This document shows, piece by piece, positions 1-41,797 of a stretch of DNA of 41,797 nucleotides (the stretch's first letter is position 1; every line of letters begins with the position of its first letter). Source of the DNA: Magnetospirillum sp. WYHS-4 (lineage in GTDB: Bacteria > Pseudomonadota > Alphaproteobacteria > Rhodospirillales > GLO-3); NCBI GenBank assembly GCA_039908345.1, contig JAMOBD010000020.1, positions 1 through 41,797 on the forward strand, in the 5' to 3' direction. A program made the translations under genes and the position numbers. The notes under the pieces were generated by a model. That model saw only the letters and a program-made list of their open reading frames with translations, made no database searches and was not told the origin of the DNA.

Positions 1-1
1 G

Positions 2-166
2 TGGTGGCGCGCAATGTCGAACATCGCGGAACATATGTCAATCATCAAAATGGAACATGAGGAACAAAAACCGATTGGCGAGGCGGAAGGGGACGGCGAA
101 GGTGGGGGGCGGATTCGTGGACGGATCGCGGAAGTCCCTTCCGGTAAGGCGGTCCTTCCCCCATAA
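2..166 (+). CDS. possible C-terminal tail of an upstream gene (partial), or 50-aa ORF
   Basis: A reading frame open from the left edge ends at a TAA at 164-166. It contains an ATG at 14 and would end in a Glu/Gly-rich tail (IGEAEGDGEGGG) followed by basic residues. It lies directly before the STAS gene, with a short 12-codon ORF (ATG 166, stop 202-204) bridging to that gene's GTG at 201. It may be the end of a gene starting outside the window. No family is recognised and codon third positions are not strongly biased, so it may also be chance. Confidence 0.22.
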   Translation, partial: WWRAMSNIAEHMSIIKMEHEEQKPIGEAEGDGEGGGRIRGRIAEVPSGKAVLPP

Positions 167-200
167 TGACCCGACCGGAGAAACCGCGAAGGGGGCGACG

Positions 201-512
201 GTGAAGATCGATATCCAGATCGACGGACCCACGGCGACGATCCACCTGACGGGCGAGATTACCGCACAGGATCGCGCCGCTTTCGAGGAGGTCGCCGCGA
301 AGGCGTTGGCAAGTGGACCGCAGCAGGTGGTGGTCGACCTTTCCCGGCTCGATTTCATGGATTCGGCCGGATTGGGATTCCTGCTCATCCTGCTCAAGAT
401 GGGTGAAGAAAAGGGGGCGGCCGTGGCCCTCGCCCAACCGCGGGGCGACGTCAAGGATCAACTCGAACTGGCCCGCTTCAACCTGCTGTTCGACATCCGC
501 GATTCGGCCTGA
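201..512 (+). CDS. STAS-domain anti-sigma factor antagonist-like protein
   Basis: A 103-residue protein consisting only of a STAS domain. The signature FMDSAGLGFLLIL carries the serine (in DSAGLG) that is phosphorylated by an anti-sigma kinase in SpoIIAA/RsbV-type antagonists. In that family the unphosphorylated form sequesters an anti-sigma factor. I chose the GTG at 201 because the STAS fold begins there (VKIDIQIDG). The frame is open back to an ATG at 57, but those 48 extra codons encode a basic, low-complexity stretch foreign to the family. A second STAS gene follows 73 bp downstream. No RsbW-like kinase or PP2C phosphatase is visible, so the partner must be outside the window. Cytoplasmic. 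The family call is firm; the pathway is inferred. Confidence 0.85.
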   Translation: MKIDIQIDGPTATIHLTGEITAQDRAAFEEVAAKALASGPQQVVVDLSRLDFMDSAGLGFLLILLKMGEEKGAAVALAQPRGDVKDQLELARFNLLFDIRDSA

Positions 513-585
513 CGCAGATCCCCCTTGACCATTCCGCCGACTCTGCGAAGCTGCCGGTGGAACTGGGGAGTTCCCGGAGGGGCCC

Positions 586-891
586 ATGCAGTATCGTATC
601 CATGAATCCGACGGCACGGCGGTCCTGTCCATCGAAGGGCAAGTCGTGGTGACCGACCGGTCCGAGTTCGCCGTCGTGGCGGCCGATGCCCTGGCCCGGC
701 GCCCTCATCGGCTGGTCGTCGATCTCGGCGCCGTCGAGTTCATGGATTCGGCGGGTCTCGGCCTGCTGCTCCTGTTGCGCGACGAGGCCCTCGCCCGCCA
801 AGTCAAGGTGATCCTGCGGGGAGCCCAGGGCCAAGTCCGGGAATTGTTCGAGACGGCCGGCTTCGAACTTCTTTTTCCGATGGCCGACTAA
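586..891 (+). CDS. STAS-domain anti-sigma factor antagonist-like protein (second copy)
   Basis: A 101-residue stand-alone STAS domain with FMDSAGLGLLLLL, the same phosphoserine signature as the gene just upstream. It also shares the segment VVDL...FMDSAGLG and a similar ending (ELLF). The ATG at 586 is preceded by a good ribosome site (CGGAGGGG, about 6 nt spacing). The two STAS genes look like a tandem duplication that has diverged considerably. Probably both are switch proteins in a partner-switching module controlling a sigma factor, a phosphatase or a diguanylate cyclase; which one cannot be told from this window. rnd follows after 38 bp on the same strand. Confidence 0.87.
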   Translation: MQYRIHESDGTAVLSIEGQVVVTDRSEFAVVAADALARRPHRLVVDLGAVEFMDSAGLGLLLLLRDEALARQVKVILRGAQGQVRELFETAGFELLFPMAD

Positions 892-929
892 TACTTTCCG
901 TTCCGCGTCTTTCCGTGTAGAACCCGGCC

Positions 930-2114
930 ATGACCCTGATCGTCCAAAGTGCTCCCCTGGCTGAATTCTGCGCCCGCCTGAAGGGCGTCGACTACATCAC
1001 CGTCGATACCGAGTTCATGCGCGAGAAGACCTTCTGGCCCCAGCTCTGCGTCCTGCAGGTGGCCGGGCCCGAAGAGGCCATCGCCATCGACGCCCTGGCG
1101 CCGGGGATGGATCTGGCGCCGCTGTTCGATATCTTCGTCGACCCGTCGGTCCTCAAGGTCTTCCACGCCGCCCGCCAGGACCTCGAAATCTTCTACCACC
1201 TTATGGGACGCCTGCCGGTGCCGGTCTTCGACACCCAGGTGGCGGCCATGGTTTGCGGTTTCGGAGAACAAGTCGGCTACGACACCCTGGTCGCCAAGCT
1301 GGCCAAGGCCCATATCGACAAATCCTCGCGCTTCACCGATTGGGCCATCCGACCCTTGAGCGCCAAGCAGATTGGCTACGCGTTGGCCGACGTAACCCAT
1401 TTGCGCACCGTCTACGACAAGCTGAAACGCCGCCTGGACCGCAATGGCCGCGCCGGCTGGCTGGACGAGGAAATGGCGACCCTGACGGCGCCCGAGACCT
1501 ACGCCGTCGATCCCCAGGAGTCCTTCCGCCGGCTCAAATCCCGTAGCGCGTCGCCGCGCATGCTGGCGGTCTTGCGCGAGGTGGCGGCCTGGCGGGAACG
1601 CGAAGCCCAGCGCCGCGACCTGCCGCGCAACCGCGTCCTGCGCGACGAGGCCTTGCTGGAGATCGCCCACCACACCCCTTCCACCGTGTCCGACCTGGCC
1701 CGCACGCGCGGCCTCGGCGCCCGCTTGGCCGAAGGCTCCCAGGGTGCCGCCATCCTGGAGGCAGTGCGGCGCGGCCGGGAAGTCCCCGAGGAGGAATGCC
1801 CCCGTCCGGAGGACAAGCCCTTCCTGCCCCGGGGCATCGGCCCACTGTCCGACCTGCTCAAGGTACTGCTCAAGATGAAGTGCGAGGAGTTCGATGTGGC
1901 CCAGAAGCTGGTCGCCTCGGCCTCGGACGTGGATATGATCGCCGCCTTCGGCCCCGAGGCCCAGGTACCCACCCTGCACGGCTGGCGGCTGGACGTCTTC
2001 GGCCGGGACGCCCTGCGGCTGCGGGCGGGCGAGGTCGCCCTGGCCGGATCGCTGGACGGCATTCACACGGTCGATATCCCTTCTCAGGAAGCCGTCGCCG
2101 AGCCCGCGCCGTAG
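930..2114 (+). CDS. rnd: ribonuclease D
   Basis: A 394-residue 3'-5' exoribonuclease that trims the 3' ends of tRNA precursors and other small RNAs; cytoplasmic. The DEDDy catalytic residues are visible: D26 and E28 in VDTEF (Exo I), D84 in ARQDLEI (Exo II), and Y150/D154 in YALADVTHL (Exo III). An HRDC helical domain follows at about residues 205-285 (AAWREREAQRRDLPRNRVL). Length is normal for the family (about 375-395). The 3' end overlaps by 31 bp the convergent receiver-protein gene on the other strand, so the two transcripts would be antisense at their tails. Confidence 0.95.
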   Translation: MTLIVQSAPLAEFCARLKGVDYITVDTEFMREKTFWPQLCVLQVAGPEEAIAIDALAPGMDLAPLFDIFVDPSVLKVFHAARQDLEIFYHLMGRLPVPVFDTQVAAMVCGFGEQVGYDTLVAKLAKAHIDKSSRFTDWAIRPLSAKQIGYALADVTHLRTVYDKLKRRLDRNGRAGWLDEEMATLTAPETYAVDPQESFRRLKSRSASPRMLAVLREVAAWREREAQRRDLPRNRVLRDEALLEIAHHTPSTVSDLARTRGLGARLAEGSQGAAILEAVRRGREVPEEECPRPEDKPFLPRGIGPLSDLLKVLLKMKCEEFDVAQKLVASASDVDMIAAFGPEAQVPTLHGWRLDVFGRDALRLRAGEVALAGSLDGIHTVDIPSQEAVAEPAP

Positions 2115-3109
2115 CGCAGGTCGATTTCCGCCGCGATCCGCTGCGCCGCCTTCCGCTGCCCCGGGCGAACCCGGAAAGCGCGGTCGATGCCTTCGGCCAG
2201 GGGCGCCAGCAGATCGATGGCCCTGGGATCGGGAGTCGCCAGATCGGCCAGCAGGCGCCCGCAGACCCGGGCCAGCGACCGGCACATCTCGGCCACATGG
2301 CCTTGGGCCGACGCTTCCAGGCGCCGTTCGATATCGCCGGCCAGGAAGTCGAGCCGGGCGAGATGAGGCTCCAGCCGGGCACCCGGCCATGCGCCGTCGA
2401 CCAGTTCGCGGATCCGCGCCACCCGCCAAGTCACCTGGACCGCATGGCGTTCCAGTTTCTGCCCGTCGACCACGCGGCAGGCCCGATCCACCAGACGTTC
2501 GATCTCCGGATCGGGACAGGATTTCTCGATCTTCAGGAAGGCCGTGTTGGGTACATGCACGAGGGGCACGATCTCGCTCCCCTCGCGCGGAGCTTCGCGG
2601 CGCGTCGGGCCGATATAGTCGTCGGTCACCACGAAGGGCTTACGCTTGTGGACCAGTCCGGCGATCCGCTCGGCCAGCGAAGCCGCCGGACTCTGCAGGA
2701 TGACGATGTCGTCCGAACCGGCGTCGATGGCGGCGCGGATACGATCGGCCGTCGGGCTGCGCATCAAGGTAACGACGAGCGCGAAAGGATTTCGACCGCA
2801 TTCCCGGTTCCGCAGGCGGCGGATCTGTTCGCAGACGTCTCCGCCGGGCAAGTCCCCGTCGCAGACCAGCAGGTCGGGCAGAGCCTCGTCCAGCGCCTTG
2901 GCGATGGCGTTCGCGGCGGAGATGTCGCGGATGTGCGAGAAGCCGCGCCACCGCAACTGTTCTTCGATCGCCCGACAGGCCGGATCGTCGCAGGCGCCGA
3001 AGATCAGGTTCAGCCGGGACATTCCGAAGTTGAAGGCGCGGGTCCGGTCGAGACTTCGGATGAAAGCGGCCGTCGTCTTGCCCTTCTGGGCCGGGAAGAG
3101 GGATGCCAT
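2084..3109 (-). CDS. receiver-like protein with a 180-residue C-terminal extension
   Basis: A 341-residue protein with a CheY-like receiver fold at about residues 33-155: acidic pair D41/D42, likely phospho-acceptor D84 in LLVCDGDLPGG, and T114 in LVVTLM. The Lys expected just before the conserved Pro near residue 141 is not present (ILQSP), so signalling may be altered. Immediately after comes KPFVVTDDYIGPTRR, a linker type I associate with alphaproteobacterial receiver proteins. The C-terminal half (about 185-335) is helical with no recognisable DNA-binding or enzymatic output domain. The ATG at 3109 has a GGAG about 8 nt upstream. It lies 91 bp downstream of ppx on the same strand. Function unknown beyond a likely two-component role. 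Confidence 0.75.
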   Translation of the reverse strand: MASLFPAQKGKTTAAFIRSLDRTRAFNFGMSRLNLIFGACDDPACRAIEEQLRWRGFSHIRDISAANAIAKALDEALPDLLVCDGDLPGGDVCEQIRRLRNRECGRNPFALVVTLMRSPTADRIRAAIDAGSDDIVILQSPAASLAERIAGLVHKRKPFVVTDDYIGPTRREAPREGSEIVPLVHVPNTAFLKIEKSCPDPEIERLVDRACRVVDGQKLERHAVQVTWRVARIRELVDGAWPGARLEPHLARLDFLAGDIERRLEASAQGHVAEMCRSLARVCGRLLADLATPDPRAIDLLAPLAEGIDRAFRVRPGQRKAAQRIAAEIDLRYGAGSATAS

Positions 3110-3200
3110 GACGGAACTCCGTTCGTTCTGAACAGGTCGCGTATCAAGGCTACCGCGAAGCCTCCCGGCGGAATGTAACCCAGATCACCTTGCGGCGAGG

Positions 3201-4754
3201 TCAGGTGGCGGCGATTTGCGGCTTCAGGTTCATGGCACGGGCCAAGGTGGCGAAGCGCCGGTCGACGGCTTCGCCGATGAACACATCGGAATCGCTCGGC
3301 AGAACCAGGCGTAGCGTGCCGCCGCCGTTCAATTCCAGGCGACAGGTGGGCAGCAGGCCCGGCGCCCCGCCCGAGACCGTACTGGCCAGCCGCAAGGCAT
3401 AACCCAGCACCTGGGAGCGGGCCGACTGGTCATCGTCCAGCAGGCGGCGCACCGGCGCCACGATGGCGGCGTCCGGACTGCCGTTGTAGCGCACGAACAC
3501 GGCCAGGGCGAGGAACACCCGATCGGCATGGGACAGGCCGGCGAAGGGCAGACGCAGCACGCGATGGAAGGCGATTTCGGCCCGGTAGTCGGGATGCTCG
3601 CTCCAGCCGATATCGCTGACCAGGCAGGCGGCATAGCGCAGGCGGCGCCCCAGGTCGCCCTCGCCGGGAAACAGCGGGGCGCTCCAGTCCAGAAGCTCCT
3701 TGCCGCCCGAGGCGAAGCGGCCGCTACGCTCCGCCAGGGTCTCGCAGGCGGCGATCAAGGGGTCCTGGTGCTGCAGTTCCGGCGGCAGGCCGCGCAAGAG
3801 CTTACCCTCGCGCATGCCGAAGGCGGAAAAGACCACGTCCTTGGGCCGTACCGTTTCCAGCAGGGCCCCCATCACCGCCGCCGCGCAGACCAGGGTGGAG
3901 ACGCGGCGCCGCTGCACGCCGGGAATCTTTTCCAGCGACTCCCGGCTCAGCCCTCCGATCAGGCGGACCAGGCGGGCGGCATCGTCGCGCGGGATGGCGT
4001 AGTTGTCGATCACGTGCAACGGATAGCCGATCTGGTCGATGAAGATGCGAGCCATGGCCCGCCAGGACCCGCCGACCGCATAGAAGCTGCGGTTTCTCAT
4101 CTCTACCAGCCACGGTACCGAGGCGAAATGACGGGCGATTACGTCATGGCCCTTCCCCTTGGCGCACACTGCCTCGGAAAGCCGCAGGTGCCCCAGGGGC
4201 AGGGTGGCATGGCGACCACAGCCGCCCTGGTCGAGTTCCACCAGATCCAGGCTCCCCCCTCCCAGGTCGCCCAGCACGCCATCGGCGCCGTGCACGCCGC
4301 TCAGCACGCCTTCGGCAGCCAGCTTGGCTTCCTCCTCGCCGCTCAACACCTCGACGGGCAGGCCGAAGCGGCGTCGGATTTCGGCCACAAGATCGGGCCC
4401 GTCCAGGGCCTCGCGCACCGCGGCGGTGGCCACCAGGTCAAGCCGCTCCACTCCCATGGCCTGCGACAGGCGGATGAAGCGGGCCAGACTCTTCATGGCC
4501 ATGAACACGCCCTCGGGATTGAGGCGCCGGGTCTCCGTCAGCCCACGTCCCAGCTCGCACTGGGCCTTTTCGTTGAAGATGGGAAAGGGCAGCCGTGTCG
4601 GCGTGTCGTAGACCACCAGACGTACCGTGTTGGACCCGATATCGACTACGCCGACGCGTCCCGCGCAGGCACCATCGGCCTTGCGGGGCTTGGAGGCCCT
4701 TCCTGCCTGGCGGCAGCGCGTCATGGAAGCGTCATGCTTTCGTCGGCCGGTCAT
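3201..4754 (-). CDS. ppx: exopolyphosphatase / guanosine pentaphosphate phosphatase family protein
   Basis: A 517-residue Ppx/GppA family phosphatase of the actin-like ATPase (ASKHA) fold. It hydrolyses inorganic polyphosphate and/or pppGpp. Key motifs are the N-terminal VVDIGSNTVRLVVYD (phosphate 1 loop, about residues 36-50), TAAVREA, and the glycine-rich GDLGGGSLDLVEL. The C-terminal helical part carries an HD-like region. The first 35 residues are basic and poorly conserved; a start at the internal Met11 or later is possible. Divergent from sixA with a 103-bp shared promoter region. ppk is not in the window. Confidence 0.93.
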   Translation of the reverse strand: MTGRRKHDASMTRCRQAGRASKPRKADGACAGRVGVVDIGSNTVRLVVYDTPTRLPFPIFNEKAQCELGRGLTETRRLNPEGVFMAMKSLARFIRLSQAMGVERLDLVATAAVREALDGPDLVAEIRRRFGLPVEVLSGEEEAKLAAEGVLSGVHGADGVLGDLGGGSLDLVELDQGGCGRHATLPLGHLRLSEAVCAKGKGHDVIARHFASVPWLVEMRNRSFYAVGGSWRAMARIFIDQIGYPLHVIDNYAIPRDDAARLVRLIGGLSRESLEKIPGVQRRRVSTLVCAAAVMGALLETVRPKDVVFSAFGMREGKLLRGLPPELQHQDPLIAACETLAERSGRFASGGKELLDWSAPLFPGEGDLGRRLRYAACLVSDIGWSEHPDYRAEIAFHRVLRLPFAGLSHADRVFLALAVFVRYNGSPDAAIVAPVRRLLDDDQSARSQVLGYALRLASTVSGGAPGLLPTCRLELNGGGTLRLVLPSDSDVFIGEAVDRRFATLARAMNLKPQIAAT

Positions 4755-4857
4755 GCGATATAAGCTCTTTCGTGCCGGGAACCTGCCACAAGCGAGGGGG
4801 ACTTTGCAACGCCACCTCCGGGCAGGGAGACGACAATTCCGTAATCCGGAGGACTCC

Positions 4858-5379
4858 GTGAAGATCCTTTACCTGCTGCGCCACGCCAAATCGAGTTGGA
4901 AAGACCCGGCCCTGGCCGACTTCGATCGCCCCGTGAGCGGCCGCGGCCGGCGCGCGGCCAAGGCGATGGGCGACTATATGGAAAATCGGGGGATGCATCC
5001 GGCGACGGTACTTTGCTCGGCGGCGGAACGCACCCGTCAGACCTTGGATCTCGTCCACCCGGTGCTGGGCGCGGATGTCCCGGTGGAGGTGCGCCGCAAC
5101 CTCTATCTAGCCGATCCGCAGGCCATCCTGACCGAACTGGCGGCCTTGCCGGATTCGGTTCCGTCGGTGCTGGTGATCGCCCACAATCCCGGCCTGCACG
5201 ATCTTGCGGTAGCCTTGGCCGCCAGCGGCGACAAGGATCTTCTGGAGGCCCTGTCCGAAAAATTTCCCACCGCCGCCCTCGCAGTCCTGACCAGCGAGGC
5301 ATCCCGATGGAAGGATCTGGCCAAGGGCGGACTGCACCTGGAGGATTTCGTCCGTCCCAAGGCGCTCGACAAAGAGTGA
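4858..5379 (+). CDS. sixA: SixA-type phosphohistidine phosphatase (histidine phosphatase superfamily)
   Basis: A 173-residue histidine phosphatase. The catalytic RH is at R8/H9 (YLLRHAKSSW) and the second active-site His is H109 (VIAHNPGLHDL). SixA in E. coli dephosphorylates phosphohistidine proteins (ArcB, and the nitrogen PTS). The GTG start at 4858 is supported by CCGGAGGA just upstream and by the fold starting there; the frame is open further upstream, but that stretch crosses the ppx promoter. It ends 1 bp from the convergent hemerythrin gene. Confidence 0.9.
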   Translation: MKILYLLRHAKSSWKDPALADFDRPVSGRGRRAAKAMGDYMENRGMHPATVLCSAAERTRQTLDLVHPVLGADVPVEVRRNLYLADPQAILTELAALPDSVPSVLVIAHNPGLHDLAVALAASGDKDLLEALSEKFPTAALAVLTSEASRWKDLAKGGLHLEDFVRPKALDKE

Positions 5380-5380
5380 C

Positions 5381-5806
5381 CTATCCGACGGCCAGTCCCG
5401 TGCGGCAGCGCACGAATGCCTCGATGACCCGGTCGGCGTGGGTCATGTGATCGACCAGCCAGTCGTCGATGAAGCTGCGTACGACGAGAGCGTTGGGCCG
5501 CGATGGATTGGATTGGTAACCGCGCCGGAAGTCGCCCAGGGCTTCCAGCAACATTTCGTGTTGTTCCGAATGGGGGCCCATGCCGGGATAGGCGGCGCGG
5601 CGCATCCAGGCTTCCTCGCGACGGAAATGGATCTGAAGTTCGTCGGCCAGCACGGCCAGCGCATCGTCGAAGCCCCGGGCGTCGTGCTCCCCTTCCTCGA
5701 GAACCAGGTCGAGGACGGCGATGTAGTCCTCGATACGGTCGTGGTCGCGCTCCAGGGACCCCATCAGAAGGTCGGCATCCACCTCGTGACTCTCGTAGTG
5801 TTCCAT
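5381..5806 (-). CDS. bacteriohemerythrin
   Basis: A 141-residue single-domain hemerythrin, a four-helix bundle with a non-heme di-iron centre that binds O2. All expected ligands can be placed: H22, H60/E64 (HFRRE), H79/H83 (HSEQH), H120 and D124 (HMTHAD). Start ATG 5806 has AGGAG about 8 nt upstream. Likely an oxygen carrier, store or sensor, as in microaerophilic or motile proteobacteria. A second hemerythrin domain, fused to a receiver, occurs at 33196-34038. A 69-bp gap separates it from the unknown gene upstream, with which it may be cotranscribed. Confidence 0.92.
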   Translation of the reverse strand: MEHYESHEVDADLLMGSLERDHDRIEDYIAVLDLVLEEGEHDARGFDDALAVLADELQIHFRREEAWMRRAAYPGMGPHSEQHEMLLEALGDFRRGYQSNPSRPNALVVRSFIDDWLVDHMTHADRVIEAFVRCRTGLAVG

Positions 5807-5875
5807 CGGAAGCTCCTCAGCGCCGGTTCCAAACTCAGATTGGGTGCAACCCGCCCGACGTCAAGGGAGCGACGC

Positions 5876-6223
5876 TCAACGGGCCGTCGGAACCACATCC
5901 ACATCCCCGATGGCGGCGTATTCGATGGTCTCCCCACTGCCGTCCAGGTCGACAATGATGATGTCGCCTTCGATATGTTGTTCGTCTTCCGGATGGGTAT
6001 TGAAGTAGTTCCAGACGAAACAGGCGGCCAGGATTTCCCCCGGTCCGGCCGGAGTTCGGCTGTCGCGTTCGGTGAAGGCCAGAAGGACGGCACGCGCCTT
6101 GTGCAATTCGGCCTCGGCGCGCTGAACCTTGTACGGCACATGGCGCGAGAATTCGGCGAAACGATCATCGGGAATCGCGAAGTCGGCCATGACGCCGGCG
6201 ATGAAACAGCATACGGTCCGCAT
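5876..6223 (-). CDS. hypothetical protein
   Basis: A 115-residue protein, mostly soluble, with a strongly acidic C-terminal half (HPEDEQHIEGDIIIVDLDG) and a predicted helix at about 25-50. I do not recognise the family. The start at 6223 (MRTVCCFIAG) is fixed by a textbook AGGAGG 7 nt upstream; the open frame upstream of it is not used. Cys5 and Cys6 near the N-terminus and one further Cys are present but form no known motif. It precedes the hemerythrin gene on the same strand, so a shared transcript is plausible. Confidence 0.7.
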   Translation of the reverse strand: MRTVCCFIAGVMADFAIPDDRFAEFSRHVPYKVQRAEAELHKARAVLLAFTERDSRTPAGPGEILAACFVWNYFNTHPEDEQHIEGDIIIVDLDGSGETIEYAAIGDVDVVPTAR

Positions 6224-6342
6224 GAGTACCTCCTGACGGCCGAACCATATAGACCGAGCGCGGCCCGGATGGAATCGGTTTCCTCGCGGCCGTCCGCGAC
6301 GTATGATGCGGCCAAGCCTTCGCAAGACCGGGAGACCCTGGC

Positions 6343-6558
6343 ATGACCAACCTGCGCCGCCTCAGCGATCACATCATGGAGGCCCACACCCTGGCTTGCG
6401 GGGAAAAACGCAAGGAAATCGCCGAAATCCTCCTCAAGGCCCTGGAGATGGAACTCAGCCGTCTGGGCCTGCACGAAGGGGAGCGCCGCCGCAGCATGGC
6501 GATGCAGGAAGAAGCCTTCGTCCGTCACCGCGAAACCTTTCCCGGCAGCCATCTTTGA
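6343..6558 (+). CDS. small hypothetical protein (71 aa)
   Basis: A 71-residue, highly helical and charged protein (MTNLRRLSDHIMEAHTLACG start) with no membrane segment. The ATG at 6343 has CGGGAGA about 9 nt upstream. Amino-acid composition and helical periodicity look like a real protein, but no family is recognised. It is divergent from the 115-aa unknown gene and convergent with hdaA. Between its stop and the hdaA stop (6559-6616) there is no clear terminator. Confidence 0.6.
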   Translation: MTNLRRLSDHIMEAHTLACGEKRKEIAEILLKALEMELSRLGLHEGERRRSMAMQEEAFVRHRETFPGSHL

Positions 6559-6616
6559 AGGCGAGTGACTACCGTCACAGCGCCACGGCCCTCCACCCCC
6601 TATTCCGGACCAGGAA

Positions 6617-7345
6617 TTAGTCGGGATTGGTTGGGGGTACAGCCATCCTGGACTCCGCCGGGTCGCTTGTCTCCCCTTGGGCGGCGAGGATCCGGCGGAC
6701 GAAAGGGATCGTGATGTTCCGCCGCGAGGCCAAAGCCGCCTCGTCCAACGCCGCCACCCAGCGCCGGGCCGCCGCGAAGGAACGGTCGATGCGTGCCGCC
6801 AGGAAGGGCACCACCCCCGCTTCCACCTTGAGTTGCCGGTCGGCGAACAGCTTGACCAACACCGCCGCCAGCAACGCGTCGTCGGGCGCACCGATGGCCA
6901 CCGCCGGCGCCGCCAGCAGCCGCGAACGCAGATCGGCCAGCGGCATGTCCCAGAGAACCGGCGGACGCCTTGCCGTCAACAGGAGATGGCCGCCGCAATC
7001 GCGCAGGCTGTTGTAGAGATGCAGCAGTGGCCGTTGCAGGCCGCGCGCCAGCAGGGCTTCCGCATCCTCGACCACGCAGGCCTTGCCCGGGCCGATCAGG
7101 GCCTGCGGCTCCAGGGCTGCCAGATCGGCCCCCGTCGCCTCCCGTCCGCCGCAGTGCGCCAGGAAGACCTGAGCCAGATGGCTCTTGCCGCAGCCGGCTG
7201 GGCCGTGCACCACCAGGGCCGGCGCAGGCCAATCGGGCCAGCGGTCCAACCAAGCCACGGCATCGCGGTTGCCGTCGGCGACCAGGAAATCCTCGCCGCC
7301 CAAGGCGGGCCGATGCTCGAAGGCCAGAATCAGTTGGTTGCTCAA
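6617..7345 (-). CDS. hdaA: HdaA/Hda-like DnaA-related regulator of replication initiation
   Basis: A 242-residue AAA+ protein related to DnaA domain III but lacking the DNA-binding domain. Walker A GPAGCGKS is at 48-55 and a Walker B-like ACVVEDAEAL around 89-98. Proteins of this kind, with the sliding clamp, stimulate ATP hydrolysis by DnaA (RIDA) and limit re-initiation; in alphaproteobacteria the gene is called hdaA. The start is a TTG at 7345 that overlaps the TGA stop of the upstream perM-like gene. No ATG or GTG is available before Walker A. It is the last gene of the DUF2066/CDP-alcohol transferase/PerM operon. Confidence 0.88.
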   Translation of the reverse strand: MSNQLILAFEHRPALGGEDFLVADGNRDAVAWLDRWPDWPAPALVVHGPAGCGKSHLAQVFLAHCGGREATGADLAALEPQALIGPGKACVVEDAEALLARGLQRPLLHLYNSLRDCGGHLLLTARRPPVLWDMPLADLRSRLLAAPAVAIGAPDDALLAAVLVKLFADRQLKVEAGVVPFLAARIDRSFAAARRWVAALDEAALASRRNITIPFVRRILAAQGETSDPAESRMAVPPTNPD

Positions 7346-8415
7346 GCGCCCCGCCCCAGGTAAAGCCGGCTCGCCTTGTAGCGGGCCAGCCAATAGCGCA
7401 GCAGGACGCCGATGGCCGCCGCTACCGGCACCGCCAGTAGCACGCCGGTGAACCCGAAGACGACCCCGCCAGCCATGATCGAGAAGATCAGCCAGACCGG
7501 ATGCAGACCCACCTTCTCGCCCACCAGCTTCGGCTGGAGCATGTAGCTCTCGATTCCCTGCCAGACCGCGAAGACCGCCAGCACCTTGACGATCAAGCCC
7601 ACGCCCTCGCCCTGGAACAAGGCCACGGCAAGCCCGGCAAGGATGCCGATCGCTCCGCCGACGAAGGGAACGAAGGACAAGGCGCCGGTGACGATGCCGA
7701 TCAGGAGACCGAAATCCAGCCCCACCAAGGTCAGGGCGAGGCCGTAGTAGGCGGCGTCGATCAGACAGATCAACCCCTGGCCGCGCACGAAGGCGGCGAC
7801 CGTGCGGTCGATCTCGGCGGCCTGCTCGCGGATGGCCGGCGCCGCGTCCCGAGGCAGGGTGCCGTCCAGCCAAGCCACGATGCGGTCGTAGTCGCGCAGC
7901 AGGTAGAACGACACCACCGGGGTGACGATCAGCAGGGACAGGATGCTGAACACCGCCAAGCCCCCGCTAAGGATGCGGCGGGCGATGCCGCCCAGCCAGG
8001 TTATCGCCTCGCCGGCGTGGGACTCGGCAGCCCCCTTGAGCTTGGCCACCTCGTCCGGACTCAGGCGATCCCAGAGGGTCTGCAGCAGGGGCGCGGCCCA
8101 GTCCCGTACCGCCGCCAGCACGTCGGGCAGACGGGCAGCCAGTTGCACGATCTGAGCCTGCAGGGGCGGCGCCAGCAAGGCCAGAGCCAGTCCGACCGAA
8201 ATGAAAAAGCCTCCCAGGATCAGGCTCACCGCGAGGCCGCGCGAGGCGCCCTTGGCCTCCAGCCGATCCGCCAGGGGATCGAGGAAGTAGGCCACCGCCA
8301 TGCCGGCCAGGAAGGGCATCAACATTTCGCGCAGCAGGTAGATCAAGCCGGCGGCCACCAGGAAAGCCGCCAGCCAGAACCACGCCCGGGCGGACGCGTC
8401 GCGGGCAGTCGTCAT
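7342..8415 (-). CDS. AI-2E family transporter (PerM-like)
   Basis: A 357-residue inner-membrane protein of the PerM/AI-2E exporter family: about 7-8 hydrophobic segments, with a central soluble stretch (about 75-150) and the conserved C-terminal region containing VGEKVGLHPVWLI and GFTGVLLAVPVAA. Proposed substrates in the family include autoinducer-2 and cations; none can be assigned here. Its ATG overlaps the stop of the CDP-alcohol transferase gene (ATGA), and its stop overlaps the hdaA start, so the proteins are translationally coupled. This order is common in alphaproteobacteria. Confidence 0.9.
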   Translation of the reverse strand: MTTARDASARAWFWLAAFLVAAGLIYLLREMLMPFLAGMAVAYFLDPLADRLEAKGASRGLAVSLILGGFFISVGLALALLAPPLQAQIVQLAARLPDVLAAVRDWAAPLLQTLWDRLSPDEVAKLKGAAESHAGEAITWLGGIARRILSGGLAVFSILSLLIVTPVVSFYLLRDYDRIVAWLDGTLPRDAAPAIREQAAEIDRTVAAFVRGQGLICLIDAAYYGLALTLVGLDFGLLIGIVTGALSFVPFVGGAIGILAGLAVALFQGEGVGLIVKVLAVFAVWQGIESYMLQPKLVGEKVGLHPVWLIFSIMAGGVVFGFTGVLLAVPVAAAIGVLLRYWLARYKASRLYLGRGA

Positions 8416-8963
8416 GGCGGGTCCTCCATCATCATGGCCCGGCAGCCCCAGGTCCAGACATAGGCGGCGCCGGAAACCGCCGTGGTCGCCGCCACGGCGA
8501 GGACCAGGATGCGGGAGACGGCCGTCACCTCGAAGCCGAGACCCACCGCCCCCAGCACCCAGCCGGCGAGAACGATCTGGGCGAAGGTGTTGACCTTGCT
8601 GACCTTGAGGGGCTCGGCCTTCAGGTCGTTGGTCAGGGTCTGGTAGAGAATGGCGCCGCCGACGATCAGCACGTCGCGGAAGACCACCAGGATGACCAGC
8701 CAGATCGGCAAGTGGCCGGTGTAGCCCAGGGTGAGGTAGGCGCAGACCAGCAGGGCCTTGTCGGCCAGGGGGTCGAGGAAGCCGCCGATCACCGTCTCGG
8801 CGTGAAAGCGCTTGGCGATGAAGCCGTCCACCGCATCGCTGACCCCCGCCCCCACGAACACCCAGAAGGCGACGTCGAGCCGCCCGTCCAGGATCAGCCA
8901 GACCAGGATGGGCACGGCGATCAGCCGGCCCAGCGTGATCAGATTGGGAACGGCCTGGATCAC
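8412..8963 (-). CDS. CDP-alcohol phosphatidyltransferase family protein (PgsA-like)
   Basis: A 183-residue integral membrane enzyme with the CDP-alcohol phosphotransferase signature spread over SDAVDGFIAKRF and GGFLDPLADK. That is a D-G-x2-A-x-R-x8/9-G-x3-D-x3-D pattern that binds the divalent metals and CDP. About five membrane segments. It transfers a phosphatidyl group from CDP-diacylglycerol to an alcohol such as glycerol-3-phosphate or phosphatidylglycerol; the acceptor is not decidable from sequence alone. It starts at a GTG (8963) overlapping the stop of the DUF2066 gene (GTGA), in a four-gene coupled operon. Confidence 0.88.
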   Translation of the reverse strand: MIQAVPNLITLGRLIAVPILVWLILDGRLDVAFWVFVGAGVSDAVDGFIAKRFHAETVIGGFLDPLADKALLVCAYLTLGYTGHLPIWLVILVVFRDVLIVGGAILYQTLTNDLKAEPLKVSKVNTFAQIVLAGWVLGAVGLGFEVTAVSRILVLAVAATTAVSGAAYVWTWGCRAMMMEDPP

Positions 8964-10099
8964 GGTCGCGGCGCGGCGGTTCCGCCGCCTCCGCCCAGGA
9001 CCGGAATGCCTGCCGTGGCCGACCGCAGCATCCACTGGTCCCCTTCCAGGGCCAGGGACAGGTCGGACTGCTTCAGTGCCGTCACCAGTTGCTGGGGGTC
9101 GCCCAGATGGTGCAAGGCGATGCGTACCGAGTCCCGCGACATCTGGATCACGTCGATCTGACGGACCACGGCCACGCCTTCCAGGCGGCGCCGCACCTCC
9201 AGCCAATCCTTGAGGCCATTGACCGGAACCATAGCCGGGGTAATGCCCATGGCATCGAAGCGCAGCACGTTGATGCGCTTCCACTCGTCCTGGACCTGGA
9301 CAGCCAGGGCGGACGCCGCGCGCCGTAGCAGGGTGTCGGCATCCTCCCGGCCTTCGGCGGCCAGGCTGATGGACGAACTGGACACCAGCCCGCCCGGCCC
9401 GAAGCGCGAGACGGCGATTTCGACCACCGGCACGCCCTTGCGGGCGTCGGTACGCAAGACGGCGCGCGGCACCAGGGCGCCGGCCGCCTCGTAGCGCTGG
9501 GCCAGGGTCATCAGGGCCTGCGCCTCGCCCTTGTTGGCCCGTTCGACGGAAACCGTCGCGACATCGGCCAGATCGCCGAGCGGAACGACCAGCGGCACCA
9601 GGCCGTCGTGGCTGGGCATGGCCTGCCAGGCAGCCTTCCAGGGATTGGGGGCCTCCCACAGCGTCAGGGGCCCCTGGCCCTGGAACAGGGGCACGACGAC
9701 CAGAGGCTTGCTTTCGGTTTCGGCGAAACCGACCCCCTTGTCGCGCAGCAGCTTGCGTACCGCTTCCGTCTTGAAGCGAAAGACCAGGCGGCCGATGTAG
9801 CGCACCGACGAGGCCTTTTCCTCGGTCACCCCGAAGTCGCTGACCAAGGCCGCCAGTTCGGCCCGCGAAGGCGGCGGGATCTTGGCATGGTCCTCGGCCA
9901 GCACCAGACGGTGAATCAGTTTCGTGAAGGCGAGGGTCTCGGCGGCGGCGTGGGCCTTTTCGCGCGCTTTGGCGGCGGTATCGGCGGTTTCGTCGACCCG
10001 CACGTCCTTGACCTCGTATGGATTGGCGAGGGCGGCGGCGGCGAACGACAACAGGCCGGCAACCAGGAAAAGGCCAGCGAAACAGCGGCGATGGGTCAT
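8960..10099 (-). CDS. DUF2066 domain-containing secreted protein
   Basis: A 379-residue protein with a Sec signal peptide (MTHRRCFAGLFLVAGLLSF..., cleavage probably after AAALA near residue 26) and a periplasmic domain beginning NPYEVKDVRVDETADT. This N-terminus and the position upstream of a CDP-alcohol transferase, PerM and hdaA fit the DUF2066 family of unknown function. The start at 10099 was chosen because the signal peptide begins there; an in-frame ATG at 10186 would add 29 residues overlapping the purM start region. It is the first gene of the operon, divergent from purM across 79 bp. Confidence 0.83.
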   Translation of the reverse strand: MTHRRCFAGLFLVAGLLSFAAAALANPYEVKDVRVDETADTAAKAREKAHAAAETLAFTKLIHRLVLAEDHAKIPPPSRAELAALVSDFGVTEEKASSVRYIGRLVFRFKTEAVRKLLRDKGVGFAETESKPLVVVPLFQGQGPLTLWEAPNPWKAAWQAMPSHDGLVPLVVPLGDLADVATVSVERANKGEAQALMTLAQRYEAAGALVPRAVLRTDARKGVPVVEIAVSRFGPGGLVSSSSISLAAEGREDADTLLRRAASALAVQVQDEWKRINVLRFDAMGITPAMVPVNGLKDWLEVRRRLEGVAVVRQIDVIQMSRDSVRIALHHLGDPQQLVTALKQSDLSLALEGDQWMLRSATAGIPVLGGGGGTAAPRP

Positions 10100-10178
10100 T
10101 GCAATGCGATCCGGATCGGGTATTGTTTCCCCCTCGAAAGCGTGCCCACTGTAGCACGTTCGGCGGGAGGGAAAAGAG

Positions 10179-11246
10179 ATTAGCAAGCTCAGCTACAAGG
10201 ATGCGGGGGTCGACATCGACGCCGGCAATTCGCTGGTCGAGGCGATCAAGCCGCTGGCCCGGTCGACGGACCGCAAGGGCACCATGGGCGGCCTGGGCGG
10301 ATTCGGCGCTTTGTTCGACCTGAGAGCGGCCGGATTCAAGGACCCCATTCTGGTGGCGGGCACCGATGGTGTCGGCACCAAGCTTCGGGTCGCCATCGCC
10401 GCCCGGAAGCACGACACGGTGGGCATCGATCTGGTGGCCATGTGCGTCAACGACTTGGTGGTTCAGGGCGCGGAGCCGCTGTTCTTCCTCGACTACTACG
10501 CCACCGGCCGGCTGGAAGTGGCCGCCGGACGCGACATAGTCGCCGGCATCGCCGAAGGCTGCCGCCAGGCAGGCTGCGCCCTGATCGGCGGCGAGACCGC
10601 CGAGATGCCGGGCATGTACGAAGGCGACGACTACGATCTGGCCGGCTTTGCCGTCGGCGCGGTGGAACGCGAGGCGGTGTTGACCGGCACCCGGGTCCAG
10701 GAAGGCGACATCCTGCTGGGACTGGCATCCAGCGGCCTGCATTCCAACGGCTATTCCCTGGCCCGCAAGGTCGTCGAGGTAACCGGCCTCGATTACGGCC
10801 GCGAAGCGCCCTTCATGCCCGGGCGCAGCCTGGCCGAAGCCTTGCTGGCCCCCACCCGCATCTACGTCAAGCCCTGCCTGGCCGCCATGAAGGCAGGCGG
10901 CGTCAGGGCACTGGCCCACATCACGGGGGGCGGGCTGGTGGAAAACATCCCCCGCGTCATCCCGGCGGGTCTCGCCGTAACTCTGGACGCCAGCCGCTGG
11001 CAGGTGCCGCAGGTCTTCCGCTGGCTGGCCCGCGCCGGCGGCATTCCGCCGTCCGAGATGGAACGCACCTTCAATTGCGGCATCGGCATGGTGGTGGCGG
11101 TCGATCCGGCCCGCGCCCGGGCCCTGGAGACCCTGTTCCGCGAATCCGGCGAAACCTGCGCCGCCGTCGGCCGCATCGTCCGCCAGGAGGAAACCGACGG
11201 CGCCCGGGTGGTGGTCGAAGGCCTGGACGAACAGTGGCACCTCTAG
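10179..11246 (+). CDS. purM: phosphoribosylformylglycinamidine cyclo-ligase, probable ATT start
   Basis: A 355-residue PurM (AIR synthetase), step five of purine biosynthesis; a cytoplasmic homodimer. Signatures are [14 protein letters not shown] at the N-terminus, [13 protein letters not shown], and [11 protein letters not shown]. The frame has no ATG, GTG or TTG between an in-frame TAG at 10152-10154 and the ATG at 10284. Starting at 10284 would delete the conserved [13 protein letters not shown] segment. A strong ribosome site GGGAGG (10165-10170) sits 8 nt before ATT at 10179, which gives the expected N-terminus ([10 protein letters not shown]). ATT is therefore the best start. It overlaps purN by 13 bp. 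Confidence 0.93.
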
Positions 11247-11896
11247 CCAAACTCAAGGTGGCCGTGCTGGTTTCCGGGCGCGGCAGCAACCTGCAGGCCC
11301 TGATCGACGCCTGCGCCGATCCCGCCTACCCGGCTGAGATCGTCCTGGTTCTGGCCAACATCCCCGGCGTCTTCGCCCTGGAACGCGCGGCCAAGGCCGG
11401 CATCCCCACCACCGTGGTAAGCCACAAGGACTACCCGGACCGGACAAGCTTCGAGGCGGCGATGAACGCCCGCCTGGAATCGTCGGGTGCCGGTTTGATC
11501 TGCATGGCCGGCTTCATGCGGCTGCTGACCGACGGCTTCGTGAACGGCTGGCATGATCGCCTGATCAACATCCACCCGTCCCTGCTGCCGGCCTTCAAGG
11601 GCCTGCACGTCCAGGAAGCCGCCCTCCGGGCCGGGGTGCGCTTCTCCGGCTGCACGGTGCATTACGTTCGCCCGGCCATGGACGCGGGTCCCATTCTTGT
11701 CCAAGCGGTGGTGCCCATCCACCAGGATGACGACGCCGACCGCCTGGCGGAACGCATCCTGGAGCAGGAACACGTCATCTACCCCTTGGCCGTCCGTCTG
11801 ATCGCCGAGGGCCGCTGCCGGGTGATCGACGAACGGGTCGTCATCGAAGGCGCCGGGCCGGCGCGGGGGGCGTTGGTCAATCCGGCGGCAGGATAA
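11234..11896 (+). CDS. purN: phosphoribosylglycinamide formyltransferase
   Basis: A 220-residue PurN, which transfers a formyl group from 10-formyl-THF to GAR in purine synthesis. It has the N-terminal phosphate-binding [11 protein letters not shown]. The catalytic Asn-His pair is in [13 protein letters not shown] and the Asp in MDAGPILVQ. The GTG at 11234 lies inside the end of purM (13-bp overlap), indicating coupling. A second in-frame GTG at about 11258 is a possible later start. The transcript would end at the hairpin at 11953-11986. Confidence 0.94.
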
Positions 11897-11952
11897 CCGG
11901 ATTCAGGTTCAGCAAGAATCGGAAATCCGTACCGCGGCAGTCCGTGGACGCA

Positions 11953-11986
11953 AACGGCCCCAACTCCTCGCGGAGATGGGGCCGTT
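11953..11986. terminator. bidirectional hairpin between purN and ndk
   Basis: Perfect 10-bp arms AACGGCCCCA (11953-11962) and TGGGGCCGTT (11977-11986), with an inner CTCC/GGAG stem and a TCGC loop. It lies between the convergent purN and ndk genes and can fold in either RNA. No long U-tract follows on the plus strand (CGTCGTTC). It may act as a weak terminator or a 3'-end stabiliser. Confidence 0.7.
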
Positions 11987-12008
11987 CGTCGTTCTCGAAC
12001 CGCAAGCT

Positions 12009-12431
12009 TCAGCCGACCACTTCGGTGGCGCTGAAGAAGTAGGCGATTTCCTTGGCCGCGTTCTCGGGAGAGTCGGAGCCGTGCACCGAGTTCTCCTGGA
12101 CGTTTAGGCCGAAGGCCTTGCGGATGGTGCCTTCCGCGGCGTTGGCCGGGTTGGTGGCCCCCATGATCTCGCGGTTGCGCAGGATGGCGTTCTCGCCTTC
12201 CAGCGCCTGGACCACCACCGGTCCCGAGCACATGTAGTCGCAGAGTTCGCCGAAGAACGAGCGTTCCTTGTGAACCGCATAGAAGCCCTCGGCCTGGGCG
12301 CGGGTCAGGCGCAGGCGCTTCTGGGCCACGATGCGGAGCCCCGCCTCCTCGAAGAAGGCGTTGATCTTGCCCGTGATGTTGCGGGCGGTGGCGTCCGGCT
12401 TGATGATCGACAGAGTGCGTTCGATAGCCAT
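12009..12431 (-). CDS. ndk: nucleoside diphosphate kinase
   Basis: A 140-residue NDK that equilibrates nucleoside tri- and diphosphates through a phosphohistidine intermediate. The active-site His is H117 in [10 protein letters not shown], and the N-terminus [13 protein letters not shown] is typical. Full length. I chose the ATG at 12431 because homologues start exactly at MAIERTL; upstream in-frame codons do not resemble the family. Convergent with purN, which also serves nucleotide supply, and divergent from the secreted-protein/MCP operon across 326 bp. Confidence 0.96.
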
Positions 12432-12757
12432 GCTTTTCGAAACCCTTTTCAGTCCCCTCGGTCGCCCTTCGTGCCGCAAGCGGCCCCCTCGGGCGAGGGG
12501 CGCGGTATACACCCTCGTTCCCCCCTTGGCAAGCGGGAGGGAATTCGCAGACCGGCCCTGTCGCACCAGCCGATTGGATGCCCACGCGGCGAAATCTTTC
12601 TGGAATTTAACAAACTACACTGTGAGTTTATTGACGTTTTCTTCCATCCGTCGCTATCATGGCTTCGGCTGGAAATCCGTGGGGGCGGAAATCCGGACCG
12701 ATATACAGGGAGGCGCCGGCCATCGGCGCCCCATTCGGGATCGGGAGGAAGACGGCG
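12432..12757. other. intergenic region between ndk and the 12758 operon
   Basis: A 326-bp divergent spacer with no convincing gene. It holds a sigma70-like promoter for the rightward operon (12631-12660), an AT-rich stretch around 12596-12640, and a short stem-loop in the presumed leader: GGCGCCG (12712-12718), loop GCCAT, CGGCGCC (12724-12730), about 28 nt before the ATG. Upstream of ndk on the minus strand no strong promoter consensus was found. Confidence 0.6.
12631..12660 (+). promoter_or_regulatory. sigma70-type promoter for the 12758-15624 genes
   Basis: TTGACG (12631-12636), an 18-bp spacer, and TATCAT (12655-12660). This is five of six matches to each consensus hexamer and is located in an AT-rich island. 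The predicted leader is about 90 nt and includes the 7-bp hairpin at 12712-12730. Sequence-based prediction only. Confidence 0.55.
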
Positions 12758-13291
12758 ATGCAGTCACTGCGTCGGCTGTTGGCGGTTCTGGCCCTGCTCT
12801 GCACGGCCGACCCGGCCTTGGCCTATGATGTCGAGTTGCGCTGGGGCCACGTCACCACCACTTGGCAGCGGATCAACCTGGTCCTGATGTCCGTGGCCGA
12901 GAAGGTGGCCCTGGACGACGAATGGCTCGACAAGCTGAAGGCGGTCAAACCGGCGGCGGGAGCCGGAAGGACGGCGGCCGACGTGAACGAGGCCATCGCG
13001 GCCTTCCGGCGCAAGCTGGACAAGCTGAGCACCAAGCACAAGGTCGATCCGGCACCGACCCATCGTCCGGACATCGCACCCGACGGAACCCTGGCGGCGG
13101 CCTATCTGGACTCCGGATTCCTGCTTGATGCCCTGATCCTGCAGGTGGTCAAGAACGACCCCGTCCGGGTGATCGGCCAGTACTACCCGCGTTTCGAGGA
13201 CGCCAAAGGAGGCGAGGCCGAGACCTACGGCCTGATCCTGCAGGCGGACGAGAGGCTGGCGGCCATCATGGCCGAGCTTGGCGTGAAATAA
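12758..13291 (+). CDS. secreted protein of unknown function upstream of a chemoreceptor
   Basis: A 177-residue precursor with a clear Sec signal peptide ([22 protein letters not shown], split here only for description, cleavage near residue 22) and a mature domain of about 155 residues. It contains two amphipathic helical regions ([16 protein letters not shown] and the later [10 protein letters not shown]) and no cysteines after cleavage. The start at 12758 follows GGGAGGAAG; an in-frame ATG at 12659 would sit on the -10 promoter element. Only 14 bp separate it from the MCP gene, so a ligand-binding or accessory role for that receptor is a reasonable inference. Family not recognised. Confidence 0.75.
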
Positions 13292-13305
13292 GGGAGGGAC
13301 GGGAC

Positions 13306-15285
13306 ATGGGCGGCATGCGCATCCGGACCTTGGGCATCGCGTTTTCCATCCTGCTGGCGGTGGTGGCGGCGGCGGTCGCCGGCAGTTCCCTGATGGTGAC
13401 CAAGCAGGTGGGCGGCATCGGCAAGACCTGGGACGAATTCGACCAGGGCCCGGGCCGCAAGGTCTTCCTGCTCAGGAATCTATACGAGGCCATCGGCTTC
13501 GGCGGCATGATCCACGAATTCAAGGACTACGTGCTGCGGGCGGAGCGCTGGTCGATCCCCCGGGTGCACGCCAAGTTCCGCGAGGTGGCGGTGGTGTTGG
13601 CTGCCTACCGCCAAGCCGGTGTCAATCCGCGCGAGGAGGAAGCGCTCAAGACGCTGGGCGGCATGTTGGAATCCTATGCCGACGCCATCGTCAAGGCGGA
13701 ACGCCTCTGGGCTTCGGAAAAGCCCGCCGGCATCATCGACTTGGAAATCAAGGTCGACAACGGCCCGACCCTCGCCGCCCTGGCGGTGTTGATGGAGGAG
13801 TACGAAAAGTCGCGCGCTTCCTCCTCGTCGGCGGTGACCGGGACGGTGAACGCCGTTTCCGCCCTGAGCAGCGGGACCACGGTGGTGGTGTCCCTGGTGT
13901 TGGGCGGGTTGGTGGCGTTGATGGCTTGGTTCTCGGTGGTGAGGCTCGGGCGGCCGCTGGCCCGCATGACCGAGTGCATGAACCTGCTGGCCACCGGCAA
14001 CAACGACGTGGATATCTGCGCCCTGGAGCGGCGGGATGAACTGGGCGAGATGGCCAAGGCGGTCCAGGTCTTCAAGGGCAACGCCCTCAGGGTCAAGAGC
14101 ATGACCCAGGAACAGGAAGCTTCGGCCCGGCGCAGCCAGCGCAAACTGCAAAGCGAGGTGCTGGCCCTGACCAGCGCCATGGAGGAAGAGGTCCAGGGTG
14201 TCATCTCGGTAGTCATCCAGGAAGCCGAGAGCCTCCAGAAGCTGTCCGACGAGATGGGGCGCGCCGTGGCCGACGTGGAGCGGGCCTCCCAGGGAGCCGC
14301 CCAGGCCTCGGAAGCGGCCAGCGGCAACGTCCATGCGGTGGCGGATGCCGCCCAGGCCCTTTCGGCCAAGGTGGGCCAGATCACCAGCCAGGTCGCCGAG
14401 TCCCGCCAAGTGGCCTCGGAAGCCAGCCTGGAGGCCAGAAAGGCCAACGAGATGGTGGGCGGCCTCGCCCAGGCGGCCTCGAAGATCGGCGAGGTGGTCG
14501 AACTGATCTCGGACATTGCCGAGCAGACCAACCTGCTGGCGCTCAACGCCACCATCGAGGCGGCCCGCGCCGGCGAGGCCGGCAAGGGCTTCGCCGTGGT
14601 GGCCTCCGAGGTAAAGAACCTGGCCAACCAGACGGCCAGGGCCACTGAGGAAATCGGCAGCCAGATCGCCGCAGTCCAACAAGCGACGCAGGCCGCCGTC
14701 GGAGCCATCGAAAGCATCGGCCACACCATCGAGCGCATCGACGCCGCCACCTCGACGATTGCCATCGCCGTGGACGAGCAGGCCCACGTAACCCGCGAGA
14801 TCGCGGAAAACGCCCGCCAGGCGTCCGACGGGACGCAGCGATCTTCGTCCAACATCGCGGACGTGGCCCGCAACACCGTGGAGACCGGGCGGCGGTCCCA
14901 AAACGTCAAGGCGTCGTCCGCCACCGTGCGCAGCCGCATCGAGCAAATGCGCGATTCGGTGACCGACATCATCCGGGTCAGTTCCGACGACCGCATGAGC
15001 CACCGCCATACGGTGAACCTGGCCTCGACGGTCACCTTCCAGGCGGAGAACCGGCCCTGCCTGCTGCACGACCTGGCGTTGGCCGGCGCGGCGATCATCG
15101 ACCGCCGCCTGGAAGGCGCCCGCCGCGGCGAGCCGATGGAACTGGACATCCCCGGCCTGGGGCGCATCGCCGGCACGGTGATCGCGGTGACCGAATTCTC
15201 CACCCACATCGACCTGGACTTCTCCGACGATCAGGTGCAACAGGTGGAAGACTTGGTGCAAAAGCGCGCCCGCAAGACCGCCTGA
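13306..15285 (+). CDS. methyl-accepting chemotaxis protein with C-terminal PilZ-like domain
   Basis: A 659-residue chemoreceptor. TM1 is at about 9-30, the periplasmic sensor at 31-190, TM2 at about 191-213, and HAMP at about 213-266. The cytoplasmic signalling coiled coil has its conserved tip around 403-440 ([20 protein letters not shown]). The sensor begins with [21 protein letters not shown], a motif shared by several alphaproteobacterial sensors. After the coiled coil a roughly 95-residue PilZ-like domain carries RMSHR (RxxxR, 563-567) and DLALAG (589-594), where the usual Ser of DxSxxG is Ala. c-di-GMP binding is therefore possible but uncertain. Good ribosome site (AGGGAGGGA) before ATG 13306. 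Presumably senses a periplasmic signal and feeds CheA/CheW. Confidence 0.93.
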
Positions 15286-15291
15286 GGACCC

Positions 15292-15624
15292 ATGACCGCA
15301 CCGCCCCCCCTCGCCCGTCACAAGTGGTTGCTGATCCTTTTGGCCGCCCTGGTGGCCGGGTACGGGTTCCATGCCTCGGGGGCCGGGTATTTCCATTGGC
15401 CGCGCTTCTGGTCGGTGGGATTCGGCATCCAGGGCGGAATGGTCTTCTTCGCCATCCAGGCCTTCTTTCCCTTGGCCAACGTGGTCATCTTCCCCGCGCT
15501 GTCCCTGGGCGGGATGCTGGCCGGCATCGATTTCCTTGGCATCTGGGGCTACCTGGCGGGCGCGGTGGCTCTGGCCGTCTGGCTCACCGCCCAGCGGCCC
15601 CGCCGTTCACCGCCCGTCGCGTAG
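15292..15624 (+). CDS. small membrane protein (110 aa)
   Basis: About three transmembrane helices (near 12-30, 42-66 and 68-97), with a basic C-terminal tail (TAQRPRRSPPVA). It begins 6 bp after the MCP stop, so it is probably cotranscribed. No family recognised. The last 18 bp overlap the 3' end of the convergent hydrolase gene. It might be a receptor accessory protein, but there is no motif to support that. Confidence 0.65.
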   Translation: MTAPPPLARHKWLLILLAALVAGYGFHASGAGYFHWPRFWSVGFGIQGGMVFFAIQAFFPLANVVIFPALSLGGMLAGIDFLGIWGYLAGAVALAVWLTAQRPRRSPPVA

Positions 15625-16722
15625 CTGTAGAATCCGGTCGGTGGCCCGCAGCAGGGTGACCAGATCCCCCGGGCCGGCCGGGCGGGGCACCACGTGCTCC
15701 AGCCCGTTCGCCAGGTAAAGGCTGGCCTGGCCGGGAAAGAGGGCGCGGGCGAAAGCGCGGCTCTCGCTTTCCGGGATGAAGGGATCGCCCCGGCCGTGGA
15801 TCAGCACGAAGCGGGCCTTGAGCGCCCCCAGCGGCAGGCGTTTGGGATCGAGGCGCGCCAGTTCCTCCTTGATCGCCGATGGCAGGGCGGCCAGCAGGGC
15901 GGGAACCTTCTCGGGATCACGGTTTTCCAACAGGCTGGCGACCGCTTGGCCCTCCGGGCCAAGGCCGGCTTCCAGGGCGGCGATATCGGCATCGCGGTCT
16001 GCCAGGCGGCGCCACGCCATTTCGGACAGCAGGGCCCGGTCGCCGGGCGAGTCCAGCCGTTCCGCGTAGGATTGCAGGAAGACCCACTTGCCGGGAGCGA
16101 GCGGTTCCCGCCGTTGCCACGGCTCGCCGGGACGGTCGCGGAAATGGCCGGTGGTCACGTAGGTCAGCAGGGTTTCGATGTCGTGGTAGCCGCCCACCAG
16201 CACCGCGAAATCGACCCGTTCCGCCGCGCCGGGGCCCGCCAGTGCCACCATGGCGGGGCCGGCAGCGTAGGAGACAGCCACCAGCCCCAGGGGTTGGCGG
16301 GGTTCCTGCCGCGCCGACAGTTCGACGAGGGCGGCGGCGATGGGTTCGCTGTCGGCGCTGCCCAGCCTGAGGCCGCGCAGGCCGGGAATCTCGGGCACCA
16401 GGACGCGGAAGCGGGCGCGGGCCAGGCTTTGGGCGAAGGCGACCACGGCCCGATCATCCTTGCCGGCCGGTGTCGCACCGGGCACCAGGACGACACCGGC
16501 CCGCGCCCCTTGGCCCGGCTCGTAGAGATCGCCGCCGGGCAGAACAAGGCGGCGGGGCTGGGGAACCTGCTCGCGCAACGGGCTGGCGCCATCGCGTCCG
16601 GCGCGGACGTCCAGCAGCACCAGCCCCGCCTCGATCAGACGGCCCGGCTGGCCGGTCCACCACATGAACAGGGCGGCGACCACCGCCGCCGCCCCGATCC
16701 GGAAAAGCCAGGCACCCTTCAC
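15607..16722 (-). CDS. membrane-anchored alpha/beta hydrolase-like protein
   Basis: A 371-residue protein with an N-terminal membrane anchor (about residues 8-30, FRIGAAAVVAALFMWW) and an alpha/beta-hydrolase core. The oxyanion region GVVLVPGATPAGKDDR and the nucleophile elbow LVAVSYAAG are present; the Ser is there but the first Gly of GxSxG is Ala. A C-terminal Asp is in LIHGRGDPFIPE and a His in GLEHVVP. It lacks close resemblance to a named esterase; substrate unknown. The start is a GTG at 16722 overlapping the stop of the upstream lipoprotein gene (GTGA), so the two form an operon. Confidence 0.75.
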   Translation of the reverse strand: MKGAWLFRIGAAAVVAALFMWWTGQPGRLIEAGLVLLDVRAGRDGASPLREQVPQPRRLVLPGGDLYEPGQGARAGVVLVPGATPAGKDDRAVVAFAQSLARARFRVLVPEIPGLRGLRLGSADSEPIAAALVELSARQEPRQPLGLVAVSYAAGPAMVALAGPGAAERVDFAVLVGGYHDIETLLTYVTTGHFRDRPGEPWQRREPLAPGKWVFLQSYAERLDSPGDRALLSEMAWRRLADRDADIAALEAGLGPEGQAVASLLENRDPEKVPALLAALPSAIKEELARLDPKRLPLGALKARFVLIHGRGDPFIPESESRAFARALFPGQASLYLANGLEHVVPRPAGPGDLVTLLRATDRILQLRDGR

Positions 16723-17309
16723 CTTGCCCAGGTGCGCAGATACTGGCGGATGTTCTTTTCCATCTCGGCGTTGAAATCGTTCATCGCCGCCTCGGTCATC
16801 TCGTACCAGACCTTCTCGCGGTCGTTCAGCGAGGAGTCCTCGCGCACGGTCTTGGTGCGGACGACCGCAGCCTGGGCATGGCCGGCGCTCAGACCCCGGC
16901 CGTCGAAGACCTCGACGATGGCTTCCAGGCGCAATTCGTAGCGTTGCGACTGTTCCTTGGTGAATTTGGCCTTGAGATCCTTGTCCGTTTCCAACTGCAC
17001 TTCCTTCACCGAAGCGTCGACGATGGTGAAGGTGGCGCCGTCCCGGCCGCCCGGCATGGACTTCAGGCGATCCTGGGCCCAGCGCTGCAGGGCCGCCTGG
17101 GGCTGGATGGGGAACTGGTGTTCCACGTTCGGCGCCTGGAAGGTCGGCTGGAATCGGGAAGCGACCTTGACGCTCGCCACCTCCAGATTGATCGGATGGA
17201 GATTGGCGAAGGAGATCTCGGGGAAGCGTTGCGTCGGCGGGGTCTGGCAGGCCGTAAGCACGGGCCCGGCTATCAGCGCGGCGACGAACAGGAGGATGTG
17301 CTTTCTCAT
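16719..17309 (-). CDS. putative lipoprotein
   Basis: A 196-residue precursor with a lipoprotein signal peptide: MRKHILLFVAALIAGPV and lipobox LTAC with the acylated Cys at 21. The mature domain is about 175 residues, rich in charged residues, with a repeated theme of conserved Trp/Tyr near the C-terminus (DREKVWYEMTEAAMNDFNAE). Cell-envelope location is well supported; function is not recognised. First gene of a two-gene operon with the membrane-anchored hydrolase. Its promoter would lie in 17310-17400. Confidence 0.8.
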   Translation of the reverse strand: MRKHILLFVAALIAGPVLTACQTPPTQRFPEISFANLHPINLEVASVKVASRFQPTFQAPNVEHQFPIQPQAALQRWAQDRLKSMPGGRDGATFTIVDASVKEVQLETDKDLKAKFTKEQSQRYELRLEAIVEVFDGRGLSAGHAQAAVVRTKTVREDSSLNDREKVWYEMTEAAMNDFNAEMEKNIRQYLRTWAR

Positions 17310-17508
17310 GGTGCCCGATAATGCGCCCGGCGCATGACGCCTGCAAGACTCCCTTGTCCGGTCTGTCGCTGACAGACGATATGACCGCCCCGGCGGGGCT
17401 TGAATAAGTTCGCTATGTGTACTGTCAACTAGTGATAATATTGACTGCGATGCCTATGTGATCTAGAAATGCGGTCGGTGGCCGCCCGGAGTGTGTCACC
17501 GACCCTAT

Positions 17509-17541
17509 GCCGCCGGCACCCACCGGCGGCTTTTCCGTTTT
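17509..17541 (+). terminator. intrinsic terminator-like hairpin 1
   Basis: GCCGCCGG (17509-17516), a 6-nt loop, CCGGCGGC (17523-17530), then TTTTCCGTTTT. A perfect 8-bp GC stem followed by T-rich sequence on the plus strand. No plus-strand gene ends upstream of it within reach, which is odd. Confidence 0.65.
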
Positions 17542-17542
17542 G

Positions 17543-17571
17543 GCCGTCCGCCGCAAGGTGGGCGGCTTTTT
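17543..17571 (+). terminator. intrinsic terminator-like hairpin 2
   Basis: GCCGTCCGCC (17543-17552), a GCAA tetraloop, GGTGGGCGGC (17557-17566), then TTTTT. Ten pairs with two G-T wobbles. It ends 18 nt before the ATG of the M23 gene, so it could act as an attenuator or shield that gene from read-through. Confidence 0.65.
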
Positions 17572-17589
17572 CATGCCTGGAGAAAAGTC

Positions 17590-18214
17590 ATGAAGCTCTC
17601 GAAGACCGTCGGCCCCAGCTACAACGTGAACGCGGCCGATACCCTGGAAATCAAGCGCGCTCTCAATCGCCTCGGTTTCTATCCCATTCCGCCCTACGGC
17701 CTGACGGACCTGCCCGACGGCGCCATGTTCGACGGCATCGAGGCGGTGCAGCGCCGGCTGGGATTACCGCCCACCGGCGTCATGCGTCCCAATGGCCCGG
17801 AACATCGGGCCATAGCGGCCAGCCTGGACCGCCAGGAGGCCGCGGGCGGGGCCGGTGGCCCCGGCACCGTGCATGTCCAGGCCTACAGCCAGAGTCGGGC
17901 CGGCCATGCCGTACAGGTTTCCGCCCACGAACGGGGCGCCCTTCGATCCCTACGGAAACAAGCCTAAGTTACGAGGGCTCTATCAAGCCGTGACCATTCG
18001 CGCCGACGATGGCCACCGTGTCCGGGTCATGTACGTTAACCCGCATGTTCGAAGCGGGGCTCGGGTCGAAATGGGAACACCCATCGGTACCGCCCAGGAC
18101 TTGGCAAAGGGCTATCCGCCAAAGAACGGGGGCCGCATGACCAACCACGTTCATGTCGACGTATGGAAGAACGGTTCCTTCAAGGACCCGTCATCGATCC
18201 TGCGTAGAAGGTAG
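17590..18214 (+). pseudogene. frameshifted peptidoglycan-binding / M23-like peptidase gene
   Basis: The first frame (17590-17967, 125 codons, GGAG 7 nt before ATG) encodes a peptidoglycan_binding_1-like domain (about residues 15-80: IKRALNRLGFY...FDGIEAVQRRLGLPPTGV) and a stretch VHVQAYSQ...VSAHERGA. The next frame (+1) continues with FDPYGNKPKLRGLYQAVTIR, then GTPIGTAQDL and HVHVDVWKNG, which match the C-terminal half of LytM/M23 peptidases (HxH zinc motif). The switch falls near 17935-17950. Total length is 208 codons plus one base, i.e. a single frameshift. The N-terminal half of the M23 domain (HxxxD) is also missing. Probably a phage endolysin or wall-hydrolase remnant. Sequencing error or programmed shift are alternatives. 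Confidence 0.6.
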
Positions 18215-18709
18215 GGGGATGCCGAAAGGGGGAGGGGCCGGCGTACACGTCATCCTGACGGGACCGACCTCCCCCTCGATGCCCCTGAAATTGACGATCC
18301 AGCCATTCCGGGTTGCTCGAGCCGTATGGTAATAGAGATGCTCGGCGGCATCACCTTCACCGAAAACCCGAACGGCGACATCGGCGTGAAGATCGTTTCC
18401 ACCAGGAGGGATTCCTGGACGGAAATAGCAGGATCTCTCGATCCGGTATCTCATGCCTTCCGGTTCTTTGTGGGTTCGCGGCACGTCCTCGCCGACCATC
18501 GTGCAAAGGTCGGGAGACGACCGCGCCAGACAGGCCAGCAGGGTCTCCACGGCGCAGACGGGCGTCCGGGGATCGCCGATGCAGTCGGAGGTGGCGGTGG
18601 TCGCCGTGATGCTGCGGATTTCGCCTTCGTCCTTCCCGCCCGCCCAGGCGTCGGCGGCCAGGGCGATCAGCCCCGCGGCGACAAGAAGGATTCCCGGATG
18701 GCGCCTCAT
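18191..18709 (-). CDS. secreted cysteine-rich hypothetical protein
   Basis: A 172-residue precursor with a signal peptide (MRRHPGILLVAAGLIALAAD, cleavage near AWA at 23). The mature protein has six cysteines (43, 52, 60, 69, 94, 155), enough for three disulfides, so it is probably periplasmic. The C-terminal part (DVAVRVFGEGDAAEHLYYHT, then GWIVNFRGIEG) resembles a small beta domain. Family not recognised. No Shine-Dalgarno sequence precedes the ATG at 18709, and a promoter-like sequence lies so close that the mRNA may be leaderless. Its 3' end overlaps the M23 remnant by 24 bp. Confidence 0.65.
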   Translation of the reverse strand: MRRHPGILLVAAGLIALAADAWAGGKDEGEIRSITATTATSDCIGDPRTPVCAVETLLACLARSSPDLCTMVGEDVPRTHKEPEGMRYRIERSCYFRPGIPPGGNDLHADVAVRVFGEGDAAEHLYYHTARATRNGWIVNFRGIEGEVGPVRMTCTPAPPPFGIPLPSTQDR

Positions 18710-18718
18710 GATCGCGGA

Positions 18719-18747
18719 ATTATCCTGTATCCAGATATACTGGACAA
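18719..18747 (-). promoter_or_regulatory. candidate promoter for the 18191-18709 gene
   Basis: On the minus strand TTGTCC (18747-18742), a 17-bp spacer, and GATAAT (18724-18719). Transcription would start around 18712, only about 3 nt before the ATG at 18709. Prediction from consensus only. Confidence 0.4.
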
Positions 18748-18815
18748 GCATGGAATGCAGCCAGAGTCCCGGAGATGCCAAAGGGAAGCGACGGGTCTCC
18801 GGCCCAGGCGCCCCG

Positions 18816-19556
18816 CTACCCCTCCAGCTTCCAGGGCGGGTCGGGGAGGACCTGGAAGAGGTCGCGCAAGCCCTTGCCCCAGCGCTGGCGCAGGTCGTTG
18901 AAGTAGGGATCGTCGTCGCTGACCAATTGGTGGGTGGCGACGCGAAAGGCGTCGCGGCGATAGAGCAGCAGGTCGATGGGCGGGCCCACCGTCATGTTGG
19001 AGCGGATGGTCGAATCCAGGGACAGCAGGGCGCATTTGGCGGCCCGCTCCAGGTCGGTTTCCACCGTCACCACCCGATCCACGATGGGCTTGCCGTACTT
19101 GGTCTCGCCGATCTGGAAATAGGGGGTTTCCGGCGTCGCCTCGATGAAGTTGCCGGCCGCGTAGATCATGAACAGCCTTGGCGCCTCGCCCCGGATCTGG
19201 CCGCCCAGGATCAGCGAGATGTTGAACTCGACCCCGGTTTCCTTCAGCGCCTCGCCGTCCAGGTTGTGGACTTGGCGCACCGCCTGGCCGACGAGGCGGG
19301 CGGCCGAGAACATGTCCTCGGCCTGCAGAAGGTTGCGGTCGGCTTCGGCGGCGCGGATGTCGCGGTCCAACGCCGCCGCCACCGCCTGGGTGATCGCCAG
19401 GTTGCCGGCCGAGAGCAGCACCAGCACCCGCTTCCCCGTCTGTTCCCAGACCCGCATCTTGCGGTAGGTGGAGATATGGTCCACCCCGGCATTGGTCCGC
19501 GAGTCCGAAGCGAAGACCAGTCCATCCCCGAGCGCCATCGCCACGCAATAGGTCAT
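18816..19556 (-). CDS. Anbu-type proteasome-like peptidase
   Basis: A 246-residue Ntn-hydrolase related to HslV and proteasome beta subunits (Anbu, ancestral beta subunit). After Met removal the N-terminal Thr (MTYCVAMA) would be the nucleophile. D17 lies in FASDSRTNAG and a Lys in ISTYRKM (residue 32 counting Thr as 1), matching the expected catalytic Thr/Asp/Lys set. GPPIDLLLYRRD and the C-terminal ...WGKGLRDLF are family-typical. In other bacteria it assembles into rings and forms a genomic cassette with the next three genes. Its ATG overlaps the transglutaminase stop (ATGA). No ATPase unfoldase is adjacent. Confidence 0.92.
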   Translation of the reverse strand: MTYCVAMALGDGLVFASDSRTNAGVDHISTYRKMRVWEQTGKRVLVLLSAGNLAITQAVAAALDRDIRAAEADRNLLQAEDMFSAARLVGQAVRQVHNLDGEALKETGVEFNISLILGGQIRGEAPRLFMIYAAGNFIEATPETPYFQIGETKYGKPIVDRVVTVETDLERAAKCALLSLDSTIRSNMTVGPPIDLLLYRRDAFRVATHQLVSDDDPYFNDLRQRWGKGLRDLFQVLPDPPWKLEG

Positions 19557-20377
19557 TGGGCCTCCCCTCCCCGTTCCGGCTCCGCCATGTCCTTTACCCG
19601 AACCGCCACCCGCATGTCTTCCGCTCCGCCCCCCTGCCGCAGGCCGCGCACCGGCGCCGCGCCCTCGTAGTCGAAGGCCACGGCCAGACGCACGTAAGCC
19701 TCGGTGGCGCTCTGGCAGTTGGAGGGATCGAAACTCACCCAGCCCAGGCCGGGCACGAAGGCTTCGGCCCAGGCGTGGGTGGCGAGATGCCGGCCGTCGC
19801 CCGCCGGAACCAGCAGGTAGCCGCTGACGTAGCGCGCCGGCACGCCCCAAGCCAGGCAGCAGGCGATGAACAGGTGGGCCTGGTCCTGACAGACTCCGGC
19901 ACCCTTGACGAGGGTTTCGGCAGCCGTGGTCGCGACGTGGGTCTGGTCCTGGTCATAGGCCACCAGGGCGTGGATGCCGGAGGTCAGAGCGTGCAGGCCG
20001 GACAGCAGGTCGTCATGAGCCAAGCGGGCCGCCAGATCGCGTACCCCGGCGTCGGGCTGGGTGCGCGGAGTGGCGCGCAGGAAGGCCTCGGGCGGCAGAC
20101 CGCCCGGGACGTGGGGCAGCACGCCATGAGTCTCGAAGGTCTCCACCTCGCCCGAGGCCAGGATGGGCAGATGGTGATGGTCGGCGTCCTGGACGACGGT
20201 ATGGACGGCGTTCCCGAATCCGTCGGTCCAGGGCGTCAGGCGGCCCGGCGCCTCCACTTTCCAGGACAGCACCCGCTGGACCGCGTCGGCGCGCGGCGTC
20301 AGGCGCACGTACTGGATCGAGGTATTCGGCGCTCCGTCGTAGCGGTATTCCGTCAGGTGTTCGATGGCGAGCCGCAT
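19553..20377 (-). CDS. transglutaminase-like cysteine protease family protein
   Basis: A 274-residue protein. The N-terminal beta domain (MRLAIEHLTEYRYD, about 1-80) is the bacterial transglutaminase-like N-terminal domain. The papain-like transglutaminase core follows, with catalytic C163 (KGAGVCQDQAHL), H201 (LATHAWAEAF) and D217 (SFDPSN). In bacteria this family generally acts as a peptidase or amidase. It is the third gene of the ATP-grasp / alpha-E / transglutaminase / Anbu cassette. The start ATG is 2 bp from the alpha-E stop, and its stop overlaps the Anbu ATG. Likely cytoplasmic, since no signal peptide is seen. Confidence 0.9.
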   Translation of the reverse strand: MRLAIEHLTEYRYDGAPNTSIQYVRLTPRADAVQRVLSWKVEAPGRLTPWTDGFGNAVHTVVQDADHHHLPILASGEVETFETHGVLPHVPGGLPPEAFLRATPRTQPDAGVRDLAARLAHDDLLSGLHALTSGIHALVAYDQDQTHVATTAAETLVKGAGVCQDQAHLFIACCLAWGVPARYVSGYLLVPAGDGRHLATHAWAEAFVPGLGWVSFDPSNCQSATEAYVRLAVAFDYEGAAPVRGLRQGGGAEDMRVAVRVKDMAEPERGGEAQ

Positions 20378-20379
20378 GT

Positions 20380-21284
20380 CTAGGACGCCATCAGGAAGTC
20401 GACGTGAAGTTGGTTGCATAGCCGGTTGGCGTCGGCGACGAAGCGCGCGCAGTAGGGAGCAAGGCCGTCGGCCAACAAGTCCTCCAGCCGCCCGAACCGC
20501 AGGCTGGAATGGATCGCCCCGGCCAGCCGGGTCCCCTCGCAGGGCGGGCAGAGTGTTTCCAGGTGGTTGTGGACGATATCCATGCAGAAATGCAGGGACC
20601 GGGGCTGTTCGGCGTCGAGGATCATCAGGCGGGCCACCCGCGACGGAACGACGTCGCTGCCGTAGGCGGCCCGATAGGGCTGAAGGGCGTCGAAGCCGCG
20701 CAGGATGCCGGCCCAGCGCAGTTGCCGGGCGGCTTCGGCATCGCGGCGGTCGTCCATGACCTGGAGGATGCGGGCGATGTCGTCGGCCCGTTCCAGGAAG
20801 GTGCCGAGGCGCATGAAGTGGTAAGGCTCGCCGCGCCGCATGGTGCCCAGGGCGATGCCACGCACCAGCTGCGAGCGTTCGCGCACCCATTCGCCGAAAC
20901 CGATCAGGCCCCTTTGGCGCAAGGCCGGGCCGTCCAGGGTGCGGGCTTCCAGCCACATTGCGTTGATGGCTTGCCAAAGTTCGGTGGGCAGGACGCTGCG
21001 CACGGCGTGCGCGTTCTCCCGCGCCGCCTTCAGGCAGGACAGCACGCCCGACCCGTTCGACCAGTCGAGGACCGCGTGCGAGATGACATCGATGCCGTTC
21101 ACCGCGCCGTATTTCCTGTCGTAGGCCTCGGTACCGCCGGAAATCGCCAGCACCGGCGCCCAACAGGAAACGGCGTCGACGCCGCCCGACAGGGACAGGT
21201 GGTTGGCGGCATCCAGAACGCGGGCCAGGTTCTCCGCACGCTCCAGGTAGCGGGTCAGCCAATAAAGGTGGTCGGCGGTGCGGC

Positions 21285-21291
<7 letters not shown>
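20380..21291 (-). CDS. alpha-E domain protein
   Basis: A 303-residue all-helical protein of the alpha-E family (DUF403). It starts MLSRTADHLYWLTRYLERAE, a hallmark N-terminus, with a second similar repeat around FMRLGTFLERADDIARIL. Biochemical role unknown. The family occurs almost always with the circularly permuted ATP-grasp protein, sometimes fused to it, and is thought to help a peptide-ligase reaction. The ATG lies within the end of the ATP-grasp gene (ATGCTGA, 7-bp overlap), so translation is coupled. Confidence 0.9.
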
Positions 21292-22703
<1,412 letters not shown>

Positions 22704-22848
22704 GCGCGCCAGCCCTCTCCGCTGCCTTCACGAGCCTGACGTCGCAAGGAGCATGCCGGGACGAAAGGGGCGGAAAACCGCCAGGCGGAGCGCGACGGGT
22801 GATTAATAACTAGCCATTATGTCAGATGTGAGCATGTTTTGGGCATAT

Positions 22849-23730
22849 TCACCCTGCCCCTGCGAACAAGTCCCGCAGTTCCGCCTCGTCGAAAACCTGG
22901 CTGCGGCTGCAGAATTCGCAGGTGACGGTTACCCGGCCCTCGACCAGCAGGCCCAGAACCTCGTCCCGAGGCAGAGACCGCAAGGTCGCCGCCACCCGGC
23001 CGCGTGAACAGCGGCAAGCCGCATGGAAGGCCTGGGGCTCGAAGACGCGGACATCCTCCTCGTGGAACAGGCGCCAAAGCAGGGCTTCGGGGGCGAGGCT
23101 CCCGTCGAGCAGTTCGACGGGCTTGACGCTGCCGGCCAAGGCCACGGCGCGCCGCCAGTCCTCCTCGGCCTGCTCCGCGTCGATTCCGGACTCGGCGGGC
23201 ATGCGCTGGAGCATCAACCCACCGGCGCGGCCGTCCCCGGCGGCCAGCAGGATGGCGGTCTCCAGTTGCTCGGAGCGGCGAAAGTAATGGTGAGCGCAGT
23301 CGGCCAGAGTCGCGCCGTCCAGTTCGGCGATGCCCTGGTAGCGCTGGGTGTCGGGGCCCTGGTCGACGGTGAAGGCCAGGGTGCCGGCGCCCAGCAAGCG
23401 TGGCACCGGACCGGCCGCCGCCGAGGGCTTGTCCAGCCGTTGGGCGTCGAAGCGGGCGCAGGCGCGGATGGCGCCGCCGCTTTCGATGTCGGCCACCATC
23501 ATGCGGATGGGGCCGTCGCCCTGGGCCTGCAGGATGAAGACCCCATCGTACTTCATGGCGCTGGCCAATAGCGCAGTCAGCGCCACCGTCTCGCCCAGCA
23601 GGGTCGCGACGGCCGGAGGATAGGCGTGGGCGGCGAGAATCCGGTCCAGGGCGGGCCCCAGGCGGACCAGCCGGCCACGTACCGGGTTGCGTTCCAACTG
23701 GAAGGGTAGCGCGAAGTCCTGTGAATCCAT
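22849..23730 (-). CDS. hslO: Hsp33 redox-regulated chaperonin
   Basis: A 293-residue Hsp33, a holdase activated by oxidation plus heat. The redox zinc site has its four cysteines at C239/C241 (ACRCSRGR) and C271/C274 (CEFCSRS). The N-terminal domain contains the usual MMVADIESGGAIRACARFD. Length is normal. The start ATG overlaps the argF stop by one base (TGATG), so it is cotranscribed and coupled with argD-argF, a common alphaproteobacterial arrangement. Confidence 0.95.
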   Translation of the reverse strand: MDSQDFALPFQLERNPVRGRLVRLGPALDRILAAHAYPPAVATLLGETVALTALLASAMKYDGVFILQAQGDGPIRMMVADIESGGAIRACARFDAQRLDKPSAAAGPVPRLLGAGTLAFTVDQGPDTQRYQGIAELDGATLADCAHHYFRRSEQLETAILLAAGDGRAGGLMLQRMPAESGIDAEQAEEDWRRAVALAGSVKPVELLDGSLAPEALLWRLFHEEDVRVFEPQAFHAACRCSRGRVAATLRSLPRDEVLGLLVEGRVTVTCEFCSRSQVFDEAELRDLFAGAG

Positions 23731-24647
23731 CAGTCCCCGACGCCCAGACACCAGGCCAGGATGCCCTTCTGGGCGTGCATCCGGTTCTCGGCCTCGTCCC
23801 AGACCACCGAATGGGGGCCGTCCATCACGCCGTCGGTGACCTCCTCGCCGCGATGGGCGGGCAGGCAGTGCATGAACAGGGCCTTCCTGCCGGCCGTCTT
23901 CATCAGGGCTTCGTCGACCCGGTAGGGTTCCAGCAGCCGCTTGCGGGAGGCGCCATCGTCGTGGTTCATCGAGACCCAGGTATCGGTGACCACCAGGCTG
24001 GCGCCCTTGACGGCCGCCATCGGGTTCTCGCACCAATGGATGTCCCCGCCTTCCATCTTCGCCCAGGCGAGCAGGGTTTTGGGCGGGGCCAGCTTCTTCG
24101 GAGTGGCGAGGCGCAGGGTGAAGCCGAAGCGCACCGCCGCGTGGACCCAGGAAGCCGCCACGTTGTTGCCGTCGCCGCTCCAGGCCACCAGATGGCCGGC
24201 GATGGGGCCCCGATGTTCCTCGAAGGTCATGATGTCGGCCATGATCTGGCAGGGATGCGACGAGTCGGTGAGCCCGTTGATTACCGGAATCGACGCGTGG
24301 GCCGCCAATTCTTCCAGCTTGGCCGGATCGTTGGTGCGGATCATCATGACGTCCGCATAGCGCGACAGTACGCGTGCGGTATCGGCGATGGTCTCGCCAC
24401 GGCCCAACTGGGTGCCGGATTCGTCCAGCACCACGGTGTTGCCGCCCATCTGCTGCATGCCGACCATGAAGGAAACCCGGGTTCGGGTCGAGGGCTTCTC
24501 GAAGATCAGGGCCAAGGTCTTGCCGGCCAAAGGAGCCTTGCCGCCGGGACACTTGCGGGTCTTGCACGCCTTGCCCAGGTGGAGGATGTGCCGGAGCGTG
24601 GCCGAATCCAGCCGGTCGATATCCAGGAAGTGGCGGGGGCTGCTCAT
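23730..24647 (-). CDS. argF: ornithine carbamoyltransferase
   Basis: A 305-residue OTCase making citrulline from ornithine and carbamoyl phosphate. The carbamoyl-phosphate motif STRTR is at 53-57 and HPCQ at 131-134. The ornithine-side motif HCLPAHRG is near 263 and the SMN-type loop is WVSMN. Cytoplasmic trimer in the family. The start ATG overlaps the argD stop (ATGA). It sits in the operon argD-argF-hslO, which supplies arginine biosynthesis plus an oxidative-stress chaperone. Confidence 0.96.
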
Positions 24648-25834
24648 GCGGCCTTCTCCTTTGCCTCGGCCGCCAGCTTGGCGGCGGCCCGCTCCAGGAT
24701 GTCGAGGGCCTCGGCGACGTGGTCCTCGCCGACGATCAAGGGCGGCAGCAGCCGCACCACGTTGTCGCCCGCCGGCACGGTCAGCAGGCCCTCGGCAAAC
24801 AGGGCGGCCACCAGCTTGGCGGGTTCGATCCGGCACTTGAGGCCCAGCATCAGGCCGATGCCGCGCGCTTCCTCGAATACCGCCGGATGAGCGGCGACCA
24901 GATTGTCCAGCCCTTGGCGCAGCAGGACTCCCCGCGCCTGGACCTGATCCAGGAAGCCAGGTGCCAGCACCACGTCGAGCACCGCGTTGCTCGCCGCCAT
25001 GGCCAGCGGATTGCCGCCGAAAGTGGACCCGTGGCTGCCCGGAGTCATCACGCGGGCGGCCTTGTCGACGGCCAGGCACGCCCCCACGGGGAATCCACCG
25101 CCCAAGCCCTTGGCGACGGCCATTACGTCGGGGACGACGCCTTCCCATTCGTGGGCGAACAGCTTGCCGGTGCGGCCGATGCCGGTCTGCACCTCATCGA
25201 AGAACAGCAGCAGGCCGAATTCGTCGGCAGCGGCGCGCAAGCCCTTCAGGAATTCCACGTCGGCCGGCCGGATACCGCCCTCGCCCTGCACCGGTTCCAC
25301 CAGAAGGGCGGCGGTTTCGGGACCGATGGCGGCCCGCACCTCGTTCAGGTTGCCGAAGGCGACGCGGTCAAAGCCTTCCACCATGGGCTCGAAGCCGGCC
25401 AGGTGCTTTTCCTGGCCGCCGGCGGCGATGGTCGCCAAAGTGCGTCCATGGAAAGCGCTCTGGCAGGCGATGACCCGGTAGCGGCCCGGGTTGCCGGTGG
25501 CGTCGTGGTAGCGGCGTACTATCTTGAGGCCGCATTCGACCGCCTCGGCGCCCGAATTGCAGAAGAATACGGAATCGGCGAAGGAGGCGGCCACCAGCCG
25601 TTCCGCCAGCCGCTCCTGGCCCGGAATGCGGTAGAGGTTGGAGCAATGCCAAAGCTTGCCCGCCTGCTCGGTCAACGCCTTGACCAAGTGAGGATGTCCA
25701 TGGCCCAGAGCGGTCACGGCAACGCCCGAACCGAAGTCGAGGAAACGACGGCCGTCGGTGGCATGCAGGTAGGGACCCTCGCCCCTGTCGAAGGCGACGT
25801 CGGTGCGCGCGTAGGTCGGCATCACCGCGGACAT
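24644..25834 (-). CDS. argD: acetylornithine / succinyldiaminopimelate aminotransferase
   Basis: A 396-residue class III PLP-dependent aminotransferase. The PLP-lysine is K242 ([15 protein letters not shown]) and the PLP-Asp is D213 ([10 protein letters not shown]). NSGAEAVE and [13 protein letters not shown] are also present. It converts N-acetylglutamate semialdehyde to N-acetylornithine. The ATG at 25834 has AGGAGG 8 nt upstream. First gene of argD-argF-hslO; a short inverted repeat sits 49 bp upstream of the start. Confidence 0.95.
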
Positions 25835-25882
25835 CGTCCGTCCTCCTGTCTTCCGCGGAAAGCCGGCGATTATGCCTAGAAC

Positions 25883-25899
25883 CGGTTGGCTGTCAACCG
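25883..25899. promoter_or_regulatory. inverted repeat upstream of argD
   Basis: CGGTTG (25883-25888), GCTGT, CAACCG (25894-25899), with partly matching CCTA and TAGG further out (25875-25878, 25902-25905). It lies in the 267-bp spacer between divergent argD and the ybjN-like gene, 49 bp from the argD ATG. It could be an operator or leader hairpin; not matched to a known regulator. Confidence 0.3.
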
Positions 25900-26101
25900 C
25901 TTAGGTCCGCTCGTCGGCAGATGGGCACGGTCCATCCCCGCCTCCCCCGAACCCCGGACGTCACGATCTCCGGCCTTATCCACAGAATCGCCGCGCCGGG
26001 ACGGCCGGAGGCCTTGCGCCGCCTCGCGACTCTTGGCAGGCTATCCGTGGTGGGTTCCTCTTGCGCCCGCCACAACATGTCGCGAGAACAAGGGCGAGGG
26101 T

Positions 26102-26605
26102 ATGGGGTCGACCAGCCAGATCCATAATCACAGCCAAAACCACCCGCTGGACATCGTCGAGCAGTTGGTGGCGTCGCGCGATTGGCTGTTCGACCGCAAC
26201 AGCGATCACGAGATGGCGGTACGGGTACCGGGCCGCTGGTGCGACCACAATCTCTACTTCGCCTGGAACGACATCATGGAGGCGGTGCAGTTCACCTGCG
26301 CCTTCGACATGCGGGTTCCCGAGCCTCGGCGGGCGGCGGTCAATGAGCTGCTGGCCCTCATCAACGAGCGCCTGTGGATCGGCCATTTCGGCCTGTGGAT
26401 GGACGAGGGGCAGCCTCTCTACCGCCATGTTCTGCCGTTGCGCGGCCTGCAGGCGCCCTCGGTGGAGCAGATCGAGGATCTGGTGGAAACCGCCATCGAG
26501 GAATGCGAGCGCTTCTTCCCCGCCTTCCAGTTCGTGGTCTGGGCCGGCAAGTCGCCGGCCGACGCCCTGGAGTCCGCCATGGTCGATACGGTCGGGGAAG
26601 CCTGA
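26102..26605 (+). CDS. YbjN domain-containing protein
   Basis: A 167-residue cytoplasmic protein of the YbjN superfamily: HPLDIVEQLVASRDWLFDR, VPGRWCDHNLYFAWNDIMEA and RVPEPRRAAVNELLALINER are characteristic of the alphaproteobacterial form that precedes proC. YbjN-like proteins share a fold with type III secretion chaperones; their function is poorly defined. The ATG at 26102 has GGGCGAGGG just upstream; the frame is open back to 25886, but that region is in the divergent promoter. One bp separates it from proC. Confidence 0.87.
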   Translation: MGSTSQIHNHSQNHPLDIVEQLVASRDWLFDRNSDHEMAVRVPGRWCDHNLYFAWNDIMEAVQFTCAFDMRVPEPRRAAVNELLALINERLWIGHFGLWMDEGQPLYRHVLPLRGLQAPSVEQIEDLVETAIEECERFFPAFQFVVWAGKSPADALESAMVDTVGEA

Positions 26606-26606
26606 A

Positions 26607-27410
26607 ATGCTGGTCCTGGTCGGCGGCGGCAAGATGGGATCGGCCCTGCTGGGCGGCTGGCTGGATCGCGGAGTCGCCTCCGAAGACGTGATCGTCGTCG
26701 AGCCGGTCGCGGAACAGGCCGTCGCGCTTCACTCCCGGGGCGTCGCCGTGGTGGCCGGCGCGGAAGAGCTTCCGGCCGATCTGCGGCCCGAGGTGGTCGT
26801 GCTGGCGGTAAAGCCCCAGGCGATGGACACCGTCGCCCCCGTCTACGGCCGTTTTGCCGCCACCGGCACGGTTTTCCTGTCCATCGCCGCCGGCAAGACC
26901 TTGGCCGTCTTCGCCCGCCTGCTGGGCCCGCGGGCCGCGGTGGTGCGTTCCATGCCCAACACGCCGGCCGCCGTACGCCGGGGCGTCACGGTGGCCTGTG
27001 CCAGTCCGTCCGTCGACGCGGCCCAGCGGCGCCGCTGCCAGGATCTGCTGGAGGCGGTCGGTGCCTGTTACTGGGTGGACGATGAGAGGCTGATGGACGC
27101 GGTGACCGCGGTCTCGGGCAGCGGCCCGGCTTATGTCTTCCTGCTCGCCGAATGCTTGGCCAAGGCCGGCGCCGCCGCTGGCCTGCCTGCCGGTCTGGCG
27201 GCCGACTTGGCGCGGGCCACGGTGGCCGGATCGGGCGAGCTTCTGTTCCGCTCCCCCGAGGCGCCGGAGACCCTTCGCAAGAACGTCACCAGCCCCGGCG
27301 GAACCACCGCCGCCGCTTTGGGCGTGCTGATGGCGGACGACGGCCTGCAACCGCTCATGGACCGGGCCATCGCCGCCGCCACTCGGCGCTCGCGGGACTT
27401 GGCGGGCTGA
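26607..27410 (+). CDS. proC: pyrroline-5-carboxylate reductase
   Basis: A 267-residue P5C reductase, the last step of proline synthesis (NAD(P)H-dependent). It has the Rossmann motif VGGGKMGSALLGGW at the N-terminus, the conserved RSMPNTPA, the substrate-side VSGSGPAYVFL and the C-terminal TSPGGTT. Full length. It starts 1 bp after the ybjN-like stop, so it is cotranscribed with it. Confidence 0.95.
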   Translation: MLVLVGGGKMGSALLGGWLDRGVASEDVIVVEPVAEQAVALHSRGVAVVAGAEELPADLRPEVVVLAVKPQAMDTVAPVYGRFAATGTVFLSIAAGKTLAVFARLLGPRAAVVRSMPNTPAAVRRGVTVACASPSVDAAQRRRCQDLLEAVGACYWVDDERLMDAVTAVSGSGPAYVFLLAECLAKAGAAAGLPAGLAADLARATVAGSGELLFRSPEAPETLRKNVTSPGGTTAAALGVLMADDGLQPLMDRAIAAATRRSRDLAG

Positions 27411-27460
27411 TCGCGCCCGGATCGCGCAGAGATGACTGGCGGCAAGCCCCGCGATTGACC

Positions 27461-28183
27461 ATGATGGATGGTATGACCTGCCTGGCCTGCAAGCCCCTCC
27501 GCCGTTCCCTGCCGCTGCTTCTGCTGGCGGCCGGCGTGCTGGCGTTCCAGGCGGCGGGCCTGCAGGAGACCCTGTCCTTTCAGGGCTTGCGCGACAATCG
27601 CGAGGCCCTGCTGGTCTGGGTGGGAGAAAACCGCTGGACGGCGGCCCTGCTGTTCCTGGCCCTCTATGCGACCGCGGTGGTTTTCCTGCCGCCGTCGGGC
27701 ACCGCCATGACCCTGGCAGGTGGGTTCGTCTTCGGGGCCGGGGCAGGCACCCTGCTGGCGGTGATCGCCGCCACGGCGGGCGCCACGGCGCTGTTTCTCA
27801 TCGCCCGCCTGTCGGTGGGCGCTTGGCTGCACGAGCGGGCCGGCCCCTTCCTGCGCCGCCTGGAGAACGGTTTCCGCGACAACGAACTCTCCTACATGCT
27901 GATGCTGCGCCTGATCCCGCTCTTTCCCTTCTGGTTGGTCAATATCGCGCCGGCGTTCCTGGGGGTCTCCTTGCGGGCCTATGTGATCGGCACCCTCCTG
28001 GGGATCGTACCCGGCACCGCCGTCTATGCCAGCCTGGGCGCCGGCCTCGGCAGCGTCTTCGAGCGCAGCGAGACCCTGTCGCTGGCCAGCCTGATGACCC
28101 CCGAGATGCTGGCCGGCCTGACCGGCTTGGGCCTCCTGGCCCTGCTGCCGGTGGGCTACCGCAAGTGGAAGGAACGGACATGA
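27461..28183 (+). CDS. TVP38/TMEM64 (VTT-domain) family membrane protein
   Basis: A 240-residue inner-membrane protein of the VTT/DedA-like family with about six membrane segments. Typical signatures are VVFLPPSGTAMTLAGGFVFG and LMLRLIPLFPFWLVNIAPAF. Family members are implicated in lipid scrambling or membrane trafficking; a specific substrate cannot be assigned. Start uncertain: ATGs at 27461, 27464 and 27473 all lack a clear ribosome site. Its stop overlaps the ATG of the flavoprotein gene (ATGA), an arrangement seen repeatedly for this pair. Confidence 0.87.
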   Translation: MMDGMTCLACKPLRRSLPLLLLAAGVLAFQAAGLQETLSFQGLRDNREALLVWVGENRWTAALLFLALYATAVVFLPPSGTAMTLAGGFVFGAGAGTLLAVIAATAGATALFLIARLSVGAWLHERAGPFLRRLENGFRDNELSYMLMLRLIPLFPFWLVNIAPAFLGVSLRAYVIGTLLGIVPGTAVYASLGAGLGSVFERSETLSLASLMTPEMLAGLTGLGLLALLPVGYRKWKERT

Positions 28184-29550
28184 ATGAATCCGCCGTCTGC
28201 CCGGTAGGCGTCGAGATGCCGGTCGATATCTGCGTCATCGGGGCTGGTGCGGGCGGGCTGTCGGTGGCCGCCGGCGCTTCCCAGATGGGCGCCAAGGTGG
28301 CCTTGATCGAAAAGGGCGAGATGGGGGGCGACTGCCTGAACGCCGGCTGCGTGCCTTCCAAGGCCCTGCTGGCCGCCGCCCGGCGGCGCGAAGCGGCTCC
28401 TTACGATTACGTCCGCCGGATCATCGGCGACTTGGCTCCCAACGATTCCCAGGAACGCTTCCAGGGCTTGGGGGTCGCCGTGATCCGGGGGGCCGCCGCC
28501 TTCGTCTGCGGCGGCCGGGTGGAAGCGGGCGGGCATATCGTCCGCGCCCGCCGCTTCGTGGTGGCGACCGGATCTCGGGCCGCCATCCCGCCGATTCCGG
28601 GCCTGGAGGCGGTACCCTACCTGACCAACGAGACCCTGTTCCGCCTGGAGGCGGTGCCCGAACACCTGATCGTCATCGGCGGCGGTCCCGTCGGCGCCGA
28701 GATGGCCCAGGCCCACCGCCGCCTGGGCGCCCGGGTGACGGTGCTGGAAATGGTCCGCCTGCTGCCCCGCGATGACGAGGAACTGGTCGAGGTGCTGCGC
28801 CTCGCGATGCGGCGCGACGGCATCGACCTGCGCGAAGGCGTCGGCATCGCCGCCGTCGAGCCCGGCCCTGTCGTCCTGCTGACCGACGGTTCCCGCATCG
28901 CGGGCTCGCACCTGCTGGTGGCGGCGGGGCGCAAGCCCAATGTGGAGGGAATGAACCTCGATCTGGCGGGCGTCCGCCACGGGCCCCAGGGGATCCATGT
29001 GGACCGCCGCATGCGGACCACCAATCCCGAGATCTACGCCATCGGCGACGTGACCGGCGGGCCGGCCTTCACCCACGCAGCGGCCCATCAGGCCGGGGTC
29101 GTGCTGAAGAACATCCTGTTCAAGCTGCCGGTCCGGGCCAATCTTCGGGCGATGCCCCGATGCACCTACACCGATCCGGAACTGGCCTGGGTCGGCCTGT
29201 CGGAGGAAGAGGCGAAGGCCAAAGGCCCCATCCGGGTGCTGCGCTGGCCGTTTTCCGAGAACGACCGGGCCCGTACCGACGGCGAATGCGACGGCTTGGT
29301 CAAGATTGTCGCCACGCCCAAGGGGAAGATCCTGGGGGCCGGCATCGTCGGTCCGTTGGCGGGGGAATTGATCCAGCCCTGGGTGCTGGCCGTCGCGCAG
29401 AGGCTCAAGGTGGGAGCCATGGCCGAAACCATCGCCCCCTATCCCACCCGCGGCGAAGCCTCCAAACGCGCCGCCGCCAGCTTCTTCGCGCCCATGCTGT
29501 TCGGCGAACGGACGCGAAAGCTGGTGCGCTTCCTGATGCGCATTTCCTGA
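28180..29550 (+). CDS. mercuric reductase-like FAD-dependent NAD(P)-disulfide oxidoreductase
   Basis: A 456-residue two-dinucleotide-binding-domain flavoprotein. The FAD-binding region is CVIGAGAGGLSVAAG, the redox-active pair is C52/C57 (GGDCLNAGCVPSKAL), the NAD motif is VIGGGPVGAEMA, and the FAD-binding segment EIYAIGDVTGG precedes the dimerisation domain. The C-terminal catalytic His-Pro of lipoamide or glutathione reductases is replaced by Tyr (AETIAPYPTRGEAS, Y421). It also lacks the N-terminal heavy-metal domain and the C-terminal Cys pair of true MerA. Mercury reduction is therefore not implied. It is coupled to the VTT membrane protein gene, suggesting a joint membrane-linked role. 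Confidence 0.87.
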   Translation: MNESAVCPVGVEMPVDICVIGAGAGGLSVAAGASQMGAKVALIEKGEMGGDCLNAGCVPSKALLAAARRREAAPYDYVRRIIGDLAPNDSQERFQGLGVAVIRGAAAFVCGGRVEAGGHIVRARRFVVATGSRAAIPPIPGLEAVPYLTNETLFRLEAVPEHLIVIGGGPVGAEMAQAHRRLGARVTVLEMVRLLPRDDEELVEVLRLAMRRDGIDLREGVGIAAVEPGPVVLLTDGSRIAGSHLLVAAGRKPNVEGMNLDLAGVRHGPQGIHVDRRMRTTNPEIYAIGDVTGGPAFTHAAAHQAGVVLKNILFKLPVRANLRAMPRCTYTDPELAWVGLSEEEAKAKGPIRVLRWPFSENDRARTDGECDGLVKIVATPKGKILGAGIVGPLAGELIQPWVLAVAQRLKVGAMAETIAPYPTRGEASKRAAASFFAPMLFGERTRKLVRFLMRIS

Positions 29551-29880
29551 AGGCGGCCCGGCGGGCGCCGTCGCAGCCGGAGCGGTTCAGTCGCCCGGCA
29601 GGGTGAAACGGAAGGTCGCACCTCGTCCCGGCTGGTGAAGACCGTGGGCAGGTCGTCGGCGATCCGGATTTCCGCACCGGCCGGTTCCGCCCGCGACGGG
29701 CCGGATGCGCCAAGTCCCAGCAGAACGAAAACAAGAAGGACGGCCGTCGACCATCCCCCCTGCCGCAGGCACCGCGCGCCCGCGAACCGACAGCCTTCTT
29801 AAGCAATTCCGTGCCCGCCCCCGACGATGAGTTCAGGCTCCCTTGAGGGAAACAATACGAATTCCAGTTCGTCGTACAAG
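29551..29880. other. spacer between the flavoprotein and photolyase genes
   Basis: A 330-bp convergent spacer with no intact gene that I can defend. On the minus strand it contains a decayed small secreted-protein ORF (29587-29754, listed separately) and a 31-codon ORF (29894-29799, starting MPIIDLYDELEFVLF) that overlaps the photolyase stop by 14 bp and has no ribosome site. No clear terminator hairpin. Confidence 0.5.
29587..29754 (-). pseudogene. decayed small secreted-protein ORF (two compensating frameshifts?)
   Basis: From ATG 29754 (preceded by GGCAGGGGGG) the annotated frame gives a nonsense-looking peptide. The neighbouring frame reads STAVLLVFVLLGLGASGPS followed by RAEPAGAEIRIADDLPTVFT, a convincing signal peptide plus mature start with GC-rich third positions. 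That frame has no start codon of its own, because TAA lies upstream. Near 29620 the coding look returns to the first frame (ATFRFTLPGD, stop 29587-29589). One base gained and one lost would give a protein of about 55 residues. No family recognised; decay or chance are both possible. Confidence 0.3.
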
Positions 29881-31143
29881 TCAATGATCGGCATGAGTTG
29901 GCGGCTTGATCTTCGGCAGTCCGCGATAGGCCGCCAGGGCCTGTCGACGAGCCTGGGTGTAATCGAGGATCGGCGCCGGGCCCTGGGGCGCCCAGCGGCG
30001 GACGTAGGCGCCGTCGGGATCGTGCCTCGCCGCCTGGCCGGCCGGATTGAAGATGCGGAAGAAGGGCTGGGCATCGATGCCGGTGCCCGCTACCCACTGC
30101 CAGTTCATGGCGTTGAGCGCCGGATCGTGGTCGAGCAGGCGGTCCCGGAACCAAGCCAATCCCGCTCGCCAATGGATGCCCAGCAGCCGCACCAGGAAGG
30201 AGCCGGCCACCATGCGCACCCGGTTGTGCATGGTCCCCGTCGCCGCCAATTCGCGCATGCCCGCGTCGACGAGGGGAAAGCCGGTGCGGCCTTCCTGCCA
30301 GGCGGCCAGGCTTTGGGGATCGTCCCGCCAGGGATAGGCATCGAAGGATTCGTTGAGATTGCGTTCGGGGAGCTGGGGGAAGACGGCGAGGCTGTGGTAG
30401 GCGAACTCCCGCCAAGCCAGTTGACGAAGAAATCCCTCGCCGTCGTTCTCGCGCCCCGCCATCGCCGCCACCGTCGCCCACCAGACTTGGCGGGCGCTCA
30501 GTTCGCCGAAGGCGAGCGGGACCGACAGGCCGGAGGTGCCGGCCAGGGCGGGGATGTCCCGCCGCTCCAGGTAGCCGGCCAGACCCGCGTCGAGGAAAGA
30601 CTCCAGGCGGGCACGAGCGGTCGCCTCGCCGGCCGCTCCCGTTCCCGCCGGGCTCTCCCCGGCCGCTTCGGGGATCGGCCCCAGCCGGTCCGGTTCCGGC
30701 AGGGGGCGGGGTGGGGGCGGCAGGCGGCGCAGCGCCTTCCAATAGGGGGTGAAGACCTTGTAGGGCCCGCCCTCGGCATTGCGGACGCCGCCCGGCTCGA
30801 ACAGCAGGGAGGACGGGAATTCCCGGCCCGGCAGCCCCGCCGGGGCCGGTTCCGCCGGGTCGCGGTTCCAGAAGACCTGCCTTGCCCCCGTTTCCGCCAT
30901 CAGACCGGGAAGCACCTGGGCCGGCTTGCCCCGCCGAACCACGAGCCGTCCCCCCTTCGCGCGGAAGGCGGTGTCCAGAGCGAAGAGGCTGGCGGCCAAT
31001 CGCGGCAGTTGGGCCCGGCCCCAGGCCGTTTCGTCGAAGACGAAGACTGGCAGCAGCGGCCCCTTCGCCGCCGCGGCCAGGGCGGGATGGTCGCCCAACC
31101 GCAAATCGCGGCGAAACCAGACGACGACGGGGAAACCGGCCAT
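29881..31143 (-). CDS. phr: DNA photolyase (cryptochrome/photolyase family), shortened antenna domain
   Basis: A 420-residue photolyase, which repairs UV cyclobutane dimers using light and reduced FAD. The N-terminal domain begins VVVWFRRDLRLGDHPAL. The FAD domain has LRQLAWREFAYH, RTGFPLVDAGMREL, MHNRVRMVAGSFLVR and NWQWVAGTGIDAQPFFRIFNP. The family is usually about 470 residues. Here the segment between FWNRDPAEPA (about 91-100) and SSLLFEP (111-117) lacks roughly 25 residues normally containing a helix, in the antenna-chromophore domain. Light harvesting may differ while the catalytic core looks intact. Divergent from the K+ channel gene across 55 bp. Confidence 0.9.
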   Translation of the reverse strand: MAGFPVVVWFRRDLRLGDHPALAAAAKGPLLPVFVFDETAWGRAQLPRLAASLFALDTAFRAKGGRLVVRRGKPAQVLPGLMAETGARQVFWNRDPAEPAPAGLPGREFPSSLLFEPGGVRNAEGGPYKVFTPYWKALRRLPPPPRPLPEPDRLGPIPEAAGESPAGTGAAGEATARARLESFLDAGLAGYLERRDIPALAGTSGLSVPLAFGELSARQVWWATVAAMAGRENDGEGFLRQLAWREFAYHSLAVFPQLPERNLNESFDAYPWRDDPQSLAAWQEGRTGFPLVDAGMRELAATGTMHNRVRMVAGSFLVRLLGIHWRAGLAWFRDRLLDHDPALNAMNWQWVAGTGIDAQPFFRIFNPAGQAARHDPDGAYVRRWAPQGPAPILDYTQARRQALAAYRGLPKIKPPTHADH

Positions 31144-31188
31144 GGCAATATCCGTGCTTTTGCGGAGGGGTAGCTTGCGTTAGGCTGT

Positions 31189-31214
31189 CGAAAAAAGGAT
31201 GGGGTCTTTTTTCG
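31189..31214 (+). repeat. 9-bp inverted repeat enclosing the channel gene start
   Basis: CGAAAAAAG (31189-31197) and CTTTTTTCG (31206-31214), a perfect inverted repeat with an 8-nt loop that contains the ATG at 31199. It could fold in mRNA and cover the start, or be an operator. An alternative GTG start at 31214 lies at its right edge. Confidence 0.5.
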
Positions 31215-32350
31215 TGATCGACAAGCCGGAAGGCTGGATATCCGAACTTCTCGCCACCGGGCCGCTGGCTCCGGCCCAGGCCCGTGCCTATCGCCTGGGG
31301 ATGATCGTCACCGTCGTCGTCACCACCCTGATTACCATGCTGGACACGGTGGATGGGTTCTGGGGCGCGTACGAGAACGCGGCCCGGATCGTCGAGATTT
31401 TGACCGTGGTCGTCATGGGGGCCGACTACGCCTTGCGGATCGTCCAGGCCCGTACGGGATCGGCGACCTTGGCCTATCTGGTCAGTCCATATGGCATTTG
31501 CGATTTCCTGGCGGTCGTTCCCTTCGTGGTGGGCAAGATGCTGGAACTGCCCGCCGACGGCAACATCGTCTTCGGCCTGATGGGGTTCCTCAAGCTGGCC
31601 CGCTATTCGCCGGCCCTGGAGACCCTGGGCGTGGTGGTGCTGCAGGAAATCCGGCCTCTGGCTTCGGCGCTCTTCATCATGCTGCTGTTGGCCCTGTCGG
31701 CTTCGACGGCGCTCTATTTCGCCGAACGGGGCGTCAATCCCCAGGGGTTCGGCAACATTCCCCAGGCCATGTGGTGGGCCATCGTGACGCTGGCCACCCT
31801 GGGCTATGGCGACGTGGTGCCCACCACGCCGCTGGGCAAGGTCATGGGGGCGGCGACCGCGGTGCTGGGACTTTGCATGTTCGCCCTGCCGGCATCCATC
31901 CTGGCTTCCGGTTTCGCCGAGGAGATGCGGCGGCGCAGCTTCCTGTCCACCTGGGCCCTGGTCGCCAAGGTGCCCTTCTTCACCAAGCTCGCCGCCCAGC
32001 AGATCGCCGAGATCGCCTCCTTGCTGCGCCTTTACCGCAGCATCAAGGACGAGGTCCTGGTGCGCGAAGGCGAAATGGGCGAATGCATGTACTTCATCGT
32101 TTCCGGCGTGGTCGAAGTGACCGCCAAGCATGGAAAGTTCGTCCTGCGCGACGGTGAATTCTTCGGCGAGATCGCCCTCTTGCAGCAGGGGCCCCGTACC
32201 GCCACCGTCAAGGCGATGACCCGCTGCCAGTTGTTGATCCTGGATGCCCGCGACTTCAACCGCTTCGTCGAGCACTACCCGCACCTGATGGAGGCCATCG
32301 CCGAAACGGCGCGCCAGCGCCTGGGCGAACAGGCGGCGGAACGGCGCTAG
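31199..32350 (+). CDS. cyclic nucleotide-gated-type potassium channel
   Basis: A 383-residue six-TM channel with a cytoplasmic cyclic-nucleotide-binding domain, like bacterial MloK1/MmaK. The pore selectivity filter TLGYGD is at 200-205. The S4-like segment (LKLARYSPAL) has few positive charges, so voltage sensing is unlikely. The CNBD at about 255-370 retains the phosphate-binding cassette FFGEIALLQQGPRTATV with its key Arg. cAMP is the expected ligand in this family. The ATG at 31199 lies in a hairpin loop; GTG 31214 (VIDKPEGW) is an alternative. It ends 2 bp before the EEP-family gene. Confidence 0.92.
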   Translation: MGSFFVIDKPEGWISELLATGPLAPAQARAYRLGMIVTVVVTTLITMLDTVDGFWGAYENAARIVEILTVVVMGADYALRIVQARTGSATLAYLVSPYGICDFLAVVPFVVGKMLELPADGNIVFGLMGFLKLARYSPALETLGVVVLQEIRPLASALFIMLLLALSASTALYFAERGVNPQGFGNIPQAMWWAIVTLATLGYGDVVPTTPLGKVMGAATAVLGLCMFALPASILASGFAEEMRRRSFLSTWALVAKVPFFTKLAAQQIAEIASLLRLYRSIKDEVLVREGEMGECMYFIVSGVVEVTAKHGKFVLRDGEFFGEIALLQQGPRTATVKAMTRCQLLILDARDFNRFVEHYPHLMEAIAETARQRLGEQAAERR

Positions 32351-32352
32351 CC

Positions 32353-33195
32353 ATGGCCGTCTTCCTTACTCTCAACGCCTATCTGCTGGACGTGCGCCTG
32401 TTCGGCCGGGTCCGGGTCTATAAGGCGGCACCCTGGATCGAGCCGCGCCGCCGGGCCCTTCTCCAGGCACTGCGGGAATCGGATGCCGACGTCGTCTGCC
32501 TGCAGGAGGTCTTCCGCCGTCCCCATCGAGCCGATCTGGCCGGCGGCCTAAAGGACCTCTTCCCCCATGCCGCCGGCATCCGCCATCCGGGCTTGCCGCT
32601 GGGCACCGGGCTGATGGTGCTGTCCCGCCATCCCATCCTCGCCGCCCGGCCGCGCGAATTCCGCGCCGCCTTCTTCGAGGAACGCCTCGCCATCCGCATG
32701 GGCTTGCTGGAATGCCTGATCGACCTGCCCTCCCTGGGCCCCACGCGGGTGATCGACTTCCATCTTTGCGCCGGCGGGCTCAAGCACCATCCGGAGGCGC
32801 CGCCCGCCGAGGCGGTGCGCACCGCCCAGATCGCCGAACTGCTGGCCGTCGCCCATGGGCCGGGCGCCGCAGCGGTGGTCCTGGCCGGCGACCTCAACAG
32901 CGGGCCCCACACCTCGCCGGCCAACTACCGCCAGGTCCTGGCCGGCGGATTCCGCGACGCCCTGGCGGAACCCGGCGAAGACGCCTTCACCTGGGACCCC
33001 GCCAACCCCATGATTACCGGAGAGTTGAACCGCTCCCTGCCGCCCCAGCGCATCGACCATGTCTTTTTGCGGGGTCCGGCACGGGCCTGCGAGGCCGGGC
33101 TCGCCCTGCACGAGCCGCGCGCCGACCTGTCCGACGGGCGTTGCGTTCCCGTCTCCGACCACTATGGCCTGCGGGTACGGATCGAGCCGGCTTGA
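32353..33195 (+). CDS. endonuclease/exonuclease/phosphatase (EEP) family protein
   Basis: A 280-residue metal-dependent phosphodiesterase fold. Catalytic landmarks are the early Asn in LTLNAYLL, the metal-binding Glu in VVCLQEVF, VVLAGDLNSGP (Asp and Asn), RIDHVFLRG, and the terminal VSDHYGLRV Asp-His pair. The layout resembles neutral sphingomyelinase-like and phosphatase members more than exonuclease III; substrate undetermined. No signal peptide. It starts 2 bp after the channel stop, so it is cotranscribed, and abuts the convergent hemerythrin-receiver gene with no gap. Confidence 0.85.
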   Translation: MAVFLTLNAYLLDVRLFGRVRVYKAAPWIEPRRRALLQALRESDADVVCLQEVFRRPHRADLAGGLKDLFPHAAGIRHPGLPLGTGLMVLSRHPILAARPREFRAAFFEERLAIRMGLLECLIDLPSLGPTRVIDFHLCAGGLKHHPEAPPAEAVRTAQIAELLAVAHGPGAAAVVLAGDLNSGPHTSPANYRQVLAGGFRDALAEPGEDAFTWDPANPMITGELNRSLPPQRIDHVFLRGPARACEAGLALHEPRADLSDGRCVPVSDHYGLRVRIEPA

Positions 33196-34038
33196 TTACT
33201 GGCGGACAGCGCCGTCCATGGCCTTGGCGATGGCGCCGAAAAGGCCGGTGGCGCTCAACGGCTTTTCCAGCACCGCATCCACCCCCACCGCAGACGCCCG
33301 TCGCCGAAGAACCTCGCCATCCAGGCCGCTGACGAAAACGAAACGGGTCAGGGGATCGATGCGGAAAACCTCGCGGGCCATAGCCACGCCGTCCATGCCG
33401 TCCATCACCACGTCGCAGAGAACGACATCGGCCGGGTACTTCATCAGGCTATCCAGACCTTCCTGGGCACTCATCACGGAACGGGCCTCGTGGGTACCGG
33501 CCACCGTCAGCAGGGTTTCGATCAAGCGGCGGAAGTTGGGATTGTCTTCGACCAGCAGGACCTTCAGACGCCTCCAGTCGAGGCCGCTCCCCATTCCATC
33601 GGTAAGGCGGCAGGCCCCCGCCTGGGCAATGGCTTCCGTCTTGTCCCGGCAGATATCCCGGTAGGCGAAATCGTCCTGCAGGATATGGCTGATCAGCCAA
33701 CCGCGCACGAAATCCACGAAACGTCGGGAATCGAAGCCGCCCGGATCGGCGGCCAGGGCTGCCATGAAGTCGCCGACCTCCCCTGTCAGCCGCCGATGGG
33801 TCTCCCGGTGGGCATCCAGCTGAGGGTAGCCGCAAAGCTCCATCAGGTGTTCCTCGCGGGCGAAATGATATTTCGTGTATTCGGTCAGGCTATCGAGGAT
33901 GCTACCGACGACGGAGGAATCTTCCCTGTCCCCTACCGCCGTTTCCAGGTGGTTGAACAGCCGCAGGAGAACCCGGTGATCCGAGTCCACGAAGGGAATC
34001 CCCATTTCGATTCCCGCAGTCCAGTCGGCGGCGTGCAC
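33196..34038 (-). CDS. hemerythrin-receiver fusion protein
   Basis: A 280-residue two-domain protein. Residues 1-135 form a bacteriohemerythrin with all di-iron ligands (H21, H58, E62, H77, H81, H118, D122). Residues 157-275 form a complete receiver domain: E164/D165, phospho-acceptor D209 (VVLCDVVMDGMDG), S237 and K259 (VLEKPLS). There is no output domain. It could couple O2 or redox state of the di-iron site to a phosphorelay. The histidine kinase gene lies 97 bp upstream on the same strand and is a plausible partner. Confidence 0.92.
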   Translation of the reverse strand: MHAADWTAGIEMGIPFVDSDHRVLLRLFNHLETAVGDREDSSVVGSILDSLTEYTKYHFAREEHLMELCGYPQLDAHRETHRRLTGEVGDFMAALAADPGGFDSRRFVDFVRGWLISHILQDDFAYRDICRDKTEAIAQAGACRLTDGMGSGLDWRRLKVLLVEDNPNFRRLIETLLTVAGTHEARSVMSAQEGLDSLMKYPADVVLCDVVMDGMDGVAMAREVFRIDPLTRFVFVSGLDGEVLRRRASAVGVDAVLEKPLSATGLFGAIAKAMDGAVRQ

Positions 34039-34135
34039 GGCCTCAGCCCCTTGTCCAATACGGCGATTTGAAGCGGCCTGCTATCACACTACCCGGCAAG
34101 TCCCTAGAAAAACCGGCGGGCAAGCCCCGGAAAGA

Positions 34136-36274
34136 TCACGAGGATGATCCATTTGCGATGCCCGGCAGGCCCGGAACCTGGCGCGGCAAGGTGAAAACCA
34201 CCGCCGTTCCCCCCTGTGGCCGCGCCTCGATGGCCACGGTTCCTCCGGCCAGGGTGACGATCTTGCGGACCAGGGACAGGCCGATACCCGTACCTTCGTG
34301 CCTGTCGCCGGTTTCCAGACGTTCGAACACCCGGAAAACCCGCTCGCGGTACTCGGGCGGGATGCCGGCGCCGTTGTCCTCGACTCGGAAGACGGCTGTT
34401 TCCTCGTCCCATCGGGCGGAGACCGATACCTCCGGCAGGCGACCTCCCGGACAGTAGGTCAGGGAGTTCTCGATCAGACGGGCGAAGATTTCGGCCAGCC
34501 GGCGGATATCGAGCCGCACCTCGGGCAAGGCCGTGGCCGTGACGCTGCCGCCGGAACTCATGATCTGGCGCTTCAGGCGCCGCAGGGCCTCGTTGAGGGC
34601 CGCTTCGGCGGAAAACATGCCTTCGCCGGCCGGCAGGCGGTCGACCGAGAGGTAGAGTTCCACGTCCCGCAACAGCCGCTTCAGGTGCAGCGCCGCGGCG
34701 ACCGTGAAATCCATGTATTCCCTCTCGCTGGGCCCCAGTTGATCGCCGAGCCTTTTGCCGAGAAGCTGGGTGAAGCTGACCAGGGAACGGACCGGTTCCT
34801 GCATGTGATGGGCCAGAATCTCGGAAAAGCGCGCCAATTCGGCATGGGCATGGGCGGTTTCGGCAAGGCTCTTGCGCAGCCGGGCTTCGCTTTCGACCCT
34901 AGGGGTGATGTCGCGCTGCACGCCGACGTAATGGACGATGCGGCCGCTCCCGTCGGGAACGGCGGTCACCGTCAATTCGTTCCAGAACAAGCTGCCGTCC
35001 TTGCGGTAGTTGCGTAGCACCGCCGTGGCGCTTCCCCCGTCCGCCAAGCCTAGGCGGATGGCCTCCAGGCCTTCCTGGCCGCGATCCTCGCCGTGCAGGA
35101 AGCGGGGATTGCGCCCGAAGACCTGGGCGGCATCGTAGCCGGTGATGTGCCGGAAGGCGGGATTGACGTAGACGAGCGGATTGTCGGGGGCCAGGGCGTC
35201 GGTGATGGTCACCCCGTCGGCGACATGGGCCAGCGCCATGTCGCTGAGCAACAAGGCTTCCTCGTCCCGCACCCGGCGGACCAGGAGACGCGCCAGAACC
35301 CCGGTCAGACCGAGAACCACCAGGGCTACCGCCACCACCGGTCCGGCCAGGGACTCGGCGCCCTGGCGCCAGGACGCCAGAATCGCTTCCTCGCTCAGGC
35401 TCACGCCGATCACCAGAGGCCAGACCAGGGTCATGCGATAGCTGGCGAGGCGGCGTCTCCCATCGGGATCGACATCGGAGAAGGACCCGAATTCCGCGTC
35501 CTTGACCAACGACCGGAAGGGCTCGTGTTCCCGGCTGGAATCGCCGGGCTGGATTTTCAATCCGGTTCCCGCCAGGAACGTGCCATCGAAGTGGTGCAGG
35601 GACACCGTCCCACCCTCGCCGGTCTCCAGGGCGTCGAAGATGGACTGCACATGCTGGGGATTGATCGCGGCGATCAAGAGCCCGGTGCCGCCCCGGCTAT
35701 CCCGAAAGGTCCTTGTCATGGGGATGAGATACTGGCCGCCGCCGGCGCCGCCACCCACGAAACGCTGGGCCAGCGGCTTGCCGATCACCAGGGGCCGGAC
35801 CGAATCGCGATGGGCGGCCAGCAGGCCCGCCGCCTCAACGGTTGTGCCGGCCGGCGTGCCGGCCGTGTCGAACAGCACCCGCCCCTCGGAATCGACCACC
35901 AGGATCTGGCGGAGTTGGGGCGAGAACAGCAACCGCTGCCGCAGGGCTTCGGCAACGGCCCCATCGCCCAGAGACTGGCGCTGAAGCATCGCCTCGGCCA
36001 CCGAAGCCAGGACCACATCCACCGACTGCACGATACGCGCCGTGCTGTCGGTGGCGGCGCGGGCCAGGCTCACCGAAGCCGCCCGCCCGGCATCAAGGGC
36101 CTGCTGGCGGCCGGCCAGCAAGGCCACAGCCAGGGCGACGACGACCGCCGCCGCCACGCCGATCCCGAACAGCACGACCGCCCCCATCAGGCGGCGTGGG
36201 TACAGGCGTGCCGCTTGGCCGACCGATACGGAGGGCTCCCGAGATCCGGAAGAACACTGTTGCCGCCCCATCAT
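34136..36274 (-). CDS. sensor histidine kinase with extracellular Cache-like and LOV-derived PAS domains
   Basis: A 712-residue membrane kinase. TM1 is at about 31-54 and a double-Cache-like periplasmic region at about 55-305. TM2 is at about 309-332 and a PAS at about 345-460 (FGRNPRFLHGED, LRNYRKDGSLFWNEL, HYVGVQRDIT). A HisKA-type helix carries H489 (LAHHMQEPVRSL), followed by a full ATPase domain: N-box IENSLTY, G1 VEDNGAGI, G2 GTGIGL. The PAS resembles LOV domains, but the adduct-forming Cys of GRNCRFLQG is Pro, so blue-light chemistry is not expected. Divergent from a periplasmic binding protein and upstream of the hemerythrin-receiver gene. Confidence 0.92.
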   Translation of the reverse strand: MMGRQQCSSGSREPSVSVGQAARLYPRRLMGAVVLFGIGVAAAVVVALAVALLAGRQQALDAGRAASVSLARAATDSTARIVQSVDVVLASVAEAMLQRQSLGDGAVAEALRQRLLFSPQLRQILVVDSEGRVLFDTAGTPAGTTVEAAGLLAAHRDSVRPLVIGKPLAQRFVGGGAGGGQYLIPMTRTFRDSRGGTGLLIAAINPQHVQSIFDALETGEGGTVSLHHFDGTFLAGTGLKIQPGDSSREHEPFRSLVKDAEFGSFSDVDPDGRRRLASYRMTLVWPLVIGVSLSEEAILASWRQGAESLAGPVVAVALVVLGLTGVLARLLVRRVRDEEALLLSDMALAHVADGVTITDALAPDNPLVYVNPAFRHITGYDAAQVFGRNPRFLHGEDRGQEGLEAIRLGLADGGSATAVLRNYRKDGSLFWNELTVTAVPDGSGRIVHYVGVQRDITPRVESEARLRKSLAETAHAHAELARFSEILAHHMQEPVRSLVSFTQLLGKRLGDQLGPSEREYMDFTVAAALHLKRLLRDVELYLSVDRLPAGEGMFSAEAALNEALRRLKRQIMSSGGSVTATALPEVRLDIRRLAEIFARLIENSLTYCPGGRLPEVSVSARWDEETAVFRVEDNGAGIPPEYRERVFRVFERLETGDRHEGTGIGLSLVRKIVTLAGGTVAIEARPQGGTAVVFTLPRQVPGLPGIANGSSS

Positions 36275-36324
36275 GGAATAGGACTATAGTAGTATGCTGG
36301 ATCGATTCCAATCGGGAGAACGCG

Positions 36325-37128
36325 ATGAACACCGCTTCCATCCTGCTGGGCATTTCCCTCGTCCTGGCCGTCGGCGCCGCGCAAGCCCAACCGCCCGGAG
36401 AAAGCCATCTCGACAGGGTTGCGAGGACAAAGGAAGTCCGAGTCTGCATTTGGCCCGACTACTATTCCATCTCCTACCGCAATACGCGAACCGGCAGCCT
36501 GGAAGGCATCGACATCGATCTGGCGAGAGAGTTCGCCAAGGACCTGGGCGTCGCGGTCCGTTTCGTCGACAGTTCCTTCAAGGCCCTGGTCGAGGACCTG
36601 ACCACCGACAAGTGCGACGTCAGCATGCATGCGGTGGGCATCACCCCCCTGCGCCAGGAGAAACTGGACTTCACCCGTCCTCATCTCCAGAGCGGCATCC
36701 TGGGCGTCACCACCAAGGCCCACAAGACCTTGAAGTCCTGGGCCGACGTGGATCAGGAAGGAATGGTGGTGGTGGTGGCCACCGGAACCTTCATGGAACC
36801 GGTGATGAAGGACACCCTGAAGAAGGCCAAGCTGGTGAGCCTGGATACGCCGGAAGCCCGCGAACAGGAAGTCATGAGCGGCCGGGCCGACATCTTCATG
36901 ACCGACTATCCCTTCAGCCGCAAGATGTTGGCCCGCCACGACTGGGCCCGCCTGGTGGAACCGCAGCAGCCGCTCGCCCCCACGTCCTATGCCTATGCGG
37001 TGAACAAGGGCGATGCCAAATGGCTGGAAGCGGTGGATGCCTTCGTCGCCCGCGCCAAGAAGGACGGCAGGTTGGCCAAGGCTGCCGGGGCCAACGGCCT
37101 GGGGGCCATCGTCCATCTGGGGGATTAG
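36325..37128 (+). CDS. periplasmic amino-acid-type substrate-binding protein
   Basis: A 267-residue SBP_bac_3 family protein with a signal peptide (MNTASILLGISLVLAVGAAQ, cleavage near AQA at 22). The core contains RVCIWPDYYSISYRN, GIDIDLAREFAKDLG, DVSMHAVGITPLRQEKLDFT and ADIFMTDYPFSRKML. No ABC permease or ATPase gene is next to it. It is divergent from the Cache kinase with only 50 bp between the starts, so it may present a ligand to that kinase rather than serve transport. Ribosome site CGGGAGA precedes ATG 36325; a TATAGT -10-like element lies at 36285-36290. Confidence 0.9.
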   Translation: MNTASILLGISLVLAVGAAQAQPPGESHLDRVARTKEVRVCIWPDYYSISYRNTRTGSLEGIDIDLAREFAKDLGVAVRFVDSSFKALVEDLTTDKCDVSMHAVGITPLRQEKLDFTRPHLQSGILGVTTKAHKTLKSWADVDQEGMVVVVATGTFMEPVMKDTLKKAKLVSLDTPEAREQEVMSGRADIFMTDYPFSRKMLARHDWARLVEPQQPLAPTSYAYAVNKGDAKWLEAVDAFVARAKKDGRLAKAAGANGLGAIVHLGD

Positions 37129-37346
37129 GCGGCGTCCGAAACCGGCAGGAAGAATTCGTTATCGGTCAACACCGTCAGGGCGATGGTGATGCTGGCACCA
37201 CCGCCGGTTTCTCGCACCAAGCGCACGTGCGGCCTTCCCGGCACCGGCTCGAACAGCCGGTCGACAACCCAAACGAGGCCCGCGCCGCCCTTCGCCTTGA
37301 CGAATCGCTGTCCGACCTCGACGGCCGCGGCCTTGCGCGAGAACAT
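37125..37346 (-). CDS. small hypothetical protein (73 aa)
   Basis: A 73-residue, probably soluble beta-rich protein with GGAGLVWVVDRLFEPVPGRP and ASITIALTVLTDNEFFLP. The pattern fits a small SH3-like barrel, but I cannot name a family. The ATG has GGGAGA about 9 nt upstream. Its 3' end overlaps the SBP stop by 4 bp (convergent). The 147-bp upstream spacer to the lyase gene shows nothing clear. Confidence 0.65.
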   Translation of the reverse strand: MFSRKAAAVEVGQRFVKAKGGAGLVWVVDRLFEPVPGRPHVRLVRETGGGASITIALTVLTDNEFFLPVSDAA

Positions 37347-37493
37347 TAGCGTCTCCCAATGGAAAAGGGGCTATAAGGATTAGTACCGACGGGATGCGGA
37401 AGTCCATAGGTAAAATGGCCGGAACCGGCGCCACCACCGTCCGGTGTCGGCATAGGCCGGGACAATGACCGCACCGGCCCCCTTGGCGGTCGA

Positions 37494-38360
37494 TCACGGC
37501 CCGGAATACTTCTCCTCAAGACGGCGCCAAGCCGGGGTTTCGACCACGGCCTCGAAGCTGGCAAAGTCCAACAGGCCTTCCAGCCCCCCGCTGGTTCCAT
37601 GAACCGCCAGATGGCGATAGCAGCGTTCGAGGGCGGCGGCCGCGGAAAAGAGGCCGGACAAGGGGAAGACACCCAGGCGGAAGCCGAGACCTTCCAGTTC
37701 CGCCGCCGGAAGCGTCGGCGTCCGCCCGCCTTCCACCATGTTGGCCAGTAACGGAATGCCCTTGAGGCTTTCGGCCACGCGCACCAGTTCGTCGCGGGAT
37801 TGAGGGGCCTCGACGAAAATCACGTCGGCCCCGGCTTCCGCATAGAGCCGCCCGCGGGCGATGGCGTCGTCCAGACCATGCACGGCCCGGGAATCGGTGC
37901 GGGCTACGATCACCAGGCCGCTGTCGCCTCGCGCCTCGACGGCCGCCCGGATCTTGGCGGCATGGTCGCCCGCCGGAATCACGCGCTTGCCCGCGAAGTG
38001 GCCGCACTTCTTGGGCCATTCCTGATCCTCCAGGATGAACCCTGCGACGCCCTTGCCGACCGCTTCGCGGACGGTGCGGATCACATTGAGCGGATTGCCG
38101 TAGCCGGTGTCCAGGTCGGCGATCAGCGGGACATCGACCGCCGCCGCCATGGCGCCCGCCGCCTCCAGCATTTCGGTGGCCGACAGCAGCCCGAAATCGG
38201 GCGCCGCCAGACGCGTGGCCGCGATGCCGTAGCCGCTGCCGAAGACCATGGAGAAACCCGCCTGTTGGGCCAGACGGGCACTCAGGGCGTCGAAGACGCC
38301 GGGTCCGAAGACGATGGGTCCGGCGGCGATCATTTCACGCAGGCGCTGGGCTTTCGACAT
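37494..38360 (-). CDS. isocitrate lyase / PEP mutase family carboxyvinyl-carboxyphosphonate-type lyase
   Basis: A 288-residue TIM-barrel enzyme of the ICL/PEPM superfamily. The metal-binding DLDTGYGN is at 82-89 and the lyase signature KKCGH at 117-121 with the following FAGK. The Cys indicates a C-C lyase rather than a phosphonomutase. Candidates are methylisocitrate lyase, 2,3-dimethylmalate lyase or oxaloacetate decarboxylase; sequence alone does not choose, and no prpC/prpD genes are nearby. Divergent from ygfZ with 52 bp between starts. Confidence 0.87.
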   Translation of the reverse strand: MSKAQRLREMIAAGPIVFGPGVFDALSARLAQQAGFSMVFGSGYGIAATRLAAPDFGLLSATEMLEAAGAMAAAVDVPLIADLDTGYGNPLNVIRTVREAVGKGVAGFILEDQEWPKKCGHFAGKRVIPAGDHAAKIRAAVEARGDSGLVIVARTDSRAVHGLDDAIARGRLYAEAGADVIFVEAPQSRDELVRVAESLKGIPLLANMVEGGRTPTLPAAELEGLGFRLGVFPLSGLFSAAAALERCYRHLAVHGTSGGLEGLLDFASFEAVVETPAWRRLEEKYSGP

Positions 38361-38412
38361 TGAATCCTCCGGTCAGGCGACTAAGTTTACCGCAGGCCAG
38401 AGGAGGAAAGCC

Positions 38413-39303
38413 ATGACCGCCATGTCGTACACCGTCCTGGAAGAACGCGGAGTGATCGACGTGACGGGCGAGGACCGCGTCGCGTTCCTGCAGGGACTGG
38501 TCAGCAACGACGTGGCTCGCGCCGGTCCCGGCCGTGCCCTCTGGTCGGCTTTCCTGACACCTCAAGGGAAGTATCTCTACGACTTCTTCCTGGCCGAGCG
38601 CGAGGGCGCCTTCCTGCTGGACTGCGAGGGTGGCGAGCGCCTGGCCGGCTTCCTCAAGCGGCTTTCCATGTACAAGTTGCGCTCCAAGGTCGAGCTCGCC
38701 GACCGGTCGGCTGGAACCGCGGTGCTGGCGCTCTGGGGCGATGAGGCGCCCGCAGTCCTGGGCCTGCCCGCCGAACGAGGGATCGCGGCCCCTTGCGCCG
38801 GCGGAGTCGTCTTCGTCGACCCACGCCTGCCGGAGGCGGGCCTCCGCCTCCTGGCTCCGCGCCCTGCCGCCATCGAATTCGCGGAAAGCGCGGGATTCTC
38901 CGCCGCCTCGTTCGCCGACTGGGATGCCCATCGCCTCGCCCTCGGCCTACCCGACGGCAGCCGCGATCTTCCGGTCGAGCGGGCCCTTCTGCTGGAGAAC
39001 GGGTTCGACGAACTGGACGGGGTGTCCTTCTCCAAGGGCTGTTACATGGGGCAGGAACTCACGGCCCGAACCAAGCATCGCGGCCTGATCCGCAAGCGCC
39101 TGATGCCCGTCGCCATCGATGGCCCCACGCCAGCCCCGGGAACGCCGATCCTTCGGGACGGCGAAGATGCGGGGGAAATGCGGACGGCGAGATACAACTT
39201 CGGCTTGGCCTTGATTCGCCTGGAAGGCATGGAAGGAACCAACGCGATGACCTGTGGCGGGGCTCGCTTGACGCCCCGCCGGCCCGGCTGGATGAAGGTT
39301 TGA
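38413..39303 (+). CDS. ygfZ: YgfZ/GcvT-like iron-sulfur cluster repair folate-binding protein
   Basis: A 296-residue folate-dependent protein related to GcvT that helps maintain certain [4Fe-4S] enzymes. The diagnostic K-G-C-Y-x-G-Q-E motif is at 208-215 (FSKGCYMGQELTAR). The N-terminus (VIDVTGEDRVAFLQGLVSND) and TPQGKYLYDFFLAE are typical. AGGAGG (38401-38406) precedes ATG 38413 by 6 nt. It abuts the convergent receiver gene with no spacer. Confidence 0.93.
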   Translation: MTAMSYTVLEERGVIDVTGEDRVAFLQGLVSNDVARAGPGRALWSAFLTPQGKYLYDFFLAEREGAFLLDCEGGERLAGFLKRLSMYKLRSKVELADRSAGTAVLALWGDEAPAVLGLPAERGIAAPCAGGVVFVDPRLPEAGLRLLAPRPAAIEFAESAGFSAASFADWDAHRLALGLPDGSRDLPVERALLLENGFDELDGVSFSKGCYMGQELTARTKHRGLIRKRLMPVAIDGPTPAPGTPILRDGEDAGEMRTARYNFGLALIRLEGMEGTNAMTCGGARLTPRRPGWMKV

Positions 39304-39867
39304 TCAGCGATCGTTCGCCAGGCGGCCCAGCAGGATGTCCAGCGCAGTGCCGGTCACCGGCTTTTCCAGGATGGCGTCCACGCCCAACTCGCGGCAACGG
39401 CGCACCATGTAGTCCGAGGGCTGCGGCGCCATAACCGCGATGCGCAGGTCCGCCAAGTCGTCGTCCCGGCGCAGGCGGGCGATGACTTCCCAACCGTCAA
39501 GGCCGGGCAGGACCGGGTCGATCAGCAAGACGTCCGGATGGTGGCGGAAGCCGTTCATGCCACCGTTGCCGAAATGGGCCAGGGCTCCCTCGCCGCTATC
39601 CGCCCAGGCCAAGTCGACCGCCAACGGCAATTCGTCGAGGATCGCCTGGATCAGCCGCCGCTCGCCCGGCGATTCATCCGCCAGCAACACCCGGATGGGA
39701 CGCATCCCGGCGACAGGCTGGCGCGACCCGTCGCGCCGCAAGTCGTGAGCCAGCGTCAACACTCCGCCTTCCCCGGTACAGGCGTACCCCGCGTCGCGTT
39801 CGGCGACCAGGAAGCGGGCGCCACGTTCTCGCTCCAGGGGACTGAACAGGGATCGTACCGTCGTCAT
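39304..39867 (-). CDS. stand-alone receiver-domain protein (copy A)
   Basis: A 187-residue protein. A 55-residue N-terminal extension of unknown role precedes a receiver domain with D64 (VLLADES), phospho-acceptor D117 (DVLLIDPVLPGLDGW) and K169 (ILEKPVTG). The usual Ser/Thr position reads AVMAP. No output domain. Start ATG 39867 is supported by GGAG 8 nt upstream; 39906 is an alternative start. It is closely related to the gene at 40109-40540: both have DPxLPGLDGWEVxARLRR and RRCxxLGVDA. A consensus promoter lies at 39951-39979. Confidence 0.87.
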   Translation of the reverse strand: MTTVRSLFSPLERERGARFLVAERDAGYACTGEGGVLTLAHDLRRDGSRQPVAGMRPIRVLLADESPGERRLIQAILDELPLAVDLAWADSGEGALAHFGNGGMNGFRHHPDVLLIDPVLPGLDGWEVIARLRRDDDLADLRIAVMAPQPSDYMVRRCRELGVDAILEKPVTGTALDILLGRLANDR

Positions 39868-39950
39868 CGCACCACTCCGCCGGCGGACCAGTCCGGCTTC
39901 GTCCAAATCGCAAGGGCCGTAGCCTTGGACTTCATTTGCTTACTGTTCAT

Positions 39951-39979
39951 ATTGTAAACAAATGTAATCGATTGTGCAA
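39951..39979 (-). promoter_or_regulatory. sigma70-type promoter of receiver gene copy A
   Basis: On the minus strand TTGCAC (39979-39974), a 17-bp spacer, TACAAT (39956-39951). Good matches with ideal spacing. The -35 overlaps one arm of the TGCAAAT/ATTTGCA inverted repeat, which could be an operator. Confidence 0.55.
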
Positions 39980-40024
39980 ATGTTTTATTTGCAAACACTT
40001 TGCAGTGTAATTGCTATTTCTTTG

Positions 40025-40053
40025 CGGGGAAAATACCTAAAATTTTAGGCAAT
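40025..40053. promoter_or_regulatory. palindrome and shared box upstream of receiver copy A
   Basis: CGGGGAAAATA (40025-40035) directly followed by the 14-bp palindrome CCTAAAATTTTAGG (40036-40049), which runs into GGCAAT (40048-40053). The same two boxes occur at 40659-40677 but without the palindrome between them. Likely a regulatory site; factor unknown. Confidence 0.4.
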
Positions 40054-40108
40054 CTCCGCCGATCCCGGCTTTGCGCCTTCGACACAACGGCCTGTCTTAA
40101 AGGGGCTA

Positions 40109-40540
40109 TCAGGCGGCGCGCAGCAGACGACGGAAAGCGGACGCCGTCACCGGCCGCTCGACCAGGGCATCCACGCCCAACTTCGCGCACCGCCGCCGCA
40201 CCCAGCGTTGCGGCCCCGGGCAAAGCATGATCACCTTGAGGCCATTCGGATAGCCTTCACGACGGAGGCGAGCCAACACTTCCCAACCGTCCAGGCCGGG
40301 AAGAATCGGATCGATGACCAGGACATCCGGAAACTCTACCGTCTCGAAGGGCCTTCCGTTCTGTAGGAAGGCGAAGACCTGTTCGCCGTTGTCCACCCAA
40401 TGCATCTCCACCGACAAAGACAGTCCTTGCAGGGCAGAGGCAAGCGGGCTGTAGTCGCTCCAACAGCCGTCGGCCACCAGAACCCGCAGGCGGCGGCGCG
40501 AGGACGGGGCGGCGGCGACTTCCGGATTTCCATGCATCAT
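40109..40540 (-). CDS. stand-alone receiver-domain protein (copy B, degenerate)
   Basis: A 143-residue protein consisting of one receiver domain with a short N-terminus. D24 (VLVADGCW) and phospho-acceptor D77 (DVLVIDPILPGLDGW) are present. The conserved Lys is Arg (R129, LVERPVT), the second acidic residue is Gly, and the Ser/Thr position reads MLCPG. It may therefore act as a pseudo-receiver or signal without normal phosphorylation. Start ATG 40540 follows AAGGGGAAG; a second ATG follows at once. Paralogous to the gene at 39304-39867. Confidence 0.85.
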   Translation of the reverse strand: MMHGNPEVAAAPSSRRRLRVLVADGCWSDYSPLASALQGLSLSVEMHWVDNGEQVFAFLQNGRPFETVEFPDVLVIDPILPGLDGWEVLARLRREGYPNGLKVIMLCPGPQRWVRRRCAKLGVDALVERPVTASAFRRLLRAA

Positions 40541-40741
40541 GTGACTTCCCCTTGAAAATTCCACGCAACAAATAACTTCTATGTATGATTTCATCGATTG
40601 GCGGATCAGTCAAAATATTTGAATTGGTATATTATCATCTATACTTGGATTGATTATCCGGGGAAAATATCGGCAATTTGCGGAGATTCCGTTTCCAGCC
40701 CCCCATACCGCCGCCGGTAAATTCACGCTAGAATGACAGCC
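40541..40741. other. AT-rich divergent spacer between receiver copy B and the radical SAM gene
   Basis: About 200 bp, AT-rich over 40546-40680. It contains CGGGGAAAATA (40659-40669) and GGCAAT (40672-40677), also found upstream of copy A, and several TATA-like stretches (for example around 40628-40645). No promoter with good spacing could be fixed for either gene. Confidence 0.45.
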
Positions 40742-41797
40742 ATGCGCTTCCTGATCGCCATTCCCCGCTTCGTTCCGTCCGGTACCGCCTACGATTTCCC
40801 GCTCGGGATTGCCTACGTCTCGGCCGCCCTGAAGGCCGCCGGTCACGAGATCCATTGCCTGAACCTCAACCACGAAGCCGGCAAGCCGGACGATATCGTG
40901 GCCCGGCATGTCCGGACCATCGACCCGGACGTCTTCGCGACGGGAGGGCTGTCGCCCCACTTCGGTGCCGTCGAATCCATGTTTGCGGGGGCCCGGCGGG
41001 CCAAGAAGGACATCCTCAACCTGGTAGGCGGCGGCGTATTTTCCGGCGATCCCGAGGCCGTGGCACCGCTGCTCGACATGGACATCGGCGCCATCGGCGA
41101 GGCCGACGAGACGGTCGTCGAGATGGCGGCGGCCCTGGAGGCGGGGAAAGGCCTTGAAGAGGTCGCGGGGCTGGGGCTGCGCCAACCGGACGGCAGCCTG
41201 CGGAGAACCCCCGAACGCGGCCCTCTGCGCGACATCGACGCCCTGCCCTGGCCCGACTACGAGGGTTTCGGCGCCGACCGCCTGCTGTCCCTGCAAAGCC
41301 CGGCCGACAATGCGCTGTTCCAGTTCGCCGACCCGCCGCGCGCCTTGCCCATGGTGGTCAGCCGGTCCTGCCCCTATGCCTGCACCTTCTGCTTCCACCC
41401 CATCGGACGCGTCTATCGGGAACGGTCCCTCGACGGGTTCTTCGCCGAGTTGAAAGCCCTGGTGGACCGCTTCGGCATCAACCTGCTGATGGTCAACGAC
41501 GAACTGTTCGCGGTCAAGAAGCGCCGGCTGATGGAGTTCTGCGAACGCATCCGCGAGTTCGGCATCCGCTGGACCGCCCAGATGCATGCCAGCATCGTCG
41601 ATGCCGAGGTCGTGGACACCCTCCGGGACTCCGGCTGCGTCATCGCCAGCTACGGCCTGGAAAGCATGAGCGACCGGGTACTGACCAGCATGCAGAAGAA
41701 GATCGACCGCGACCGGCTGGAAAAGGCCTTGCGCCTGACCTACGACGGGAGGATCGGCATCCAGGGCAACTTCATCTTCGGGGACTCCGCGGAAACC
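40742..41797 (+). CDS. B12-binding domain radical SAM protein (partial, 3' end beyond window)
   Basis: 352 codons open to the right edge with no stop. Residues about 1-135 are a cobalamin-binding-type Rossmann domain (PLGIAYVSAALKAAGHEIH, LVGGGVFSGDPEA, GAIGEADETVVEM). From about 203 a radical SAM TIM barrel begins with the [4Fe-4S] motif C210-x3-C214-x2-C217 (RSCPYACTFCF). The classical DxHxxG of base-off B12 proteins is absent, as usual in this subgroup. Such enzymes methylate or rearrange unactivated carbons; substrate unknown. An in-frame ATG at 40733 is an alternative start; neither start has a clear ribosome site. Confidence 0.88.
   Translation, partial: MRFLIAIPRFVPSGTAYDFPLGIAYVSAALKAAGHEIHCLNLNHEAGKPDDIVARHVRTIDPDVFATGGLSPHFGAVESMFAGARRAKKDILNLVGGGVFSGDPEAVAPLLDMDIGAIGEADETVVEMAAALEAGKGLEEVAGLGLRQPDGSLRRTPERGPLRDIDALPWPDYEGFGADRLLSLQSPADNALFQFADPPRALPMVVSRSCPYACTFCFHPIGRVYRERSLDGFFAELKALVDRFGINLLMVNDELFAVKKRRLMEFCERIREFGIRWTAQMHASIVDAEVVDTLRDSGCVIASYGLESMSDRVLTSMQKKIDRDRLEKALRLTYDGRIGIQGNFIFGDSAET

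Follow-up and report, generated by a model that had tools for sequence, protein, structure and literature searches.

Where translation of purM begins is the question raised by the window, that is, the whole 41,797-nucleotide stretch of DNA analysed here. The purM frame holds no ATG, GTG or TTG from an in-frame stop, the TAG at 10152-10154, to the ATG at 10284..10286 (forward strand), with which that TAG, as read directly from the sequence, shares its frame. The first-pass annotation had proposed that synthesis starts in between, at an ATT. To our knowledge few bacterial genes are known with an AUU, AUA or AUC start (hereafter AUH), and an open-access literature search found no report of an AUU or AUH start for purM, although absence from that literature carries little weight. 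Among the papers listed there on ATT, ATC or ATA starts, most concern mitochondria.

The purM locus and its 5' end

Read from the ATT at 10179..10181, purM covers 10179..11246 of the forward strand, ends with the stop TAG at 11244-11246 and encodes a phosphoribosylformylglycinamidine cyclo-ligase of 355 aa. The codons that follow the TAG at 10152 are CAC GTT CGG CGG GAG GGA AAA GAG ATT AGC AAG CTC AGC TAC AAG, and direct reading bears out that a canonical start is absent between this TAG and ATG 10284; the ATT is the sole ATH or NTG codon from the in-frame stop to a conserved Tyr. A Shine-Dalgarno (SD) sequence, GGGAGGG, lies at 10165..10171 of the same strand in a conserved G/A-rich stretch and has a predicted duplex energy of -10.8 kcal/mol, computed against an assumed anti-SD sequence. 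Its GGGAGG (10165-10170) stands 8 nt 5' of the ATT, just as had been noted.

The product read from the ATT matches NCBIfam model TIGR00878 with 452 bits (cut-off 236), over residues 4-335 and model positions 1-331 of 332, an equivalog match that takes in the N-terminus. Eleven of 20 matched sequences of PDB PurM chains align from residue 3-5 of the ATT-started protein, which puts conserved residues ahead of ATG 10284. Both alignments agree with the earlier placing of the PurM N-terminus before this ATG. The further claim that the ATT is exactly where homologues begin does not hold for all of them: many gammaproteobacterial homologues have a GTG 3-4 codons upstream.

A start at ATG 10284 or at another internal codon is exceedingly unlikely. 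This ATG is the first canonical codon in the purM frame, yet initiation there would remove residues conserved with the PDB PurM sequences, the SD sits at the AUU and not at the ATG, and the ATG has no counterpart in the nearest relative (G001), the only other member of the family that was compared. On account of the conserved upstream residues and of its absence in G001 it was rejected as a start.

PurM of G001 is 73% identical to that of the window, and the two genomes agree in at least 43 consecutive nt, from the SD through the ATT to the Tyr-Lys codons. A sequencing or assembly error at ATT 10179 could be entertained, the genome being a draft of 172 contigs, but G001 has the same ATT, AUH occurs at this place in many genomes, and two plasmid records of Azospirillum brasilense, both titled complete sequence, have it too. 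With SD and ATT identical in G001, we take the chance of such an error to be negligible.

Downstream, purN (11234..11896, forward strand; TIGR00639, 239.7 bits) has a GTG start inside purM, the last 13 nt of which (11234-11246) it overlaps; this suggests translational coupling. Upstream lies a divergent gene at 8960-10099, and the short gap between the two genes would serve it as well as the putative purM promoter; an NCBIfam search gave no match for this gene at E 0.001. An Rfam search of the window returned no structured-RNA family at the gathering threshold. The RNA fold predicted for 10164-10240 from the window sequence alone has modest stability (z -2.1; 7 of 200 shuffles did as well).

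Start codons of purM among relatives

The 5' ends of purM were surveyed at 196 loci, of which two (L118 and L293) were not located, leaving 194 (110 from the order and 84 from the class); because the loci were chosen from the listed best-scoring matches and spread over genera, the counts are not natural frequencies. Assignment of the surveyed loci to Alphaproteobacteria follows from named relatives. The named loci L002-L081, 46 of them from outside the Alphaproteobacteria, stand outside the 194, as do L205 and L208 (both ATG) and L218 (a repeat of G113). A 5' end was considered canonical-free when the frame contained no canonical codon from the in-frame stop up to a point three codons ahead of the conserved Tyr; a canonical codon nearer to Tyr, at one or two codons' distance, was disregarded as a start.

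Canonical-free 5' ends were found at 57 of the 194 loci, and at 56 of these an AUH codon is preceded by an SD (44 AUU, 8 AUA and 4 AUC; 39 genera, 26 families). Seven of the 57 carry a TTG two codons before Tyr; without these seven, 49 AUH loci in 34 genera and 23 families are left. L262 is the one exception, a canonical-free 5' end without any AUH codon. Azospirillum brasilense and A. rugosum have ATC and no canonical codon, Kiloniella majae has ATA with a TTG two codons before Tyr as its only canonical codon, Terasakiella sp. PR1 has ATT with canonical codons absent within 59 codons and some beyond, and Thalassospira profundimaris has ATG.

For the other 137 loci two rules were applied, and single assignments are doubtful at, for instance, L098, L103, L255, L264 and L278. 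The best SD lies at an AUH in 66 of them by the stricter rule, which counts canonical codons up to 60 codons upstream and uses an energy margin, and in 77 by the looser rule, which looks for canonical codons no further than 30 codons upstream and leaves 60 canonical. By the stricter rule 66 of the 194 starts look canonical (47 ATG, 16 TTG, 3 GTG) and 5 to 6 loci, including L262, are unclear. The comparison with relatives that had been advised gave a divided answer: ATT, or AUH more generally, is kept in many, but roughly one in three of the 194 appears to have a canonical start, which makes the AUH start common and not universal. In L116 and L119 an AUG is in place after a similar SD, from which it follows that the AUH start is dispensable. 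A phylum search added 26 loci, mostly from other families of the class (L345-L370); a canonical codon is available in 24, and one of the two without is a repeat of L311. Near the place of their relatives' ATT, L162 and L163 (G191, G192) as well as L184 and L185 (G314, G316) have a TTG; in G191 and G192 the surrounding ATTG points to a small shift and not to a substitution.

In a PurM tree of 82 rows, 79 of them scored by the stricter start rule, AUH is spread over the alphaproteobacterial part, and no fewer than 16 switches from AUH to NTG or back are required. Given this number and a weak backbone, the tree does not settle whether AUH is ancestral; in our view an old origin of the purM AUH with repeated loss is likely.

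Codon usage and SD strength were compared with those of interior Ile codons. Downstream Ile codons in the canonical-free purM frames are 348 ATC, 89 ATT and 11 ATA, and the start codon is other than ATC in 35 of 39 genera where 11.4 are expected (Fisher p 2.7e-17, a rough value since codons were pooled from related genes). Anchored on the AUH, the profile of the 39 genera reads roughly GAGGAAGCC-AUH-AGC, with a conserved G/A-rich stretch at about -12 to -5. The median SD energy at the purM AUH of these genera is -7.1 kcal/mol, where the codon with the best SD energy was taken if several AUH codons were possible, a choice that favours SD strength. The corresponding medians are weaker: -5.85 for the purM ATG starts of 30 genera (p 4e-4) and -2.9 for 330 interior Ile codons (p 7e-20). 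The stronger SDs at the purM AUH agree with the association between non-AUG starts and stronger SDs described in PMC5622118.

Control genes behave otherwise: in all 30 pyrG genes an ATG stands 3-4 codons ahead of the motif, and a canonical codon lies near the motif in all 29 purD genes located (of 30) and in 27 of the 28 purH genes located (of 30), the remaining one being cut by a contig end. As a weaker test, some canonical codon is present in each of 49 purN genes located (of 55). Among the best 80 matches, the 46 purM genes from outside the Alphaproteobacteria all have canonical starts (27 GTG, 16 ATG and 3 TTG).

Judged by these comparisons, the AUH at the purM start is neither an ordinary Ile codon nor a product of chance. 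The proposal of initiation at ATT 10179 is strengthened by the AUH codons of 39 genera without a usable canonical codon, by the identical sequence in the independent assembly of G001, and by an SD strength and codon usage that differ from those of an interior Ile codon. On comparative grounds we regard initiation at AUU 10179 as highly probable. Conservation of the ATT as operator or promoter DNA, rather than as a codon, would fit the long stretch of identity that the window and G001 share at the start; however, across genera the third base may be U, A or C (the absence of G is built into the definition of AUH and tells nothing here), and conservation peaks at the SD, so that we consider this reading unlikely.

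The leader and other routes of ribosome entry

A -10-like pattern, TANVAY, is found 20-32 nt before the AUH in 24 of 39 genera, with 15 matches exactly at -27, whereas 500 shuffles of the leaders averaged 2.7 and never exceeded 8, the pattern having been picked after viewing the profile and the shuffle being mononucleotide. In the window the possible -10 element is TAGCAC (10152..10157, forward strand), which lies 27 nt before the ATT and contains the in-frame stop TAG. A sigma-70 consensus scan of 10000-10300 yielded no promoter, hence the -10 reading derives solely from the comparative profile. The in-frame TAG at 10152 is perhaps part of the purM promoter -10. The position of the -10-like box would imply a leader of about 13-16 nt and, if so, many upstream canonical codons would be absent from the mRNA. 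The two A. brasilense records both have TATATA at a similar distance; further upstream, L342 has TTGACC and L343 has ATGACC.

Ribosomes could also reach purM by reinitiation or by a frameshift, having started upstream or in another frame. A stop in another frame overlaps the AUH codon in 23 of 39 genera, an NTG mini-ORF ends near the start in 11 and an NTG in some frame occurs within the last 16 nt in 10, all of which would suit such a route. Nevertheless, 28 of the 39 have no such mini-ORF, 29 have no NTG in any frame within the last 16 nt, and the -10-like box at -27 also speaks against it. We deem this entry very unlikely and, despite the 11 genera that do have a mini-ORF, rejected it as a conserved mechanism.

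A proposed weak start and its counterparts in known systems

The best joint explanation, which we hold with good confidence, is that purM has a weak AUU start, discriminated against by initiation factor IF3, that limits PurM and perhaps PurN. The sequences themselves show that a usable canonical start is missing, that an AUH with an SD stands there in many genera and that the N-terminus is homologous; what we infer are the initiation event itself, the short leader, discrimination by IF3, a low yield, coupling to purN and any response to IF3 level. The short purM leader would carry a strong SD that sets the ribosome on AUU 10179, where the initiator fMet-tRNA would pair with a third-position mismatch. 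Such a start would be weak and discriminated against by IF3, keeping PurM synthesis below AUG level, and by the purM-purN overlap PurN synthesis would perhaps be limited too. Many relatives would have retained the weak start as AUU, AUA or AUC.

Discrimination by IF3 against the purM AUU is, from established biochemistry, probable in its own right. Repression of noncanonical starts by IF3, and autoregulation of infC by this means, are described in PMC5472188 and PMC13009471. The latter gives the output of Staphylococcus aureus AUU and AUA starts as about 10% of that of AUG in poor medium, and that of the ccpN start as up to 30% in rich medium. By analogy with published IF3 work, and with the infC AUH of relatives, the annotation's suggestion that translation is sensitive to IF3 level and that purine synthesis could be tuned in this way is plausible.

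The infC genes of relatives (L221-L250) were compared together with that of the window genome (L251). An AUH codon stands 12-15 codons before the motif in 30 of the 31 loci (18 ATA, 11 ATC, 1 ATT). No canonical codon at all is present in 16 of the 31 frames; the other 15 have some, in ten cases no more than 9 codons from the motif, so there the AUH starts of infC are likely and not forced. The one locus without AUH is that of the window genome, where a TTG directly follows an in-frame TAG and appears to be the infC start. Feedback of the infC type may thus have been lost in this genome while purM kept its AUU.

Whether the weak start senses anything is another matter. The AUU might only fix a low and constant dose of PurM and PurN; this is the best explanation without regulation, is compatible with it, and we rate it a little short of an even chance. 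It accounts for a weak start kept with a varying third base without need of a sensor, and the TTG of the window genome's infC agrees with it. Against it, a weaker SD or promoter would suffice for that purpose, yet the SDs at the purM AUH are stronger than those at purM ATG starts. Physiological regulation through the purM AUU is possible and, in our estimate, somewhat doubtful. Still more tentatively, the purM AUH could be an old control of the Alphaproteobacteria that makes purine synthesis (PurM and, through the overlap, PurN) follow translation-initiation capacity, its input being the IF3/ribosome ratio or formylation of the initiator tRNA, for which 10-formyl-THF comes from a pool that also serves PurN.

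Conservation of the AUH in purM suggests that a weak start has been maintained to restrain the enzyme or to tie its production to the protein-making machinery, and the purM AUU opens a possible connection of purine synthesis with the fidelity of initiation to experiment. A central metabolic gene in dozens of genera, in which the third base varies and the weakness stays, constitutes a natural experiment on near-cognate starts. In genomes with AUH the purM N-terminus may be annotated truncated; the two A. brasilense AUH records list no feature at purM.

With no canonical start, a strong SD at proper spacing and conservation in relatives, purM joins, on comparative evidence, the known AUH-start genes, among which it is unusual in gene and breadth. 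The first-pass annotation had named E. coli infC and pcnB as the known AUU examples, which is too narrow a view: PMC5472188 describes a GTC start for Streptomyces sigR, and PMC13009471 starts at AUA for S. aureus infC, ccpN and citZ and at AUU for cvfC1. The AUH start of infC, an ATT in E. coli, an ATC in Streptomyces and an AUA in S. aureus, is shared with purM, but infC encodes the discriminating factor itself whereas PurM is a biosynthetic enzyme. Streptomyces sigR resembles purM in its conserved noncanonical start, strong conserved ribosome binding site and possibly in misannotation; according to PMC5472188 it has GTC in 32 of 34 genomes and GTT in 2, and is repressed by IF3. Its GTC and GTT are confined to one genus, whereas the purM AUH extends over many genera and is predicted to be repressed by IF3. 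The S. aureus genes cvfC1 (AUU), ccpN (AUA) and citZ (AUA) have, according to PMC13009471, a strong SD like purM, and for cvfC1 and ccpN the noncanonical start is conserved; these are other genes of another lineage, and their starts were mapped by ribosome profiling, while that of purM comes from sequence comparison. E. coli pcnB, again a different gene and lineage, is reported to have an AUU start that limits expression (a study cited in PMC13009471), as we propose for purM.
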